DNA of 64,000 nucleotides from Flavobacterium saliperosum (lineage in GTDB: Bacteria; Bacteroidota; Bacteroidia; Flavobacteriales; Flavobacteriaceae), in the NCBI RefSeq assembly GCF_900100625.1, contig NZ_FMTY01000001.1, forward strand, positions 62,001 through 126,000, given 5' to 3'. How positions within the stretch are numbered: the stretch's first letter is position 1; every line of letters begins with the position of its first letter. The notes under the pieces are model-generated. The model searched no databases, was not told where the DNA came from, and was given only the letters and a program-made list of their open reading frames with translations. Made by a program: the position numbers and the translations under genes. Positions 1 through 64,000 of the stretch are shown here, one piece after another.

Positions 1-761
1 CCGGTTATGACACATTTGCTTCCATGGGAGTTGAACATGTTGCCCATGACTTCAACAACGATGGCTTCGTGGATGTTTTCGGAGCCGGAAATAAAATCAT
101 GCTCAACAACGGAAACATGACCTTTACTCCTCATTCTGTAACACCGACCAATGGACCTATCGGGGATTTAAACAATGATGGTTTCCTGGATGTGCAAAAC
201 GGGAATGTTATCTATTACAACAATCCGAATGCCAACAACTGGATTAAAATCAATCTGAAAGGAATACAAAGTAACAGTAACGGAATTGGTGCACGTGTGG
301 AAATCTATGGCGCATGGGGAAAACAAATCAGAGACGTAAGAAGTGGCGACGGTTTCCGAAACATGAGTACGCTGAACACTCATTTTGGCATTGGTACTGA
401 AACACAAATTACTCAGGTAATTATCAAATGGCCATCCGGAGTTGTGGATATCATCGCAAACCCAACAACCAATCAGGCACTGACTGTTATTGAAGGCAGT
501 ACGCTTGGCATTGCGGAAAACAACTTGGGTAACTTTACGATGTATCCGAATCCGACAAATGATTTTATTCGTTTCAATACGGTAAATGCAGACGAGAAAA
601 TCAAATCGGTTACGATTTATGATGTTTCCGGAAAATTGGTTAAGAAAGACTCTGCTTCAAACAATTCGGTTTCCGTTCAGGAGCTGGAAAACGGAACGTA
701 TGTAATCATTCTTGAAAACCATTTGGGTAAAAAACACTCGAGTAAGTTTATCAAAAACTAA
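1..761 (+). CDS. Secreted FG-GAP/ASPIC-UnbV protein with type IX sorting tail, 5' truncated
   Basis: The reading frame is open from the first bases of the window, so the start lies outside. The N-terminal visible part has FG-GAP/VCBS-like calcium-type repeats (DFNNDGFVDV and DLNNDGFLDV). A middle part resembles the ASPIC/UnbV domain (GIGARVEIYG, then VRSGDGFRNMS and HFGIG). The last ~80 residues are a type IX secretion C-terminal sorting domain (MYPNPTNDFI, then YDVSGKLV and GTYVIILEN). The protein is therefore probably exported by the Por/T9SS machinery and attached to the surface or released. Substrate unknown. A strong hairpin terminator follows directly after the stop. Confidence 0.85.
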   Translation, partial: GYDTFASMGVEHVAHDFNNDGFVDVFGAGNKIMLNNGNMTFTPHSVTPTNGPIGDLNNDGFLDVQNGNVIYYNNPNANNWIKINLKGIQSNSNGIGARVEIYGAWGKQIRDVRSGDGFRNMSTLNTHFGIGTETQITQVIIKWPSGVVDIIANPTTNQALTVIEGSTLGIAENNLGNFTMYPNPTNDFIRFNTVNADEKIKSVTIYDVSGKLVKKDSASNNSVSVQELENGTYVIILENHLGKKHSSKFIKN

Positions 762-793
762 AAAAAGTCCCGATTCGCTCGGGACTTTTTTTT
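761..793. terminator. Bidirectional rho-independent terminator
   Basis: Arms AAGTCCCGA and TCGGGACTT surround a five-base loop, flanked by A-run and T-run. It sits between two convergent genes and can serve both. Confidence 0.85.
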
Positions 794-805
794 ACTGTCT
801 TTTTT

Positions 806-1684
806 CTAGAAAACGCGAACCAGATTGAATCCGAAACAAATTTCACTTTTGCTCCAATCCCCCGAGGTTTGTCCGAGATAACCTGTTTCGTGCATGGCTC
901 TGGAATTGGTGAAATGCATCTGAAAAACATGTCCGCCCGTTTCCAGGTCTACTCCTATGGAAAGTGGATTTTTATATCTGGATTCGGAAGCTCGGTTTAA
1001 ATGGGCCGCATAATCCATATTCACCGACCAGCGCTTGGTTATCTTATAGCGTCCGCCCATTCCAATGGCAAACTGACTGTTGTCCTGTGGATTCGGTAAA
1101 ATCGGATTACCGTTTGCATCGAAAACATCCCGAATCGTGTTTTCGTGGAAAAAAGTCGGCGCCAGTTGTAACGTAAGATTATCATTAAACTTACGGGAAG
1201 CCACTAGTTGTGTAACGTAACTCAATCGGTTCCCGAAATCCATATTCGGATAATCCTGTTCTTTCATTTCCGAATTCACGGCCACACTGCTGAAGCCCAC
1301 CAAAGTTAACGGAAACCCATCTTTTTGTTGCGTTTGCAGTCTGTACTTCACCGCCAAATCGTAGGTCTCCTGAAAACCGCTGCGGGAAACATGAACGGTA
1401 AGCCATTCCGTCACGCCGTAAAGGAATTTCAGTTGCGTATTGGCATTATCCAATCCGAAAAAATCATCAAATCCGTTTTTCAAATAATCGAAACGATGCG
1501 CGACTATGAAATAAAAATCGCCCTTGGCCGCTAATTTTGTCGATTCGATATTAACAATTTTCAGGGACTTAAACGCGGATTCTACCTTCGTATCCACCTT
1601 AACGGTATCAATTTCAGCCAATAAATCATCCTGTGAAAAAACACAAAGAGGAAAAAGGAATAGGGTTTGAAATAACTTCTTCAT
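806..1684 (-). CDS. DUF5777-type outer membrane beta-barrel protein
   Basis: 292 residues beginning with a Sec signal peptide (MKKLFQTLFLFPLCVFSQ). The rest alternates short amphipathic strands with aromatic ends and finishes in F-x-F-x-L-V-R-V-F, as expected for an outer membrane barrel. I recognise it as the DUF5777 family common in Bacteroidota; its function is not known. It is the last gene of a leftward operon behind the DOMON-like, ankyrin and OB-fold genes, only 4 bases after the DOMON-like gene. Confidence 0.75.
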   Translation of the reverse strand: MKKLFQTLFLFPLCVFSQDDLLAEIDTVKVDTKVESAFKSLKIVNIESTKLAAKGDFYFIVAHRFDYLKNGFDDFFGLDNANTQLKFLYGVTEWLTVHVSRSGFQETYDLAVKYRLQTQQKDGFPLTLVGFSSVAVNSEMKEQDYPNMDFGNRLSYVTQLVASRKFNDNLTLQLAPTFFHENTIRDVFDANGNPILPNPQDNSQFAIGMGGRYKITKRWSVNMDYAAHLNRASESRYKNPLSIGVDLETGGHVFQMHFTNSRAMHETGYLGQTSGDWSKSEICFGFNLVRVF

Positions 1685-1688
1685 ACGA

Positions 1689-2459
1689 TTAATTAATCAC
1701 TAGTGTTTTGGTTACTTCACCATCGGCAGTCTTAATGTTCATCATATAAAAACCACTTTCAAATCCGGACAAATCCACGTTGTAATTTTGGTTGGCCACT
1801 TTTGTTTCTTTAATTTTTTTACCCAGTACATCATAAATTACGATGTTTGCTTCGGAAACCAGCGGAGGCAATTCAATGTTGACAAAATTTCGCGTTGGGT
1901 TCGGGTACATTTTAAAACCGGCCAAATCGAAACCGTCTGTTCCTAAAGTAAAATTCACAACTGTGGTGCCGCAATTTCCGTTACCATGATATACGATGCT
2001 TGGCGACCCGACACTTCTTGCAAAAACGATATTGAAAGGACTGGGCGGAAAAGAAAAGGTAAAATCGCCACCTTCAGCAGCCACGCGATTTCTTGATATC
2101 ACGGCAGTTCTCACTCCGCTAACAACATTATCCGATACCAAATTCCAATTTTGCTCCGCATCAACAACCGGGGTATTCCCAAATCCGTCAAAATGCCGAT
2201 CGGAAAGCACGCTGCCGTTATAAATCACAACATCACTGCTGGTATCCATAGAAGTCGTATTAAAACCCATTCCCATCCAACTTGTTGACGGTCCTATTAG
2301 CGTTAGGGTTACCGTTGATGCTGTAATATCAATCTTACCGGAATAAGCTAATGTAGGCCCTCCTCCAAAAAGAGGAATAGTACCTGTTGAATAAGTTTGG
2401 GCAAATAAGCCGCCAACCGTAAACAACAACCCTAAAATTGTAACTGTATTTTTTTTCAT
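1689..2459 (-). CDS. DOMON-like secreted protein with type IX sorting tail
   Basis: 256 residues with a signal peptide ending at LFAQ. Residues ~25-170 resemble a DOMON-type beta sandwich (repeated T-L-T-L strands, WMGMGFNTTSMD, SDVVIYNG), a fold that in other proteins binds haem or sugar; this assignment is tentative. Residues ~180-256 form a type IX secretion sorting domain (MYPNPTRNFV, YDVLGKKI, GFYMMNIKT). It lies 4 bases from the ankyrin gene, so the two are co-transcribed. Neighbouring haem-motif and YceI genes fit an envelope redox theme, which is inference. Confidence 0.7.
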   Translation of the reverse strand: MKKNTVTILGLLFTVGGLFAQTYSTGTIPLFGGGPTLAYSGKIDITASTVTLTLIGPSTSWMGMGFNTTSMDTSSDVVIYNGSVLSDRHFDGFGNTPVVDAEQNWNLVSDNVVSGVRTAVISRNRVAAEGGDFTFSFPPSPFNIVFARSVGSPSIVYHGNGNCGTTVVNFTLGTDGFDLAGFKMYPNPTRNFVNIELPPLVSEANIVIYDVLGKKIKETKVANQNYNVDLSGFESGFYMMNIKTADGEVTKTLVIN

Positions 2460-2463
2460 GACG

Positions 2464-2982
2464 TTATTTTTTAAAAAGTTGCATTAATTTTTCATCATTG
2501 GTCATTTTAGCATAATCCAGTGCCGAATTCCCTCTGATATCCTTTATATCAATATCGGCTTTTGCTTTAACAAGCATTTCCGCAATTTCATATTTTTTAA
2601 AAACTGCAGCGTAAATCAAAGCCGTGTTGCCACTGGAATCGGCAATACTTGTATCGGCTCGATGTTCCAAAAGCAGTTTTGCTATTTCGGCATTCCCTTT
2701 TACGACAGCAGCCATCAAAGGTGATCCGTAATTACTGGTTCCGTTCACATCGGCACCGTTTTCAATCAGAAATCTGGCAACTTCATTGTTTCCCCGATAC
2801 GTTGCCAATACCAACAAACTGTATCCTTCCTTATTTACGGAATTAATTGCCAAAGGGTTTTCTTTCAATACGCTTTTTAGTTCTTCGACCGTTCCTTTAC
2901 GCGCCAAATCGAAGATATTCTGCTGTGAATAAGCCAACTGACTGAAAAGAACAAACAGAAAAAAAGTAATGAGAGGTTTCAT
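2464..2982 (-). CDS. Exported ankyrin-repeat protein
   Basis: 172 residues. A signal peptide (ends at AYSQ) is followed by four ankyrin repeats, seen as recurring G-x-S/T-x-L-x-x-A and A-x-x-L-L/I-x-x-G/K-A-D patterns (FLIENGADVNG, LLLEHRADTSI, MLVKAKADIDI). Ankyrin repeats mediate protein binding; here the signal peptide puts it in the periplasm. It sits between the OB-fold gene (1 base upstream) and the DOMON-like gene (4 bases downstream), so translation is probably coupled. Partner unknown. Confidence 0.85.
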   Translation of the reverse strand: MKPLITFFLFVLFSQLAYSQQNIFDLARKGTVEELKSVLKENPLAINSVNKEGYSLLVLATYRGNNEVARFLIENGADVNGTSNYGSPLMAAVVKGNAEIAKLLLEHRADTSIADSSGNTALIYAAVFKKYEIAEMLVKAKADIDIKDIRGNSALDYAKMTNDEKLMQLFKK

Positions 2983-2983
2983 C

Positions 2984-3379
2984 TTATTCGGTTTCGGTTA
3001 CACATTGATCCATTTTTAATTCTTCAAGTAAGTCATCATAGCCGATAAAACGACCTTTAATTTTAATTTCGGAAGCCACTTTGAGATTCGCCGGTATTTC
3101 GTCCTTAAACACGGCAAACATTTTATCATCTATAACAATTGTGCTTTCTTTTGAATCTATACTTGATATTTTTCCGTATACCTCTATAGTTCTGTCAAGA
3201 TATTTGGCATTGGCTTTTTGTTCATCGGCTTTAAATTCATCATGAATGCTATTGGCTGTAACAGAAAAACTGCCTTTCTCGGTAGCGATGTCGCGATGCG
3301 ATTGATAGACATAGGAATAAACCAGATAGCCGGCTATCACAACAAAAATCAAAATTAAGACAATCGTATTTTTTTTCAT
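2984..3379 (-). CDS. Membrane-anchored OB-fold (tRNA_anti-like) protein
   Basis: 131 residues with one N-terminal membrane segment (residues ~5-25) and a periplasmic OB-fold-like domain. The pattern of Y-L-D-R-x-I-E-V-Y-G-K-I, then I-D-D-K-M-F-A-V-F, then I-K-I-K-G-R-F-I-G-Y-D-D matches the small tRNA_anti-like/OB-fold family found in Bacteroidota next to YceI and cytochrome genes. It is the first gene of the leftward operon. The divergent intergenic region upstream carries a minus-strand box of the TAnnTTTG type at 3400-3407. Confidence 0.7.
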   Translation of the reverse strand: MKKNTIVLILIFVVIAGYLVYSYVYQSHRDIATEKGSFSVTANSIHDEFKADEQKANAKYLDRTIEVYGKISSIDSKESTIVIDDKMFAVFKDEIPANLKVASEIKIKGRFIGYDDLLEELKMDQCVTETE

Positions 3380-3468
3380 TTTAAACTATTTATTTCTTAC
3401 AAATTTAACTAAATAATTCTTTATTATATAAAAAATTAATCATAACTTTAAATACCTATAATTCAAAA

Positions 3469-3828
3469 ATGAATGCGAGAAAAATAACTATTTTAGCCAC
3501 GGTAACTTTAATTACGGTAAGCTGTTCTAATGATTCCGAATCGGATTTAACAGGTTATTCCCAAATTGAAAATGTTACCTACAACGGAACGGTAAGAACA
3601 ATTATCGTCGAAAACTGTATTGTGTGTCATTCGCAACCTCCGCAAGGCGGGGCTCCAATGTCGTTAGTAACATACGATGAATTGAAGGATGCGGTTTTAA
3701 CCAAAGGATTAATTGATCGGATTTCCAGTTTTGATCCGGGTTTCGGAATGCCTTTCGGAGGACCGAGATTACCGCAATCAAAAATTAACCAGATTATAGC
3801 ATGGAGAGATGCCAACTTCCCTGAATAA
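3469..3828 (+). CDS. Lipoprotein with a single c-type haem motif
   Basis: 119 residues. A lipobox-like VSC at the end of the signal peptide predicts lipid attachment. Residues ~50-55 contain CIVCH, the CxxCH haem attachment motif, and a downstream Met-rich stretch (GFGMPFGGPR) could supply an axial ligand. The C-terminus (INQIIAWRDANFPE) is the usual end of the cytochrome c / planctomycete-type cytochrome fold. It is likely an envelope electron carrier. YceI follows after 9 bases, and the pair is divergent from the OB-fold operon. Confidence 0.8.
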   Translation: MNARKITILATVTLITVSCSNDSESDLTGYSQIENVTYNGTVRTIIVENCIVCHSQPPQGGAPMSLVTYDELKDAVLTKGLIDRISSFDPGFGMPFGGPRLPQSKINQIIAWRDANFPE

Positions 3829-3837
3829 CAATTTATT

Positions 3838-4380
3838 ATGAAAACAAAACTATTTTTTACAATATTCTTAGTCTGTACTGTTTTCGGATTCTCCCAAGGC
3901 AAAAAAATCACAAAAACCGGTGATATTAAGTTTGAAGCATCGGTACCTTCATTCGAAGAGGTTAAAGCGCAGAATAAAACCGCCACCGTTGTACTGAATA
4001 CCGACACCGGTGAAATAGCGGCTTTGGCTCTAATAAAAGGATTCCGGTTCAAAATTGCCTTGATGGAAGAACATTTTAACGAAAATTACATTGAAAGCAA
4101 TAAATATCCGAAAGCCACGTTTAAAGGAAAGATACATGGATTTAACACTTCAATAGTATCGGAAACCTACAGGGAGTTTTCCGTCAAAGGAATTTTAGAG
4201 TTACACGGAAAATCGAAGGAGATTACCATCCCTGCAAAAATTAAAAAAACAGCAGACGGTATCCAGTTGATTTCAAACTTTACAGTTAATTCAGACGATT
4301 TCGATATTCAGATTCCGAAAATGGTAAGCAACAAGGTTTCCAAAAAAGTAAATATTAATATTGATTGCATACTCAAATAA
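3838..4380 (+). CDS. YceI family protein
   Basis: 180 residues: a signal peptide ending FGFSQG, then a lipocalin-like YceI barrel with the family patterns YIESNKYPKATFKG, EFSVKGILELHGKSKEI and the final NINIDCILK. Family members bind isoprenoid or other lipidic molecules in the periplasm. The length is typical. It follows the haem lipoprotein closely, and a hairpin terminator closes the operon. Confidence 0.9.
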   Translation: MKTKLFFTIFLVCTVFGFSQGKKITKTGDIKFEASVPSFEEVKAQNKTATVVLNTDTGEIAALALIKGFRFKIALMEEHFNENYIESNKYPKATFKGKIHGFNTSIVSETYREFSVKGILELHGKSKEITIPAKIKKTADGIQLISNFTVNSDDFDIQIPKMVSNKVSKKVNINIDCILK

Positions 4381-4402
4381 ATAGTGTTAGTTATTAATCT
4401 TC

Positions 4403-4436
4403 AAAAGCCTTTTAGTGAAAACTGAAAGGCTTTTTT
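4403..4436 (+). terminator. Rho-independent terminator after yceI
   Basis: Perfect arms AAAAGCCTTT and AAAGGCTTTT with a 12-base loop and T-run. Confidence 0.8.
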
Positions 4437-4476
4437 GCTAAATATTAATTATATTCGCAAGCCAAAATAATATGCA

Positions 4477-6399
4477 ATGTCAAAAAAAACGCTCCTTGTT
4501 CTGTTGTTGTCTTTAACAATTCAGCAATCCTTCTCCCAAAAAAACATCGACCCTACCACAGAGGACATAGTACTTGCGAAAAAAATACGTGAAAAACACA
4601 GCAAATCGGATGTTGCCATTTTATCAAGCAGTGAAAACATTTCTTTTGGATTGAATGCCAAAGAAGAGAAAGTTACGGTAACCCAAAACATCAAAGAAAA
4701 TTTAATGAATATCACGCATCGTGCCGACATTCAGAAATTTGAATTTTATGACAGTGAAACCGTAATCGAAGATTTTTACATGAAATTCAGAAATGATAAA
4801 AAAGCCAATTTCATGGTTAATGACGAATTCTACAAAAGTGACGATTTGTTTTACAATGACGCCCGTGTAAAATACATGACCGTAGATTTTCCGGTTCAGG
4901 GATATTCATACAACTACGAACTCAACAAAAAATACAAAGACGTTAAATATTTTACCACCATTTATTTCAATGACGAATATCCGGTCATCAAAAAAGAAAT
5001 AAAGATAACCGTTCCGAATTGGTTGGAACTGGAAATAAAAGAATTCAATTTCGCAGGACTTGACATCAAAAAAGTCATCCAAACCGATCCGAAATCCAAC
5101 AACACCGTTTACACCTATACACTGGAAAATGTGGCTCCCGGATCTAACGAAAAACTATCACCCGGACCTAGTTACATTTATCCGCACGTTTTGCTGATTG
5201 CCAAATCGTACACCAAAGACAACAAAAAAACCACCCTTTTCAATTCGACAGCCGATTTATACAAATGGTACAAATCCCTGGTGAACATGATGAAAGAAAA
5301 TCCGGCGGTATTAAAAGACAAAGTAAAAGAGCTGACCGAAAAAGCAAAAACCGACGAAGAAAAAATCAAGAACATCTATTACTGGGTGCAGGACAACATC
5401 CGGTATATTGCCTTTGAAGACGGTATTGCCGGTTTTAAACCCGATGAATCACAAAACGTATTCCAAAAGCGGTATGGCGACTGTAAAGGGATGGCCAACT
5501 TAACGAAACAGATGTTGAAAGAAGCCGGTTTTGATGCCCGTCTAACCTGGATTGGAACCAAAAGAATCGCTTATGATTATACGATTCCGTCGCTTTCGGT
5601 AGACAATCACATGATTTGTACGCTTTTCCACAACGGAAAAAAATATTTCCTGGACGGCACCGAAAAATACAATTCCCTTGGGGAATATGCCGAGCGAATT
5701 CAGGGTAAAGATGTTTTAATCGAAAACGGAGACGATTACATTGTAGAAAAAGTACCAACAAGTGAAGCTGTAGCCAATACCGAAACATTCAACGCTCAAT
5801 TGCGCATTGAAAACGAATCGTTAACCGGAAAAACCACCAATACGTTTACAGGTGAAAGCAGAGCCTCTTTCTTGTACAGTTATAACAACATCAAAAACAA
5901 CAACAAAGAGGAAGCGCTCCAAAATTATTTAACGGATGACGATAAAAACCTGACTATTTCTGCCGTATCGACTTCCGACTTAACCAACAGGGATAAAAAA
6001 CTATCGATGGAATACGACATAAAAATCGACAACAAAGTATCCCGTTTTGACAATGATATTTACATCGATTTGGACTTCAAAAAAGAATTCGGACACCTTC
6101 TTTTCAAGGAACGTAAAAATGATTTTGAATTCCCTCACAAAGAAAATTACGAAGCGCTGCTTAAACTTGAAATTCCTGCAGGGTATAAAGTCAGCAAATT
6201 ACCGGAATCCATCAGCATACAAAAACCGGATTACAACATTAACATAACTTACGAACAAATCGGAAATGAAATTCTGTACAAAAAGAAATTCGAGTTTAAA
6301 AAAGGATTGGTTAAAGCAACCGATTTCACCGAATGGAATGCCTTCATGGAAAAACTGAACAAACTGTATAACGAACAAGTTACTTTAACCAAATCATAA
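4477..6399 (+). CDS. DUF3857 / transglutaminase-like exported protein with intact triad
   Basis: 640 residues. A signal peptide (ends QSFSQ) is followed by a DUF3857 beta domain (~50-270), a transglutaminase-like papain fold domain (~290-400) and a C-terminal DUF2569/DUF3858-like beta region. The catalytic triad is visible: C336 in GDCKGMANL, H378 in VDNHM and D393 in FLDGTE. Such proteins are periplasmic and may cross-link or cleave peptides; substrate unknown. The paralogue downstream begins 5 bases after the stop, so the two are co-transcribed and may act as a pair. Confidence 0.85.
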   Translation: MSKKTLLVLLLSLTIQQSFSQKNIDPTTEDIVLAKKIREKHSKSDVAILSSSENISFGLNAKEEKVTVTQNIKENLMNITHRADIQKFEFYDSETVIEDFYMKFRNDKKANFMVNDEFYKSDDLFYNDARVKYMTVDFPVQGYSYNYELNKKYKDVKYFTTIYFNDEYPVIKKEIKITVPNWLELEIKEFNFAGLDIKKVIQTDPKSNNTVYTYTLENVAPGSNEKLSPGPSYIYPHVLLIAKSYTKDNKKTTLFNSTADLYKWYKSLVNMMKENPAVLKDKVKELTEKAKTDEEKIKNIYYWVQDNIRYIAFEDGIAGFKPDESQNVFQKRYGDCKGMANLTKQMLKEAGFDARLTWIGTKRIAYDYTIPSLSVDNHMICTLFHNGKKYFLDGTEKYNSLGEYAERIQGKDVLIENGDDYIVEKVPTSEAVANTETFNAQLRIENESLTGKTTNTFTGESRASFLYSYNNIKNNNKEEALQNYLTDDDKNLTISAVSTSDLTNRDKKLSMEYDIKIDNKVSRFDNDIYIDLDFKKEFGHLLFKERKNDFEFPHKENYEALLKLEIPAGYKVSKLPESISIQKPDYNINITYEQIGNEILYKKKFEFKKGLVKATDFTEWNAFMEKLNKLYNEQVTLTKS

Positions 6400-6404
6400 T
6401 CAAA

Positions 6405-8552
6405 ATGTCATTAAAAATGCTCAAGCTGGCACTATTCTTTTGCTCAGCAACTGTTTTTGCACAGGATAAGGAAGAAATAAAAGACTTTTTCTGGGGGAAA
6501 AACGACACTTACAAATCAGTAACCGAGATTCCTGAAAAATGGAAAAACGAGTCGGCCGTAGTTATCTACAAATATGAAGATTATGATTTTCACAAGTTTG
6601 GCAAAAGCGTCACCTATCGATCAGCGATCCGCAGAAGGGTGAAACTTCAGGATCAGGCAGCGGTAACCGAGTTTTCCGAATTCACCTACGCCGAAAAATC
6701 AAATCCAAGATACGGCACAACGGTTAAAACCGTTATCGGAATCAAAGTTTTAAAACCCGATGGCAAAGAAATCGAAATTAATGTTGATAAAGAGGCGGTA
6801 ACCGTTGACAATCACAAAAAAATTGCCATTCCAAGCCTGGAAATCGGCGATATTATAGACATTTACGATTACAGCACCGAATCCTTCCAATCGGCCTACG
6901 ACTATGGTTTTGATGAAGTGGAACGCACATTGGGCGGCAATCATCCCATCATGAACTACAAATTAACATTCCAGACGGAGAACGATTTCTTTGTAAATTT
7001 CAACACCTACAACGGAGGTCCGGAGCTTAAGGAAATTCCCTTGGAGAAAAGCGGCGAAAGAAAATATGAAATCGTAGCCACCGATATTGACAAAAACGAT
7101 TTTCCCACGTGGTTCTATCCTTTGGTGGAATTACCGTGTTATAAATTTCAGGTGTTTTTCGCACGTTCCGGAAAATTTGAAAAAATGGCCGATGCTTTCT
7201 TACCGGAAAAGGAGACCATCGTAAAAAAGACCGTTTCGAAAGAAGACGTCCTGAATTATTACATGAACAAATTCCGACCTTTGGGTAACTTGGGTGACAT
7301 CGAGAAGTTTTTGAAAAACAAAACGTTTGCCTCCACCGAAGAAAAAGTAAGAGCGGTTTATTATTACACCAGACACTACTATTACACCATGTATGTGGAA
7401 GCGTTCGTAGCCAGCGAAGCCAAAATCATGTACCCTTTCACCTTGTATGGAAACAATCCGATTTTCTTCCGTTCGGACATCGATTTTATCGATTTCTTTA
7501 TGGCCTTCCTGAAAGACAATAAAATCGAATACGATATTATTGTGGGCACCAACCGCCATAACGGACCAATAAAAGACTTATTGATTCAAAAAAATGCAAC
7601 TGTACTGTTAAGAGTGAATACCGAAAATCCAATTTACATTGATTATTTCTCCCCTTTCTCCGATTTGGACAAATTTTCGGCGCAATTGGAAAATACGGAT
7701 GCGTATGCTTTAAAAGTAACCAAACTGAAAAAAGTAGTCGATGTCGATAACGTGAGACTTCCTTCATCGACTTATAAAGACAATACCTCAAAACAGGTGA
7801 CCACTGTAAAAATCAATGATGGATTCAACACACTCCAACTGAACAGGGAAACTGCCTTAAACGGACACAATAAGGACGAAGAACAATCTGAAAAATTGTA
7901 TTTCTTTGATTATGTTAAGGAAGATTATGCCAAATACGGTACCGTTTCACTACTGGAGCGTGTAAAAAACAAAAAGAAAAAAGAACAGTATTCCAAGGAA
8001 TTCGACGCGCTTATCAACAAACTGAAAGACAGAAGAAAAGAAGAATTCAAAACATCAACCGGTAAAGAGTACGGTTTGGAAATTGAAGATCATTCCCTGG
8101 AAATTGTAAACACAGGACGTTTCGGAAAAGCCACTCCGTTTGTTTACAAAGAAGATTTTTCCATCAAAAATAAACTGATCAAAAAAGCTGGAGAAAATTA
8201 TATTTTTGAAATCGGCAAACTTATCGGGTCGCAATTCGAAGTAAGCAAAAAAGAAAAAAACAGAACCAACAATATTTATTTTTCGTTCCCACGTTCTTTC
8301 GATGATGAAATCATTTTGGAAATTCCCGAAGGTTATGCGGCTACAGGACTTGAAAAACTGAACAAAAATGTGGTAAATGAAACAGGCGGATTTACAAGTA
8401 CTGCCGTTGTGGAAGGCAACAAATTAATAATCAAAACCTTCAAGTACTACGCTGATTATTTCCAGCCTAATAAAAACTGGAGTAAAATGGTAGACTTCCT
8501 GGATGCGGCTTACCAATTCAATCAGGAGAAAGTTTTACTTAAGAAAATCTAG
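6405..8552 (+). CDS. DUF3857 protein with degenerate transglutaminase-like domain
   Basis: 715 residues, signal peptide ending VFAQ. The layout is the same as in the upstream paralogue: DUF3857 region (~60-260), transglutaminase-like region (~320-440), beta-rich C-terminus. At the place of the catalytic GDC motif the sequence is SDIDFIDFF, so the Cys is Ile; the His position is Ala in QKNATVLL; only the Asp (YIDYFS) is kept. It is therefore probably not a catalyst but a binding or regulatory partner of the active paralogue. The alignment was made by eye. Confidence 0.8.
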   Translation: MSLKMLKLALFFCSATVFAQDKEEIKDFFWGKNDTYKSVTEIPEKWKNESAVVIYKYEDYDFHKFGKSVTYRSAIRRRVKLQDQAAVTEFSEFTYAEKSNPRYGTTVKTVIGIKVLKPDGKEIEINVDKEAVTVDNHKKIAIPSLEIGDIIDIYDYSTESFQSAYDYGFDEVERTLGGNHPIMNYKLTFQTENDFFVNFNTYNGGPELKEIPLEKSGERKYEIVATDIDKNDFPTWFYPLVELPCYKFQVFFARSGKFEKMADAFLPEKETIVKKTVSKEDVLNYYMNKFRPLGNLGDIEKFLKNKTFASTEEKVRAVYYYTRHYYYTMYVEAFVASEAKIMYPFTLYGNNPIFFRSDIDFIDFFMAFLKDNKIEYDIIVGTNRHNGPIKDLLIQKNATVLLRVNTENPIYIDYFSPFSDLDKFSAQLENTDAYALKVTKLKKVVDVDNVRLPSSTYKDNTSKQVTTVKINDGFNTLQLNRETALNGHNKDEEQSEKLYFFDYVKEDYAKYGTVSLLERVKNKKKKEQYSKEFDALINKLKDRRKEEFKTSTGKEYGLEIEDHSLEIVNTGRFGKATPFVYKEDFSIKNKLIKKAGENYIFEIGKLIGSQFEVSKKEKNRTNNIYFSFPRSFDDEIILEIPEGYAATGLEKLNKNVVNETGGFTSTAVVEGNKLIIKTFKYYADYFQPNKNWSKMVDFLDAAYQFNQEKVLLKKI

Positions 8553-8561
8553 AAAAACCAG

Positions 8562-8592
8562 AAAGCCTTTCAAATATTTGAAAGGCTTTTTT
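8562..8592. terminator. Terminator between DUF3857 operon and carB
   Basis: Perfect arms AAAGCCTTTCAAA / TTTGAAAGGCTTT with T-run, placed between convergent genes. Confidence 0.85.
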
Positions 8593-8618
8593 AATTTACT
8601 GTCTATATGTTTTTGAGC

Positions 8619-11471
8619 TTATTTACTCAAGTACATTTTTCTGCGGGAGTACAATTCGTAGAACTGATCGTCTTTTAAATCATCGATAAACAAGATGCTT
8701 TCACCCGTTGATTTCATCTCAGGTCCTAACGCTTTGTTTACGTTTTTAAACTTGCTGAAAGAGAATACCGGCTGCTTGATTGCATAACCTTTCAATTGCG
8801 GATTGAAGGTAAAGTCAGTCACTTTATTGTGTCCTAACATCACTTTCGTTGCATAGTTCACATACGGTTCGCCATACGCTTTCGCAATAAACGGCACAGT
8901 ACGTGAGGCTCTCGGATTCGCTTCGATAATATAAACCGTATCGTCTTTTATCGCAAACTGAATGTTGATTAAACCAACTGTTTTTAGAGCCAATGCAATA
9001 CGCTTGGTATGGTCTTTAATCTGTTGCATCACGAATTCCCCTAAGTTAAAAGGAGGTAATGTTGCGTTACTGTCACCCGAGTGCACACCACACGGCTCGA
9101 TGTGTTCCATGATCCCGATGATGTATACGTTCTCGCCGTCACAGATAGCATCCGCTTCGGCTTCAATTGCACCATCTAAATAATGATCCAACAACAATTT
9201 ATTCCCAGGAATCGATTTCAATAAATCAATTACGTGTTCTTCCAGTTCCTGTTTGTTGATTACGATTTTCATTCCCTGACCACCCAACACGTATGACGGA
9301 CGAACCAATAACGGGAAATCTAAAGAATCAGCCAGTTTTGAAGCTTCTTCCGCACTTTCCGCGATACCGAATTTCGGGAACGGAATGTGCAATTCGGTTA
9401 ACAAATCGGAGAAACGGCCTCGGTCTTCGGCTAAATCCAAAGCATCGAAACTTGTACCCAAGATTTTTACACCGTATTTTGAAAGCTTTTCAGCCAATTT
9501 AAGCGCCGTTTGCCCTCCTAACTGCACAATTACACCTTCCGGTTTTTCGTGACGGATAATGTCGTAAATATGCTCCCAGAAAACCGGTTCGAAATACAAT
9601 TTGTCCGCCGTATCAAAATCGGTGGAAACCGTTTCCGGATTACAGTTGATCATGATGGTTTCGTAACCGCACTCGGCAGCTGCTAAAACACCGTGTACAC
9701 AAGAATAATCAAACTCGATTCCCTGCCCGATTCGATTCGGACCGGAACCTAAAACGATTACTTTCTTCTTATCGGAAACAATACTTTCGTTATCCACATA
9801 ACGCGTTCCGTCAGGTTTTTGAATTTCCGCTTCAAATGTCGAGTAATAGTAAGGTGTTTTCGCTTTAAACTCGGCAGCACAGGTATCCACTAATTTATAA
9901 ACACGCTGCACGCCCATTTCATCGCGCAGGTTGTGTACCTGACTTTCCAAACAGCCTAACATATGTGCGATTTGACGGTCCCCGTACCCTTTTTGTTTCG
10001 CTTCCAAAAGCAATTCTTTCGGTAGCGTATCTATTTTATATTTGGAAATCTCTCTTTCCAACACGAACAATTCCTCATATTGCTTCAGGAACCACATGTC
10101 GATTTTGGTGATTTCATGGATTCTGCTTAACGGAATTCCCATGGCAATCGCATCGTAAATTACGAAAACACGATCCCAACTTGCGTAGGTCAATTTCTCG
10201 ATAATCTGATCGTAATTGGTATAGCCTTTACCATCAGCACCCAAACCGTTACGTTTGATTTCCAACGATTGTGTTGCTTTGTGTAAGGCTTCCTGGAACG
10301 AACGTCCGATTCCCATTACTTCACCAACCGATTTCATCTGAAGTCCCAATGTTCTGTCGGCCCCTTCAAATTTATCGAAATTCCAACGCGGAATTTTTAC
10401 GATAACGTAATCCAAAGTCGGTTCGAATAAAGCAGATGTTGATTTGGTAATTTGGTTTTGCAGTTCGTCAAGCGTATACCCTAAAGCCAATTTGGTTGCG
10501 ATTTTGGCAATCGGATAACCCGTTGCTTTCGATGCCAATGCAGATGAACGTGATACACGTGGATTGATTTCAATCGCCACGATATCTTCTTTTTCATCTG
10601 GTGAAACGGCAAACTGCACGTTACAACCTCCCGCAAAATTTCCGATGCTTCGCATCATTAAAATCGCCATATCACGCATTCTCTGGAACGTTCTGTCCGA
10701 CAATGTCATAGCTGGCGCCACCGTAATACTGTCTCCGGTGTGGATTCCCATCGGATCCATATTCTCAATCGTACAGATAATTACGACATTGTCGTTCTTA
10801 TCGCGTAGTAACTCTAATTCGTATTCTTTCCAACCTAAAAGCGCTTTATCGATCAGCACTTCATGAATCGGCGACATTTCTAATCCGTAGGTTAGTTTTT
10901 CGTCAAAATCTTCTTTCTTGAAAACGAAAGCCGCTCCGGTTCCTCCAAGGGTAAATGAAGGACGAATTACCAACGGAAACCCGAATTCCTGAGCGATTTC
11001 CTTACCTTTAAGGAACGAGTTTGCGGTTTTTGCAGGGGCAGTCGGCACTTCAATTTTTTCCAACAATTGCTTGAACTGTTCGCGGTCTTCGGTGATATTA
11101 ATCGCATTTACATCCACCCCGATTAATCGAACGTTGAAATCCTGCCAGATACCTTTTTCATCGGCTTCCAAACATAAATTTAACGCTGTCTGACCTCCCA
11201 TAGTAGGCAAAACGGCATCAATCTGCGGATGGGCTTTTAAAATTTCAATGATGGATTTGGTGGTGAGCGGTTTTAAATACACGTGATCCGCCATGGAAGG
11301 GTCGGTCATGATGGTGGCCGGATTGGAGTTAATTAAGATAACTTCAATTCCTTCTTCTCTAAGTGAACGTGCAGATTGTGATCCTGCGTAGTCAAACTCA
11401 CAGGCTTGTCCGATTACAATTGGTCCCGAACCAATAATTAAAACCGATTTGATTGAATTGTCTTTTGGCAT
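8619..11471 (-). CDS. carB: Carbamoyl phosphate synthase large subunit, short form
   Basis: Makes carbamoyl phosphate from bicarbonate, ATP and ammonia delivered by CarA, for pyrimidine and arginine synthesis. The two halves of the synthetase are both present: N-terminal (SVLIIGSGPIVIGQACEFDY, FTLGGTGAAFV, EINPRVSRSSAL) and C-terminal (VLGSGPNRIGQGIEFDY, YVLGGQGMKIV, EANPRASRTVPF). About 950 residues; it stops right after the second half (ELYSRRKMYLSK), so the MGS-like allosteric domain of the ~1070-residue enterobacterial enzyme is absent. I chose the internal ATG (MPKDNSIKS) as start; an in-frame ATG 30 bases upstream encodes a Gln-rich lead that the family does not have. Confidence 0.95.
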   Translation of the reverse strand: MPKDNSIKSVLIIGSGPIVIGQACEFDYAGSQSARSLREEGIEVILINSNPATIMTDPSMADHVYLKPLTTKSIIEILKAHPQIDAVLPTMGGQTALNLCLEADEKGIWQDFNVRLIGVDVNAINITEDREQFKQLLEKIEVPTAPAKTANSFLKGKEIAQEFGFPLVIRPSFTLGGTGAAFVFKKEDFDEKLTYGLEMSPIHEVLIDKALLGWKEYELELLRDKNDNVVIICTIENMDPMGIHTGDSITVAPAMTLSDRTFQRMRDMAILMMRSIGNFAGGCNVQFAVSPDEKEDIVAIEINPRVSRSSALASKATGYPIAKIATKLALGYTLDELQNQITKSTSALFEPTLDYVIVKIPRWNFDKFEGADRTLGLQMKSVGEVMGIGRSFQEALHKATQSLEIKRNGLGADGKGYTNYDQIIEKLTYASWDRVFVIYDAIAMGIPLSRIHEITKIDMWFLKQYEELFVLEREISKYKIDTLPKELLLEAKQKGYGDRQIAHMLGCLESQVHNLRDEMGVQRVYKLVDTCAAEFKAKTPYYYSTFEAEIQKPDGTRYVDNESIVSDKKKVIVLGSGPNRIGQGIEFDYSCVHGVLAAAECGYETIMINCNPETVSTDFDTADKLYFEPVFWEHIYDIIRHEKPEGVIVQLGGQTALKLAEKLSKYGVKILGTSFDALDLAEDRGRFSDLLTELHIPFPKFGIAESAEEASKLADSLDFPLLVRPSYVLGGQGMKIVINKQELEEHVIDLLKSIPGNKLLLDHYLDGAIEAEADAICDGENVYIIGIMEHIEPCGVHSGDSNATLPPFNLGEFVMQQIKDHTKRIALALKTVGLINIQFAIKDDTVYIIEANPRASRTVPFIAKAYGEPYVNYATKVMLGHNKVTDFTFNPQLKGYAIKQPVFSFSKFKNVNKALGPEMKSTGESILFIDDLKDDQFYELYSRRKMYLSK

Positions 11472-11531
11472 TGTGTTGTGTTGTTGTAGTTGTTGAGACA
11501 CAAAAAGTTGCGTCTTTATTCTCGGTAAGGT

Positions 11532-11564
11532 ATAAAAAAAGCGTTACTGATAAAAAGTAACGCT
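11532..11564 (-). terminator. Terminator after rpmH
   Basis: Arms AGCGTTACT and AGTAACGCT with T-run on the minus strand, between the rpmH stop and carB. It implies carB has its own promoter in the following ~60 bases or is read by read-through. Confidence 0.75.
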
Positions 11565-11585
11565 CTATTTATGATTGTAAAATCA

Positions 11586-11748
11586 TTATTTTTTGTGTCT
11601 TGGTTCGCTAGAAACAGTCAACTTATGTCTTCCTTTAGCTCTTCTGCGTGCTAATACTTTTCTTCCGTTAGCAGAAGCCATTCTATCCATGAAACCATGT
11701 TTGTTTCTTCTTTTTCTTTTCGATGGTTGAAACGTTCTCTTACTCATT
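11586..11748 (-). pseudogene. rpmH: 50S ribosomal protein L34 gene with apparent 1-base frameshift
   Basis: Read from the start (ATG at 11748) the product is [16 protein letters not shown] and then goes out of frame, ending after 21 residues. Read from the stop (11586-11588) the frame gives [16 protein letters not shown] to [10 protein letters not shown], the normal end of L34. The two frames join in an A-run on the coding strand (forward TTTT at 11700-11703): four bases stand where three would restore the 53-residue protein, and the span is 163 bases instead of 162. L34 is a core large-subunit protein, so a homopolymer sequencing error is the likeliest cause, but a real mutation or another L34 copy cannot be excluded from here. 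Confidence 0.85.
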
Positions 11749-11817
11749 GCTTTTATCTTTAAATCGTGTTTTTAAATAGTTTCAGCTTTGAAATTAACCT
11801 CGCTTCAAAACCGAGTG

Positions 11818-11847
11818 CAAATATACAAAGACTTTTATTTCTGACAA
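11818..11847 (-). promoter_or_regulatory. rpmH promoter, Bacteroidota type
   Basis: On the minus strand TTG is followed after 19 bases by TATATTTG, matching TTG-N19-TAnnTTTG. The start of transcription would be about 60 bases before the rpmH ATG. Confidence 0.7.
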
Positions 11848-11998
11848 GAGGTTTGATAAAATTTTTTCACCTCCGGTCACATTATTGTTTTTTAAACAGT
11901 TAGAACAGCGTTAATAAGGAATTTCACTACTTTGAAAAAACTTTTTTCAGTTGCTCATTTCTATTTATTACATTTGCAAACTTAAATATAAATACATT

Positions 11999-12514
11999 AT
12001 GTTTCACAGAAATATTAAACTGATTTTAGCCGGATTGATTATCGCTTTGGGAATCTGGCAATTCACGGAAAGTAACATCGGAAATGGGATTTTCCTTATA
12101 CTTTTCTCGTTAATCTTTATTTTACTTTACTTTAAAAACGAATTTATCCTGTTAGCTTTTCTGCAATTGAGAAAGCAAAACATGGAAGGAGCCGGAAAAT
12201 GGTTGTCTTATATTAAGCATCCGGAAACCGCTTTAATAAAGAAACAACAAGGATATTTCAATTACCTTCACGGAATTCTGGTATCGCAAACCAATTTATC
12301 GGCTGCGGAAAAATATTTCAAAAAAGCGATTGAATTGGGATTGAACATGGATCAGGATCTGGCATTGGCAAAACTACAGTTGGCAGGAATTGCCATGACC
12401 CGAAGAAGAAAAGTGGAAGCTACCGGTTTATTGAATGAAGCTAAAAAGTTAGACAAACAAAACATGTTGAAAGATCAGATTAAAATGATGAAAGATCAGC
12501 TTAAAAAGATTTAA
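11999..12514 (+). CDS. Inner membrane protein with TPR-like region
   Basis: 171 residues. Two adjacent membrane segments (~7-24 and ~30-48) are followed by a soluble helical part with TPR-like helices (AAEKYFKKAIELG, DLALAKLQLAGIAMTRRRKVEATGLLNEAKKLD). I chose the ATG at 11999; a TTG in frame 48 bases earlier would fall inside the likely promoter (TACATTTG at 11969-11976). Similar proteins are annotated in flavobacteria without function. A terminator follows. Confidence 0.75.
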   Translation: MFHRNIKLILAGLIIALGIWQFTESNIGNGIFLILFSLIFILLYFKNEFILLAFLQLRKQNMEGAGKWLSYIKHPETALIKKQQGYFNYLHGILVSQTNLSAAEKYFKKAIELGLNMDQDLALAKLQLAGIAMTRRRKVEATGLLNEAKKLDKQNMLKDQIKMMKDQLKKI

Positions 12515-12535
12515 TTTGCTCATTACCAATACATT

Positions 12536-12558
12536 AAAGGCGTCTTTTTGACGCTTTT
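12536..12558 (+). terminator. Rho-independent terminator
   Basis: GCGTC and GACGC pair around TTTTT, extended by A/T pairs, with a T-rich tail. Confidence 0.65.
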
Positions 12559-12651
12559 GTTGTTTTTAGACGTATCCTGTCGATTATTTGCGCATCTTAC
12601 CGACTTAGAAAGCTATTGGGCGATAAAAGCCGTAATTTTATCGAACCAAAA

Positions 12652-13362
12652 ATGAAGAAGATGCTTAAATTTTACTTTAAAATTACAGCTTTTTGTCTTC
12701 TATCTTATTCAGTTACTGCACAAGATAGCGCTCATGCTTTGTTTTCTTACAACATCCATAAAAACATAAAACCGTACATCCGAAATTCCAATGCAGCTTA
12801 CGAAAAAGGCAATTTTGTATTAGGTAAAACACTGTTTGATTCCTTGGTTTACAATCATCTTGTAGGAACGAAATTTGATGACTTCAGTTTTAAACGCGTC
12901 CACAAAAAACGCCTCCACCTTGCTTCGATTAAAAAACCGGTATACCTGTTAACCTATTCTTCCTGGTGCGTTCCGGCTAAAGGGGAAATTCCGGCGCTGA
13001 ACAAATTAGCGAAAACGTATGGAAAAGACATCCAGATTGTCGTGGTTTTCTGGGACCGAAGAAAAGACATGAAAAAAATCGCCCGAAGATTCCACTCCCA
13101 AATTGAAGTCTGCTATGCCGATGAAACCTACAACAGAGACTGTTATTTGGTTTCCACTTTAAAACACACACTCGGCATTCCGACCACCTTTTTAATTGAC
13201 GAAGGGATGAATGTAATCGACATCCGAAGAGGCGGTATTAATTTGGGTCCCAAAACAACGTATGCGACTTCCTTTGAGTTAAACTATAACCGGTTTTATG
13301 ACGGAATCAGTGCGTTGATAATCAATGAAAACACTGCCAATGGCCGCATCGCCAAACAATAA
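12652..13362 (+). CDS. Thioredoxin-fold exported protein with WCxPA site
   Basis: About 236 residues from the ATG at 12652; the in-frame ATG 36 bases upstream would place extra residues before a clear signal peptide (MKKMLKFYF to VTAQ). The C-terminal half is a thioredoxin/TlpA-like domain: active-site region SSWCVPAKGEIP, VVVFWDRR strand and cis-proline loop GIPTTFLID. The second redox Cys of the usual WCxxC is Ala, so it cannot run a normal dithiol cycle; a monothiol role or partner Cys (the two later Cys in VCYAD and RDCYL) is possible. Periplasmic. Confidence 0.75.
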   Translation: MKKMLKFYFKITAFCLLSYSVTAQDSAHALFSYNIHKNIKPYIRNSNAAYEKGNFVLGKTLFDSLVYNHLVGTKFDDFSFKRVHKKRLHLASIKKPVYLLTYSSWCVPAKGEIPALNKLAKTYGKDIQIVVVFWDRRKDMKKIARRFHSQIEVCYADETYNRDCYLVSTLKHTLGIPTTFLIDEGMNVIDIRRGGINLGPKTTYATSFELNYNRFYDGISALIINENTANGRIAKQ

Positions 13363-13737
13363 CTACTTTCCCAAGATCATTTTTCCGGCCACCACCAACA
13401 AAACGACACCAAAAACTTTCTTAAGCATTTTTTCGTCGATGTTAATCGCCAGTTTACTTCCAAAATAACCTCCAATCACAAAGAAAACTGCAATTATGGC
13501 CGCATTACGCCAATCGATATATCCTTCCTTGTAATAATTAAAAACCGCAGCTGCCGTTACCGGGACCACCAAAACGGCCAAACTCGTGCCCTGTGCCTGA
13601 TACTGTGAAAAACCCAACAGCAACAAGAGCGGCACCATGACAATCCCACCGCCAATTCCGATAAGACCACTCAGCATTCCGGCCAATAAACCGATTACCA
13701 TTAATGCTAAAACTGTTGTTAATGTCATAGTTTTCAT
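13363..13737 (-). CDS. Half-length TauE/SafE (TSUP) family membrane protein
   Basis: 124 residues, with about four membrane segments and the family's GLIGIGGGIVMVPLLLLLG motif near the N-terminus, then TSLAVLVVP. Usual TSUP transporters have about 250 residues and two such repeats; this is one repeat, so a homodimer is the likely working form. The family exports or imports sulfur anions or organic acids; the substrate here is unknown. Its start is 2 bases from the stop of the lytic transglycosylase, so it belongs to that operon. Confidence 0.85.
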   Translation of the reverse strand: MKTMTLTTVLALMVIGLLAGMLSGLIGIGGGIVMVPLLLLLGFSQYQAQGTSLAVLVVPVTAAAVFNYYKEGYIDWRNAAIIAVFFVIGGYFGSKLAINIDEKMLKKVFGVVLLVVAGKMILGK

Positions 13738-13739
13738 TA

Positions 13740-14636
13740 TTATGATTTCGTATATCCTTCTAAGGGAATTTCGATTGTGTACACTTTTCCGGGCTGTACC
13801 ACAAGTTTTTTATCGCGCAGCCACGGGTTGTGAATCTTCAAAATCTTGTAATTGATTCCCTGCGCAATTGCAAAAGTGGCTAAATCATCAATATTAGCGG
13901 AAACCACAATCTTTTTCGTAGGGATTTGAGGATACAAAATTTCTGCAGGCAAAACATATCCATATTTCTGTTGGTTTTGCATAATTTCTTTCAATGCCAA
14001 AATTCTGAAAACGTAACGCGACGTTTCTTCATTTACCAGCAAATCATAATAATCCGTTACTTTTTGCGCTTCCATGAAACGATCCATGCCATTCATACCG
14101 CCATTATAAGAAGCCGCCGCCATAGTCCAGTTTCCAAATTTTGCTTTCGCTTTCAGCAAATACTGACACGCTACTTCCGTTGATTTTTCCAAGCTATAGC
14201 GTTCATCCACAACGTCGTTCACTTCCATTCCCATTTCTTTCGCAGTCTCCGGCATAAACTGCCAAACACCTTTTGCTCCTGAGGGTGAAGTTACGTTTAC
14301 CAATCCGCTTTCGATAACAGCCAGGTATTTGAAATCATCCGGTACGCCGTATTTTTTCAGAATGGGCTCAATCACGGGAAAGACGCGATTGGCTCTTTTG
14401 ATCACCAATTCGGTAGTTGCGTGAAGATTGACGTTTACCGTTAATTCCCGATCAAAACGTTCGCGAACATCGGAAATCGTCAATGGTGTTTTTTCTCCCG
14501 AAAAATCAATATTCACAGGTATTTTTGTAGCCTCATAGGTATTTTTAGCAGAATTCACACTTGTTGTAGCGTAAATGAATATTCCGCTAACAACTACCAC
14601 CGCCGCTATTGCCGCAACTCTTTTCATCAATTTCAT
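13740..14636 (-). CDS. Lytic murein transglycosylase (SLT domain)
   Basis: 298 residues with a single N-terminal membrane or signal segment (AAIAAVVVVSGIFIYA). Residues ~100-220 form an SLT/goose-lysozyme-like domain: YLAVIESGL with the catalytic Glu, then GAKGVWQFMPETAKEMG and AAASYNGGMNGMDRF. It cleaves peptidoglycan glycan strands with anhydro-muramic product. The short C-terminal end (LATFAIAQGINYKILKIHNP, VQPGKVYTIEIP) resembles a LysM-like element. Follows the hydrolase gene after 10 bases. Confidence 0.9.
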   Translation of the reverse strand: MKLMKRVAAIAAVVVVSGIFIYATTSVNSAKNTYEATKIPVNIDFSGEKTPLTISDVRERFDRELTVNVNLHATTELVIKRANRVFPVIEPILKKYGVPDDFKYLAVIESGLVNVTSPSGAKGVWQFMPETAKEMGMEVNDVVDERYSLEKSTEVACQYLLKAKAKFGNWTMAAASYNGGMNGMDRFMEAQKVTDYYDLLVNEETSRYVFRILALKEIMQNQQKYGYVLPAEILYPQIPTKKIVVSANIDDLATFAIAQGINYKILKIHNPWLRDKKLVVQPGKVYTIEIPLEGYTKS

Positions 14637-14646
14637 AATCCTTTTT

Positions 14647-15303
14647 TTATTCCGTTATTATTCTTGGCAGGTTTTCATTCATCCACTTGGATTTGAATAA
14701 AATCATGGCATGTGTGCCGCCTTTTACCACAATACAGTTTTTAATGTTCTTAATCGGAAAAACATCGTCATTATCCCCATGAATATGTACGACTTTCTCG
14801 TCGACTTCTTTCCTGTCCCATATCAAGACATGTTCAATGGCCCAATCCAGATACTTTTTATCATTAACCGAAAGATACATCTTATACAACTCCAGACGTT
14901 CCTTCACCTTTTCCCCCATTCCGTATTTCAGTAAAAATTCCACATTGGAAAACATGCTTGTCGGAATCAGTTTGTATACCTTGGTATTTCTTGCCAATTT
15001 CATTCGCAATGGAAACTCATCCTTGCATTTCACACTGGAAATGATAATGGTTTTCCGAACGGGTTTCATCTTGGCAATTTCCTGCACCAAAATACCTCCA
15101 AACGACACACCAATCAAAACGGCGTTATCGTGTTTTATTTCTTCCGCCATTCGTTCAGCATAGCCTTCCAGCGTTTCATTGGGTTTTGGCAAAAACCATT
15201 CCAGAAGATGTACTTCGAACTGCGCTTCAGGCAATTGGATTTTTTCAAAAATTTTGGAACTGGCTGCTAAACCAGGCATAAAATAAACCGGTATTCTGCT
15301 CAT
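14647..15303 (-). CDS. Alpha/beta hydrolase
   Basis: 218 residues. The order is typical of a small alpha/beta hydrolase: YFMPGLAASS oxyanion region, nucleophile elbow LIGVSFGGIL (Ser in GVSFGG), acid in HIHGDNDDVFP and a C-terminal His in VKGGTHAMI. No signal peptide, so cytoplasmic. Substrate cannot be told. First gene of the leftward hydrolase, transglycosylase, TSUP operon. Confidence 0.85.
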   Translation of the reverse strand: MSRIPVYFMPGLAASSKIFEKIQLPEAQFEVHLLEWFLPKPNETLEGYAERMAEEIKHDNAVLIGVSFGGILVQEIAKMKPVRKTIIISSVKCKDEFPLRMKLARNTKVYKLIPTSMFSNVEFLLKYGMGEKVKERLELYKMYLSVNDKKYLDWAIEHVLIWDRKEVDEKVVHIHGDNDDVFPIKNIKNCIVVKGGTHAMILFKSKWMNENLPRIITE

Positions 15304-15448
15304 TGACTGGAAATTGAATCAGACGAAAGTTTCGCTTTGAAATTTTCATAAAAATAGCACTTTTCAGCATTTAAAAGCGATTCCACGCTTTAAATTTATA
15401 CTAAAAAATCAAATTCAGCACCTTGCGATTTAATAGCTTGAAAAACAG

Positions 15449-15479
15449 TTTGATATTGATTCTCAAATGAGTACCTTTG
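15449..15479 (+). promoter_or_regulatory. Promoter of the GNAT-like gene
   Basis: TTTG at 15449-15452, 19 bases, then TACCTTTG at 15472-15479. An in-frame ATG at 15467 lies inside this promoter, which supports the later ATG at 15512 as true start. Confidence 0.75.
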
Positions 15480-15511
15480 CAAAGTATTTTTACTCGACTA
15501 AAACTCCTCAA

Positions 15512-15796
15512 ATGATTATTAAAAACAATGAATTTTCAAGACAGTTTGAAACAACTGTTGACGGTCAGTTACTCACAGTTGAATATTCGTTTCAGGAAAA
15601 AAAGATTTTTCTTTCCAAAGTGAATATTCCGGAGCAGTTTGAAGGTTCGGAAACCATGTCTGATTTTTTAAAACAGATTTTATTGGTTGCAGAAGAAAAA
15701 AAATGGAAAGTGGTTCCGATTCATCCGAAAGTAGCTGCTTTTTTCAGAAAAAATCCGGTTTACAGGGAATTACTTCCGCCGGGAATCAAAATCTAA
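15512..15796 (+). CDS. Small GNAT-like (Gcn5-type YjdJ family) acetyltransferase
   Basis: 94 residues from ATG 15512. It matches the short one-domain GNAT relatives of the YjdJ type: beta strands at the start (FETTVDGQLLTVEYSF), then SETMSDFLKQILLVAEEKKWKVVPIHPKVAAFFRKNP, where a normal GNAT would bind acetyl-CoA. Function of these short forms is unsettled. Ends at a strong terminator. Confidence 0.8.
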   Translation: MIIKNNEFSRQFETTVDGQLLTVEYSFQEKKIFLSKVNIPEQFEGSETMSDFLKQILLVAEEKKWKVVPIHPKVAAFFRKNPVYRELLPPGIKI

Positions 15797-15804
15797 ACAA
15801 AACC

Positions 15805-15838
15805 AAAAGTCGTTTCAAAAGAGAAACGGCTTTTTTTT
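15805..15838 (+). terminator. Rho-independent terminator
   Basis: Arms AAAAGTCGTTTC and GAAACGGCTTTT (one G-T pair) followed by eight T. Confidence 0.8.
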
Positions 15839-15867
15839 ATTTCTGAAAAATACTGTACATTTAGTGC

Positions 15868-16209
15868 ATGACACCAGAAGAATTCTACACCGATATCATT
15901 CATTTTTTTGAAAACATCGAAAAATATTACGGCAGTAAAACGGAAATCACCGAAGGCATCTGTACTTCTGCAGGAGATTTTTCGGCCGATTTCAGCACCT
16001 GGAATCTTTTCGAATTTGACCTGATCCGTTCGGCATATCGGAAAACAGGAGACCGTTTTATGATGGAAGGCAAAAAAAACTATTATGAAATTGCTGCCGG
16101 TTCCATCGTTTCGTTTACCCAACCAGGAAGAAACAAATTTGAATTTGTGGAGCAATTGGGCGAAAACGTATATCGGATTACGAAATTGCGTTTTCATTAT
16201 AAATATTAG
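15868..16209 (+). CDS. Hypothetical small soluble protein
   Basis: 113 residues, rich in aromatic residues (FFENIEKYY, WNLFEFDLI, FHYKY), no signal or membrane segment; I do not recognise the family. It begins 30 bases after the preceding terminator, and weak similarity to the promoter box (TACATTTA) occurs just upstream. A longer minus-strand frame covers the same bases, but its product is basic, Phe-rich and of non-protein-like composition, so I prefer the plus strand. Confidence 0.6.
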   Translation: MTPEEFYTDIIHFFENIEKYYGSKTEITEGICTSAGDFSADFSTWNLFEFDLIRSAYRKTGDRFMMEGKKNYYEIAAGSIVSFTQPGRNKFEFVEQLGENVYRITKLRFHYKY

Positions 16210-16212
16210 AGA

Positions 16213-16294
16213 AAAATAAGAAGCAAGAGACAAGAACCAAGAAAATATAATATCTACCACTTATTTCTCATCTCTTGCTTCTTGCTTCTTGCCC
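16213..16294. repeat. Heptamer-based inverted repeat
   Basis: The left side consists of degenerate heptamers of the type AAGAAGC/AAGAGAC/AAGAACC, the right side of TCTTGCT/TCTTGCT/TCTTGCC. The two sides are complementary and can fold into a long imperfect hairpin between convergent genes, where it may terminate transcription. Confidence 0.7.
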
Positions 16295-16302
16295 CTATTC
16301 CG

Positions 16303-17628
16303 TCACTTCACATTCATAAATTCCATTCGCACGCTTCCGTCTTCATCGATTCGGGTCAGATTGATTTCATGTAAGGTGTTCACCAATTCCGGATTCCAAG
16401 GCGTTTTCACTTTTACGTAATTTTCGGTAAATCCGTGAATGTACCCTTCTTTATTTTCCCCTTCAAATAAAACCGTTCTATTGGTTCCTAACTGACTCTC
16501 ATAAAAAGCACGGCGCTTTTTTACGGATAATCCGCGTAACATTTTACTGCGTTTGGCGCGAACATTGCCCGGAACGATACCGTCCATTTCAGCCGCTTCG
16601 GTATTATCTCTTTCGGAATACGTAAAAACGTGCAGGTATGAAACATCTAATTCATTCAGGAAATGATACGTTTCTAAAAAATGTTCATCGGTTTCACCCG
16701 GAAATCCAACAATTACATCCACACCGATACAGGCATGCGGCATCACTTCCCGTATTTTTGCCACCCGTTCCGTATAGACTTCACGAAGGTAACGGCGTTT
16801 CATTTTTTTTAGAATATCATTACTTCCCGATTGCAGCGGAATGTGGAAATGCGGGACGAAAGTGCGGCTTTGCGACACAAATTCTATGGTCTCGTTTTTT
16901 AACAGATTCGGTTCAATCGATGAAATTCGCAAACGCTCAATTCCTTCCACTTGATCGAGGTTCTGAACCAATTCGTAAAATGTGTGTTCGTGCTTTTTGT
17001 TACCGAATTCGCCTTTACCGTAATCCCCGATGTTTACACCGGTTAATACGATTTCCTTAATTCCCTGTTCGGAAATTTCTTTGGCATTTTTCAGTACGTT
17101 TTCCATCGTATCGCTACGTGAAATTCCACGTGCCAACGGAATCGTACAATAGGTACATTTATAATCGCAACCGTCCTGCACCTTTAAAAATGCGCGGGTT
17201 CTGTCGCCAATGGAATAACTTCCCACGTAAAAATCGGCCTCTTCGATTTCACAGGAATGCACTTCACCCATATCGTTTTTGGACAGGTCGTTGATATAAT
17301 CGGTAATTTTAAACTTTTCTGTAGCACCTAAAACCAAGTCCACACCATCAACATCAGCCAGTTCTTCGGGTTTTAACTGGGCATAACAACCTATTGCCGC
17401 AATGAAAGCCTTATCATTCAGCCTCATGGCTTTCTTTACAATCTGTTTGAATTGTTTGTCGGCATTTTCGGTAACCGAGCAGGTGTTGATTACATACATA
17501 TCGGCAACCTCTTCAAAATCCACGCGATCAAAACCTTCCTCCTGAAAATTACGTGCAATGGTCGATGTTTCTGAGAAATTCAGTTTACAACCCAGCGTGT
17601 AGAACGCTACTTTTTTTCTGTTTTCCAT
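16303..17628 (-). CDS. mtaB: tRNA t6A37 methylthiotransferase
   Basis: Converts N6-threonylcarbamoyladenosine at position 37 of ANN-decoding tRNAs to its 2-methylthio form. 441 residues with the MTTase order: N-terminal UPF0004 domain with three Cys for the auxiliary cluster (LGCKLN, NTCSVTE, IGCYAQ), radical SAM core with CxxxCxxC in GCDYKCTYCTIP and TRAM-like C-terminus. VGFPGETDE and HIPLQSGS are standard radical-SAM MTTase motifs. Single-gene unit, with a heptamer repeat after the stop. Confidence 0.93.
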   Translation of the reverse strand: MENRKKVAFYTLGCKLNFSETSTIARNFQEEGFDRVDFEEVADMYVINTCSVTENADKQFKQIVKKAMRLNDKAFIAAIGCYAQLKPEELADVDGVDLVLGATEKFKITDYINDLSKNDMGEVHSCEIEEADFYVGSYSIGDRTRAFLKVQDGCDYKCTYCTIPLARGISRSDTMENVLKNAKEISEQGIKEIVLTGVNIGDYGKGEFGNKKHEHTFYELVQNLDQVEGIERLRISSIEPNLLKNETIEFVSQSRTFVPHFHIPLQSGSNDILKKMKRRYLREVYTERVAKIREVMPHACIGVDVIVGFPGETDEHFLETYHFLNELDVSYLHVFTYSERDNTEAAEMDGIVPGNVRAKRSKMLRGLSVKKRRAFYESQLGTNRTVLFEGENKEGYIHGFTENYVKVKTPWNPELVNTLHEINLTRIDEDGSVRMEFMNVK

Positions 17629-17748
17629 AAGATAAACTCAATTGATGAAATCGTTGTCAAAAAATTGAGTTGGCAAATTTACACACAAAATTTGGTTTAC
17701 TAAAATCAATAATCAACTATACGTCACTATTTTAGATTCCGACAAGCT

Positions 17749-19146
17749 TTATTTCATCGCTTTAGGCGCGAGCATATTTTCAGGATTCAGAATATCATCC
17801 AATTGTGTTTTGGATAAAATATTATGTTCCAAAACCAGATTGTACACACTTTTTCCTGTTTCTAGGGCTTCTTTGGCAATTTTCGTGCTGTTTTTATAGC
17901 CGATATAAGGATTTAAAGCCGTCACAATTCCGATGCTGTTCAACACCATTTCGCGACAGTGTTCTTCGTTAGCGGTAATGCCGTCAATACATTTTTCACG
18001 TAAGGTATCCATTCCGTTCGACAATAAAAGCATCGATTCCATAATCGCATACGTCAATACAGGCTCCATAACATTCAACTGCAATTGTCCGGCTTCGGCT
18101 GCCATGGTTACCGTCAAATCATTTCCGATTACGCGATAACACACCTGATTCATCACTTCAGGTATTACCGGATTCACTTTTCCGGGCATGATGGACGAAC
18201 CCGGCTGCATTGGCGGCAAATTAATTTCATTCAAACCGCAACGCGGACCGGATGAAAGCAAACGCAAATCGTTACATATTTTTGAGATTTTAATTGCCAT
18301 ACGTTTCAACGCGGACGAATAAATTACGTAAGCACCTGTATCCGGTGTCGCTTCAATCAGATTGGGCGCGGTGAAAATAGGCAGTCCCGTTACTTTAGCT
18401 AAATTTTCGGCGCAGCGTTGGGCATAACCCGGCGCGGCATTTATTCCTGTTCCGATGGCGGTTGCCCCCATATTGGTTTCCAGCATTAAATTGCAATTTT
18501 GGGTAAGACGTTCTACCTCCTCTTCCAAGGTTGCGGCAAAAGCTTCAAACTCCTGACCTAATGTCATTGGAACGGCATCCTGCAATTGGGTCCTTCCCAT
18601 TTTCAAGACATGTTTGAATTCCTGGCCTTTCTTTCTGAAGGAGGCTATCAAATCCCGTAAATGCACGATTAACTTTATATTTGAATTCACAGCAGCAATT
18701 CTGATGGACGTCGGGTAAGCGTCGTTAGTGGATTGTGATAAATTCACATGATCGTTAGGTGAACAATATTGGTATTCCCCTTTTTGATGTCCCATTAATT
18801 CCAAAGCGCGGTTTGCCAGAACTTCATTGATATTCATATTGGTGGAAGTTCCTGCACCACCCTGAATCATATCGATTGGGAATTCTTTATCAAATTTTCC
18901 GGAGACAACTTCTTTGGCTGCTTCCACAATGGCATTTTTGAGCTGTTCCTCCAGCAATCCCAATTGGAAATTCGTTTCTGCCGCTGCCCATTTCACATAA
19001 GCCAACCCTTTAATGAACTCCGGAAACTGATACAATTTCACTCCGGATATATGAAAATTGTCGATGGCTCTTTGTGTCTGGATTCCGTAATATGCATGGG
19101 TCGGAACCTGCATATCGCCCAATAAATCATTCTCTGTTCTGTACAT
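17749..19146 (-). CDS. aspA: Aspartate ammonia-lyase
   Basis: 465 residues of the fumarase/aspartase superfamily. The signature GSSIMPGKVNP is intact, as are SQSTNDAYPT, MGRTQLQDAVPMT and the GGAGTSTNMNINEVLANRA stretch; these favour aspartase over fumarase (AspA-type Y-R-T-E-x-D-L-L-G start). It deaminates aspartate to fumarate and ammonia in the cytoplasm. It stands alone, upstream of mtaB in the same direction with ~120 bases between. Confidence 0.92.
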   Translation of the reverse strand: MYRTENDLLGDMQVPTHAYYGIQTQRAIDNFHISGVKLYQFPEFIKGLAYVKWAAAETNFQLGLLEEQLKNAIVEAAKEVVSGKFDKEFPIDMIQGGAGTSTNMNINEVLANRALELMGHQKGEYQYCSPNDHVNLSQSTNDAYPTSIRIAAVNSNIKLIVHLRDLIASFRKKGQEFKHVLKMGRTQLQDAVPMTLGQEFEAFAATLEEEVERLTQNCNLMLETNMGATAIGTGINAAPGYAQRCAENLAKVTGLPIFTAPNLIEATPDTGAYVIYSSALKRMAIKISKICNDLRLLSSGPRCGLNEINLPPMQPGSSIMPGKVNPVIPEVMNQVCYRVIGNDLTVTMAAEAGQLQLNVMEPVLTYAIMESMLLLSNGMDTLREKCIDGITANEEHCREMVLNSIGIVTALNPYIGYKNSTKIAKEALETGKSVYNLVLEHNILSKTQLDDILNPENMLAPKAMK

Positions 19147-19269
19147 AACTTTCCAATTTTAGAGAATAAATTTACAAAAAAACCACAACTGTTTTCACAA
19201 TCGTGGTTATAAATTCATAATACAAAACCAACCACTGAACTATTTTTTCTTTCGTTATTAAAATAAATT

Positions 19270-19318
19270 ACCGCGGATTCGCAGATTATATTATTGCTAA
19301 AATCTGTGAATCTGCGGT
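19270..19318. repeat. Imperfect inverted repeat, member 1
   Basis: Arms of 18 bases (19270-19287 and 19301-19318) match at 16 positions and contain GATTCGCAGATT; the loop is 13 bases. A related but less regular structure occurs at 47251-47308. Confidence 0.7.
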
Positions 19319-19373
19319 ATAAGTATATAAGAACCTCAAAGAACTTTATCTATGAAACTCTATTACAATTACT

Positions 19374-20549
19374 TTATTCTTTTCGCCACTTTTTGGTTTC
19401 TTCGAAAACGTGTTCCAAAATGGCGGCATCCTGTTCCGTGAATTCTACGTGTCGACGGGACATTACAATTTTAGCGGTTTCAAAAGCTTTTTTGGTGATG
19501 TAGGTTGTGAATCCGGAGGCACCGCCCCAAGAGAAACTTGGCACGAAATTGCGCGGGAAGCCACTGCCGAAAATATTTGCGCTTACGCCCACCACCGTTC
19601 CGGTATTGAACATGGTATTGATGCCGCACTTGCTGTGATCGCCCATCATTAAACCACAAAACTGCAAACCGGTTTTAGCAAAGCCTTCCGTTTCGTAACT
19701 CCACAATTTCACCTCCTCGTAGTTGTTTTTCAGATTGGAATTGTTACTGTCGGCGCCAATGTTACACCACTCCCCCAAAACAGAATTTCCTAAGAACCCA
19801 TCATGTCCTTTATTGGAATACCCAAACAAAACCGAATTATTCACTTCACCACCAACTCTCGAATGCGGACCAACCGTAGTTGCGCCATACACTTTTGTAG
19901 CCAGTTTCACCTGTGCCTCTTCACACAAGGCAAACGGACCACGAATTACCGAACCTTCCATGATTTCAGAGTTTTTACCGATATAGATTGGCCCTGTGGA
20001 AGCGTTTAAGGTTACGAACTCCAGTTTTGCACCTTCTTCAATGAAAATGTTTTCCGGAGAAATCACGTTAACACTTTTGGGGATGGGCTGTGAAAAACGA
20101 CCTTCGGTAATTAACTCAAAATCCTCACGCAACGCAATATCATTTTTCTGAAAAATATCCCAAGTATGCTCGATTCGGATGCACTCTTCGGTATACTCGA
20201 TAATTTCGTAAGTATCAAAATCAACTTCTTCCTGGTTCTCTTTGCTGTAAAAAGCGATGACTTCATCGTTGGAAAATATGGCCTGATTGGCTTCCAGCGA
20301 ACGCACCATTTCCGAAAGAATCTCGTTAGGCAAAAACGAAGCGTTAATCATAACGTTTTCTTCCATTTCCACCATCGGGAATTTCTCCATCAGGTATTCT
20401 TCGGTTAATGTGGTCGTGGTATAGCCTAAATATTTCTCCCATTTTTCACGAATAGTTAAAATCCCGACACGAATATCGGCTACCGGTCGTGTAAAGGTAA
20501 AAGGAAGCAGTGCATTGCGAACGGTTCCGTCAAAAAGTATGTAGTTCAT
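19374..20549 (-). CDS. GlmU family sugar nucleotidyl/acyl transferase-like protein
   Basis: 391 residues. The N-terminal ~190 residues replace the normal nucleotidyltransferase core (MNYILFDGTVRNALLPFTFTRPVADIRVGI) and the rest is a left-handed beta-helix of hexapeptide repeats (GPIYIGKNSEIMEGSVIRGPFALCEEAQV, LGEWCNIGADSNNSNLKNNY, GDHSKCGINTMFNTGTVVGVSANIF). This is the 'GlmU family' protein of Bacteroidota, presumed to act on a sugar nucleotide in cell wall or glycan synthesis. The substrate is unknown. Confidence 0.85.
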   Translation of the reverse strand: MNYILFDGTVRNALLPFTFTRPVADIRVGILTIREKWEKYLGYTTTTLTEEYLMEKFPMVEMEENVMINASFLPNEILSEMVRSLEANQAIFSNDEVIAFYSKENQEEVDFDTYEIIEYTEECIRIEHTWDIFQKNDIALREDFELITEGRFSQPIPKSVNVISPENIFIEEGAKLEFVTLNASTGPIYIGKNSEIMEGSVIRGPFALCEEAQVKLATKVYGATTVGPHSRVGGEVNNSVLFGYSNKGHDGFLGNSVLGEWCNIGADSNNSNLKNNYEEVKLWSYETEGFAKTGLQFCGLMMGDHSKCGINTMFNTGTVVGVSANIFGSGFPRNFVPSFSWGGASGFTTYITKKAFETAKIVMSRRHVEFTEQDAAILEHVFEETKKWRKE

Positions 20550-20619
20550 TTTTTCTAGTTGCTGGGTTTCTGAGTTGCTAAGTTACAAAGTTTTCTTTGG
20601 AGAGTTCAAAAAGAAGCGA

Positions 20620-20850
20620 TTATCTGCAGTACTTTTTATGGAAAAAAACTACAGAGACCACAAAGAAAATCGTTGCAATTACAAAACTGGAAAGCATCTG
20701 AGAAGTCGGCATAACATAAACCACTTCTCCATAATCATTTATTCGAGTGTTTGGAAAAACATAAACAAACACTCTGGTTAGAAACATGAATAAGAAACAT
20801 GAACTAATGAATATTAAAACAGCTCCAAAAATAAACTTGAAAATCTTCAT
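20620..20850 (-). CDS. Small two-segment membrane protein, unknown
   Basis: 76 residues with membrane segments at ~5-32 and ~50-70 and a short outside loop (NTRINDYGEVVYVMP). No family recognised. It lies downstream of rpmE behind the rpmE terminator, in the same direction, and may depend on read-through. Confidence 0.6.
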   Translation of the reverse strand: MKIFKFIFGAVLIFISSCFLFMFLTRVFVYVFPNTRINDYGEVVYVMPTSQMLSSFVIATIFFVVSVVFFHKKYCR

Positions 20851-20890
20851 AAGTCAGCCATAATTAAAATAATCCCCGTAAATATAAAAC

Positions 20891-20921
20891 AAAAAAAGCC
20901 TCTCAGTTTTGAGAGGCTTTC
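20891..20921 (-). terminator. Terminator after rpmE
   Basis: GCCTCTCA and TGAGAGGC with a short loop and a T-run on the minus strand. Confidence 0.85.
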
Positions 20922-20940
20922 GTATATCTTAAAACAGCGA

Positions 20941-21192
20941 TTATTTGCTGAATTTAGCGTATTTGTTTTTGAATTTATCAATACGACCTGCTGTATCGAT
21001 AAGTTTAGATTTACCTGTATAGAAAGGGTGAGACGTTCTGGAAATCTCCATTTTGTATACTGGGTATTCAACACCATCAACAGTGATTGTATCTTTAGTT
21101 TCAACAGTAGATTTTGTAATGAACACGTCTTCGTTTGACATATCTTTAAATGCTACTAATCTGTAATTTTCCGGGTGAATTCCTTTTTTCAT
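20941..21192 (-). CDS. rpmE2: 50S ribosomal protein L31, type B
   Basis: 83 residues (MKKGIHPENYRLVAFKDMSN, SRTSHPFYTGKSKLIDTAGR). The zinc-binding Cys pairs of type A L31 are absent, so this is the zinc-free type B form. It has a well-formed promoter and a leader of about 100 bases. Confidence 0.95.
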   Translation of the reverse strand: MKKGIHPENYRLVAFKDMSNEDVFITKSTVETKDTITVDGVEYPVYKMEISRTSHPFYTGKSKLIDTAGRIDKFKNKYAKFSK

Positions 21193-21212
21193 GGTAAATC
21201 TTGTTTTATTAA

Positions 21213-21282
21213 TTTGGTTACAAGCCGTTCTGATGCTTTTAAAACTGTAAAGGTATAAACGCCTGTAACTTTTTTGTTTATA
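21213..21282 (-). promoter_or_regulatory. Possible structured leader of rpmE
   Basis: On the minus strand GTTACAGGC pairs with GGCTTGTAAC (with one G-U pair), enclosing ~40 bases, inside the ~100-base leader between the promoter and the L31 ATG. Ribosomal protein leaders often bind the protein itself; here this is inference from position and the helix only. Confidence 0.35.
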
Positions 21283-21304
21283 ATCTTTTTATTAATTCAG
21301 GGTG

Positions 21305-21334
21305 CAAATGTACAACTAATTTTTAAAAATCAAA
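21305..21334 (-). promoter_or_regulatory. rpmE promoter
   Basis: Minus-strand TTTG, 18 bases, TACATTTG. Confidence 0.65.
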
Positions 21335-21425
21335 TGTTTGTGTAACTTTTTTTCAGTGATTGCAACTAACCAAAGATACAGTAGAATTCTTATATTTGTA
21401 AATTAATTAAACCAAAAACAAAACT

Positions 21426-21953
21426 ATGAACGAAGTAATTAAAAAAAACGCATTAAATTATGGTATAATTTGGGGAGTAGTTTATATTTTATTTGTCACA
21501 ACGTTATATGTACTAGACCCTCTTTTTCTTATTAAACCAACAAAATTCATTTCTTTCATTCTATATATTGTTTTAGGAATAATGATTATCAATAAAACAA
21601 AAAAAGAACTTGGAGGTTATATTTCATTTAAAGAAGCTTTCACAACATATTTTTTATGTTCCGTAATCGGATTAACAATTTCAACACTTTATGATATCAT
21701 TTTATTTAATATCATAGACCCATCAATAAAAGAGCCAATTAATGACTATCTCGTCACAAAAGGAGTGGAAGGTATGAAAATGTTTGGCGCAAAAACTGAG
21801 GATATTAAAAAGTTTGTGGAAGAAATTCAAAACAACGATCAATTTTCTCCGTTAAATCAACTTTTAGGTTTAATACAAGCATTCTTGATATCAGCTGTTT
21901 TTGGCTCTTTATTAGCCTTAATCTTCAGAAACAAAACCTCGAATTTAGAATAA
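21426..21953 (+). CDS. DUF4199 membrane protein
   Basis: 175 residues with four membrane segments (~12-30, 40-55, 70-92, 147-168) and the family's GGYISFKEAFTTYF stretch. DUF4199 genes in flavobacteria commonly stand right before a DPM1-like glycosyltransferase, as here (5 bases apart). Role unknown, probably in the membrane with the glycosyltransferase. A TATATTTG box lies at 21391-21398. Confidence 0.85.
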   Translation: MNEVIKKNALNYGIIWGVVYILFVTTLYVLDPLFLIKPTKFISFILYIVLGIMIINKTKKELGGYISFKEAFTTYFLCSVIGLTISTLYDIILFNIIDPSIKEPINDYLVTKGVEGMKMFGAKTEDIKKFVEEIQNNDQFSPLNQLLGLIQAFLISAVFGSLLALIFRNKTSNLE

Positions 21954-21958
21954 TATAG

Positions 21959-22915
21959 ATGAATTTATCCATCATAATTCCTTTACTCAACGAACAGGAA
22001 TCCCTACCCGAATTGCATTCGTGGATTGCAAAAGTCATGAAAGAACATAATTTCTCTTATGAAGTAATCTTCATTGACGACGGCAGCACCGACGATTCCT
22101 GGAAAACCATAGAACAGCTTTCTGTTCAGGATCGTAACGTAAAAGGAATTCGTTTTTTACGAAACTTCGGTAAGTCACAGGCCCTACACGCCGGTTTTGC
22201 CAAGGCACAAGGCGATGTTATCATTACCATGGATGCCGATTTACAGGACAGTCCCGATGAAATTCCGGGACTTTTCAGCATGATTACCAAAGACAATTAC
22301 GATTTGGTTTCGGGTTGGAAAAAGAAGCGGTATGATTCGGTTATCGGAAAAAATCTGCCTTCGAAATTATTCAATTGGGCGGCGCGTAAAACCTCCGGCG
22401 TAAAACTGAACGATTTCAACTGCGGACTGAAAGCCTACAAAAATATCGTAGTGAAGAACGTGGAAGTATCCGGCGAAATGCACCGTTATATTCCGGTTCT
22501 GGCAAAAAATGCCGGATTTGGAAACATCGGTGAAAAAGTGGTCATCCATCAGGCCCGAAAATACGGTTCGTCCAAATTCGGAATGAGCCGATTTATAAAC
22601 GGTTTTCTGGATTTGATTACGATTTGGTTTATCTCCAAATTCGGAAAACGTCCCATGCATCTTTTTGGTGCTATGGGTGTGGTGATGTTTCTTATCGGAC
22701 TCTTGTCTGCCGGATACATCGGCATCATGAAATTATACAAAATTTACAGCCATGAAACGGCTATTTTGGTAACCAACAACCCTTGGTTTTATATTGCTCT
22801 AACTACTATGATTATTGGAACACAACTCTTTTTAGCAGGTTTTTTGGGTGAAATTATCCTGCGAACGAAAAACAACGAAGAACGATATAAAATTTCAAAA
22901 GAGTTAAATCTGTAA
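21959..22915 (+). CDS. Family 2 glycosyltransferase (DPM1/ArnC-like)
   Basis: 318 residues. The GT-A domain (1-~220) shows SIIIPLLNEQESLPEL, FIDDGSTDDSW, TMDADLQDSPDEIP with the DxD-type metal site, and LNDFNCGLKAYK. Two C-terminal membrane segments (~237-260 and ~280-300) anchor it. It likely moves a sugar from a nucleotide donor to polyprenyl phosphate. The following phosphosugar mutase and exporter genes fit a glycan or lipid export operon. Confidence 0.9.
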   Translation: MNLSIIIPLLNEQESLPELHSWIAKVMKEHNFSYEVIFIDDGSTDDSWKTIEQLSVQDRNVKGIRFLRNFGKSQALHAGFAKAQGDVIITMDADLQDSPDEIPGLFSMITKDNYDLVSGWKKKRYDSVIGKNLPSKLFNWAARKTSGVKLNDFNCGLKAYKNIVVKNVEVSGEMHRYIPVLAKNAGFGNIGEKVVIHQARKYGSSKFGMSRFINGFLDLITIWFISKFGKRPMHLFGAMGVVMFLIGLLSAGYIGIMKLYKIYSHETAILVTNNPWFYIALTTMIIGTQLFLAGFLGEIILRTKNNEERYKISKELNL

Positions 22916-22928
22916 ATCAGTATTGAAA

Positions 22929-24656
22929 ATGCACATTGAAAAAGCAATTTTAGACAAAGTAAACGTTTGGCTTACACCAACATTTGATACCGAAACTCAC
23001 GAAGCTATTCGTGAAATGATGACAACTGCCCCAAAAGAACTCGAAGACAGCTTTTACAAGAATCTGGAATTCGGAACCGGTGGTATGCGTGGCATTATGG
23101 GAGTCGGAACCAATCGTATCAATAAATACACCTTGGGTAAAAACACCCAGGGCTTATCCGATTATTTAAAACAATCATTCCCGGGCGAACAGTTGAAAGT
23201 GGCCATAGCCTACGATTGTCGTCATAACAGTAACACGCTTGCTAAAGTCGTAGCCGATGTTTTCTCGGCCAACGGAATCAAAGTTTTCCTTTTTTCCGAA
23301 ATGCGTCCGACACCGGAATTGTCTTTTGCGGTAAAACATTTAGGATGTCATTCCGGAATCGTTTTAACAGCGTCCCATAATCCACCGGAATACAACGGAT
23401 ACAAAGTATATTGGCAGGATGGTGGTCAATTGGTACCGCCTCAAGACAATGAAATTATTCAGATGATTGAAGCGTTGGATTACAGCGAAATCAAATTCGA
23501 AGCCAACAACGACTTAATCGAATATATTGACATACAACTAGACGAAGCGTTCACCAATTCGGCAATTCAAAATGCGACATTTAACACCTCGGCTGCAGCA
23601 AAAGAAAACCTAAAAATCGTTTTCACGTCACTTCATGGAACTTCTATTAAACTGGTGCCTGATGTTTTGGCGAAAGCCGGTTATTCCAATGTGGCAATCG
23701 TAAAAGAACAAGCCGAACCCGACGGGAATTTCCCAACGGTAAAATCACCTAACCCCGAAGAACCGGAAGCCTTGACCATGGCGTTGGAATTGGCAGAAAA
23801 AACCAATGCTGACATCGTTATCGGAACCGATCCGGATTCTGACCGACTGGGTGTGGCGGTTCGTAATACGGAAGGCAAAATGATTTTACTGAACGGAAAT
23901 CAATCCATGGTTGTCATGACACATTTTCTGCTTCAGCAATGGAAAAAACAAGGAAAACTGACTGGAACAGAATTTGTTGGCTCCACTATCGTTTCCACTC
24001 CGATGATGTTGGAATTGGCCTCCGGATATGATGTGGAATGCAAAGTGGGATTGACCGGTTTCAAATGGATTGCAAAATTCATCAAAGATTTCCCGAATCA
24101 AAAATTCATTGGCGGTGGCGAAGAAAGTTTCGGATTCATGGTAGGCGATGCCGTTCGTGATAAAGACGCCGTGGCTTCTACCCTATTGGTTTGCGAAATG
24201 GCGGCTCAGGCGAAAGAAAAAGGAAGTTCCCTTTACAAAGAATTACTTCAGATGTATGTGGATTTCGGTTTTTACAAAGAACACCTGATTTCGATTACCA
24301 AAAAAGGTATCGAAGGCGCGAATGAAATCAAACAGATGATGGTGGACTTACGCGAAAACCCCATGAAGGAAATCAACGGGCAACGTGTGGTGTGTATCGA
24401 AGATTATCAGAGTTCCAAAGGAAGAGACTTGATTAACAATGAAGAATTCGGCATTGCGATTCCGAAATCGAACGTGTTGATTTACTACCTGGAAGACGGA
24501 AGTAAAATTTGTGCCCGCCCAAGCGGAACCGAACCAAAAATCAAATTCTACTTCAGTGTTAACTGTGCCATAGAAGACATTAATGACATTCCGGAAGCGG
24601 AAACCTATTTGGATAACAAAATCAAAAACATAATTGCTGAGATGCAGTTGAACTAA
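22929..24656 (+). CDS. Phosphosugar mutase (phosphoglucomutase/phosphomannomutase)
   Basis: About 576 residues of the alpha-D-phosphohexomutase superfamily. All four family sites are visible: phosphoserine loop TASHNPPEYNGYKVYW, metal loop TDPDSDRLGV, sugar loop GGGEESFG and phosphate loop RPSGTEPKIKF. It interconverts hexose 1- and 6-phosphates. ATG at 22929 is preferred over a TTG six bases earlier. Same operon as the glycosyltransferase and the ABC exporter, whose ATG follows the stop directly. Confidence 0.92.
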   Translation: MHIEKAILDKVNVWLTPTFDTETHEAIREMMTTAPKELEDSFYKNLEFGTGGMRGIMGVGTNRINKYTLGKNTQGLSDYLKQSFPGEQLKVAIAYDCRHNSNTLAKVVADVFSANGIKVFLFSEMRPTPELSFAVKHLGCHSGIVLTASHNPPEYNGYKVYWQDGGQLVPPQDNEIIQMIEALDYSEIKFEANNDLIEYIDIQLDEAFTNSAIQNATFNTSAAAKENLKIVFTSLHGTSIKLVPDVLAKAGYSNVAIVKEQAEPDGNFPTVKSPNPEEPEALTMALELAEKTNADIVIGTDPDSDRLGVAVRNTEGKMILLNGNQSMVVMTHFLLQQWKKQGKLTGTEFVGSTIVSTPMMLELASGYDVECKVGLTGFKWIAKFIKDFPNQKFIGGGEESFGFMVGDAVRDKDAVASTLLVCEMAAQAKEKGSSLYKELLQMYVDFGFYKEHLISITKKGIEGANEIKQMMVDLRENPMKEINGQRVVCIEDYQSSKGRDLINNEEFGIAIPKSNVLIYYLEDGSKICARPSGTEPKIKFYFSVNCAIEDINDIPEAETYLDNKIKNIIAEMQLN

Positions 24657-26486
24657 ATGAACAGTACCTTTTTTAAAATATTGCGTTACGCATTACCGTA
24701 TAAGAAATATGCCTTTTTGAATATTTTCTTTAATATTCTTTATGCGCTTTTCAGTACGCTATCGTTTGTAATGCTGATTCCGATGCTAAACGTAATGTTT
24801 GACAAGACCAAAAGAGTTTCGGTTGAACCTGTATACAAAGGACTAACGAATCTTCCAACCTATTCGAAAGAATACCTTGACTACATTATAACAATTACAA
24901 GTGACCAGAAAGGGCCGGAATATTCGCTTTTACTGATGGTGGTTTTAGTTATCTCGATGTTTCTACTGAAAAACATTTTCAACTATCTGGCCATGTATAA
25001 TGTTACTTTTCTTAGAAACGGCACGCTGAAAGATTTGCGCATCGCTTTATATGAAAAAGTAATTCATTTACCGCTTTCGTTTTATTCAGAAAAAAGAAGA
25101 GGTGATGTTATGATCCGATTGACAAATGACGTTGGCGAGGTACAATTTTCGTTTTTATCCATATTGGAAATCATCATCAAAGAACCGCTCACAATTGTAT
25201 TTACGATTATTTCGATGTTCTACATCAGTACAAAATTAACGCTGTTCGTATTTGTATTTATCCCTTTATCGGGCTTATTAATTTCATTTATCGGTAAAAG
25301 TTTAAAACGAAAATCAGGTAGAGTTCAGAAAGAAGCCGGTATTTTTCTGTCGATATTGGATGAAACTTTGGGCGGACTTAAAATTGTTAAAAGCTATAAT
25401 GCAGAAAACAGTTTTCAAACTAAATTCAATGCTTCCGCGCAAAACCTCTATCGTTATTCAAACAGTCTGGTAAATCGTAACAACTTATCGACGCCAATCA
25501 GTGAGTTTTTAGGAATCGTGGTTATTGCCATATTATTATGGTTTGGCGGTAACATGGTTCTGATTGAAAAAACACTGGAAGGCACCGAATTCATTGCCTA
25601 TATGGGCTTAGCCTATGGAATCCTGACTCCGGCAAAAGCCATTTCAAAAGCATCGTATACTTTAAAAGGAGCCATGGCAGCGGCAGACAGGGTTTTAGAG
25701 ATTCTGGAACAGGAAAACACGATTACCAATAAACCGGACGCCATCGTAAAATCGAACTTTGAAGATAAAATTTCCATTCAAAACATCAATTTCCGATATG
25801 AAGACGAGAATGTGTTAAAGAATTTCTCTTTGGAAGTCCCTAAAGGAAAAACGGTGGCTTTGGTAGGACAATCCGGAAGCGGAAAAAGTACGATTGCCAA
25901 TTTACTGACCCGTTTCTATGATGTTCAGGAAGGGATTGTTAAAGTTGACGGCATCGATATTAAAGACATGAACATGCACTCCCTTCGCGGTTTGATGGGA
26001 TTAGTTACTCAGGACAGCATTCTCTTTAACGACTCCATTAAAAACAATATTCTTTTGGGTAAGGAAGATGCGACTGACGAGGAAATCATTGCAGCTTTAA
26101 AAGTTGCCAATGCCTATGAATTCGTAAAAGACTTACCGAACGGTATTGAAACCAATATTGGCGACGCCGGAAACAAACTCTCAGGCGGACAAAAACAACG
26201 TTTATCCATAGCGCGTGCGGTATTGAAAAACCCACCAATCATGATTTTGGATGAAGCCACTTCTGCCTTGGATACGGAAAGCGAAAGATTGGTACAGCAA
26301 GCATTGGAAAACATGATGCAAAACCGTACTTCCATTGTAATTGCACACCGCCTTTCTACGATTCAAAAAGCAGATACCATTGTAGTAATGCTCAAAGGTG
26401 AGATCGTGGAACAGGGAACCCATGACGAATTGTTAGCCAAAAACGGAACGTATTCCAAATTGGTCATGATGCAGAGTTTTGAGTAG
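24657..26486 (+). CDS. MsbA-like ABC exporter (fused membrane and ATPase domains)
   Basis: 609 residues. Six membrane segments in the first ~330 residues, then the ATPase domain with Walker A GQSGSGKST, Q-loop TQDSILF, signature LSGGQKQR, Walker B IMILDEATSALD and H-loop IAHRLST. The type exports lipids, lipid A or peptides. It starts immediately after the mutase stop, so the two are translationally coupled, which suggests export of a glycolipid made by the operon (inference). Confidence 0.92.
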   Translation: MNSTFFKILRYALPYKKYAFLNIFFNILYALFSTLSFVMLIPMLNVMFDKTKRVSVEPVYKGLTNLPTYSKEYLDYIITITSDQKGPEYSLLLMVVLVISMFLLKNIFNYLAMYNVTFLRNGTLKDLRIALYEKVIHLPLSFYSEKRRGDVMIRLTNDVGEVQFSFLSILEIIIKEPLTIVFTIISMFYISTKLTLFVFVFIPLSGLLISFIGKSLKRKSGRVQKEAGIFLSILDETLGGLKIVKSYNAENSFQTKFNASAQNLYRYSNSLVNRNNLSTPISEFLGIVVIAILLWFGGNMVLIEKTLEGTEFIAYMGLAYGILTPAKAISKASYTLKGAMAAADRVLEILEQENTITNKPDAIVKSNFEDKISIQNINFRYEDENVLKNFSLEVPKGKTVALVGQSGSGKSTIANLLTRFYDVQEGIVKVDGIDIKDMNMHSLRGLMGLVTQDSILFNDSIKNNILLGKEDATDEEIIAALKVANAYEFVKDLPNGIETNIGDAGNKLSGGQKQRLSIARAVLKNPPIMILDEATSALDTESERLVQQALENMMQNRTSIVIAHRLSTIQKADTIVVMLKGEIVEQGTHDELLAKNGTYSKLVMMQSFE

Positions 26487-26571
26487 AGAATTAGATTGTT
26501 ATACAACTTAGAGTACCAGATTTTAGACTGTTTAGTTACTAAATAATATCAAACTAATTACTGTTTTACAG

Positions 26572-27273
26572 ATGTACGTATACAACCCAAATATCAAAAT
26601 ACCTGAAAACCCGGATACGATTATTTGGAAATACATGGATTTGTCGAAATTTCTGGACATGTTGATATCGGGTAAAATGTTCATGTCGCGTTCGGATAAA
26701 TTTGAAGACCAGTACGAAGGAACCTTCAGTGAGCCTACTTTTGAGGAGATTAAGAAAATTTCCGAAAACAATCCGAAGTTCCTTGATTATTACAAATCGC
26801 ATCGCGAAAATGTGGTCATCAGCAGTTGGCATACCAATCAGTATGAAAGTTTTGCCATGTGGCAGATTTTCACCAAGAACAATGAAGGTTTAGCGATTCA
26901 ATCCACCATTGGACGTCTGAAAGAAGCCTTACAGCAGGAAAAACACACGCAACAGTACATCGGAGAAGTCAATTACATCGATTACAAAAAAGAACTGATT
27001 CCGTTTGACGATGCCTTCTTCCCTTTTCTGTTCAAACGAAAAAGCTTTCAGTATGAAAATGAGATTCGTGTGATTTCCGATGTGACTTCACAGAATCTGA
27101 TCATTAACGACGGATTGAAAATAAATGTGGACATCAACCGGATGATTGAGAAAATCTACATTCATCCCAAAAGCGAAAACTGGTACAAGAAACTGGTTAT
27201 TGAAGTCGTTTCAAAAATAGGTTTCGATTTCAAGATTGAAAAATCCGATCTGGAAAGCGACATCCTGATATAG
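26572..27273 (+). CDS. DUF2971 protein
   Basis: 233 residues, soluble. It begins with the family pattern WKYMDLSKFLDMLISGKMFMSRSDKFEDQYEG and contains SSWHTNQYESFAMWQIF and YENEIRVI, which are the conserved DUF2971 blocks. Function unknown; members are often found near mobile or defence genes but also, as here, in core regions. A bidirectional terminator follows. Confidence 0.85.
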   Translation: MYVYNPNIKIPENPDTIIWKYMDLSKFLDMLISGKMFMSRSDKFEDQYEGTFSEPTFEEIKKISENNPKFLDYYKSHRENVVISSWHTNQYESFAMWQIFTKNNEGLAIQSTIGRLKEALQQEKHTQQYIGEVNYIDYKKELIPFDDAFFPFLFKRKSFQYENEIRVISDVTSQNLIINDGLKINVDINRMIEKIYIHPKSENWYKKLVIEVVSKIGFDFKIEKSDLESDILI

Positions 27274-27280
27274 TGCATAA

Positions 27281-27310
27281 AAAAACGAACCCTTTAGGAG
27301 TTCGTTTTTT
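27281..27310. terminator. Bidirectional terminator
   Basis: AAAAACGAAC and GTTCGTTTTT around a short loop between convergent genes. Confidence 0.85.
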
Positions 27311-27324
27311 TATTATAACCTTTT

Positions 27325-28050
27325 TCACTTTATCGGTTCATATTCTTCTCCGGACCAATCTTTGGAAAGCAGGTTAACGAAATGATAATGTACCTTATCG
27401 TTTTTATCAAAAGCACCGTTTTTGTTGATATCTTCAATGGTTCTGAAATACAACCGATTTTGCACTTCCACTATATTCCAATCCAACAGTTCCTGCAAAT
27501 CATCAGAAAGTTTTGCGAATTTTGTCCCGTTAAGATGACTGATATAAAGTGATTTGATATCATTCGCATCCAGTTTCCCGTCGCGGTTGGTATCGGAATC
27601 CACTAAAGAATACACTAATATCTGCTTGCCTGTCTTATCCGAAACCGTATTCAGAAAAGTAGCCGTTTGTATCTGTACGTTTTTCTCCGTTAACGGACGT
27701 AATGCCGTAGAATCAATGTGCTGAAATTTCAGGTTTTCAAAATACCCGGTCACTTCAAAACGGTTGTAATTGGAAATGGCATAACTGGTCGAATTGGTTT
27801 TACTGGAACCGTAACTGCTGTTATTACCTTCATAAACCCGAACATCGCCAATGGCATGAATCAGGTATTTTGTTCCTTCCATGTGAATCGGCAAATCGGC
27901 AATTTTAATTTGCGACGAATCTTTTTTCACGTTATCACCGGAAGCATTTTTGGCTTCTTCGTAAATAACCTTCGGTTTCTCGATTTCCTGTCTGCAACTT
28001 GCCAGAAAGACCAACAAAGCAAGTACGGTATATTTTGAAAAGTTTTTCAT
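27325..28050 (-). CDS. Lipoprotein with EF-hand-like calcium motifs
   Basis: 241 residues with lipobox FLASC. Two EF-hand/dockerin-like loops are visible: DTNRDGKLDANDI (~residue 155) and DINKNGAFDKNDK (~residue 205), the spacing of acidic residues being that of Ca2+ loops. Probably an outer membrane lipoprotein. It follows the TonB-dependent receptor in the same direction, 45 bases after its stop, and could be its accessory protein, although it is not SusD-like. Confidence 0.8.
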   Translation of the reverse strand: MKNFSKYTVLALLVFLASCRQEIEKPKVIYEEAKNASGDNVKKDSSQIKIADLPIHMEGTKYLIHAIGDVRVYEGNNSSYGSSKTNSTSYAISNYNRFEVTGYFENLKFQHIDSTALRPLTEKNVQIQTATFLNTVSDKTGKQILVYSLVDSDTNRDGKLDANDIKSLYISHLNGTKFAKLSDDLQELLDWNIVEVQNRLYFRTIEDINKNGAFDKNDKVHYHFVNLLSKDWSGEEYEPIK

Positions 28051-28095
28051 TTCGGAACAATTTTGTCTATCAAATATAAAACAATTAAACAGGAA

Positions 28096-30564
28096 CTACA
28101 ATCTTACATTCAATTTTACATTGAAAGTACGCGTAGTCATGTAATTCGGAATGGCGTACTGGCTTTTAGTATACACATCACGCACCCAAGTGTTCGTAAT
28201 GGCATTCTGGTTATTAAACATATTGAAAATCTCCAATCCCAGACTCAATTCTCTGAATGGTTTTAACCAATTTTTGCTGGATTGAATCGACGCATCTTTA
28301 AACACATAGGAAAACCCAACATCCGCACGACGGTAATCGTTCAGACGCAACTGATAAGCATAAGGATCTGCATACGAAGGAGAACCTCCCGGCAATCCGG
28401 TATTGTACACCAGGTTCAAATAAATCTTTACGTTGGGAAGGGTTGGCATATAATCCTGAAACAACAATCCGAATTTCAATCGCTGATCGGTTGGACGGGC
28501 TATGTTCCCACGTCCGTTCTGATTTTCTTCCGTTTTTAAATATCCGAAACTGAACCACGATTCGGTTCCGGGAACAAACTCCCCATTCAAACGGAAATCG
28601 GCTCCATACACATACGCCGTGGCGTCATTATTAGCACGGTAACGGATACGAACATTATCTATCGTATAGGTATTCACATCACTCAGACTCTTATAATACG
28701 CCTCAGTCACCAATTTGAACGGTCTACTGAACAATTTAAAACTGTAATCGTTGCTTAAAACAAAATGATACGATTTCTGGGCTTTCACCTCCGGATGCAC
28801 CTGTCCGTCGTTATCGCGCAATTCACGATAAAAAGGCGGTTGCTGGTACAAACCTCCCGACAAACGGAAAATCATGTCTTTTTCCCAAAGTGGCTTGATT
28901 ACAAATTGGGCTCTCGGACTGAAAACCACCTGACTTTTCCCGCTCAGATTATCCCCTTGTACCTGCCATTGGTGGGCACGTGCTCCGGCATTGATCCAAA
29001 TTTGATTGGACCCTAAGCTCCCTCTGTAATTCCATTGTGCGTAACCTGAAAATCGGTTAATCTGTACAAAATTTGTGGCGCGTACATTTTGGTAAGGTGC
29101 CAACGGTCCTGTATAAGGTGTATACGGCTGATCCTGCGGAATGTCTAAAATAGGGGCCGGCAATGAAAATCCTGCCGAATCCACCACTTCCCATTCTACA
29201 ATTCGGTCACGAATATCTTCACGGGTATATTTGAATCCCCATTCCACCTGACTTTTTTTCTTTTGAATATCGTGAAATCCTTTCACTTCGGCGTTTACGA
29301 TTAAAGCATCAAGATTGTTTCGCGCGTGCGTGAGCTGTGACCCTACTCCTCTTGAATACACCACATCGCCAAAAGTATCCGAACCGATATTCGTATCGAT
29401 TTCCCCTAAACGGTATTGCGCCAGGATATCAAAATATTCCTGTTCCTGAGTATGGTAGGCGGAACCTATGAATTTTAATTTGAAATTTTCATTGGCCTGA
29501 TAGGTAGATTTTATCGCTCCGAATAATGTGAGGTATTCGTCTTTTTCCTGTCCTTCATAAGCTACCTGCAGCGCGATTGGCTCATCAATAGTACCGAAAT
29601 TCGTTTGACGACTCAATGGCTTGTAATGGTATTTGTTTTGGGAAACGTTCCCAAGAAAACTCCACTGCCATTTGGTGGACGCGTCAAAATTGATTTGCGT
29701 CTGAAAATCGGCAAAAGTGGGTTTGAAATTCGTTTCGGTTTCCTGACTGTTTACCAACAGGCTGTTATCACGATAACGGATACCGGTAATATTGGTCCAC
29801 TTCTGATTTTTGGAAACCAAATCCACGGTAGCACTTCCGCCCAGTAAACTGGCATCAAATGCCGCCTGAAACTTGGTTGGTCTTCGGTAGGTAATATCCA
29901 AAACCGACGACAGTTTATCGCCATATTTTGCCTGAAATCCACCTGCGGAAAAATCCACATTGGAAACCATTTCCGTATTGGTAAAACTCAACCCTTCCTG
30001 CTGACCGGAACGGATTAAGAAAGGGCGGTACACTTCGATTTCGTTTACGTACACTAAATTTTCATCATAATTCCCGCCACGAACCGCATATTGCGTACTC
30101 AATTCGTTGTTGGAATACACACCAGGTAAGGTTTTAAGGATATTTTCGACTCCGGCATTGGCTCCCGGAATCATTCGGATTACTTGTGGCTCGATGGTAG
30201 TAACTCCTTCAATTCTCTTTCTTCCGCCGGCGGAAACAATCACTTCTCCCAATTGTTCGGCTTTTTGATTCAGCACTACATTGAGTTCGTAATCTTCGTT
30301 GTTTTTCAATTCAACGGTTATCGAAGTTTTTTTATAGGAAACGTGGGAAATTTCAACAATCACTTTAGTGTTCGCCGGGATTTTAATTTGAAAAAAACCA
30401 TTTTCATTGGATTTTACGGTCTCATTATTAGCTTTAATAGTGGCATTTTCAATAGGATTATTGGATTCATCCAACAAAACACCTTTTACCCTTGCCGTTT
30501 GTGCGACCACCGAATAACCTGCAATAAAAATATAAAGAATCAGGAGTTTAATTAGTTTTTTCAA
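28096..30564 (-). CDS. TonB-dependent receptor with carboxypeptidase-like N-terminus
   Basis: About 823 residues. A CarboxypepD_reg-like domain (RVKGVLLDESNNPIENATI) comes first, then a plug domain (GAGVENILKTLPGVYSNNELSTQYAVRGG-type pattern) and a 22-strand barrel ending in the outer-membrane signature (TFNVKLNVRL). It imports a ligand using TonB energy. I chose TTG at 30564 as start because it gives a clean signal peptide (KKLIKLLILYIFIAGYSVVAQ); the ATG at 30636 would add 24 non-signal residues and overlap the M23 gene by 89 bases. The TTG start overlaps it by 17 bases. Confidence 0.87.
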   Translation of the reverse strand: MKKLIKLLILYIFIAGYSVVAQTARVKGVLLDESNNPIENATIKANNETVKSNENGFFQIKIPANTKVIVEISHVSYKKTSITVELKNNEDYELNVVLNQKAEQLGEVIVSAGGRKRIEGVTTIEPQVIRMIPGANAGVENILKTLPGVYSNNELSTQYAVRGGNYDENLVYVNEIEVYRPFLIRSGQQEGLSFTNTEMVSNVDFSAGGFQAKYGDKLSSVLDITYRRPTKFQAAFDASLLGGSATVDLVSKNQKWTNITGIRYRDNSLLVNSQETETNFKPTFADFQTQINFDASTKWQWSFLGNVSQNKYHYKPLSRQTNFGTIDEPIALQVAYEGQEKDEYLTLFGAIKSTYQANENFKLKFIGSAYHTQEQEYFDILAQYRLGEIDTNIGSDTFGDVVYSRGVGSQLTHARNNLDALIVNAEVKGFHDIQKKKSQVEWGFKYTREDIRDRIVEWEVVDSAGFSLPAPILDIPQDQPYTPYTGPLAPYQNVRATNFVQINRFSGYAQWNYRGSLGSNQIWINAGARAHQWQVQGDNLSGKSQVVFSPRAQFVIKPLWEKDMIFRLSGGLYQQPPFYRELRDNDGQVHPEVKAQKSYHFVLSNDYSFKLFSRPFKLVTEAYYKSLSDVNTYTIDNVRIRYRANNDATAYVYGADFRLNGEFVPGTESWFSFGYLKTEENQNGRGNIARPTDQRLKFGLLFQDYMPTLPNVKIYLNLVYNTGLPGGSPSYADPYAYQLRLNDYRRADVGFSYVFKDASIQSSKNWLKPFRELSLGLEIFNMFNNQNAITNTWVRDVYTKSQYAIPNYMTTRTFNVKLNVRL

Positions 30565-32269
30565 CTGATGATTGGTTTTTGGTTTTAAAAAAATGAGTTT
30601 CAAAGATAGTGGAATTTCCCATTTTATCCGAAACAACCACTTTTAATTCGTTTTTGCCTTCATCATAAACCGCTTCACTGAAATAATGGGTTAAGGATTT
30701 GGTCTTAAAATCATACTCCATCAAAATCCATTTTCCGTTCAGATAACCGTTATATTCTTTTATTCCGGATAATTCATCTCTCATATGAATGCTTAGCGAA
30801 TCCGCTTTGTCAAGCGAACTTCCCTCCGAAAAATTAGGTCGGTAAATTTTTGGCGCCACGGTGTCTGTCATCAACAGAAACTTCCCTAAATCCTTGGCAC
30901 GGATGGAAAACAGGTTGCCTTTTTTATAGGTGGTGAAATATTCTGGCTTGTTGCCATCCATTCTGGAAATAAATGTTTTTTCGCGGTTCAGATTGGGAAT
31001 CTCCGAAACATCAAATGTTACGGTAAGGTTCTTATGCACCGGAACCGTTTCGTCATGAAGATAAAGTACATTTTCCTTCACTTCAAAATTCATGTAAAAA
31101 TCATCATAGAAGGCATTTTCCGGAATGAAAACCGAAACATTGTCTTTGGTATAATTGTTATCGTTTCCGGATTTCACGAAATAAGGTGTTTTCTTTTCTT
31201 CCTTTGGAATAGTAGCGGCAGCATCCGAATAGTGGATCGGCACATTAATCACACGTTTATTTCCGTGAAAATCGGATACTTCCACACGATAGCTCCATGT
31301 TTGATTTGGCAAAACGGAAATTTGTCCGCTCTGCTTGTTACCGCTTACCAATGAAAAAGGATAATTCCGTTTAAAAAACAGTTTCTGAATGGATTGCTTT
31401 ATGGTTTTATAGCGGTAATAATCAATAAAATTGTTGATGTAACGGGTTTCATCGAAAGCGAATTTTTCGAATTCGTATTTGAAAAGTCGGCTGCCGTTTA
31501 AAAAGGTTTCGGCCTTATAAATTCCGTTCCAGTTGAAATTGTTATCGGAAAGATCATAGGTATTGACTCCAAAACCGATATTCCCTTTGGCAAAAACTTT
31601 GTTGGCGAGATAACTGCCATCACTCTGGAGGGAGAGATTTACGGGAATGGTTCTTTGGGAACTGTTTACCACCGAACTGTCACCAATGGCATAGGCGACC
31701 AAATCATTGATTACCGGAGCTTTTGTGTCCGGCATCTGAATATCAAAACCGAAAAACATCGGATTGATGATTTGTTCCGTTTTGGAATCACGAATTTCAA
31801 AATGAAGGTGTGGGCCGCCGGAACTGCCTGAATTTCCGGAAAAAGCGACAATCTGGTCTTTGGTTATCTTCAATTCATCCGATAAGGGGAAAATTTCAAT
31901 TTCATAGGATTTCTCAGCATATTGTCTTTTTCGGACAAAATCGGCAATGGCGCCGTTAAATTTTTTCAGATGCCCGTAAACCGAAGTGAATCCGTTGGGA
32001 TGTGTGATGTAAAGTGCTTTTCCGTAACCACCTTCCGAAATCTTAATACGGGAAACATAGCCGTCAGCGACAGCAAAAACCTTCAACCCTTCTCTTTGTT
32101 GGGTTTTCAAATCGAGTCCGGAGTGAAAATGATTTCCACGAAGTTCACCGAAAGAACCGGAGGCATACAAAGGAATGTCCAGAGGGGAACGAAAATAGTT
32201 TTTAGGGTATTCCTGACTTTGGGAATAGCAGAAGGCAGATAAAAAAAACAGTAGGATTGGCAATTTCAT
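30548..32269 (-). CDS. M23 family metallopeptidase, exported
   Basis: 573 residues from the ATG at 32269 (signal peptide MKLPILLFFLSAFCYSQ). The LytM/M23 domain is near the N-terminus: HFHSGLDLKT (metal His and Asp), GYGKALYITHPNGFTSVYGHL and GGPHLHFEIRD (HxH). It is a zinc peptidase acting on peptidoglycan peptides. The long C-terminal part is beta-rich and unassigned. Stop overlaps the TonB receptor start. Confidence 0.88.
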   Translation of the reverse strand: MKLPILLFFLSAFCYSQSQEYPKNYFRSPLDIPLYASGSFGELRGNHFHSGLDLKTQQREGLKVFAVADGYVSRIKISEGGYGKALYITHPNGFTSVYGHLKKFNGAIADFVRKRQYAEKSYEIEIFPLSDELKITKDQIVAFSGNSGSSGGPHLHFEIRDSKTEQIINPMFFGFDIQMPDTKAPVINDLVAYAIGDSSVVNSSQRTIPVNLSLQSDGSYLANKVFAKGNIGFGVNTYDLSDNNFNWNGIYKAETFLNGSRLFKYEFEKFAFDETRYINNFIDYYRYKTIKQSIQKLFFKRNYPFSLVSGNKQSGQISVLPNQTWSYRVEVSDFHGNKRVINVPIHYSDAAATIPKEEKKTPYFVKSGNDNNYTKDNVSVFIPENAFYDDFYMNFEVKENVLYLHDETVPVHKNLTVTFDVSEIPNLNREKTFISRMDGNKPEYFTTYKKGNLFSIRAKDLGKFLLMTDTVAPKIYRPNFSEGSSLDKADSLSIHMRDELSGIKEYNGYLNGKWILMEYDFKTKSLTHYFSEAVYDEGKNELKVVVSDKMGNSTIFETHFFKTKNQSSVEKTN

Positions 32270-32411
32270 AAAAAACATTTTTGGCTAATATTCAGCTAAT
32301 ATACGAAAAACCTCCTATTAAATAAACACCTCACCTTTTTTTATATAACTGACTATACAACAAATTATTATGAAAAGAGTTTAAACATTTTTGAAAATTT
32401 AGACAAAACTA

Positions 32412-32442
32412 TTGTTATATTTCAAATGGAATACTAACTTTG
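32412..32442 (+). promoter_or_regulatory. Promoter of the zapA operon
   Basis: TTG, 20 bases, TAACTTTG, placed about 30 bases before the first ATG. Confidence 0.7.
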
Positions 32443-32470
32443 TAAAATCGTGTAATGAAACAGGTCTGTA

Positions 32471-32761
32471 ATGAATGGATTAACTGAAATCATTGATTCT
32501 CTTGAAATTAAATTTTCTAAACTCTCCCAAAAACTGGACAGTTTAGAGAAAACAAATCAGGAACTACGCAATGAATTATTGAAGTCTTCCACCATTATCG
32601 GCAAACAGTCAGAGGAAATAAGCACATTGAAAAATCAATACGAAACCCTCAAAACGGCAAATTCATTACTGGGCAGTGACGAAAACAAACGAGAAACAAA
32701 ACTCAAAATAAATTCATTAATTCGCGAAATCGATTATTGTATAGCACAACTTTCTGATTAA
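32471..32761 (+). CDS. Small coiled-coil protein upstream of zapA
   Basis: 96 residues, almost entirely heptad-patterned coiled coil (SLEIKFSKLSQKLDSLEKTNQELRNELL pattern) and no membrane segment. It sits directly before zapA, 7 bases apart. Position and shape suggest a division-associated partner of ZapA, similar in style to ZapB, but that is inference. Confidence 0.75.
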   Translation: MNGLTEIIDSLEIKFSKLSQKLDSLEKTNQELRNELLKSSTIIGKQSEEISTLKNQYETLKTANSLLGSDENKRETKLKINSLIREIDYCIAQLSD

Positions 32762-32768
32762 TTTAAGA

Positions 32769-33062
32769 ATGAGTGAAAAGCTTAAAATAAAGATATCAAT
32801 TGCAGACCGGGTATATCCATTAACAGTGGAATATTCGCAGGAAGAGGGGTTAAGAACCGCGTCCAAAAAAATTGATGCCATGATTAAGCAATTCGAAGAA
32901 AACTATGCAGTAAGAGACAAACAGGATGTATTAGCCATGTGTGCTTTACAGTTTGCTTCGCAGGTGGAACAAAAACAGATTGACAAATCAACCGATTTCG
33001 AAACTGCTTTTGAGCGCTTAAAAACGATGGATGACAAATTGAGCTTGCTTCTTTCAAAATAA
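32769..33062 (+). CDS. zapA: Cell division protein ZapA
   Basis: 97 residues: short beta N-terminus (KIKISIADRVYPLTVE), then EEGLRTASKKIDAMIKQF and a coiled-coil tail, the ZapA layout. ZapA bundles FtsZ filaments at midcell. The probable 6S RNA follows immediately. Confidence 0.9.
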   Translation: MSEKLKIKISIADRVYPLTVEYSQEEGLRTASKKIDAMIKQFEENYAVRDKQDVLAMCALQFASQVEQKQIDKSTDFETAFERLKTMDDKLSLLLSK

Positions 33063-33090
33063 ACACGTTCTTTACATAAACTAAGATACT

Positions 33091-33253
33091 GCCTACATTA
33101 GTACCTATTTGATAAACTCAACACTAACAAATTCAAATGAGTGAATCTTCGCTTCTAAAGCAAACTGCCCCTGAGCAGGTCCTTGAACAGCGAGTTAACT
33201 CAAAACTTGTCCTTACGAGTTTATACAATTACCCCTAATGTAGGCTTTTTTTT
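33091..33253 (+). ncRNA. ssrS: Probable 6S RNA
   Basis: An ~160-base unit closed by a perfect 11-bp stem (GCCTACATTAG at 33091 and CTAATGTAGGC at 33235-33245) and a second stem (ATAAACTC / GAGTTTAT), with a large open centre containing CCCCTGAGC, and a T-run at the end. Size, closed-ends/open-middle shape and position after zapA match 6S RNA, which binds RNA polymerase in stationary phase. I rely on structure and context; no covariance search was run. Confidence 0.7.
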
Positions 33254-33274
33254 ATATAAATTTTCAAACACACT

Positions 33275-34837
33275 ATGAACACATTAATTATAATTATTGG
33301 CTGTCTGGCCGGAATCGGAATCGGCTTCGGGATTGCAAAATACTTAGAAAAAGCAAATGTTTCCAATTTGGTGAAAAACGCCAAAAAAGAAGCCGCTTCT
33401 ATTTTAAAAGACGCAAAAGCAGAGGCAGAATCCATTAAAAAAGACAAACTGCTTCAGGCAAAAGAAAAATTTCTGGAACTGAAGTCGGAACATGAAAAAG
33501 AAATTTTAGCCAAAGACAAAAAAATTGCCGAATCCGAAAAAAGAACCCGTGACAAAGAATCACAGATTTCCAACGAATTGGCAAAAACCAAAAAATTAAA
33601 CGACGAAGCGGAAGCTAAAATAGCCGATTATACCAATCGTTTGGAACATGTTGAGAAAAAACAACAGGAAGTGGACCGTCTTCACAAAAGTCAGGTAGAG
33701 CAATTGGAAGCCATTTCCGGACTTTCAGCTGAAGATGCCAAAAACCAATTGGTGGAAAGTTTAAAAGCTGAAGCAAAAACCAATGCTATGGCCCACATTC
33801 AGGAAACCATTGAAGAAGCGAAACTTACGGCACAACAGGAAGCTAAGAAAATCATCATCAATACGATTCAGCGTGTAGGAACGGAAGAAGCGGTAGAAAA
33901 CTGCGTTTCTGTTTTCAACATTGAATCGGATGATGTGAAAGGTCGAATTATCGGTCGTGAAGGCCGTAACATTCGTGCTTTGGAAGCAGCAACCGGTGTG
34001 GAAATCATCGTTGACGACACTCCGGAAGCGATTATCCTTTCCTGTTTCGATCCCGTACGTCGTGAAATCGCGCGTTTGGCATTACACAAATTGGTTACAG
34101 ACGGACGTATTCACCCGGCACGTATCGAAGAAGTGGTTGCTAAAACTGCGAAACAAATTGACGAAGAAATCATCGAAGTGGGTAAGCGTACCGTTATCGA
34201 TTTAGGAATTCACGGTTTACATCCTGAATTAATTAAAATCGTTGGTCGAATGAAATACCGTTCTTCTTACGGACAAAACTTATTACAACACTCGAGAGAA
34301 GTTTCCAAACTTTGTGGTATCATGGCTGCCGAATTGGGCTTGAACGTGAAACTGGCGAAAAGAGCCGGATTACTTCACGATATCGGAAAAGTGCCGGATA
34401 CAGAAAGTGAATTGCCACATGCTATCTTAGGTATGCAGTGGGCTGAAAAATATGGTGAAAAAGAAGAAGTTTGCAACGCGATTGGAGCACACCACGACGA
34501 GATTGAAATGAAATCCCTGATTTCTCCGATTATTCAGGTGTGTGATGCGATTTCAGGAGCACGCCCAGGTGCAAGACGTCAGGTATTGGATTCGTACATC
34601 CAGCGTCTGAAAGATCTTGAAGAAATCGCCTACGGCTTTAACGGAGTTAAAAACGCTTATGCTATTCAGGCCGGACGTGAACTTCGTGTAATCGTGGAAA
34701 GCGAAAAAGTAAGTGATGAAATGGCAGGCAACCTGTCTTTCGACATTTCTCAGAAAATCCAAACCGAAATGACCTATCCGGGTCAGGTAAAAATTACCGT
34801 AATCCGTGAAACCAGAGCGGTGAATATTGCGAAATAG
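33275..34837 (+). CDS. rny: Ribonuclease Y
   Basis: 520 residues. N-terminal membrane anchor ([20 protein letters not shown]), long coiled coil (~30-190), KH domain ([15 protein letters not shown]) and HD domain ([11 protein letters not shown] with the metal HD, and GAHHDE). It is the endoribonuclease starting mRNA decay at the membrane. Its TAG stop is the first part of a heptamer repeat array that follows. Confidence 0.95.
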
Positions 34838-34958
34838 CAGTTAGCAGTTAGCAGTTAGCAGTTAGCAGTTAGCAGTTAGCAGTTAGCAGTTAGCAGTTAG
34901 CAGTTAGCAGTTAGCAGTTAGCAGTTAGCAGTTAGCAGTTAGCAGTTAGCAGTTAGCA
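34835..34958. repeat. Tandem heptamer array, unit TAGCAGT
   Basis: Nearly 18 perfect head-to-tail copies of a 7-base unit, beginning with the stop codon of rny. Perfect copies suggest recent expansion or slippage; the copy number may vary between isolates. Confidence 0.95.
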
Positions 34959-35033
34959 AAAATAAAAATAACGTGATTGATTAATTTCTTTCACGTTTTT
35001 TATTTTATCGACTATACTTCTTGTTCTTTATCT

Positions 35034-35198
35034 TCTGATTTCTGCCTTCTGATTTCTGCCTTCTGCCTTCCGACTTCTGCCTTCCGACTTCTGCCTTCTG
35101 CCTTCCGACTTCTGTCTTCTGTCTTCCGACTTCTGATTTCTGACTTCTGCCTTCTGATTTCTGATTTCTGCCTTCTGATTTCTGCCTTCTGCCTTCTA
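35034..35198. repeat. Degenerate heptamer array, unit YTTCYGN
   Basis: About 24 imperfect 7-base units (CTTCTGA, TTTCTGC, CTTCCGA, CTTCTGT and so on), running into the stop codon of xerD. The stretch 34959-35033 between the two arrays is AT-rich with nothing else recognisable. One strand is nearly pure pyrimidine. Apparent reading frames across it are low-complexity and not genes. Confidence 0.95.
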
Positions 35199-36095
35199 CT
35201 TCCTCGGATGATACGAATGCAACACTTCCGACAAGAACTTCCTGTCCAAATGCATGTAGACTTCTGTAGTGGTAATCGATTCGTGTCCCAACATCATCTG
35301 TATGGATCGCAAATCAGCACCGTTTTCCAATAAATGCGTGGCAAAGGAATGGCGAAAGGTATGTGGACTGATGGCCTTGTTTAACCCTATTTTAACAGCC
35401 AAATCCTTGATAATGGTAAATACCATGGCGCGGGTCAATTGACGCCCTCTGCGATTCAGAAACAGTGTGTCTTCGTGTCCTTTTTGAATAGTCAGATGTG
35501 TGCGTACAAAATCCTTGTACAATAAGATGTATTTCTGGGTCGATTCCCCAATCGGAACAAATCGCTGCTTATTTCCTTTTCCAGTGATTTTGATAAAACC
35601 TTCTTCGAAAAACAAATCGGATATCTTTAAACCGACCAATTCCGAAACCCGAAGACCACAACTGTAAAGCGTTTCCAGCATGGCTCTGTTACGCTCTCCT
35701 TCGTCTTTAGACAAATCGATGGCACCTATGAGCAAATCAATTTCCTGAACCGATAACGTATCCGGTAATTTTCGCCCTGTTTTGGGAATTTCAATCAACT
35801 CCAACGGAGTGGTATTCCGGTAATTCTCAAAAATCAGGTAATTAAAAAAACTTTTTAATCCGGAAAGAATGCGTGACTGTGAACGCGCATTCACTTTACC
35901 CGAAATCGCATATACAAACTGCTGGATCGTTTCTTCGGTAACTTGAACCGGATTCACATCGATATTATTCTCGATAAGAAAACCAATTAGTTTTTCGATA
36001 TCAAAAACATAATTCTCAATCGTGTTTTCAGACAATCCGCGTTCTAACTTCAGATAGTGTTTGTACTCTTTTATGTAGGCTTTCCAGGATTGCAT
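35196..36095 (-). CDS. xerD: Tyrosine recombinase XerD-like
   Basis: 299 residues with an N-terminal SAM-like core-binding domain and a C-terminal catalytic domain: first Arg in LYSCGLRVSELVGL, Lys in ITGKGNKQR, H-x-x-R in SPHTFRHSFATHLLENGADLR, HES in LGHESITTT and nucleophile Tyr in TEVYMHL. It resolves chromosome dimers with its partner at dif. Stands alone, convergent with rny. Confidence 0.92.
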   Translation of the reverse strand: MQSWKAYIKEYKHYLKLERGLSENTIENYVFDIEKLIGFLIENNIDVNPVQVTEETIQQFVYAISGKVNARSQSRILSGLKSFFNYLIFENYRNTTPLELIEIPKTGRKLPDTLSVQEIDLLIGAIDLSKDEGERNRAMLETLYSCGLRVSELVGLKISDLFFEEGFIKITGKGNKQRFVPIGESTQKYILLYKDFVRTHLTIQKGHEDTLFLNRRGRQLTRAMVFTIIKDLAVKIGLNKAISPHTFRHSFATHLLENGADLRSIQMMLGHESITTTEVYMHLDRKFLSEVLHSYHPRK

Positions 36096-36183
36096 TTACG
36101 TTAAATAAATTCTAAAATTACTATGCACGAATACTTTTCGGCATGATTTTCGGTTTAAATATAGAAACTAAAAATTTATATTT

Positions 36184-36774
36184 ATGAAGACAGTAAAATT
36201 TTTATTAGCAGGAATAGTTTTATCAGCGGTTTCAGTAACGGCAACTGCACAGGAATCCGGAAGTTCCATCGGAATTAAGGGCGGATTGAATTACACTACC
36301 GTAACGAAAGGTGATTTTGAAGAAGGTCCGGATGCAAGAACCAGTTTTCATATTGGTTTAGTGGGTGAAATACCCTTGATTCCGAAAGTATTCTCCATTC
36401 AGCCGGAGGTCGTGTATTCGCGTCAGGGATTTGAATACGACAACCTCCTGGGCGACAGAATGCAGTACAAATTGGATTACGTTAATTTTCCGGTCTTGGC
36501 AAAATTGTATTTATTCAAAGGACTAAGTATTGAAGCCGGACCACAATTCGGATTGAAAGTAAGTGAAAAAGTAGACTACAAAGGCGAAAACAATACACCG
36601 CCACAAGAAAACAACTATAACAATTTCGATACCGCTCTGGCAGGTGGTGTTACGTTCAACTTCACGGGGGGCGTATTCCTGACCGGGCGTTATACACAGA
36701 GTTTGAACGAAGTCATTAAGGACAGTGATGCCAAGAACAAAGTATTTCAGGCCGGTATAGGCTTCAAGTTTTAA
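36184..36774 (+). CDS. Outer membrane beta-barrel porin-family protein
   Basis: 196 residues, signal peptide ending TATAQ, then the PorT/OMP_b-brl_2 type barrel (IGIKGGLNYTTV, FHIGLVGEIP, IQPEVVYSRQG, YVNFPVLAKLYL, IEAGPQFGLKV, VFQAGIGFKF). Closely related to the two minus-strand barrels that follow. Role unknown, probably structural or porin-like. Confidence 0.87.
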   Translation: MKTVKFLLAGIVLSAVSVTATAQESGSSIGIKGGLNYTTVTKGDFEEGPDARTSFHIGLVGEIPLIPKVFSIQPEVVYSRQGFEYDNLLGDRMQYKLDYVNFPVLAKLYLFKGLSIEAGPQFGLKVSEKVDYKGENNTPPQENNYNNFDTALAGGVTFNFTGGVFLTGRYTQSLNEVIKDSDAKNKVFQAGIGFKF

Positions 36775-36804
36775 AAAAAAGCCCTGCGATGCGGGGCTTT
36801 TTTT
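36775..36804. terminator. Bidirectional terminator
   Basis: AAAGCCCTGC and GCGGGGCTTT with T-run. Confidence 0.85.
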
Positions 36805-36805
36805 A

Positions 36806-37438
36806 TCAATATTTAAATCCTAAATACAATTGAAAAACACTATTGGTAATGGGGTCACCCGGATTGTCTTCAGCAATATCACTTACTCCGTAATTATACC
36901 TACCTCCCACCAAAAAACCTTGCTGAAAGTCATAGAAAACACCAACATCAATGCCGAAATCGACGCTTTTAAACATGTCCTTTATGTCGACATCAATATC
37001 TGAGGATTCTCCATCAACAAAAATATCCTTTGCTTTTGCGGTTGTTAAAAAACCAATCTGCGGACCGGCTTCCACTCCAAATCCTTTCACAACATAATAT
37101 TTCAGTAAAATGGGAACATTCACATAATCAAGCGCTATTTTGAATTTGGTGGTGGTATTGGACTCCGCATCATACATTTCATCGGTTTCAGCACCTTGTC
37201 GGGAGTAGGCCACACCGGGCTGAATTGAAAGCTTATCGCTGAAACGGTACTCGCCAAAACCCATGAAATGAAACCCGGTTATGGAATTTTGGTTTCCGCC
37301 GTCAGACTGCAACAAATTTGAAAAATTAACTCCGCCACTCACACCAAATGAGAACTTACTTGGCGTAGCCGTATCATCGGACTGAGCATAAAAACACAAC
37401 GAAAACAACAGGAAAACGAAAATCATCTTCTTTTTCAT
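36806..37438 (-). CDS. Outer membrane beta-barrel porin-family protein
   Basis: 210 residues, signal peptide (KKKMIFVFLLFSLCFYAQ), same barrel family as its neighbours (FSFGVSGGVNFSNLL, IQPGVAYSRQGAET, YVNVPILLKYYV, VEAGPQIGFLT, VFQLYLGFKY). Three of the four barrels in 36.2-39.0 kb share these blocks and look like products of tandem duplication. Confidence 0.87.
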   Translation of the reverse strand: MKKKMIFVFLLFSLCFYAQSDDTATPSKFSFGVSGGVNFSNLLQSDGGNQNSITGFHFMGFGEYRFSDKLSIQPGVAYSRQGAETDEMYDAESNTTTKFKIALDYVNVPILLKYYVVKGFGVEAGPQIGFLTTAKAKDIFVDGESSDIDVDIKDMFKSVDFGIDVGVFYDFQQGFLVGGRYNYGVSDIAEDNPGDPITNSVFQLYLGFKY

Positions 37439-37542
37439 AACAGTATCTTTTAATATTTCTCCTGTTAAAAGTAAAAAAACGTGCTGTTAAAAACCCTGAA
37501 ATTGGTTTTAAATCGTTGTCAAACAATATTTTGCCGACAAAA

Positions 37543-37573
37543 ACAAAAAAAACCTCCCAAAGGGAGGTTTTTA
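37543..37573 (-). terminator. Terminator
   Basis: AACCTCCC and GGGAGGTT with A/T tracts on both sides, after the 37592-38185 barrel gene. Confidence 0.85.
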
Positions 37574-37591
37574 TAACGAATAAACGTTTTA

Positions 37592-38185
37592 TTAGAATTT
37601 GTAACCCACTGACAATTGGAAAACGCCATTACGAACAGCATCTCCGTCATTGTTCTTTTCAGTGTCAGACAAACCAATGTTGTATCTTCCAGAGAACATA
37701 ACACCCATAGGTAAAGAATACCCTAAACCAACATTTACACCGAAATCTGTAGTTTCAGTAAAATCTTTAACGTCTATAGTAGCTCCGCCTCCAGAAAGTT
37801 CAGCTCTTGTTAAAAAACCAACTTGTGGTCCTGCTTCCACACTGAATCCTTCGGCAACAAAATATTTTGCCATTATAGGAATCGTGATGTAATCCAAATT
37901 AATTTTCCCATCACCTTCATCAGCCTCAGCTCCTTGCATGGAATACAAGATTTCCGGCTGTACGGCGAACTTATCGGTAATCATGATTTCGGCAAAACCT
38001 CCAACATGAAAACCAATTAAGGCTTTAGTGTTATCTTCAGACAACGTAGCGATATTCAAACCTGCTTTAGGCCCGAATTTAACCATGCCTGCACTGGAAC
38101 CTCCACCGGAAGCTTTTTCGTCCTGTGCATTTGCTGCATATCCAAACGTGAATAAAGCAGCGAAAATCAATAGTCCTTTTTTCAT
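37592..38185 (-). CDS. Outer membrane beta-barrel porin-family protein
   Basis: 197 residues, signal peptide ending YAANAQ, then the same blocks (VKFGPKAGLNIATL, VQPEILYSMQGAEA, YITIPIMAKYFV, VEAGPQVGFLT, VFQLSVGYKF). A closer relative of the 36806-37438 protein than of the fourth barrel. Own terminator and probably own promoter. Confidence 0.88.
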   Translation of the reverse strand: MKKGLLIFAALFTFGYAANAQDEKASGGGSSAGMVKFGPKAGLNIATLSEDNTKALIGFHVGGFAEIMITDKFAVQPEILYSMQGAEADEGDGKINLDYITIPIMAKYFVAEGFSVEAGPQVGFLTRAELSGGGATIDVKDFTETTDFGVNVGLGYSLPMGVMFSGRYNIGLSDTEKNNDGDAVRNGVFQLSVGYKF

Positions 38186-38280
38186 TTTAAAATGTTTTAA
38201 AATTAATTACTATAAATTTATCCATAATACACAAGCATAATCACCAACGTAAAACATTAGATATCAACAATTTAATTAAC

Positions 38281-38308
38281 AAAAAAAGCCCCGCAATGCG
38301 GGGCTTTT
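38281..38308 (-). terminator. Terminator
   Basis: AAAGCCCCGCA and TGCGGGGCTTT with T-run on the minus strand. Confidence 0.85.
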
Positions 38309-38329
38309 CTCTATAACAATCTAATCAGA

Positions 38330-38986
38330 TTAGAATTTGTAAGTCAAACCAAATTGAGGAGTATCAAAGAAGTTATTGAAAACGTTGAAGTTTCCGTTAA
38401 CTGAAGTTGATGTAGACTCACCTCCACCTGGGAATTCAGATTTTTGAGAACCGAAACCTAATACGTTAGCTAAACCGAAGTTGATAGCAAAACTTTCAGT
38501 TACGAAGTAGTTCATACCTAAATCAATTCCTAAACCGAAGTTAGAATCTTTTTGAACCTCAGTTCCGTCAGCTTCCCATGTAGTAGAACCGAATCCTAAA
38601 CCTGCTTCAGCATAAGTTTTGAATCTTTGTCCTAAATCTAAGAAATAGTAACGAGCGAAAACACCAGCTCCGAAAGAGTTAGCAGTATCTTCTGTTGATC
38701 CAACACCAGCTACAGTAGTTTCTTCTTTTTCAGAACCAACCATTAACTCAACTCCAACAGCGATTTTGTCAGTTAAGAAATAACCAGCTTTAGGATTGAA
38801 TTCAAAACTGTTAGTTTTAACTTCTGTATCTCCAGCTTCGTCAGTGTTCATACCGAAACCTAAGTTACCTTCAACCATAATGTTACCTTTAGAGAATCCG
38901 AAACCTTTAGTTTCTTTAACTTCTTCTTGAGCGTTAGCAAATCCGAATGCGAATACTGCTGCTACTGATAAAATAATTTTTTTCAT
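38330..38986 (-). CDS. Outer membrane beta-barrel protein
   Basis: 218 residues from the ATG at 38986, which begins a clean signal peptide (MKKIILSVAAVFAFGFANAQ); an upstream in-frame ATG at 39052 adds non-signal residues and would include the promoter-like box at 39017-39024. An eight-stranded OmpA/OmpX-like barrel is likely (IMVEGNLGFGMNT, ARYYFLDLGQ, TYAEAGLGFGSTTW, PQFGLTYKF). Codon use is more uniform (GTA/GCT/GTT) than in neighbours, as in highly expressed genes. Confidence 0.85.
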   Translation of the reverse strand: MKKIILSVAAVFAFGFANAQEEVKETKGFGFSKGNIMVEGNLGFGMNTDEAGDTEVKTNSFEFNPKAGYFLTDKIAVGVELMVGSEKEETTVAGVGSTEDTANSFGAGVFARYYFLDLGQRFKTYAEAGLGFGSTTWEADGTEVQKDSNFGLGIDLGMNYFVTESFAINFGLANVLGFGSQKSEFPGGGESTSTSVNGNFNVFNNFFDTPQFGLTYKF

Positions 38987-39334
38987 GTTTAGTTTAAATT
39001 TTAAAAATTTACTTGGCAAATGTATAAAAATTCCAATCCAAAATAATTTCAACTAAAAAAAGTTATCAAGTAATCGTAAAAATCCCCGAAAACACTAACT
39101 TATCTTGCTGATTTATAATTTATTAGATATTTTAAAAAAAATATAAAATTTCGTTAAAGAAGTCAAAAAACAGTATTTTTAATACATATTTTTCCTACAA
39201 TTAGTGTTATTTTTTTCGTGAAAATGCGCAGAATTAAAAAAATACCATTTAAAACCCAATTTTCTGTTCGCTGTTTTTACACTTCAAAAGCCTCAATAAC
39301 GCCTTTTTTAGTACATTTACAAAAACAAAAAAGT
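38987..39334. other. Intergenic region between a barrel gene and aroQ
   Basis: 348 bases, very AT-rich. It holds a minus-strand TACATTTG box (39017-39024) for the barrel gene and a plus-strand TACATTTA box (39312-39319) just before aroQ. An open frame from 39218 into aroQ encodes no family-like sequence. Nothing else seen. Confidence 0.5.
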
Positions 39335-39748
39335 ATGAAAATTATCATAATTAACGGACCCAACTTAAATCTTCTAGGGAAACGCGAACCTGAGATCTAT
39401 GGCGACGAAACCTTTGAAGATTTTTATTTTCTCTTAAAAAAGAAATACAATACGATAGAACTACAGTACTTTCAAAGTAATATTGAAGGCGAAATCATCA
39501 GTAAATTGCAGGAAACCGGCTTTACTTATGACGGGATTATTCTGAATGCCGCCGCCTACACGCATACCTCTATTGGTATAGGGGATGCCGTGAAAGCCAT
39601 CAGTACTCCGGTAATTGAAGTACACATCTCGAACACCTTTTCAAGAGAAAGCTTCCGACACCAATCGTATATTTCTCCCAACGCCAAAGGAGTTATTATC
39701 GGCTTCGGACTGAAAAGCTATGAACTTGCCCTAAAAGCCTTTTTATAA
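39335..39748 (+). CDS. aroQ: 3-dehydroquinate dehydratase, type II
   Basis: 137 residues from the ATG at 39335 (MKIIIINGPNLNLLGKREPEIYG), the normal start; Tyr in EIYG is the catalytic residue. Other sites: FQSNIEGEII, ILNAAAYTHTSIGIGDA, PVIEVHISNTFSRESFRHQS. It dehydrates 3-dehydroquinate to 3-dehydroshikimate for aromatic amino acid synthesis. Confidence 0.95.
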   Translation: MKIIIINGPNLNLLGKREPEIYGDETFEDFYFLLKKKYNTIELQYFQSNIEGEIISKLQETGFTYDGIILNAAAYTHTSIGIGDAVKAISTPVIEVHISNTFSRESFRHQSYISPNAKGVIIGFGLKSYELALKAFL

Positions 39749-39797
39749 ACCATACAACCATTATTGCCTTTTTAGCGTCTTTATCAAAAACAACTTC

Positions 39798-42281
39798 ATG
39801 AAGCAACTTTTTTTATTTACCGTTCTATTAGTATCTGCCGCCGTATTCGCACAAATTAAAGGAAAAGTTACCGATAAATCAGGACAACCCATCCCATACA
39901 CTACCGTAATCATCGAGAACACCTACAACGGCACTTCTGCTAATGACAACGGTTTGTTCGAATTAATCGTGAAAGAAAAAGGGAAATACACGCTGATATT
40001 TCAGTCGTTGGGGTATAAGACCAAAAAAATCACGGCACAGATTGAACAGTTCCCGCATACCGTAAACGTTTCTTTGGAGGATGAAAATTATACGTTATCC
40101 GAAATCGTCATCAAACCAAACAAAGAAGATCCCGCTTATGCCATCATACGAAGCGCTATTAAAAACCGAAAAGTCAATTCGTATAAAACCGATAAATTTG
40201 AAGCGGATTTTTACTCCCGAGGTATTTTCAGAGCCAAAAACATTCCGAAGAAATTCATGGGTGTGGAAATTGGTGACTTCGACGGTGCCTTGGATTCGAC
40301 CGGAACCGGAATTTTATACCTGTCGGAAACCGTTTCGAAAATCGCATTCGAAAAACCCAATAAAATAAAAGAAGAAATCATCGCATCCAAAGTCAGCGGA
40401 AACGATAACGGCTTCAGTTTCAATACCGCGCAGGGAACCAATTATGATTTCTATGCCAATTATGTAGATTTGGGCATCAACATGGTTTCACCCATTGCCG
40501 ATAACGCCCTTACCTATTACAAATACAAATTGGAAGGCGTTTCGTATGACGACCACAATCAGTTAATCAATAAAATTAAGGTAATCCCGAGACGAGACAA
40601 AGAGCCTGTTTTTGAAGGGTACCTCTATATAGTGGAAGATTCCTGGGCGATTTATGCGGTGGACCTGAACAGCAAAGGCTACCGAATGCAGCAACCAATT
40701 CTGGAAGACATTACCTATACGCAGAGTTTCAATTACAATCCGAGCACAAAAATATGGGCAAAAAACCAACAAACGATTGATTTCAAAGCATCGATTTTCG
40801 GAATGGGTTTTACCGGTAAATTCACACATGTTTTCAGCAATTATGTTTTTAGGGACCAATTCGAAAAGAAGACATTTACCAATGAGATTGCCAAAATCGT
40901 AAAAGACGCGAATAAAAAAGACACCCTTTTCTGGAATGAAAGCCGACCGGTGCCGTTAACCGACGAAGAAATTGGGGATTACAAGAAAAAAGACAGCATT
41001 CAGACCATTCGAAAATCACAGGTGTATCTGGATTCGTTGGATGCTAAAGGAAATAAATTCAAAATCCAGAAACTGCTTACCGGATATACCTATAAGGACA
41101 CGTACCACAAATGGTCTTTCTCCTATAAAGGCGTATTGGATTTGACCTCTTTGGGCTTCAATACGGTGCAGGGCTGGAATCTGGACTCCGGATTTTCATT
41201 CCTGAAACGAAATGAGGATAACGGAAAATACACTTCCATAAATTCGACATTCAATTATGGTTTTGCCGAAGACCGTCTTCGTATAAACGGCTCCGCTTAC
41301 CATCGTTTCAACACCACAAATTATGCCGCCATTTCAGCATCCGGAGGAAGCAGCATCAATCAGTTCAATCCTTCCAATCCTATTACCAATCTGGTGAATT
41401 CGGTAAGTACCTTATTCTTCAAAGACAATTATGCGAAGTATTACAACAGGGAATATGCAAAAATCGGCTACAGCCAAAATGTTTTAAATGGTGTTTTTGT
41501 GAACGGAAGTCTGGAATATTCGGCACGAAAACCGCTTTTCAACAACACGGATTACGTATTGATTAAAAACGACAAGGATTATACGTCGAACCATCCGCTG
41601 CTGCCGTTTGACAATTCGGTTCCCGCAATTGAAAAACACAATTTAATGAAAGCCAACATCGGAACACGCATCCGTTTCGGAAACAAATACATCACGCGTC
41701 CCGACGGGAAAATCAACATTCCGAACAACGATTACCCAACGCTGTCTTTTGGGTATGAAAAAGGGTTTGCTGCAAACAAAGACATTTACAACTATGATTT
41801 TGTTACGGGGCAAATGGATTTCGACAAAACGCTGGGCAACAAAGGGGATTTCGCCATTCGTTTAAAAGGCGGTAAGTTTTTTAACGCCGATAATATTTCG
41901 CTGGTGGATTACAAACATTTTAACGGAAACCAAACCCACATTGGAACCACCGACAAATACCTGAACGTTTTCAATATGTTGCCGTATTACACCAACAGCA
42001 CCAACGATGCTTTTATTGAAACGCATATGGAGCACAACGACAAAGGTTTTATCATGAACAAGATTCCGCTCTTAAACAAACTGCAGTGGAATCTGGTTGT
42101 AGGGTTCCACCAATTAAATGTGCCGGATTTAAAACCCTATCAGGAATTCACGGTTGGATTTGACAACGTAGGGTTCGGGAAATTCCGATTGTTCCGGATT
42201 GATTATGTTCGCTCCTATCAAAACGGATTCCAGACCGACGGAATCGTTTTCGGAATGAAATTCCTGAACATTATTAATTAA
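39798..42281 (+). CDS. DUF5686 outer membrane protein with carboxypeptidase-like N-terminus
   Basis: 827 residues. Signal peptide (ends AVFAQ), then a CarboxypepD_reg-like domain (KGKVTDKSGQPIPYTTVIIENTYNGTSANDNGLFEL) and the long DUF5686 region ending in beta strands (KFRLFRIDYV, GIVFGMKFLNIIN), as in outer membrane barrels. No plug domain, so it is not a classic TonB receptor. Function unknown. Own terminator. Confidence 0.87.
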   Translation: MKQLFLFTVLLVSAAVFAQIKGKVTDKSGQPIPYTTVIIENTYNGTSANDNGLFELIVKEKGKYTLIFQSLGYKTKKITAQIEQFPHTVNVSLEDENYTLSEIVIKPNKEDPAYAIIRSAIKNRKVNSYKTDKFEADFYSRGIFRAKNIPKKFMGVEIGDFDGALDSTGTGILYLSETVSKIAFEKPNKIKEEIIASKVSGNDNGFSFNTAQGTNYDFYANYVDLGINMVSPIADNALTYYKYKLEGVSYDDHNQLINKIKVIPRRDKEPVFEGYLYIVEDSWAIYAVDLNSKGYRMQQPILEDITYTQSFNYNPSTKIWAKNQQTIDFKASIFGMGFTGKFTHVFSNYVFRDQFEKKTFTNEIAKIVKDANKKDTLFWNESRPVPLTDEEIGDYKKKDSIQTIRKSQVYLDSLDAKGNKFKIQKLLTGYTYKDTYHKWSFSYKGVLDLTSLGFNTVQGWNLDSGFSFLKRNEDNGKYTSINSTFNYGFAEDRLRINGSAYHRFNTTNYAAISASGGSSINQFNPSNPITNLVNSVSTLFFKDNYAKYYNREYAKIGYSQNVLNGVFVNGSLEYSARKPLFNNTDYVLIKNDKDYTSNHPLLPFDNSVPAIEKHNLMKANIGTRIRFGNKYITRPDGKINIPNNDYPTLSFGYEKGFAANKDIYNYDFVTGQMDFDKTLGNKGDFAIRLKGGKFFNADNISLVDYKHFNGNQTHIGTTDKYLNVFNMLPYYTNSTNDAFIETHMEHNDKGFIMNKIPLLNKLQWNLVVGFHQLNVPDLKPYQEFTVGFDNVGFGKFRLFRIDYVRSYQNGFQTDGIVFGMKFLNIIN

Positions 42282-42296
42282 ACCTTAAATTATATG

Positions 42297-42333
42297 AAAA
42301 AAGAGTTGAACGACTAATTCAACGCTTTTTTTT
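42297..42333. terminator. Bidirectional terminator
   Basis: GTTGAA and TTCAAC core extended by A/T pairs, between convergent genes. Confidence 0.65.
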
Positions 42334-42334
42334 A

Positions 42335-42778
42335 TTAGTTCATGTTCGCTTCCAATCGCTTAAAAACGTCTTCCTCTATCGGAAGAAACTGAAAATCCTC
42401 TTCCTTAAACCGTATGCTTTCCTGAGTGTAATATGGGATTTTCAAATAGGTATAAACATTGCCGCTTCCTAATTTTAAAGTATCTCCCCTTTTTAGAAGT
42501 AAAAAAGGTTTCACTTCCTTAGATCCCCCATACGATATGTATGTAAAACGCCCTTTAAGCGTATCGCCGATTACCACACCTCTAACTTCGCCAGAATCTA
42601 TAATACTTTCAGCATACCGCACTTTATATTGACCGTAGAACTGATTGTCTTTCATAGACAACACCAGTAAAGAGGTCCTTTTCGAGTCTGTCGCAGTGAA
42701 AAACTTTTGCTGTTTTGATGCCTCAGGGTTACAGCCTGCCAGCAAAAACAAAACCGTTACCAGGAGTAAATGCTTCAT
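42335..42778 (-). CDS. Hypothetical lipoprotein
   Basis: 147 residues with lipobox LLAGC at the end of the signal peptide. The mature part is small and beta-rich (NQFYGQYKVRY, GDTLKGRFTYIS, FLLLKRGDTLKLGSGNVYTYLK). Family not recognised. Same direction as the TSUP gene, which lies 12 bases upstream, so probably co-transcribed. Confidence 0.75.
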   Translation of the reverse strand: MKHLLLVTVLFLLAGCNPEASKQQKFFTATDSKRTSLLVLSMKDNQFYGQYKVRYAESIIDSGEVRGVVIGDTLKGRFTYISYGGSKEVKPFLLLKRGDTLKLGSGNVYTYLKIPYYTQESIRFKEEDFQFLPIEEDVFKRLEANMN

Positions 42779-42790
42779 TGTTGTTCCATT

Positions 42791-43555
42791 TTAACCAAAA
42801 ACATCATAAGCAAAACGGATAAGCGTTCCGATAACCACCACCAAAAAGAAACCGCGAATAAAGCCGTTCCCTTTACTGATGGCCAGCTTCGCACCAAGAA
42901 AACCGCCCAACGCATTGCAAACCGCCATAGGAAGCGCCACAGCCCAAAGAATTTTTCCTTTCAGTACAAACAGACAAATCGAACCAAAATTCGTCGCCAG
43001 ATTAACCATTTTCGCATTCGCGGAAGCATGAAGGAAGTCGAAACCCAATATCGAAACAAAGGCCACCACGAAGAAACTTCCTGTTCCCGGTCCTATAAAA
43101 CCATCGTAAAAACCAACTGTAATACTAATAATGATGGCGTAAACTAATTGCTGCTTAAAACCCAGCAGTTTTTCCTGATGCTGTCCGAAGTTTTTCTTCA
43201 TGAACGTATAAATCGCAAGTAAAGTCAAAACAACCAAAAGCAATGGTTTCATGAAATCGTTGCTCACGTGCATTAATAATGTTGACCCCACAAATGCTGA
43301 AGCGAAAGCCACCACCGACATTATCGCCAGCAACTTCCAGTTCATCGTGACTTTTTTGAGATACTGAAACGCCGCAAAACTCGTTCCGCTGAATGCTGGA
43401 ATTTTCAAAGATCCGATGATATTGGCTACCGGAACATTGGGCATTAAAATCAAGGCAACCGGTGTTTGGATTAATCCGCCGCCGCCCACAATGGCATCCA
43501 CAAATCCGGCTGCAAAAGACGCCAGGCAAAGAAAAAATAAAATATCGGTTTGCAT
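42791..43555 (-). CDS. TauE/SafE (TSUP) family transporter, YfcA-like
   Basis: 254 residues with about eight membrane segments and both family repeats: FVDAIVGGGGLIQTPVALIL near the N-terminus and GFYDGFIGPGTGSFFVVAFV in the middle. Full length, unlike the half-size relative at 13.4 kb. Substrate (sulfite, sulfoacetate or other anion) unknown. Confidence 0.9.
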   Translation of the reverse strand: MQTDILFFLCLASFAAGFVDAIVGGGGLIQTPVALILMPNVPVANIIGSLKIPAFSGTSFAAFQYLKKVTMNWKLLAIMSVVAFASAFVGSTLLMHVSNDFMKPLLLVVLTLLAIYTFMKKNFGQHQEKLLGFKQQLVYAIIISITVGFYDGFIGPGTGSFFVVAFVSILGFDFLHASANAKMVNLATNFGSICLFVLKGKILWAVALPMAVCNALGGFLGAKLAISKGNGFIRGFFLVVVIGTLIRFAYDVFG

Positions 43556-43569
43556 TTTTTGTAATTAAA

Positions 43570-43598
43570 AATCCCAATTTGCTTTGCAAATTGGGATT
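43570..43598 (-). terminator. Hairpin, probable terminator
   Basis: Perfect arms AATCCCAATTTGC and GCAAATTGGGATT around TTT, just after the stop of the 43602-44039 gene; the T-run is short. Confidence 0.7.
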
Positions 43599-43601
43599 GT
43601 A

Positions 43602-44039
43602 TCATTTATAAGGTATGTATTCATCTTTACATTCTCTCCATATTATCCCTGCAAATTTACCATCGTTTTTCAACCAAATTCTAACCTCATTTACAAAATC
43701 ATTTCGCTCAAAATTCGCTTTATACCTGTAAATTTTTGTGTTATTAACATAAGTATCGTCAACAACTTCAATAAGGGTCATATTGATAAATTTCCCATTT
43801 CTATCATCTAAAACATCGCATGCGTGTTGCATCTCATCCAATGAAAGCTTGGCCAATCCTTGCGTAACTTCACGCTCACTCAACTGAATAAACTGCCTTG
43901 TCTTACAGCTTTCAAGAATCCGCTTCCCGAAATTATAAACTTTTTGTTTTTCGGCTTCAGTAATGGAATTCTCATCGATTCTTCGGTAAGTAGTTTTACA
44001 TGATACAAACAAAAGAAAGCAAATACACAATAATCTCAT
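43602..44039 (-). CDS. Hypothetical lipoprotein
   Basis: 145 residues, lipobox LFVSC. No family recognised; C-terminal half is alternating beta/acidic (VVDDTYVNNTKIYRYKANFE, EVRIWLKNDGKFAGIIWR). Starts 2 bases after the murA stop and shares its operon. Confidence 0.75.
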   Translation of the reverse strand: MRLLCICFLLFVSCKTTYRRIDENSITEAEKQKVYNFGKRILESCKTRQFIQLSEREVTQGLAKLSLDEMQHACDVLDDRNGKFINMTLIEVVDDTYVNNTKIYRYKANFERNDFVNEVRIWLKNDGKFAGIIWRECKDEYIPYK

Positions 44040-44041
44040 AA

Positions 44042-45352
44042 TTACGCACGAACAATGTTTGCGCCTAAAGCTCTTAAGCGTTCGTCAATTCTTTCGTAAC
44101 CCCTGTCGATTTGTTCAATATTCTGGATCGTACTGGTTCCTTTTGCGGAAAGTGCCGCAATCAGCAAGGAAATCCCCGCACGGATATCTGGCGAAGACAT
44201 TGTTGTTGCCTTCAGTTGTGATTGGAAATTATGTCCCATAACCACAGCTCTGTGCGGATCACACAACATGATTTTGGCTCCCATGTCGATTAATTTATCT
44301 ACGAAGAACAAACGGCTTTCAAACATTTTCTGATGAATCAACACATCGCCTTTGGCTTGCGTAGCCACCACCAAAACTATACTCAGCAAATCCGGAGTAA
44401 ATCCGGGCCAAGGTGCATCAGCAATGGTTAAAATGGAACCGTCGATATCAGTTTTAACTTCATAACCATCGTTATGAGCAGGAATGTAAATATCATCGCC
44501 GCGTCGTTCCAAAGTGATGCCCAGCTTTCTGAAAACACTCGGAATTACACCCAAATTATCCCAACTTACATTTTTAATAGTGATTTCACTACGGGTCATT
44601 GCTGCCAATCCGATCCACGAACCGATTTCAACCATATCCGGAAGAATTCTGTGTTCGCAACCGCCAAGACTTTCTACACCTTCTATGGTTAATAAGTTTG
44701 ACCCTACACCTGTGATTTTCGCACCCATGGAATTCAGCATTTTACAAAGCTGTTGCAAATACGGTTCGCAAGCCGCGTTGTAAATGGTTGTCGTTCCCTC
44801 AGCCAAAACAGCTGCCATCACGATATTTGCCGTTCCGGTAACGGATGCCTCATCCAAAAGCATGTAGGTTCCTTTTAATCTTCCGTCGATTTCAACACCG
44901 TAAAAATGATCGGCTCTTTCGTATCTGAATTTCGCACCCAGATTGATAAATCCTTCAAAATGCGTATCCAAACGACGACGCCCGATTTTATCACCACCCG
45001 GTTTTGGGATATATCCTTTTCCGAAACGCGCCAAAAGCGGACCAACAATCATAATCGAACCTCGTAGCGAACCGCCTTCTTTTTTGAAGGCTTCCGTTTC
45101 AAGGTAACTTATATTTACTTCATCGGCCTGAAACGTATAGTCTCCGGCCCCGTTCTTCTGAATCTTAACTCCTAAATTCCCCAAAAGGGTAATCAGTTTA
45201 TTGACATCGATAATATCCGGAATATTGGTAATTCGCACTTTCTCTGAAGTCAATAAAACTGGACATAAAACCTGAAGTGCCTCATTTTTTGCACCCTGCG
45301 GCTGAACATCACCTTTTAATCGTATACCTCCTTCTATTTTAAATGTTCCCAT
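44042..45352 (-). CDS. murA: UDP-N-acetylglucosamine 1-carboxyvinyltransferase
   Basis: 436 residues, first committed step of peptidoglycan synthesis: transfers enolpyruvate from PEP to UDP-GlcNAc. Family motifs: GAKNEALQVLCPVLLTSEKVRI, GAKFRYE, DEASVTGTANIVMAAVLAEGTT, PGFTPDLLS, HQKMFESRLFFVDKL, DIRAGISLLIAAL and the final ERIDERLRALGANI. The fosfomycin-target Cys loop is replaced: the position around residue 118 reads R-R-R-L-D-T, so the Cys is Asp as in some naturally fosfomycin-tolerant bacteria (by-eye alignment). Downstream of the DUF4290 gene in one operon. Confidence 0.93.
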   Translation of the reverse strand: MGTFKIEGGIRLKGDVQPQGAKNEALQVLCPVLLTSEKVRITNIPDIIDVNKLITLLGNLGVKIQKNGAGDYTFQADEVNISYLETEAFKKEGGSLRGSIMIVGPLLARFGKGYIPKPGGDKIGRRRLDTHFEGFINLGAKFRYERADHFYGVEIDGRLKGTYMLLDEASVTGTANIVMAAVLAEGTTTIYNAACEPYLQQLCKMLNSMGAKITGVGSNLLTIEGVESLGGCEHRILPDMVEIGSWIGLAAMTRSEITIKNVSWDNLGVIPSVFRKLGITLERRGDDIYIPAHNDGYEVKTDIDGSILTIADAPWPGFTPDLLSIVLVVATQAKGDVLIHQKMFESRLFFVDKLIDMGAKIMLCDPHRAVVMGHNFQSQLKATTMSSPDIRAGISLLIAALSAKGTSTIQNIEQIDRGYERIDERLRALGANIVRA

Positions 45353-45366
45353 GGCGTACTCAAAAA

Positions 45367-46083
45367 TTATTTTCGGTTGTTGTTATTTTTAGTATTGTTG
45401 TTATTATTTCTCGGATTGTTAAATGTTTTTCCGCTGCTAGTTCCTTTAATTTTAGGATTGTTGAATTGTGTTTTGTTGGACATTTTCTTGTTCACACGCA
45501 TCAGATCCGTGGTATTGGAAAGCTCTTCATCCGTGGTTTGCAGGTTGATTTTTCCGCCCGATAATTCATAAAGATGTTCAAAAATCACATCGTCTTTTAC
45601 CGTATCCTTGTTCCAGCTCAAATAGCATTTTTTCATGTGATTGGCAATCACTTTGATCAGTGTGTTTTTCAGCTCACTTTCCTCCCATTTGTTTGCCACA
45701 TCAATCATGTACTTGATGTTGTTTCCGTAAAACCGGTATTTCGGGAAGTTCTGCGGATAACTCAAACGCTCCGGTTTTTGGTGTAAAACCTCTTTGTTCG
45801 GAATTGGGTAAGGCGAATCTACCTCCAGTTTGAAATCGGACATGATAAAAATCTGATCCCAAAGTTTGTGCTGAAAATCAGGCACATCACGCAGGTGTGG
45901 ATTCAAACCTCCCATTACCGAAATAATATATCGCGCCGCCTTATTGCGTTCTTCCCTGTCTTCTATAACCGTAGCCTGATCGATCAGTTTTTGTAAATGG
46001 CGACCGTATTCCGGAATAATCAGATGCGAACGTTCGGCATTGTATTCTAGATGATGTACAGCTTCTTCTGGTGTAAATTGCAT
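45367..46083 (-). CDS. DUF4290 protein
   Basis: 238 residues from the ATG at 46083 (MQFTPEEAVHHLEYNAERSHLIIPEYGRHLQKLIDQA, the family start). An ATG 33 bases upstream would overlap the DUF493 gene. The C-terminal tail is low complexity, rich in Asn and Lys. The family is restricted to Bacteroidota and has no known role; it is typically found directly before murA, as here. Confidence 0.9.
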   Translation of the reverse strand: MQFTPEEAVHHLEYNAERSHLIIPEYGRHLQKLIDQATVIEDREERNKAARYIISVMGGLNPHLRDVPDFQHKLWDQIFIMSDFKLEVDSPYPIPNKEVLHQKPERLSYPQNFPKYRFYGNNIKYMIDVANKWEESELKNTLIKVIANHMKKCYLSWNKDTVKDDVIFEHLYELSGGKINLQTTDEELSNTTDLMRVNKKMSNKTQFNNPKIKGTSSGKTFNNPRNNNNNTKNNNNRK

Positions 46084-46093
46084 TTTCGTTTTT

Positions 46094-46378
46094 TTATAAA
46101 GAAATAATTCCTTCAACCGTAGTTAATTCAAGGTACTTGTCAATTACGCTTTGCGCGCTTTTCATCGTTACATTGACAGAAACGCTGGTATATTTTCCCG
46201 TTTTGGATTGGTTTGTCACAATTACAGCCCCCATTCCGTCAAAGGAAGTTTCGATAATCTGAACCTTATCAATATCCGTAGGCACTATAAATTTAAACAA
46301 ATATTCTGAAGGCCAAATGGTTGAATTAATTAATTCCTCTTTCAGCCTGTGGTAAAACTCTTCTGTCTTCTTGTCCAT
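46094..46378 (-). CDS. DUF493 family protein
   Basis: 94 residues with the YbeD-like ferredoxin-fold pattern (EEFYHRLKEELINSTIWPSEYLFKFIVP, GKYTSVSVNVTMKSAQSVIDKYLELTTVEGIISL). Family is presumed regulatory. First gene of the DUF493, DUF4290, murA, lipoprotein operon. Confidence 0.88.
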   Translation of the reverse strand: MDKKTEEFYHRLKEELINSTIWPSEYLFKFIVPTDIDKVQIIETSFDGMGAVIVTNQSKTGKYTSVSVNVTMKSAQSVIDKYLELTTVEGIISL

Positions 46379-46463
46379 CTTTCAATCAAAAATAAAAGCA
46401 AATATACATTTAAAATTGCGAATTATAAATTATGACTTATGAATTGAGCAATTATTCAAAAAA

Positions 46464-46632
46464 TCAAGGCGCTACCTCCCATAACCCTGATGGCAGTGGA
46501 AATCCTCCCGATTTTTTTTCGGGAGATTACTTCACATCCTTATTATTTTCATCAGAGTTCAGTGAACTTTGTTTGCAACGTACAGCAGGAATTGCATTTC
46601 CTGAAAAAGCCCTCCCGATAGCTATCGGGACA
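46464..46632 (+). ncRNA. Candidate structured RNA or repeated intergenic element
   Basis: Several helices occur in a row: CTCCCGA/TCGGGAG at 46505-46525, AGTTCA-G-TGAACT at 46556-46568, CAGGAA/TTCCTG at 46586-46603, and a perfect 18-base palindrome TCCCGATAGCTATCGGGA at 46613-46630. The text CCCTGATGGCAGTGG ... TACAGCAGGA resembles, from memory, an element that recurs in flavobacterial intergenic regions; this is recollection, not a search. The open frame 46432-46677 covering it looks non-coding. Confidence 0.45.
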
Positions 46633-46699
46633 TTCGTTGCTAAAAAAAATTTTCAAAATCCCGATTCATTTGAGTAAATTTGCCCCTTATTTCAAAAAA

Positions 46700-47239
46700 G
46701 TGGCTAAAGAAATCGTATTAATTATCGGCGGACCGGGCTCAGGAAAAACCACTGTAATAGAAGGTTTGACCGAAAAAGGATATGTGTGTTATCCCGAGGT
46801 TTCGCGCGAGGTTATTTATGAAGCCCGCAAGCAGGGAATCGAGCAATTGTTCCTTGAAAACCCCCTTTTGTTCAGCGAATTGTTGTTGGAAGGCAGAAAA
46901 AAACAATTCCACAGTGCCGTAAAAGAAGAAAATGAAATCGTTTTTATCGACCGTGGCATTCCGGATGTTTTGGCCTACATGCATTACATTGGTGATGCCT
47001 ATCCTCCTTTTTTCGACGAAGCCTGTCGCGAACACAAATATTCCCGAATTTTCATTCTTCCGCCATGGGAAGAGATTTATACCAGTGATGAAGCCCGTTA
47101 TGAAACCTATGAACAGGCCATTTTAATTCACCAACACCTTATTGAAACCTACCAAAATTACGGTTATTCGCTCACTGAAGTTCCGAAAGACACTTTGGAC
47201 AACCGAATCAATTTTATTTTAGAAAATCTAAAAAGTTAA
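46700..47239 (+). CDS. AAA_28 family ATPase (P-loop kinase-like)
   Basis: 179 residues from a GTG at 46700; the frame is open further up but would run through the candidate RNA and the TAAATTTG box (46675-46682). P-loop GGPGSGKT, then VSREVIYEARKQG, VFIDRGIPDVLAYM (Asp-Arg as in small-molecule kinases) and FILPPWEEIYTSDEARYE. Family members phosphorylate or bind small metabolites; the role is unknown. The promoter box sits ~18 bases before GTG, so the mRNA is nearly leaderless. Confidence 0.82.
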   Translation: MAKEIVLIIGGPGSGKTTVIEGLTEKGYVCYPEVSREVIYEARKQGIEQLFLENPLLFSELLLEGRKKQFHSAVKEENEIVFIDRGIPDVLAYMHYIGDAYPPFFDEACREHKYSRIFILPPWEEIYTSDEARYETYEQAILIHQHLIETYQNYGYSLTEVPKDTLDNRINFILENLKS

Positions 47240-47250
47240 AACCTAAAGAC

Positions 47251-47308
47251 AACTGCAGATTCGCTGATTAAATTTTAATCATCATAAAAATCTGCAAATC
47301 TTTGGTAA
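47251..47308. repeat. Imperfect inverted repeat, member 2
   Basis: Arms built of CTGCAGATTCGCTGATT and AATCTGCAAATCTTTGG; it is related to the element at 19270-19318 and lies likewise in an intergenic space after a gene end. Confidence 0.5.
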
Positions 47309-47357
47309 AAACTCTAAAAGAAAGAAACGAGACGCACGAAAACACCCGTTTTTTTAA

Positions 47358-47387
47358 TTGATTTTTAATACTAATAAGTTATATTCG
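47358..47387 (+). promoter_or_regulatory. recQ promoter
   Basis: TTG, 19 bases, TATATTCG (one mismatch to TAnnTTTG), about 20 bases before the start codon. Confidence 0.65.
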
Positions 47388-47409
47388 TAAAAGATATTAG
47401 GTTTACAAT

Positions 47410-49299
47410 TTGGAAGCGCAACAAATTCTTAAAACATACTGGAATCACGATTCGTTCCGGAGTCCGCAACATGAAATCATTCAGTCGGTACTGGAAGAAA
47501 AAGACACCTTTGCCCTGATGCCCACCGGTGGCGGAAAATCGATTTGTTTTCAGGTTCCGGCCATGATGAAACCCGGAATTTGTTTGGTAATTTCTCCGCT
47601 GATTGCCCTGATGAAAGATCAGATTCAGAATCTCGAAAAACGAAACATCAAAGCATTAGCCTTAACCGGAGGGATTTCTTCTGACGACACCATTAATTTA
47701 CTGGACAATTGCCAATTCGGAAATTACAAATTCCTGTATCTTTCTCCGGAACGCTTACAGTCGGATTGGATTTTGGAACGCATAAAAAGCTTACCGATTA
47801 ACCTGATTGCGATTGACGAAGCACATTGTGTTTCGCAGTGGGGACATGACTTCCGCCCGGCGTATCTTAAAATTTCAAAACTCAAGGAGCATTTTCCTAA
47901 AGTCCCGTTTTTGGCGTTAACCGCATCAGCTACCCAAAGAGTTCAGGAAGACATTTGTACGCAATTGGGATTGGAACATCCGCAGCTTTTCAAAAAATCA
48001 TTTGCGAGGGACAACATTGCCTATATGGTTTTTGAAGCCGAAGACAAATTGTTTCGCATTCAGCAGATATTGACCAAGAATCCCGAACCTTCCATTATTT
48101 ACGTACGCAACCGAAAAGCCTGCCATGATGTTTCGACACAAGTCGCTGCGATGGGTTTCAAAAGTACGTTTTATCATGGCGGACTGACCCAGAAAGAAAA
48201 AGCCAAAAACATGCAATCTTGGTTGGATGAAGACGTTCAGGTGATGGTAGCCACGAATGCCTTTGGAATGGGAATCGACAAACCCAATGTGCGTACGGTA
48301 ATTCACATTCAACTTCCGGAAAATCTGGAAAATTACTATCAGGAAGCCGGTCGTGCGGGTCGTAATGGCGTGAAAGCTTTTTCGGTTTTATTGGTTGCCC
48401 CTTCCGATATTCAGACTACAGAAAATCAGTTTTTGGCGGTATTGCCCGATAAAACGTTTTTAAAAGAAGTTTACATCAAACTCAACAATTATTTTCAGGT
48501 GGGTTACGGCGAAGGCATCAACGAAAGTTTTTCCTTTAACATGAACCATTTCTGCCATCACTATAAATTCCCTGTTTTAAAAACCTTCAATGCCTTACAG
48601 TTTTTGGACAATCAGGGAATCATAACGCTTTCAAAGGAATTTTCAGAGAAAATCAGCCTTCATTTTTTATTGGACAGTCGGGAAATGTTGCGTTACCTGA
48701 GTTTAAATCCGGCAGACGAACCCGTTTTGACCGCCATTTTGCGAAATTATACCGGTATTTACGAGATCGAAACCGCCATCAACACCAGTCTGATTGCCCG
48801 AAAATCGAATACGTCCGAAGAAAATGTGGTGGAAGTCCTGAAACGGATGCATCAGAAAGAAGTCTGCGTGTTGCACAGTCAGTCCAATGACAGCCAGCTC
48901 ACGTTTAATGAAGTACGCGAAGACGAACTCACCATCAACAGAGTGGCTAAATTTCTGCAGCAGCTAAACGAGATTAAAACCAGACAATTCGAATCGGTTA
49001 TTCATTATGTTTCCGAAAAAAAACAGTGTAAAAGCCGACTGATATTGGAATATTTTGGCGAAACAGGCACGAAAGACTGTGGCATTTGTTCGGTTTGCAT
49101 TACGAAGAAAAAAACAGACAAGAGTCCGATTGAAATTGCGCAGAGTATTTTGGCTTTGCTTAAAAATTCGGCCTTAACCTCAAGAGAAATCGAAAATTCC
49201 CTCGAAATAAACCCGGAGGAAACTATCTTTGCACTACAGCTTTTGTTGGAAAACGACAAGGTAAAAATCAATAATCAAAACCAATACATTAGTTTATAA
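47410..49299 (+). CDS. recQ: RecQ-family ATP-dependent DNA helicase
   Basis: 629 residues from a TTG start. Walker A PTGGGKS, DEAH box in IAIDEAHCVSQWGHDFRP, motif VI AGRAGRNG, and a C-terminal RQC part with Cys zinc ligands (QCKSR ... DCGICSVC) and a winged-helix end (IAQSILALLKNSALTSREIE). An HRDC domain is absent, as in the shorter Bacteroidota forms. It unwinds 3'-tailed and branched DNA in repair. The stop overlaps the fmt start by one base. Confidence 0.92.
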   Translation: MEAQQILKTYWNHDSFRSPQHEIIQSVLEEKDTFALMPTGGGKSICFQVPAMMKPGICLVISPLIALMKDQIQNLEKRNIKALALTGGISSDDTINLLDNCQFGNYKFLYLSPERLQSDWILERIKSLPINLIAIDEAHCVSQWGHDFRPAYLKISKLKEHFPKVPFLALTASATQRVQEDICTQLGLEHPQLFKKSFARDNIAYMVFEAEDKLFRIQQILTKNPEPSIIYVRNRKACHDVSTQVAAMGFKSTFYHGGLTQKEKAKNMQSWLDEDVQVMVATNAFGMGIDKPNVRTVIHIQLPENLENYYQEAGRAGRNGVKAFSVLLVAPSDIQTTENQFLAVLPDKTFLKEVYIKLNNYFQVGYGEGINESFSFNMNHFCHHYKFPVLKTFNALQFLDNQGIITLSKEFSEKISLHFLLDSREMLRYLSLNPADEPVLTAILRNYTGIYEIETAINTSLIARKSNTSEENVVEVLKRMHQKEVCVLHSQSNDSQLTFNEVREDELTINRVAKFLQQLNEIKTRQFESVIHYVSEKKQCKSRLILEYFGETGTKDCGICSVCITKKKTDKSPIEIAQSILALLKNSALTSREIENSLEINPEETIFALQLLLENDKVKINNQNQYISL

Positions 49300-50246
49300 T
49301 GGAAAAGTTACGCATCGTTTTTATGGGAACTCCCGAGTTTGCCGTAGGAATCCTTGACACTATATATAAGAACAATTACGAAATCGTTGGTGTAATCACT
49401 GCTGCCGACAAACCGGCGGGACGCGGACAAAAGATCAAATATTCAGCGGTGAAGGAATACGCTTTGGAACACAACCTTCGTTTATTACAACCCACCAATT
49501 TAAAAGACGAAACCTTTTTGGAAGAATTGCGAAGTCTGAATGCGAATCTTCAGATTGTGGTGGCATTCCGAATGCTGCCCGAAGTGGTTTGGCGTATGCC
49601 GAAATTCGGAACCTTTAATTTACATGCTTCCTTATTACCGGAATACCGAGGAGCCGCTCCGATAAACTGGGCGATTATTAACGGCGAAACCAAAACGGGT
49701 GTTACGACTTTCTTCATTGATGATAAAATCGATACCGGTGCGATGATATTGAGCGATGTGCTCGCTATTGGTGAAAACGAATCGGCGGGAGAATTGCACG
49801 ACCGTTTAATGGTTCTGGGAAGCGGAACCGTTTTAAAAACATTGGCGCTGATTGAGAACGGAAATGTTACTACGACCATTCAGCCTACCAACGACGATAT
49901 CAAAACAGCTTATAAACTCAATAAAGACAACTGTAAAATCGATTTCAGTAAAAGCGGAAGTGAAATTCATAACTTAATTCGAGGATTGAGTCCGTATCCA
50001 GCCGCCTGGTGTTTCATTAAGGACAATGGGCAGGAATGGAATGTGAAGATTTACGAAACTTCTTTTGAAAAAGAGGCCCATCAGCATCAAGTGGGCGCAT
50101 TGATTTCGACTAAAAAAGAACTGAAAATAGCAACCAAGGACGGCTTCCTTAGTATTCGCAGTTTACAGTTTCCGGGAAAGAAAAGAATGCTTACCCATGA
50201 ACTTTTAAACGGAATCACATTTACCGAAAACGCCATAGCGCTGTAA
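49299..50246 (+). CDS. fmt: Methionyl-tRNA formyltransferase
   Basis: 315 residues; formylates initiator Met-tRNA. Seen: FMGTPEFAVGIL at the start, PAGRGQK, catalytic-site FNLHASLLPEYRGAAPINWAIINGE (Asn, His), DTGAMIL and the C-terminal domain with NLIRGLSPYPAAW. Coupled to recQ by a one-base overlap. Confidence 0.95.
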   Translation: MEKLRIVFMGTPEFAVGILDTIYKNNYEIVGVITAADKPAGRGQKIKYSAVKEYALEHNLRLLQPTNLKDETFLEELRSLNANLQIVVAFRMLPEVVWRMPKFGTFNLHASLLPEYRGAAPINWAIINGETKTGVTTFFIDDKIDTGAMILSDVLAIGENESAGELHDRLMVLGSGTVLKTLALIENGNVTTTIQPTNDDIKTAYKLNKDNCKIDFSKSGSEIHNLIRGLSPYPAAWCFIKDNGQEWNVKIYETSFEKEAHQHQVGALISTKKELKIATKDGFLSIRSLQFPGKKRMLTHELLNGITFTENAIAL

Positions 50247-50359
50247 GCCCTATAAACACTAAGACTCCCGAAATTTCGAAAAATACAAGTAAGTTTATTA
50301 ACAATAAGGGTAAGTTATCAACATTTTGAGTAAAAAATTTGTAAAAAACTGAAAAACAC

Positions 50360-50389
50360 TTGCGTAATCGGGAAATTCATATAAATTTG
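50360..50389 (+). promoter_or_regulatory. Promoter of the HU gene
   Basis: TTG, 19 bases, TAAATTTG: a full match to the Bacteroidota consensus. Confidence 0.8.
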
Positions 50390-50431
50390 TAGGACAATAA
50401 TTAATTAATCAATCTATTAATAACTATTATT

Positions 50432-50710
50432 ATGAACAAATCAGAATTAATCGATGCAATCGCTGCTGACGCAGGTATTACTAAAGCAGCTGCTAAATTA
50501 GCTTTAGAGTCTTTCTTAAACAATGTAGAAGGAACTTTGAAAAAAGGTGGAAGAGTATCATTAGTAGGATTCGGATCTTGGTCAGTATCTCAAAGAGCTG
50601 CAAGAGAAGGAAGAAACCCTCAAACAGGAAAAACTATCAAAATTGCTGCTAAAAACGTAGTAAAATTCAAAGCTGGAGCTGAGTTAGAAGGTTCTGTAAA
50701 CAAAAAATAG
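50432..50710 (+). CDS. hup: HU family DNA-binding protein
   Basis: 92 residues: MNKSELIDAIAADAGITKAAAKLALESF, then VSLVGFGSWSVSQRAAREGRNPQTGKTIKI, the DNA-binding arm signature of HU. Nucleoid protein that bends DNA. Codon use is strongly biased (AAA, GCT, TTA), typical of a highly expressed gene. Own promoter and terminator. Confidence 0.95.
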   Translation: MNKSELIDAIAADAGITKAAAKLALESFLNNVEGTLKKGGRVSLVGFGSWSVSQRAAREGRNPQTGKTIKIAAKNVVKFKAGAELEGSVNKK

Positions 50711-50730
50711 TTTATCCCCATTACAATACA

Positions 50731-50755
50731 GCCTCGCAATAGCGGGGCTTTTTTA
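50731..50755 (+). terminator. Terminator after HU gene
   Basis: GCCTCGC and GCGGGGC (one mismatch) with T-run. Confidence 0.8.
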
Positions 50756-50856
50756 TACATTTCAACGATTTTATTTTGGGCGGATATCTTTTTTTTGTTA
50801 AATTTAAATCTAATCTCTTCGAAGATTGTTAAAATATAATTTAAAACCCATACAAG

Positions 50857-51417
50857 ATGATATCAGTTAAACCAAAAAAAGGAAATTTGCTTGTAGCAGA
50901 ACCTTCAATTATTGGAGATCTTTCTTTTAACAGATCTGTAGTTTTGTTAGCCGATCATAATAACGAAGGATCAGTGGGTTTTATTTTAAATAAGCCACTC
51001 CGTTACACTATTCATGATCTGATTCCGGAGATTAACGCCAATTTCAAAATCTACAACGGGGGTCCGGTAGAACAGGACAATTTATACTTTATCCATAACA
51101 TTCCGGAGCTGATTCCGGACAGTATTGAGATTTCAAGCGGGATTTACTGGGGAGGCGATTTTGAGTACACCAAAAACCTGATTAATCAGGGGAAAATCAA
51201 AAGAAACAACATTCGCTTCTTTTTAGGCTATACCGGATGGGAATCCCATCAGCTGGAAGACGAATTGGAGGAAAATTCCTGGATTGTTTCTAAAAACAGT
51301 TATCAGAATAAAATCATCGGAAAATCAGCAACGCATTTCTGGAAAGAAAAAATCATGGAACAAGGAGGCGACTATTTGATTTGGTCCAACGCTCCGGAAA
51401 ACCCTATTTTAAATTAA
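50857..51417 (+). CDS. YqgE/AlgH family protein
   Basis: 186 residues with the family start GNLLVAEPSIIGDLSFNRSVVLLADHNNEGSVGFILNKPL and FFLGYTGWESHQLEDELEENSWIV. The family is widespread with no settled biochemical role. It is convergent with the aminotransferase gene; the stops overlap by 4 bases. Confidence 0.93.
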   Translation: MISVKPKKGNLLVAEPSIIGDLSFNRSVVLLADHNNEGSVGFILNKPLRYTIHDLIPEINANFKIYNGGPVEQDNLYFIHNIPELIPDSIEISSGIYWGGDFEYTKNLINQGKIKRNNIRFFLGYTGWESHQLEDELEENSWIVSKNSYQNKIIGKSATHFWKEKIMEQGGDYLIWSNAPENPILN

Positions 51418-52253
51418 CCCAGGCGTAGTTGCGCATTTAACTTTTTAAGCAATTCGGCAGCCAATTCCGAGTTGTATTCCTTCTTGCGGTATTTCGTAAT
51501 GGGCTGAATTCCTTTAATCACATTGGTCAGGAACAATTCGTCTGCTTTTTGCAAATCGAAGGGAGAAATTGACTCTTCTGAAACTTCCAATCCTTCCGTT
51601 TTTCTTGCAATGGCTAAAATTTGTTTACGCATCACACCATTGAGACACCCGTCAGAAACAGGAGGAGTAAGTAAACGGTTCCCTGTAAGCAGGAATAAAT
51701 TACTTTGTAACGCTTCCACCACATTCTTTTCATCGTTCATCAGAAGACAATTATCATAGCCGTTCTCATGCGCAAAAACACTTCCGGTAATCTGAACCAG
51801 TTTGTTATTGCTTTTGATGGTGGAAAGGAGTTGCTTAGTCACAACAAAGTCTTTAAATAATTCTACTTCATAAGGCGAAGCATCCAAAGAATATAAAGGA
51901 TTTTCAAGGGGTTCCGCCGTGATGATGAATTCGACCGCATTGGTTTTGGGCAAATAAAAGCCTCCCGACTGGCGAAAAACAGAAAAACGGACTCTGAAAG
52001 AAGACGCTTTTTCCAGCTGATGCATCAAAAGCAGGATTTGCTCCTCGAAATATTCCATGGTAAAGTTCATGGGAATCTCCATACGGACAATGCGCATGGA
52101 AGCCATCAATCTAAAGTAGTGATCTTCAAGAAACAACACTTTATTATCCAGTACTTTTATTGTTTCGAAAACAGCATCTCCGTAAAGAAAACCTCTGTTT
52201 TGATGAATTGCAATTCCTGAATTTTCTACTAACGATCCGTTATAATTAATCAT
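51414..52253 (-). CDS. Class IV aminotransferase (PabC/branched-chain type)
   Basis: 279 residues from ATG 52253 (MINYNGSLVENSGIAIHQNRGFLYGDAVFETIKV). PLP Lys is expected in TIKSNNKLVQI, and the cofactor site ALQSNLFLLTGNRLLTPPVSDGCLNGVMRKQIL is typical. Either 4-amino-4-deoxychorismate lyase (folate) or a branched-chain aminotransferase; the sequence alone does not decide. An upstream in-frame ATG at 52352 would run through the terminator of the START gene. Confidence 0.87.
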   Translation of the reverse strand: MINYNGSLVENSGIAIHQNRGFLYGDAVFETIKVLDNKVLFLEDHYFRLMASMRIVRMEIPMNFTMEYFEEQILLLMHQLEKASSFRVRFSVFRQSGGFYLPKTNAVEFIITAEPLENPLYSLDASPYEVELFKDFVVTKQLLSTIKSNNKLVQITGSVFAHENGYDNCLLMNDEKNVVEALQSNLFLLTGNRLLTPPVSDGCLNGVMRKQILAIARKTEGLEVSEESISPFDLQKADELFLTNVIKGIQPITKYRKKEYNSELAAELLKKLNAQLRLG

Positions 52254-52277
52254 AAAAAAACCCCGATTTAATCGGGG
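52254..52277 (-). terminator. Terminator after the START-like gene
   Basis: CCCCGATT and AATCGGGG with a T-run on the minus strand, right before the aminotransferase ATG. Confidence 0.75.
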
Positions 52278-52303
52278 CAAATATAGGTTATAAAAATGGA
52301 TTT

Positions 52304-52696
52304 CTAAACGGAACCGATAACATGTTTTAAATCGGAAACCTGATTTTCCCAAAGCATTTTAGCTTCGGATAAATCATCCTCTTCGGCAAAATCGACAACC
52401 ATTAAAGAGACATCTTTGGTAATTTCGTCTTCAAGAATGCGAAGCTCGAAATAGTAATCTCCGTCGCGGTTATCTTCGTCAATCCAGCGAAACTTTACTT
52501 TTTCTCCCGTTTTTTTGGAGGCAAGTCGTGCTTTTTCTTCCGAATCGTCCCAGATGAATGTAAAATATTCTCCACGAGAATTCACATTATCGGCGAACCA
52601 TTCCGAAAGGCCTGAAGGTGTTGAGATGTATTGATATAATAATTGGGGCGATGACATGATGGGGAACTCTAATTCGTATCTAACTTTACCTTCCAT
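52304..52696 (-). CDS. START-like domain protein
   Basis: 130 residues from the ATG at 52696 (MEGKVRYELEFPIMSSPQLLYQYISTPSGLSEWFADNV). This is the small AHSA1/START-like helix-grip protein conserved in Bacteroidota; it may bind a hydrophobic ligand or a chaperone. It is the last core gene before the tRNA that borders the island. Confidence 0.88.
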   Translation of the reverse strand: MEGKVRYELEFPIMSSPQLLYQYISTPSGLSEWFADNVNSRGEYFTFIWDDSEEKARLASKKTGEKVKFRWIDEDNRDGDYYFELRILEDEITKDVSLMVVDFAEEDDLSEAKMLWENQVSDLKHVIGSV

Positions 52697-52779
52697 ATTC
52701 GTTATTAAATTTGCTGAAATATATACCATTTAATGATATAAAAAAAGAAAAAAAGAAAAAATTATTTTTTTGAAATATA

Positions 52780-52810
52780 TTTGGAAGCTATAATTTAAGT
52801 CTTATATTTG
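52780..52810 (+). promoter_or_regulatory. tRNA-Met promoter
   Basis: TTTG at 52780-52783, exactly 19 bases, TATATTTG at 52803-52810. Perfect consensus. Confidence 0.85.
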
Positions 52811-52848
52811 CACCCGCATTCAGCAAGTATGTACAACCGAATACAAAT

Positions 52849-52922
52849 GGCGAGGTAGCTCAGTCGGTTAGAGCGCAGGATTCATAACCCTGAGGTCACG
52901 GGTTCAACTCCCGTCTTCGCTA
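52849..52922 (+). tRNA. tRNA-Met (anticodon CAT)
   Basis: Cloverleaf folds by eye: acceptor GGCGAGG with CTTCGCT, D arm AGCTCAGTCGGTTAGAGC, anticodon stem CAGGA/CCCTG with loop TTCATAA (CAT at 52883-52885), T arm GGGTTCAACTCCC. Elongator type, because the first base pair is G-U and not the unpaired C-A of initiators; a CAT anticodon could also be the tRNA-Ile2 kind modified to lysidine. It is the likely attachment site of the island to its right. Confidence 0.93.
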
Positions 52923-53218
52923 CAAATTAAAGCCCTAAACCCTTGATTTTAAAGAGTTTAGGGTTTTTTATTCACGAAATTTTCACGAACCCCTACTCTT
53001 ACTCTTTTACTTTAGCCTTGTTTAATGTGTTGAAATTCAATACTCTATTTTTCAACCTTATTAACATGAATGGATTTCTCAGAAACTTTTATGAACGCAC
53101 AATTGTAAATTTATAAAAATATCTCTTTATAAGGAAGTTTATTGATTTTTCATTATAAATCAAATCCAATTTACTAATTAACAGACAACTAGATTTCAAA
53201 AATCAAAAAAAGACTCAT
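52923..53218. other. Island left edge: terminator, direct repeats, AT-rich stretch
   Basis: After the tRNA terminator, two copies of TTCACGAA (52971-52978 and 52982-52989) stand 11 bases apart. The rest to 53218 is AT-rich with no gene over 20 codons that looks real. No integrase is seen here. Confidence 0.55.
52932..52969. terminator. Terminator after tRNA-Met
   Basis: CCCTAAAC and GTTTAGGG with a T-run. Confidence 0.8.
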
Positions 53219-53788
53219 TCATAACAGCTCAATTGCTGATTGCCCAACAATCAAAGTTTCCTTTTTTAAAAATTTTAATGTCTTGTTTTTGTAGCTTATA
53301 TCCGTTAAGAAATTATTCCCAAGTCCATTTTTAATCGTAAACTGCATAGCATCCAGATTCAATTTTCCCTCTTCAACATTAAGTTCTAAAGTTGCCAATT
53401 GGCCTCGCTCTCGTTGTTGAATAATGATTCCTGATTGAAACTCTTCTTCTAAAATTTCTTTACGAATCTGAAACAACGGAAATAGTAGCATGTCACTGAA
53501 CAAATCCGCAGCATGCCATTTCATCACTTTTTTTCGGTCGAACCAAATTTCCAATTGATTTTTAGGGTTATCCAGCATTCCGGAAATACTTTGAGAAGGA
53601 ATGACTTCCAAGGATGAATATAGTGGGTGTTTTAAATCATAAAAGAAGAAGGGATCTATAATCTTATCGCTTAAACTGCTTTGTTTTCTTTCCGCTCTTT
53701 CTCTCCAATCTGCAATAGTGTCATCCGGCAAGTATAAACGTTTAAATTCGACCCCTTCTCCAAATATGTTGATTTTGATTTTTGGCAA
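53219..53788 (-). CDS. Unknown protein, end of the five-gene cluster
   Basis: 189 residues, soluble, no signal. Beta strands at both ends (PKIKINIFGEGVEFKRLYLP and the final YKNKTLKFLKKETLIVGQSAIELL) and a central YDLKHPLYSSLEVIP stretch. I do not recognise a family. It follows the 53802 gene by 13 bases and is the last gene of a leftward cluster that includes an Asp-box miniprotein; shared function is inference. Confidence 0.7.
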   Translation of the reverse strand: MPKIKINIFGEGVEFKRLYLPDDTIADWRERAERKQSSLSDKIIDPFFFYDLKHPLYSSLEVIPSQSISGMLDNPKNQLEIWFDRKKVMKWHAADLFSDMLLFPLFQIRKEILEEEFQSGIIIQQRERGQLATLELNVEEGKLNLDAMQFTIKNGLGNNFLTDISYKNKTLKFLKKETLIVGQSAIELL

Positions 53789-53801
53789 TGCTTCTGTAGT
53801 T

Positions 53802-54089
53802 TTATGGTGAATCGGATTTTCTTATTTGTTCGTTTACAATTTTAAGCTCTTTTTCAATCTGTCTAATAGTTTCACGAATTTTATTTGCTTGTTGAAAATT
53901 GAAAATTACCATCATGGAATTCAGACTTTTCTTTTGTGCTTCTAATTGAAATTCCAATTGCATTTTCTGTTTTTCGTAATCAAGTTCAAAATAGCTTATC
54001 AGAGCTTCATAGTTGGCTTTAACTTCCTTATTACCTTCCTCAGATACATTCAACTGAGTTTTACAGTCTTTCAGTAATTTTTCAACCAC
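53802..54089 (-). CDS. Coiled-coil protein with UVR-like motifs, probable 5' frameshift
   Basis: The intact frame from a GTG gives 95 residues of coiled coil including QANKIRETIRQIEKEL, similar to the UVR helix-hairpin motif. The same frame stays open to 54191 and encodes NYEKCAFIRDLEKQIE, another clear UVR-like motif (x-E-K-A-x-x-L-R-D-x-I), but has no start codon there. An ATG at 54184 is one base out of frame: an extra base near 54173-54180 would give MSYLRKDRNFF and a ~127-residue protein. So the real gene probably starts at 54184 and is frameshifted, or starts at the GTG. Role unknown. Confidence 0.65.
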   Translation of the reverse strand: MVEKLLKDCKTQLNVSEEGNKEVKANYEALISYFELDYEKQKMQLEFQLEAQKKSLNSMMVIFNFQQANKIRETIRQIEKELKIVNEQIRKSDSP

Positions 54090-54201
54090 TACCTCAATCT
54101 GTTTTTCTAAGTCGCGAATAAATGCACATTTCTCATAGTTCTGTAACCCTAGAAAAAAGTTCCGGTCCTTTCTTAATAACTCATGTCGTTGTCACAATAT
54201 C

Positions 54202-54498
54202 TCAACGCAAAAAATAATTTCTCTCATAAACCTGTTTTTTATTAGGATATAGTTTTTCAAGTTCTTCAAGCATACTCCCATAAATCTTAAATTCCAAGTG
54301 TTCATTTTTCACCTTGGTTTTGTATTCCTGAATATAATCCTGAATTCGTTTTTGAATTAGTATTTCTTTTGCCTCTAAATCAACAACCCTTTTGAAATCT
54401 GATTTCCATACATAATAATTGATTTCGCTCTTTATTTCAGCGATTTGAGCCTCACAGCGATCGACAAGGATCACTAACTCTTGGAAATTATGAATCAT
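54202..54498 (-). CDS. Small coiled-coil protein, unknown
   Basis: 98 residues, helical throughout (ELVILVDRCEAQIAEIKSEINYY, FKRVVDLEAKEILIQKRIQDYIQEYKTKV), with a weak UVR-like pattern around DFKRVVDLEAKE. The style is like the next gene of the cluster, so the two may form a mixed coiled coil. No family recognised. Confidence 0.7.
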   Translation of the reverse strand: MIHNFQELVILVDRCEAQIAEIKSEINYYVWKSDFKRVVDLEAKEILIQKRIQDYIQEYKTKVKNEHLEFKIYGSMLEELEKLYPNKKQVYERNYFLR

Positions 54499-54556
54499 AA
54501 CAAAACTATTTATAAGCGAATTTAACTTTCTACTCTGCCAAAACGCGTCAGAACAT

Positions 54557-55675
54557 TCAATTTTCTAAATCCTTTTTAAGCTGATCAATTAAAGTGTCAT
54601 CATCAGGGTTCTCGGTTATTCCATTAACAAAATCTACCAAAGCAACAACTTGCCTTTCGTAGATAGTTCGTAGTAAAAACATTTCTCTTTTTGCAGATTT
54701 ATATACCCAACCGTACTGCATTTCCCATAGATTTCTAAAATAACTGATATCTGCTTTGCCTTTGTTACATCCGAGGACAAACAACTTTTCTGCAATTTCA
54801 AATCTTGATATCAAATGATTTCTGCTATTGTCGGCAACTGTTCCTGTAAATAATGGTTTTAAATTATCTAACACAAGATCCCTTGCCTTTGCGGCTAAAT
54901 ATTCAATCCGATCATTTTCAGTTTCATTTCTACTTACTTTTTTGATAAAATAAGACAGTAGATTATAGTTCATACTTTCTATATCCCAATAGCTTTTATC
55001 GCTGATATTATAAAGCCTTTTCACAATATTAATTTGTCCTTTGAAATAAGGCGCAACTGCTTCAAGACTTTCCCACAACTCAGTACGATCCTCAACAAAA
55101 TAGATAATTCGAACGCTACAAGAATCCTCAAAAGATTGCAAATACTCCAATTCTTCAAAATAGGCTTTTCCTAAATAATCCCGATACGAAATAAATTTTT
55201 CACTTCCTGCTTTCAAATCCTCATAGCAAAAGGTTTTAAGCTCCTTAAACCTATATTTCGGCAACGAGTAAATATTGAATAGTTGGTCATAATCAAAATG
55301 TGTTAACTCATGTAAAATTATACAAGACGCTTCGCAACAGATTCCAATTTCATTAAACAGGAAATTGTATTTTGATTGCAAATCAGATGATACATTTTGA
55401 GGCAGTCCTTTCTTTTTATTAAAAGCTCTGGATTGATTTTCTATTTTTCTGAAACAATGAAGTAGCGCATGAGAATCAATATCAGAATTAAAAAAAACAT
55501 CTGTTTTTTCAGGCAATTCAGGATAACTATAATAATAACTTTGTTGCTTTGTAATTTCATTATAACCGGATATGAAAATTGAAAAATCATAATTCAGATT
55601 TCTTTCATCAAAAAGAAGCTCCCATTGCTGAGAGCTTTTATTAAATACTTCCACAAAACAATAAGCAACTTCCAT
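54557..55675 (-). CDS. Unknown protein, large member of the five-gene cluster
   Basis: 372 residues from ATG 55675 (MEVAYCFVEVFNKSSQQWELLFDERNLNYDFSIF). An earlier in-frame ATG (55696) would overlap the upstream gene. The N-terminal region has the layout 'FVEV...W.LL...R.NYD.F..' and then LHELTHFDYDQLF. HELTH resembles a zinc-protease HExxH, but similar proteins carry an L-x-E-L-x-x-[FY]-D-[WY]-D pattern at this place, so I read it as a structural block, not a proven active site. C-terminal half is helical. Function unknown. Confidence 0.7.
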   Translation of the reverse strand: MEVAYCFVEVFNKSSQQWELLFDERNLNYDFSIFISGYNEITKQQSYYYSYPELPEKTDVFFNSDIDSHALLHCFRKIENQSRAFNKKKGLPQNVSSDLQSKYNFLFNEIGICCEASCIILHELTHFDYDQLFNIYSLPKYRFKELKTFCYEDLKAGSEKFISYRDYLGKAYFEELEYLQSFEDSCSVRIIYFVEDRTELWESLEAVAPYFKGQINIVKRLYNISDKSYWDIESMNYNLLSYFIKKVSRNETENDRIEYLAAKARDLVLDNLKPLFTGTVADNSRNHLISRFEIAEKLFVLGCNKGKADISYFRNLWEMQYGWVYKSAKREMFLLRTIYERQVVALVDFVNGITENPDDDTLIDQLKKDLEN

Positions 55676-55680
55676 AGTAC

Positions 55681-55905
55681 TTAACGTTTGTGCCAAGAAG
55701 CTCCTTTGTTTTTCGAATAATACACTCCGCGAGAAGTAGTAGCCAAAAGTTCACTTCCGTTTTCCATTAAATCCTGAAATTCAAAAATGGTAGATTTTGA
55801 CGATCTTGAATGCCAGGATCTGCCATCATTTTTAGAATACTCAATACAATTTTTCGAAGGATTAATTCGTAATAATTCTCCTTGATGTGCGACCATTTGT
55901 CCCAT
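55681..55905 (-). CDS. 74-residue Asp-box (BNR-like) miniprotein
   Basis: From ATG 55905 (MGQMVAHQGELLRINPSK). It has two Asp-box-like motifs, YSKNDGRSWHSR and YYSKNKGASWHKR (S-x-N/D-x-G-x-S/T-W), normally blades of sialidase-type propellers, but here the whole protein is two such repeats. It is the first gene of the cluster; the next gene starts 5 bases after its stop. Such minimal Asp-box proteins seem to be conserved partners of unknown systems, from memory only. Confidence 0.75.
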   Translation of the reverse strand: MGQMVAHQGELLRINPSKNCIEYSKNDGRSWHSRSSKSTIFEFQDLMENGSELLATTSRGVYYSKNKGASWHKR

Positions 55906-55977
55906 AATTATTGTTGTTGTTTTATTGTTACAGGACAAATTTATCTTGGGACACAGACGAAGTATGTCGTTGTGAAT

Positions 55978-56030
55978 TTTTTGTATAAAAAAAACGACAC
56001 TCAAAAAGTGTCGTTTTTTTTATACAAAAA
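55978..56030. terminator. Very long perfect hairpin (bidirectional terminator)
   Basis: 24-base arms (55978-56001 and 56007-56030) with no mismatch and a 5-base loop CAAAA. The inner stem ACGACACT/AGTGTCGT is flanked by A8/T8. It ends the leftward UDG-like gene and precedes the Asp-box gene. Confidence 0.85.
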
Positions 56031-56049
56031 TGCTTCAAAAAATGGAAAT

Positions 56050-56814
56050 TTATTTTACGATTTCAAACGTACTTTTTGAAAAATAATTTTCTGGAATATT
56101 ACCACCTGCCCGACTATAATCTGATGGATGATATGCATAAAACAATTTAATTCCTTTTTTTAGAAGATGCTCTTTAATTTTATAATCTAAATCCTGAAAT
56201 CCTTTACTTTGAAAGAAAATAATTTCAGGATTTAATACTTCAATTTCAGTTAAAAAAAGATTTATTTCACGTTCTTTATCAATAAAAATCCTGTCAAAAT
56301 CACCTCTTCTTGATATAATTTCATTCGTTTCGGGATTTCTTTCACCTCTTCCAATTGTAACATATTTGAAAAAATTAGTCATTGCAATATAAGACAATGG
56401 ATTTTCACTTGGGTGAATGGGAACTTTTCTCAATATAGAATTGAATGTTTTCCCATATTTTGTTGATTTTGTGTCTTCCCAAAACTCATTTAGATTTAAG
56501 TCATCTTTTAAAAAATAAAGTCCCGTAAAATATGTCCCTCCAATATGCGGGTTCACGCCTCTTAAATTGTTCGTTTCAATGTCGGATCTATTTTCTAATG
56601 TTTGAATCTCATTAGGAGTTTCATCTTTTCCAATATCATAACCCACAATCAAAATTCTTTTTGCTTTACCATATTTTGAACCAACATAAGGATAGGTGGC
56701 AAGTTTCCTCGTTTTATCTGTAGCAACAATTCCTGTATTTCTATCTACAAAATTGTCCTTGAAAAGAATTTCTTCGTAAATATTTAATATTGATTTTTTT
56801 ATTTCAGTTAACAT
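56050..56814 (-). CDS. Uracil-DNA-glycosylase-superfamily-like protein
   Basis: 254 residues. KRILIVGYDIGKDE near residue 55 resembles UDG motif 1 (G-x-D-P), PEIIFFQSKGF is a central strand, and AYHPSDYSRAGG at residues ~227-238 resembles motif 2 (H-P-S). The Pro of motif 1 is not conserved, so activity on uracil is uncertain; it may recognise another modified base. Its place in a defence island suggests a role against modified phage DNA (inference). Confidence 0.55.
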   Translation of the reverse strand: MLTEIKKSILNIYEEILFKDNFVDRNTGIVATDKTRKLATYPYVGSKYGKAKRILIVGYDIGKDETPNEIQTLENRSDIETNNLRGVNPHIGGTYFTGLYFLKDDLNLNEFWEDTKSTKYGKTFNSILRKVPIHPSENPLSYIAMTNFFKYVTIGRGERNPETNEIISRRGDFDRIFIDKEREINLFLTEIEVLNPEIIFFQSKGFQDLDYKIKEHLLKKGIKLFYAYHPSDYSRAGGNIPENYFSKSTFEIVK

Positions 56815-56954
56815 TTTTACTTATTTATTTTAGGGTTAAAGTATACTAATATTTTTCATTAGAAAAAAACTACTGGCACAATTTATCCAAATTTCTTAGG
56901 AAGTATCCTTATGTTAGTAATTACAAACAGTAAAGGTCTCTAATATTTACAAAA

Positions 56955-57911
56955 TCAATAAGCAATTACCATTATCGAAAGTGCATTACCAAGTGAACAG
57001 TCTTCCGATACAGACATTGTAATAGCACTCCTGTTTTTCAGAGTATTAAAGATAACATTATCTATTTCTCGTTTTTCTTCAACAGTCATTTCTGTACTTC
57101 CAGAATTTATTTGCAGAAGAATATTGTTGACGCCTTCAAATCTTTCCCTTTCAGACAACGTATTCTTCAAAGCCGCTTCAATTGCCTTTTTTGCTCTATC
57201 AGTCCCCTCCCCATCTCCAATACCTATGAAAAAAGGATTATCATCAATGTTGTTTTTGAAAAACAATTTTAAATCCAACCGATTATCATTTATAAAACCC
57301 ATTGGCATTATGGCTTTTACCAATCGGATTACAATTTCATTTGCTTTGCTTTCGCTATTTTTAAAACTGAGATTACCGTAAAGCTTGCCGATTTTAGAAT
57401 GTTTAATAACCAATACTAAATCACAATCTTCTCGCAATTTTCTTAATGCTTTGTTAGCTATGTTCTTTGTGTTTTCGCTTTCAAAATCAAAAGGAGTATA
57501 AACAATTGCCCCAACAAACACCCCTCTCTTATAAGCAATTTGTGCAATTACCGGAGTAGCTCCTGCCTCAGTTGTACCTCCTAAACGGGAAATAAGGATT
57601 GTCATTTTTGATTGCTCTCCAAATAGCGCGTCGAATTGATCAAAACCATATATTGCTAAATTTGTAGCTAATTCCACTTCTGAATTCAGAACGGAATCCA
57701 TACCTATTTCAACCTGGTTCTCAATCGATAAATGTTTAATTTTTCCGGTTCCAAGTAGTATTTTATTCTGAACCGAACTATTTGCCAAATCCTTTGCATT
57801 AATATCGCAAACAATGCAATCAGTATTTTTGATTGCCTCGACTGAGATTTTTTCTACTATTTGGTGCCCGGTTTTACCAACTCCTATAATTTTAATTTCG
57901 TTTGTACTCAT
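56955..57911 (-). CDS. Divergent FtsZ/tubulin-like GTPase
   Basis: 318 residues. Aligned by eye with FtsZ: IKIIGVGKTGHQIVEKI (5-21) = first GTP loop; DCIVCDINAKDL (31-42); TILISRLGGTTEAGATPVIAQIA (104-126) = T4 loop region, where GGGTGTGA has become GGTTEAGA; FVGAIVYTPFDFE (132-144); GFINDNRLDLKLF (205-217) = T7 loop, first Asp replaced by Asn, second Asp kept; FIGIGDGEGTDRAKKAIEAAL (228-248). The C-terminal FtsA/ZipA-binding tail is missing. It has the fold of FtsZ, probably binds GTP, and is not the division FtsZ. Biological role unknown. A TAGATTTG box lies upstream at 57934-57941. Confidence 0.8.
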   Translation of the reverse strand: MSTNEIKIIGVGKTGHQIVEKISVEAIKNTDCIVCDINAKDLANSSVQNKILLGTGKIKHLSIENQVEIGMDSVLNSEVELATNLAIYGFDQFDALFGEQSKMTILISRLGGTTEAGATPVIAQIAYKRGVFVGAIVYTPFDFESENTKNIANKALRKLREDCDLVLVIKHSKIGKLYGNLSFKNSESKANEIVIRLVKAIMPMGFINDNRLDLKLFFKNNIDDNPFFIGIGDGEGTDRAKKAIEAALKNTLSERERFEGVNNILLQINSGSTEMTVEEKREIDNVIFNTLKNRSAITMSVSEDCSLGNALSIMVIAY

Positions 57912-57988
57912 TTTTGATTGATTATTTTCAGTACAAATCTAAATGGAGACAGTGCCAAAATACGGCGGTTTTAAACTTGAGAAAAACA

Positions 57989-58027
57989 AAAATCCTTTGC
58001 AAAGGTTTGAATCTTAGCAAAGGATTT
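57989..58027 (-). terminator. Terminator after the nuclease-like gene
   Basis: AAATCCTTTGC and GCAAAGGATTT around a 15-base loop, A/T tracts outside. Confidence 0.7.
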
Positions 58028-58048
58028 AATAATAAGTAAAAAATGAGG

Positions 58049-59287
58049 TTAGTTATTTTTTATTATTCTTATTTCTTCGTGAATTTTGATTAAATCATTT
58101 TCTCTGAATTCAATATAACTAATAATCTGTTGCGCTAAAACCGATACTAACTCATCTTTTTTATCTTTATTTTTTCCTAAGAAACTAATGAAATTAGAAT
58201 CACTGAAATCAATTTTAAAATTCTCAAAATCTTGAAAATATTTGATTTCTCTCCACCAACCCGATTTCTGAAATTCAGAATACTTTTCAAAAACACCTTT
58301 ATTTATAGCATGCAAATCAATTATTCCGTAAAATAATTCTTTACTGTTGTTTCCATTCCCGCTAAAAGGCTCTATTCCAAACAAAACAGAATTGCCTTTA
58401 TATTTTTGTAGTTCAATCCAAATTTTAGAATTCTTATCGCCAACATTACTTCCTTGATCAGAAACATCATATTTGTCTTTTAATTTTTCTTTTAGTTTAT
58501 TAATAATGTCAGCTCTTATACCTCCACAAATTTTGTATTTTACATTATCAAAATCTTTTACGATTTGTTCTGCTGCTGAAAAATTTGCTAGAATTAGATC
58601 CTGTATTTCGCTACTCATTTTTTTATTTGTTGATTGGTTAGTTAATTTTTTTATTAGATGTAAATATTGCGCTAATGTTTCTCTAATTATTGGTAGAGAA
58701 TGTGTTTTCTCAAGACTGTTTTCAATCCAGTTTTTAATATCGTTTTTATAAGACATTAAAAATATTTCTTCCAAGTTTAAATCTTTATCATTACCAAGTT
58801 TATAGCTATCAGAAGAAGGCTCTTTACCATCCAAAGTAAGATAAATAAGTACACAATCAGGATAGCTGTTTTTATATCTTAAAAGTTGACCTTTTTGATC
58901 ACCAGCGTAGATTTTATTTTCAATCACAATTTGATATTTTGAGTCTTTAATTACAATATCAATAAACCCTCCTTCAGAATATTCTTTGTCAATGGTTCCT
59001 ATATGTTCTTCAACTATAACCTGCGTATTTTCAAAATCAAAAGATTCTTTTATGGCCACCAAAGAGTCAATTTTATCAAAAAATAATTTCAAAAAAACAC
59101 TTCCTTGAGCGTGTTTCCCTTTTGGGTTTAAAAACTCTGCAATTATTCTTGAATGTGTTCTAACTTCATCACTTTCTGCTCTCATAACAGAAAAAATATT
59201 AAAATTCTCTCCGGTAATTTTCGCTATTTCATCATATTTCTTTTGTATGATTGTAACCTGTTGCAATAGGTTATTAATTTTATCCAT
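58049..59287 (-). CDS. PD-(D/E)XK nuclease superfamily protein
   Basis: 412 residues. A conserved N-terminal block (IFSVMRAESDEVRTHSRIIAEFLNPKGKHAQGSVFLKLFF pattern) is followed by the nuclease core: D110 in GGFIDIVIKD, then E123-x-K125 in VIENKIYAGDQKGQLLRY. This is the PDDEXK_4 (PF14281-type) family frequent in restriction and defence islands. It presumably cuts or binds DNA; specificity unknown. The following exonuclease gene is upstream by 17 bases in the same direction. Confidence 0.82.
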   Translation of the reverse strand: MDKINNLLQQVTIIQKKYDEIAKITGENFNIFSVMRAESDEVRTHSRIIAEFLNPKGKHAQGSVFLKLFFDKIDSLVAIKESFDFENTQVIVEEHIGTIDKEYSEGGFIDIVIKDSKYQIVIENKIYAGDQKGQLLRYKNSYPDCVLIYLTLDGKEPSSDSYKLGNDKDLNLEEIFLMSYKNDIKNWIENSLEKTHSLPIIRETLAQYLHLIKKLTNQSTNKKMSSEIQDLILANFSAAEQIVKDFDNVKYKICGGIRADIINKLKEKLKDKYDVSDQGSNVGDKNSKIWIELQKYKGNSVLFGIEPFSGNGNNSKELFYGIIDLHAINKGVFEKYSEFQKSGWWREIKYFQDFENFKIDFSDSNFISFLGKNKDKKDELVSVLAQQIISYIEFRENDLIKIHEEIRIIKNN

Positions 59288-59304
59288 AAATTTTATTATT
59301 ATTT

Positions 59305-59781
59305 TTAAATTTCATTTAAACTCCGCAAATACAACTCTGCACAAGCTCTTGCATCACTCAATGCGTCATGATGGTTTAAAGGTATATTATATTCGTTGCA
59401 CAAGTTAGCCAGATTGGATTTGTAAATTTTATAAGTGCAAAACTTATTGTAATCCGGTGTAGCCATTCCATAATACTCCAGTGTTTTATTCAAAACCGGA
59501 AAATCGAAACCGAAGCCGTTGTGCGCAATTACATTTTGGTCTTCTATAAAAGGAGCTATCATGTGCCAAATCTTGTTAAAAGTAGGTGCATTAACTGTGT
59601 CTCTGGCAGAAATACCATGTATCATTGTGAAATTTGACCAATAATAATTATCGGGCGGTTGCACTAAAATATCAAGTTCCTTGGTTATGATACCGTTCTC
59701 AATTCTAACTAGACCCACTTGGCAGATACTCCAACGATAACCTTGAGCGGTTTCGAAATCTATTGCTGTGAAGGAATCCAT
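59305..59781 (-). CDS. DEDDh 3'-5' exonuclease (DnaQ-like)
   Basis: 158 residues. DnaQ-fold with all acidic sites: D8-x-E10 in AIDFET, D93 in GFDFPVLN, H138 and D143 in HHDALSDARAC. Degrades DNA or RNA from the 3' end; small free-standing forms act in repair or RNA turnover. It begins directly after the stop of the WYL gene (no gap), so the two are coupled. Confidence 0.9.
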   Translation of the reverse strand: MDSFTAIDFETAQGYRWSICQVGLVRIENGIITKELDILVQPPDNYYWSNFTMIHGISARDTVNAPTFNKIWHMIAPFIEDQNVIAHNGFGFDFPVLNKTLEYYGMATPDYNKFCTYKIYKSNLANLCNEYNIPLNHHDALSDARACAELYLRSLNEI

Positions 59782-60678
59782 TTACTTATATAGTTTTATC
59801 ATATCCATTACTCTGTCTCTTATATTATTTCGGAGTACTTCTGGCTCAATTACTTTCACTTCAGAACCAAATCGCATTAGTTCCATTATAAGATCATTGG
59901 TAGGATGAATAAATAACTCGACCACTATTTTTTCATCATTATCCTTTATTGTTTTTTGTGAAGAATGCAAAGGAAACGACTTGATGTAGTTCCCTTGCTG
60001 CCACGAAAATTCCAATACCACTTTTTGAGCCGGAGCATAGGTTTCCACTCCAAAAGCATGTTGGTACTCTTTTTCCATATCAAAAGGAATTGATTTGAAT
60101 TTTATATCGGATATTCTTAAATCCGAAATTCTGTCGAAACCAAAATTTTTGATGTTTCCGTCTTTGTTATCCTGTGCTATCAGATACCAACGGTGTTGCG
60201 ATTCTTTAATCGCTATCGGTTTGACTGTTCTAAGTGTTTTTTCATCTTCCCAAAATTTGATATGGGTAAAAATCATCTGAAAATTATTCTGGATGGCATA
60301 TAAAATTCCGTTTATCAAATTGGTTCCGGAGACTTTACGACTTTCCAGATATATACTTGGGGTAATTTTATTCCCTTCTTTGAGTGCCTGATGAATAGAA
60401 AAGGCTTCCACCATTCTCGAAACCGACGGATCTTCAATTTCATCCTCAATAAAGTACACTTTGTCTTTACGGTTGTATTGGATTAAGATGCCAAACAAAT
60501 CGAAAATATCTTTTTTGTCCCGATCGAAGGTACGTACAGAAAATTCGAAATTATTTTCCATATCATCGTTTTCCAACCTGTTCATCACGTATTTATGTAA
60601 CTCCTGAAAGTCACTAGGTACTGATTTCAATCTATCAACAATGTATAAGTATCGTTTTATGAAGCCTACTTTTGCCAT
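59782..60678 (-). CDS. WYL-domain regulator
   Basis: 298 residues. N-terminal winged-helix-type DNA-binding part (KRYLYIVDRLKSVPSDFQELHKYV, VRTFDRDKKDIFDLFGI), then the WYL domain (QHRWYLIAQDNKDGNIKNFGFDRISDL) and a WCX C-terminal part (PTNDLIMELMRFGSEVKVIEPE). Such proteins sense ligands, often nucleic acid ends or nucleotides, and repress defence or repair genes. It heads the exonuclease and nuclease-like genes and is divergent from the Dpt operon. Confidence 0.9.
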   Translation of the reverse strand: MAKVGFIKRYLYIVDRLKSVPSDFQELHKYVMNRLENDDMENNFEFSVRTFDRDKKDIFDLFGILIQYNRKDKVYFIEDEIEDPSVSRMVEAFSIHQALKEGNKITPSIYLESRKVSGTNLINGILYAIQNNFQMIFTHIKFWEDEKTLRTVKPIAIKESQHRWYLIAQDNKDGNIKNFGFDRISDLRISDIKFKSIPFDMEKEYQHAFGVETYAPAQKVVLEFSWQQGNYIKSFPLHSSQKTIKDNDEKIVVELFIHPTNDLIMELMRFGSEVKVIEPEVLRNNIRDRVMDMIKLYK

Positions 60679-60834
60679 AAAATTCTATTTGATTTAGCTA
60701 AAGTATTATTTTACCCCGACAAAACACGGCAGACAAGAAAGAAATTAAGTATTAACTTTCTAGTAGTATGAGACATGATTGTCTGTGATTTAAATATAAG
60801 CATTACTCTCTTTTGATTTACTTTACTTACTAAA

Positions 60835-60865
60835 GTAGACAGTTGTCTATTGTACAATTGTCTAC
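60835..60865. promoter_or_regulatory. Palindromic operator before the regulator/dptF operon
   Basis: Two 12-base half-sites, GTAGACAGTTGT (60835-60846) and ACAATTGTCTAC (60854-60865), are inverted repeats matching at 11 of 12. Inside are TAGACA-GT-TGTCTA, the perfect 10-mer ATTGTACAAT and the perfect 8-mer ACAATTGT. It ends 19 bases before the regulator ATG, where a controller protein would bind to its own promoter. Confidence 0.75.
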
Positions 60866-60884
60866 TAAATACGACTTTGGCAAG

Positions 60885-61097
60885 ATGGAAGATATTAAAA
60901 TTAAGTTTGGCCAACGCGTTAGGGAATTGAGATTAACCAAGGGGTATTCACAAGAAAAGTTAGCCGAGATTTCTGATTTAGACAGAACTTATATCCCTGG
61001 CATTGAGGCAGGAAGAAGAAATGTATCCTTAGTAGTTGTTGAAAAAATTGCAAGAGCATTCAATATTACTATCTCCGAACTATTAAATCAACTCTAA
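60885..61097 (+). CDS. XRE-family regulator of controller (C protein) type
   Basis: 70 residues from ATG 60885. One helix-turn-helix domain: FGQRVRELRLTKGYSQEKLAEISDLDRTYIPGIEAGRRNVSLVVVEKIARAFNITISELL, given in parts here: YSQEKLAEIS (helix 2), LDRTYIPGIEAG (helix 3), RRNVSLVVVEKIA. This is the layout of controller proteins of restriction-modification systems, which regulate their own and the nuclease gene. dptF follows after 13 bases and the operator lies just upstream. Starting at 60843 would place the ATG inside the operator, so I reject that. Confidence 0.82.
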   Translation: MEDIKIKFGQRVRELRLTKGYSQEKLAEISDLDRTYIPGIEAGRRNVSLVVVEKIARAFNITISELLNQL

Positions 61098-61110
61098 TTA
61101 TAATATTCTA

Positions 61111-62853
61111 ATGACAATTAATCTATTTCTAGAGGAGTTACAAAAATTAAGAGAATCATCTAAATACGCAGTTGCACAAGGTACTTATTCCAATTTAAAT
61201 GGATTTAAAAAATACTTGCATATTGAACGAGAGGTTGAGAAAAAGTTAAAAAAGATTATTACCAAAGCAAGTCAAAAAACTACTGCACAACTACTACTTG
61301 TCTGTGGAAATGTTGGTGATGGGAAATCACATATATTATCTCATCTCCATGATGAACTTAAAAGTGAAATAAGTCAATTTACGATACATAATGACGCTAC
61401 TGAATCTCATAATCCACATGAATCTTCTAACCAAACCTTATACAAATTATTGCAAGGTTTTAAAGATGAAAACCTAAAGACTTCACACGATAAAATAATA
61501 CTAGCTATTAATCTTGGGACTCTAAGCAAGTTTATTGAAGAATTTGGAACCGAGTACACTCAATTAAAGGAGTATATTGCTTTTAATAAAATATTGGACA
61601 CTGATGTTGTACACAATGATGATTTCATTGAAGCTAGCCCTTTTCATCATGTGAATTTTACCGATTACCATTTGTATTCTTTAACTGCGGAAGGTGCTAT
61701 TTCGGAAATTATTACTACACTATTTGAAAGGATTGTTGCGAATAATGATGCCAATACACTTTACAAAGCCTATGTTTCCTATAAAGAAAGTTTAGATGAA
61801 GGGCTGTATTGTCCTATACTGTATAATTATGAATTTCTTTTTAATGATAACAATAGAAAAATTATTGCCCAACTAATCATTAAAGCCATCATAAAGAGCA
61901 AAGAAATAGTATCTCTGCGAACATTATTGAATTTTATATATGATTTAATTGTACCTATTGATTTAGCCAGTCTAAATGATAATGACTATTTCAAACGTAT
62001 TGAAAATTTTAGCAGTGCGGAGTACTTATCTAACTTATTACCTAATTATATATTCGAACACCCCGAACTGTCAAGTTTATTTGAAAAGATAGAACGTCTA
62101 GACCCTTGTTTGACTAGGAATGCTGAGACCGATGAAGTTTTACTCTCCTTGATTAATGCTTCTAATCCGGTCCCACTTTTTGCAGATCATATCGCGGCCA
62201 ACTATATCGATACTATTCAATCAAGATTAGCTAATACACTAATTGTAAAAAGTACCCTTTCTCGTTTTTTTATTCGATTGAATTACTTCAGTAATTATTA
62301 TGACCAAGATAGCTTAAAGGAAGTAGATTATGAAGAATACTTAGTGTGGCTGTATCATTACAATAACAACAACCCTGCCTATATTCAAAAGATATATGGC
62401 CTTGTCGAGGTTGCAGCTAGAAATTGGAATGGAGATGCAAAATCTAACGGAAAAGTGATAATCAACGTTGGTAAAAAACAGACGAAATACAGAGTATTTA
62501 AAGACTTTGACCCTATACCGGACTTAAAATTGAATCCTAAAAATAGTGATGATATTTTGCACAAATTCACGCAAGAGTTTAGCTTGGCATACAAGATAAG
62601 CCAGGAAAAAGAAAGTCTTAAAATACATGTAGATTATAGTTTATTTAAAACCTTAAAAATGGTTTCGAAAGGTTATCGTCCTAATAAAAAAGACAATAAC
62701 AATTTTATATATTTTGTCAATGCTATCACGACACTTACCAATCAAAATAACCACAAAGCTTCACTATATATAGATGAAATTAATATAGGTAAAGCGGTAG
62801 ATTATCAATTTTCAAAAAATCCTTTTGGAGGCTATACTTTTCAAGTACTATGA
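61111..62853 (+). CDS. dptF: DNA phosphorothioation-dependent restriction protein DptF
   Basis: 580 residues. N-terminal P-loop GNVGDGKS (66-73) in LLLVCGNVGDGKSHILSHL, followed by a long helical region without recognised domain. Together with DptG and DptH it forms the restriction arm that attacks DNA lacking phosphorothioate modification made by DndABCDE. I assign it by the P-loop pattern, length and the directly following DptG-like frame (ATGA overlap). The overall family match is from memory. More AT-rich than the core genes. Confidence 0.78.
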   Translation: MTINLFLEELQKLRESSKYAVAQGTYSNLNGFKKYLHIEREVEKKLKKIITKASQKTTAQLLLVCGNVGDGKSHILSHLHDELKSEISQFTIHNDATESHNPHESSNQTLYKLLQGFKDENLKTSHDKIILAINLGTLSKFIEEFGTEYTQLKEYIAFNKILDTDVVHNDDFIEASPFHHVNFTDYHLYSLTAEGAISEIITTLFERIVANNDANTLYKAYVSYKESLDEGLYCPILYNYEFLFNDNNRKIIAQLIIKAIIKSKEIVSLRTLLNFIYDLIVPIDLASLNDNDYFKRIENFSSAEYLSNLLPNYIFEHPELSSLFEKIERLDPCLTRNAETDEVLLSLINASNPVPLFADHIAANYIDTIQSRLANTLIVKSTLSRFFIRLNYFSNYYDQDSLKEVDYEEYLVWLYHYNNNNPAYIQKIYGLVEVAARNWNGDAKSNGKVIINVGKKQTKYRVFKDFDPIPDLKLNPKNSDDILHKFTQEFSLAYKISQEKESLKIHVDYSLFKTLKMVSKGYRPNKKDNNNFIYFVNAITTLTNQNNHKASLYIDEINIGKAVDYQFSKNPFGGYTFQVL

Positions 62854-64000
62854 GAACTATAATATTACATAAAACTGGAGATAATAGCCTAGAGAAACGC
62901 TATTTTAAAAATAAGACTTTTAGTCATGTTACTGGAAATCAAATAAAGTTGTTGCCATTTAAAACTAATCCCAGTGGTGATTCGTTTGGCGATGATTTTA
63001 AATCATTTCAAGGTATCGTGGGTGAGCTTTATCGCCTATTGCATTCAAAAGGACAAGTAGAATTTCTAAACAGTGATAATTCTTTTAAAACGGAGTTTAA
63101 AGCGACCATTTTAAAAAACGCTTTATCAAGAGTTTCAACCGAAAAACCGGAAGAATTAAAGAATTTGCTTAGCACTCTTTTTTTTAATGAGGATCAAGGG
63201 CTGATAAAATTCAACAGTAAAACCTTATTGTATATGAATTTTATCAATAACCATAATGCGATTAAAGAACTACCAAAATTTATCATTGACCTATTTGAAT
63301 TGGAGGATTATACCGAAAACTTGAATACAGAGTTTGAAACAGATGAAAATATACTTCATCAATTGCTACTTGAAAGCTTGCCCGAGTTACCTGAAAACAA
63401 AACAAAAACTAAAGTCAGTGGTTACTATAATGTGGTTCCAGAATTAAAAGCAACTTTTCAAGAGGACTTTTCATTTCTGCTTAACAACCCGGCTTTTTTA
63501 CTCAAGTATTCCGAAGAGTTTTTTAAATACTATTATTTTCATTACTTAAATCAATTCCTACTTCATTTGAGTGATTTTGGTTCTGGAGCTGGAACGGTAA
63601 AAGCCGTTCATTACACTATGGACTGGGAAACTTTATCTGAAAACCGGTTATCGAATCATTATATTGGATGGAAACATTTAAATCGCGTTTCAGAAACAGC
63701 TTTTGCTCACGTAAATACTCTAGAATTATTAAACTACATTACAATTGATGACAAAAACATTGGGGACTATCATGCTATAACAGTGAAATGTAATGATTTG
63801 GCTTCTAATGAACTTGAATTACTTCAAGAAAAATTAAAAGAACTCACCACTTTTTATACTGACAGTATCACAGTTTTTGACACCGGGAAAAATTGGGAAG
63901 ATTGTGAACGCCTTTTAGCATTGGATATGGTAAATAAATCTTTTTCAAATGTCATTGAAAAGGATATTTATTCTCTTTGGTTTAAAATTAAATACCAGTT
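62850..64000 (+). CDS. dptG: DptG-like protein, cut by the window end
   Basis: The ATG overlaps the dptF stop (ATGA). The frame is open for ~383 codons to the end of the window without a stop. N-terminus MRTIILHKTGDNSLEK, later KLLPFKTNPSGDSFGDDF, and a mostly helical, aromatic-rich rest (FFKYYYFHYLNQFLLHLSDFGSGAGTVKAVHYTMDWETL pattern in parts). This fits DptG, the partner of DptF, by position and length; direct sequence recognition is weaker than for DptF. dptH should follow. Confidence 0.72.
   Translation, partial: MRTIILHKTGDNSLEKRYFKNKTFSHVTGNQIKLLPFKTNPSGDSFGDDFKSFQGIVGELYRLLHSKGQVEFLNSDNSFKTEFKATILKNALSRVSTEKPEELKNLLSTLFFNEDQGLIKFNSKTLLYMNFINNHNAIKELPKFIIDLFELEDYTENLNTEFETDENILHQLLLESLPELPENKTKTKVSGYYNVVPELKATFQEDFSFLLNNPAFLLKYSEEFFKYYYFHYLNQFLLHLSDFGSGAGTVKAVHYTMDWETLSENRLSNHYIGWKHLNRVSETAFAHVNTLELLNYITIDDKNIGDYHAITVKCNDLASNELELLQEKLKELTTFYTDSITVFDTGKNWEDCERLLALDMVNKSFSNVIEKDIYSLWFKIKYQ

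Follow-up and report, generated by a model that had tools for sequence, protein, structure and literature searches.

Here, we propose that the gene at positions 56955..57911 (minus strand) of the window, by which we mean the whole 64,000-nucleotide stretch of Flavobacterium saliperosum DNA analysed, derives from FtsZ but serves outside division, as a member of a Flavobacterium defence cassette. This is the best explanation of our findings, and it supports the original prediction, made from the letters of the window, of a protein that resembles FtsZ, is set among defence genes and is distinct from the FtsZ of division. A single open reading frame with an ATG start covers the interval and encodes 318 amino acids. 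The product matches the Pfam family Tubulin with an E of 3.3e-16 and FtsZ_C with an E of 4.4e-10, each match clearing its curated threshold, and a phmmer search of PDB sequences returned 49 distinct matches (E 0.01), each named FtsZ, the best of them with an E of 1.8e-25. The AlphaFold2 model, built on a 36-row alignment (pLDDT 73.6, pTM 0.71), shows the long helix (residues 183-205) and the C-terminal domain, and in a Foldseek search of the PDB with this model (E 10) the best 50 of 1950 matches were all FtsZ, most with a TM score of about 0.7. Pfam, AlphaFold2 and Foldseek thus bear out the predicted FtsZ-type protein, and a tubulin fold is present in the model. Against TIGR00065, the NCBIfam FtsZ equivalog, the protein scores 117.7 bits, below the cut-off of 295.2, and is therefore a relative of FtsZ that falls under the equivalog line.

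The motifs of the window protein depart from those of FtsZ at several points. T1 and T4 are degenerate, with T4 reading GGTTEAGA at residues 111-118, as first noted, and the FtsZ signature GGGTG(T/S)G being absent. The FtsZ_C match ends at residue 317 of 318, so that no C-terminal linker or tail follows, again as predicted. The full set of N, D and D of the FtsZ T7 region is also absent: in the 36-row alignment, R211, D213 and L216 align with N207, D209 and D212 of E. coli FtsZ (numbering from PMC8456036). The related protein of genome G676 reads NIDLKII across the same region. We conclude from the alignment that the first Asp is probably retained (D213) and the second lost (L216). The original prediction had Asn replacing the first catalytic Asp, a reading also produced by a HMMER pairwise alignment with one Pseudomonas FtsZ, where it needs a three-residue insertion downstream; it is probably wrong, since the 36-row alignment and G676 put D213 at that position. 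As the pLDDT of the model is below 50 at residues 207-212, which of the two T7 Asp residues is lost depends on the alignment.

We draw a distinction between this protein and the FtsZ of its own genome. A canonical 656-aa ftsZ lies elsewhere (match C19:383484-384395) and adjoins ftsA, murC, murG and an ftsW-like gene (names assigned from translations); it is this copy, and not the window gene, that occupies the ftsA/ftsQ/mur neighbourhood. In the window the FtsZ-derived gene does not adjoin division genes, and none were recognised in the other, partly annotated loci described below. With bacterial FtsZ (TIGR00065) the window protein shares fold, domain order and descent, being 35% identical to the FtsZ of its own genome and 31-35% identical to host FtsZ; it differs in being a second copy, away from the division genes, that has lost T4, one T7 Asp and the tail.

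Makarova and Koonin (2010, PMC2875224) described two other FtsZ-superfamily members, FtsZl1 and FtsZl2, which like the window protein are found in addition to a normal FtsZ. According to that paper, FtsZl1 accompanies vWA, kinase and membrane genes and has no recognisable T6-H7, whereas the window gene lies in no such operon and its product has helix 183-205 and a C-terminal domain. FtsZl2 is described there as having an additional C-terminal region of about 300 aa, in contrast to the window protein, which totals 318 aa. Membership of TubZ or PhuZ finds no support, the window protein having no PHROG match at E 0.001, and no PADLOC 2.0.0 family was matched by the protein at E 0.01. Where plasmid matches (the best 40 of 85) and phage matches (17) fall on a named feature, it is annotated as FtsZ or cell division protein, and many are unannotated. 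A peptide-pattern search for close relatives of the window protein found none in genome contigs or in viral contigs.

How widespread are such genes? A profile of three FtsZ-like sequences (E 1e-8, at most five candidates scored per genome) found at least one match in 393 of 398 Flavobacterium genomes and two in 16. In G544, G586 and G686 the two matches abut or overlap within a single stretch; we took them as a broken or frameshifted canonical ftsZ and left these genomes out of the count. Extra FtsZ-derived ORFs are thus present in 13 of the 398 genomes (G000, G007, G616, G676, G562, G555, G566, G729, G638, G805, G741, G637 and G014) and number 14, with two in G805. In the sampled genomes the family is confined to this one genus. 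No second FtsZ was found outside it in 297 genomes of the family (299 searched, with two matches in the window's genome only), and the window protein, searched against 397 family genomes at E 1e-43, retrieved itself and two frames of 658-660 aa, which we regard as canonical ftsZ. In a wider contig scan, the best 80 of 303 relatives consist of one fusion (L049) and 79 frames with a GGxxGxG T4, likewise taken as canonical.

The FtsZ-derived genes are tied to a cassette marked by a WYL regulator. With the WYL protein of the window as query (E 1e-80, the same 398 genomes), matches were found in 28 genomes, two of them at just 45-48% identity, and these 28 include every one of the 13 genomes that have an FtsZ-derived ORF (hypergeometric p = 4.5e-17). 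In all 11 loci that are long enough, the WYL gene is followed on the same strand, at a distance of 0.7-8.1 kb, by the FtsZ-derived gene; in G637 and G014 the two genes are on separate short contigs. No FtsZ-derived match was found in 15 of the 28 genomes with the WYL gene (in G567 and G465 the contig ends less than 3.5 kb from the WYL gene), and hence the FtsZ-derived gene is not an obligatory part of the cassette. The constancy of WYL across the cassettes follows from the way the loci were selected. WYL regulators have been reported to co-localise with defence islands (PMC9122601) and they stand among defence genes here too; the title and the start of the abstract of that report make no mention of FtsZ, DnaA or DnaB derivatives. 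In viral contigs we found no WYL match, and just four distant matches (28-29%) to the DEDDh exonuclease that usually accompanies it.

Eight of the 11 placed loci, the window among them, have this DEDDh gene, and BLAST finds none in L157, L162 and L163; in the G007 locus it appears frameshifted (L026:5299-5779), with the N-terminal motif in another frame. Between the WYL and FtsZ-derived genes, 9 of 11 loci have a GmrSD or PDDEXK_4 homologue, none being found in G741. By similarity, 8 of the 11 placed cassettes carry a homologue of the GmrSD type IV restriction enzymes (on the opposite strand in the G616 locus), whereas the window has a PDDEXK_4 nuclease in that place. Because the type of nuclease varies among loci, no single partner enzyme is indicated.

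In the window itself, the cassette runs along the minus strand from a WYL/WCX regulator (59782..60678, 298 aa, Pfam) through a DEDDh 3'-5' exonuclease (59305..59781, 158 aa, Pfam; 73-74% identical in two loci with fusions) and a PDDEXK_4 nuclease (58049..59287, 412 aa, Pfam; PADLOC PDC-S26) to the FtsZ-derived gene. An 11-bp perfect inverted repeat, found by eye and terminator-like, lies in the gap between the nuclease and FtsZ-derived genes (57990-58000 / 58017-58027). Further along the same strand are a 254-aa UDG-like protein (56050..56814) and two proteins with no assigned function, of 379 aa (54557..55696) and 189 aa (53219..53788). The 379-aa protein has homologues in FtsZ-derived loci L156, L160 and L161 and in FtsZ-less WYL loci L166 and L179, and the 189-aa protein in five other FtsZ-derived loci and in FtsZ-less WYL loci L166, L168 and L170; a fold model of the latter was discarded (pLDDT 35.6, two-row alignment). 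The original prediction named a UDG-like protein, a nuclease-like protein and Dpt restriction genes as neighbours. The PDDEXK_4 nuclease and the Dpt genes are indeed there, and the UDG-like match is below the cut-off (PF03167, 20.4 bits against 24.3). Surveyed across loci, the recurrent partners are the WYL, DEDDh and nuclease genes and not the UDG-like gene, which has no homologue in a clustering of 13 loci. A role of the UDG-like protein as a mimic was rejected on that ground and for lack of any PDB match at E 1.

The cassette adjoins a DNA phosphorothioation modification and restriction cluster (window 61111-62853, continuing at L027:282-12211) of DptF, DptH, a DGQHR protein, a DndE-like protein, DndD and DndC. 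DptF is in the window; past its end DptH, DndD and DndC score above the cut-offs and DndE below. A serine recombinase follows the cluster (L027:12840-13457), and a tRNA-Met at 52849-52923 lies at the edge of the island and is a possible integration point. Among the partly annotated loci compared, Dpt genes were seen in the window's own genome only.

What have the FtsZ-derived proteins kept? Of the 14 ORFs, 13 have the C-terminal domain, and 10 have a partial GTPase domain or none. Four ORFs retain the two domains whole or for the greater part (those of the window and G676 and the fusions of G007 and G616 described below, the N-domain of G007 being gapped). Nine are C-domain forms, whether standing alone (G729, G638, G805a and G637, 105-153 aa), placed behind an unrelated N-terminal domain (G562, G555 and G566), or divergent forms of 234-242 aa that match from the late GTPase domain onward (G805b and G014). 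The G741 ORF has the N-part only and lies near an IS-like gene pair. T4 is intact in G676 alone, a relative that keeps GGGTGTGA, and reads GGTTEAG in the window, GGATETE in G007 and AETTKAL in G616. By manual reading the second T7 Asp has become Leu in the window, Ile in G676 and Asn in G007, G729 and G638, and is still Asp in G616. The best-conserved stretches of the C-domain are ASGxxRAxKAI and TIDEIGEINxYIQ. The closest relatives of the window copy are those of G676 (42% identity over its length) and G741 (46% over the N-part); a tree of the derivatives supports the pairs window with G676 and G007 with G616, on very long branches.

FtsZ is not the only replication or division protein to have been cut down in these cassettes. 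In G007, a locus with WYL and DEDDh genes, a 554-aa fusion joins a DnaA AAA+ domain (Bac_DnaA E 2.5e-44) to the FtsZ-like domain, and G616 has a second DnaA-FtsZ fusion with one in-frame TAA; a genus-wide search for the fusion (E 1e-70) gave a second match in these two genomes alone. Separate proteins with DnaA domain III are encoded in G676 (461 aa, two genes upstream of the FtsZ-derived gene) and in G637 (269 aa, near the FtsZ_C fragment), making four loci in which domain III occurs without domains I and IV. All four derivatives keep Walker A and have Glu for the first Walker B Asp. All four of their genomes are among the 13 with FtsZ-derived ORFs, and none was found in the fetched, partly short, stretches of the 15 other WYL genomes (p 0.035).

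DnaB, cut to its linker and C-domain, occurs in four WYL loci of the WYL genomes surveyed (G562, G658, G637 and G008), directly adjoining the WYL gene in the first three and sharing a cassette with DEDDh and a GmrSD homologue in G008. Identity to the G562 derivative is 57-59% for G658 and G637, 49% for G008 and about 42% for host DnaB, a long copy of which (frames of 525-530 aa) is retained in each of the four genomes. As phage DnaB-like families match these derivatives too (phrog_19, E 4.1e-41), their descent from the host is likely and no firmer than that. Pfam analysis of 20 more WYL-flanking ORFs in other loci revealed one RecQ-type helicase and no further truncated replication or division protein. 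A 133-aa ORF of G616 (L129:4483-4884) was rejected as a DnaN mimic, its clamp N-domain match being below the cut-off (E 0.0055) and no dnaN match being found in four genomes at E 1; G616 also has a second short sliding-clamp-like piece on another contig.

The dN/dS ratios of the closest FtsZ-derived pairs, 0.17 for G729/G638 and 0.19 for G562/G555, indicate that closely related copies are under purifying selection. Three more distant pairs gave 0.36-0.44 with dS near or above 1; the two of them that include the window copy are at 0.41-0.44 with dS saturated and so give no direct support for purifying selection on this copy. The ratio was 0.22-0.25 in two DnaB-derived pairs and 0.20 in a DnaA-derived pair, with dS above 1 in all. 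The FtsZ-derived genes also seem to have a promoter of their own. The sequence TAGATTTG at 57934..57941 (minus strand), 30 nt upstream of the window's FtsZ-derived start, fits TAnnTTTG, which we take to be the consensus of the Bacteroidetes -7 element. Of 11 FtsZ-derived starts, 10 have such a box 30-78 nt upstream, with 0.116 expected per 150 bp (binomial 2.5e-9), and no match to a -33 element was found upstream of these genes. Within 100 nt upstream the box precedes 10 of 11 FtsZ-derived genes, 4 of 10 WYL genes and none of 8 DEDDh genes or 8 first nucleases (controls from the same loci, without those in which the gene is lacking, is part of a fusion or lies on the opposite strand), and hence expression is probably separate from that of the nuclease genes.

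How, then, might the FtsZ-derived protein act? The make-up of the cassette (WYL, usually DEDDh, an exchangeable nuclease and apparently separate expression), together with the loss of the GTP site, points to action through its surface. Such a surface has two fitting uses: as bait for phage inhibitors or as a brake on host FtsZ. The phage-division interference raised in the original prediction is one of these two readings and remains live. We tentatively favour the bait over the brake, in that the protein would be a surrogate of host FtsZ, serving as a decoy and possibly a sensor for FtsZ inhibitors made by phages. The C-domain that it and its relatives keep bears the synergy (T7) loop face, and they do without the tail and without a GTP site that is intact. 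By binding phage-made inhibitors, the surrogate would spare FtsZ or report infection to the cassette, and the derivatives with the DnaA AAA+ domain or the DnaB C-domain would stand in for other host proteins that phages target. We infer the binding of phage proteins as well as any coupling to the nucleases.

A recent finding makes the bait reading concrete: according to a 2026 report (PMC13423816), CapRelEbc recognises FtsZ-bound Gp0.4, a phage protein that was modelled on the synergy-loop face of FtsZ. FtsZ would thus take part in phage sensing in both cases; as described there, however, CapRelEbc relies on the host's own FtsZ, whereas the Flavobacterium cassettes encode a separate, degenerate copy. 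FtsZ inhibitors are made by several phages, according to another paper (PMC11897509). More speculatively, the cassettes may hold a repertoire of cut-down FtsZ, DnaA and DnaB that are integrated decoys wired to restriction nucleases, luring phage proteins directed against division and replication. Bacteria would then have a counterpart of the integrated-decoy strategy of plant immune receptors.

Several facts count against a decoy. An older prediction, given in PMC11897509, placed Gp0.4 between helices 1, 5 and 7 of FtsZ, a site that is missing in the C-domain forms. If the protein imitates a binding surface, its identity of 31-35% to host FtsZ is low, and conservation of the T7 residues is poor. 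The findings that suit a decoy also fit a dominant-negative brake, in which the FtsZ-derived protein would cap or poison host FtsZ filaments, and the DnaA and DnaB derivatives their own assemblies, to stop the cell cycle during infection. This is the most serious rival, albeit a somewhat less likely one. Each derivative keeps a core and loses a part (the tail of FtsZ, domains I and IV of DnaA, the N-domain of DnaB), and in 5 of 6 readable sequences another residue replaces the second T7 Asp; changes of D212 are a known way to GTPase-dead, interfering FtsZ. There is precedent in the toxin CbtA, whose targets are FtsZ and MreB (PMC5624674). However, a promoter-like box of its own is ill-suited to a toxic protein unless repressed, no constant antitoxin-like partner was seen, and fragments of 105-128 aa would need to fold and to bind host FtsZ.

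It is improbable that the protein serves the cassette nucleases as a scaffold or regulatory subunit, with the FtsZ and DnaA domains as NTP-dependent oligomerisation modules. The conserved Walker A of the DnaA derivatives and the cassette neighbourhood are in keeping with such a role, but nuclease families differ by locus, 2 of 11 loci have no nuclease between the WYL and FtsZ-derived genes, the latter seem separately transcribed, and many FtsZ-derived ORFs are without any NTP site. Very improbable is a GTP-binding filament or a GTP sensor, which the original prediction had also considered: the FtsZ fold and the intact motif of G676 would suit it, yet T4 is destroyed in three of the four two-domain ORFs (window, G007 and G616) and the GTPase domain is absent or partial in the 10 ORFs noted above. 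Least likely of all is that these genes are functionless remnants of duplicated ftsZ, dnaA and dnaB, caught in islands and decaying there, for while the TAA of the G616 fusion, the G741 piece beside its IS-like pair and the higher dN/dS of the three more distant FtsZ-derived pairs would fit decay, this is contradicted for the conserved pairs by a dN/dS of 0.17-0.25 in five (two FtsZ-, two DnaB- and one DnaA-derived) and is at odds with the box at 10 of 11 genes and the exclusive location.

Returning to the decoy, if it is correct, then the imitations in a cassette name in advance the host proteins that phages attack, and pull-down with them would be a direct route to unknown phage inhibitors of FtsZ, DnaA and DnaB. 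Bacterial immunity would then include imitation of the target, beyond watching the real target as CapRelEbc does, and have its own counterpart of the integrated-decoy strategy of plants. Should the derivatives be brakes instead, they would form a new class of cell-cycle effectors built from the cell's own machinery. Either way, our findings suggest that imitations of host proteins that viruses target may serve bacteria as a bait or as a brake. Among the papers listed for the open-licence PMC literature, judged by title and start of abstract, we found no description of FtsZ-, DnaA- or DnaB-derived genes in defence islands, and thus no precedent for the composition of the cassettes; the original prediction, too, knew of no system composed like that of the window. 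The novelty lies in the composition of the cassettes, and the function is proposed from sequence.

Some further features accompany these cassettes. A Chryseobacterium balustinum plasmid (L192, NZ_CP033935.1) has a cassette of DEDDh, two DUF262 genes, an AAA ATPase and WYL, after which come a GTPase and a dynamin-like GTPase; it has no FtsZ or DnaA match, and its AAA ATPase is marginal to the DnaB profile (E 0.036). In L026, too, a protein of the dynamin family is encoded upstream of WYL. The WYL regulator of G741 is fused to an EVE domain (L163:12774-14357), a reader of modified bases. A domain of about 140 aa, alone or N-terminal to FtsZ_C, recurs in WYL cassettes (L157:8812-9399, L168:7544-7969, L172:11069-11488 and L173:8637-9056), and two FtsZ-derived loci encode related leucine-rich-repeat-like proteins (L026:11647-12741 and L159:10564-11826).
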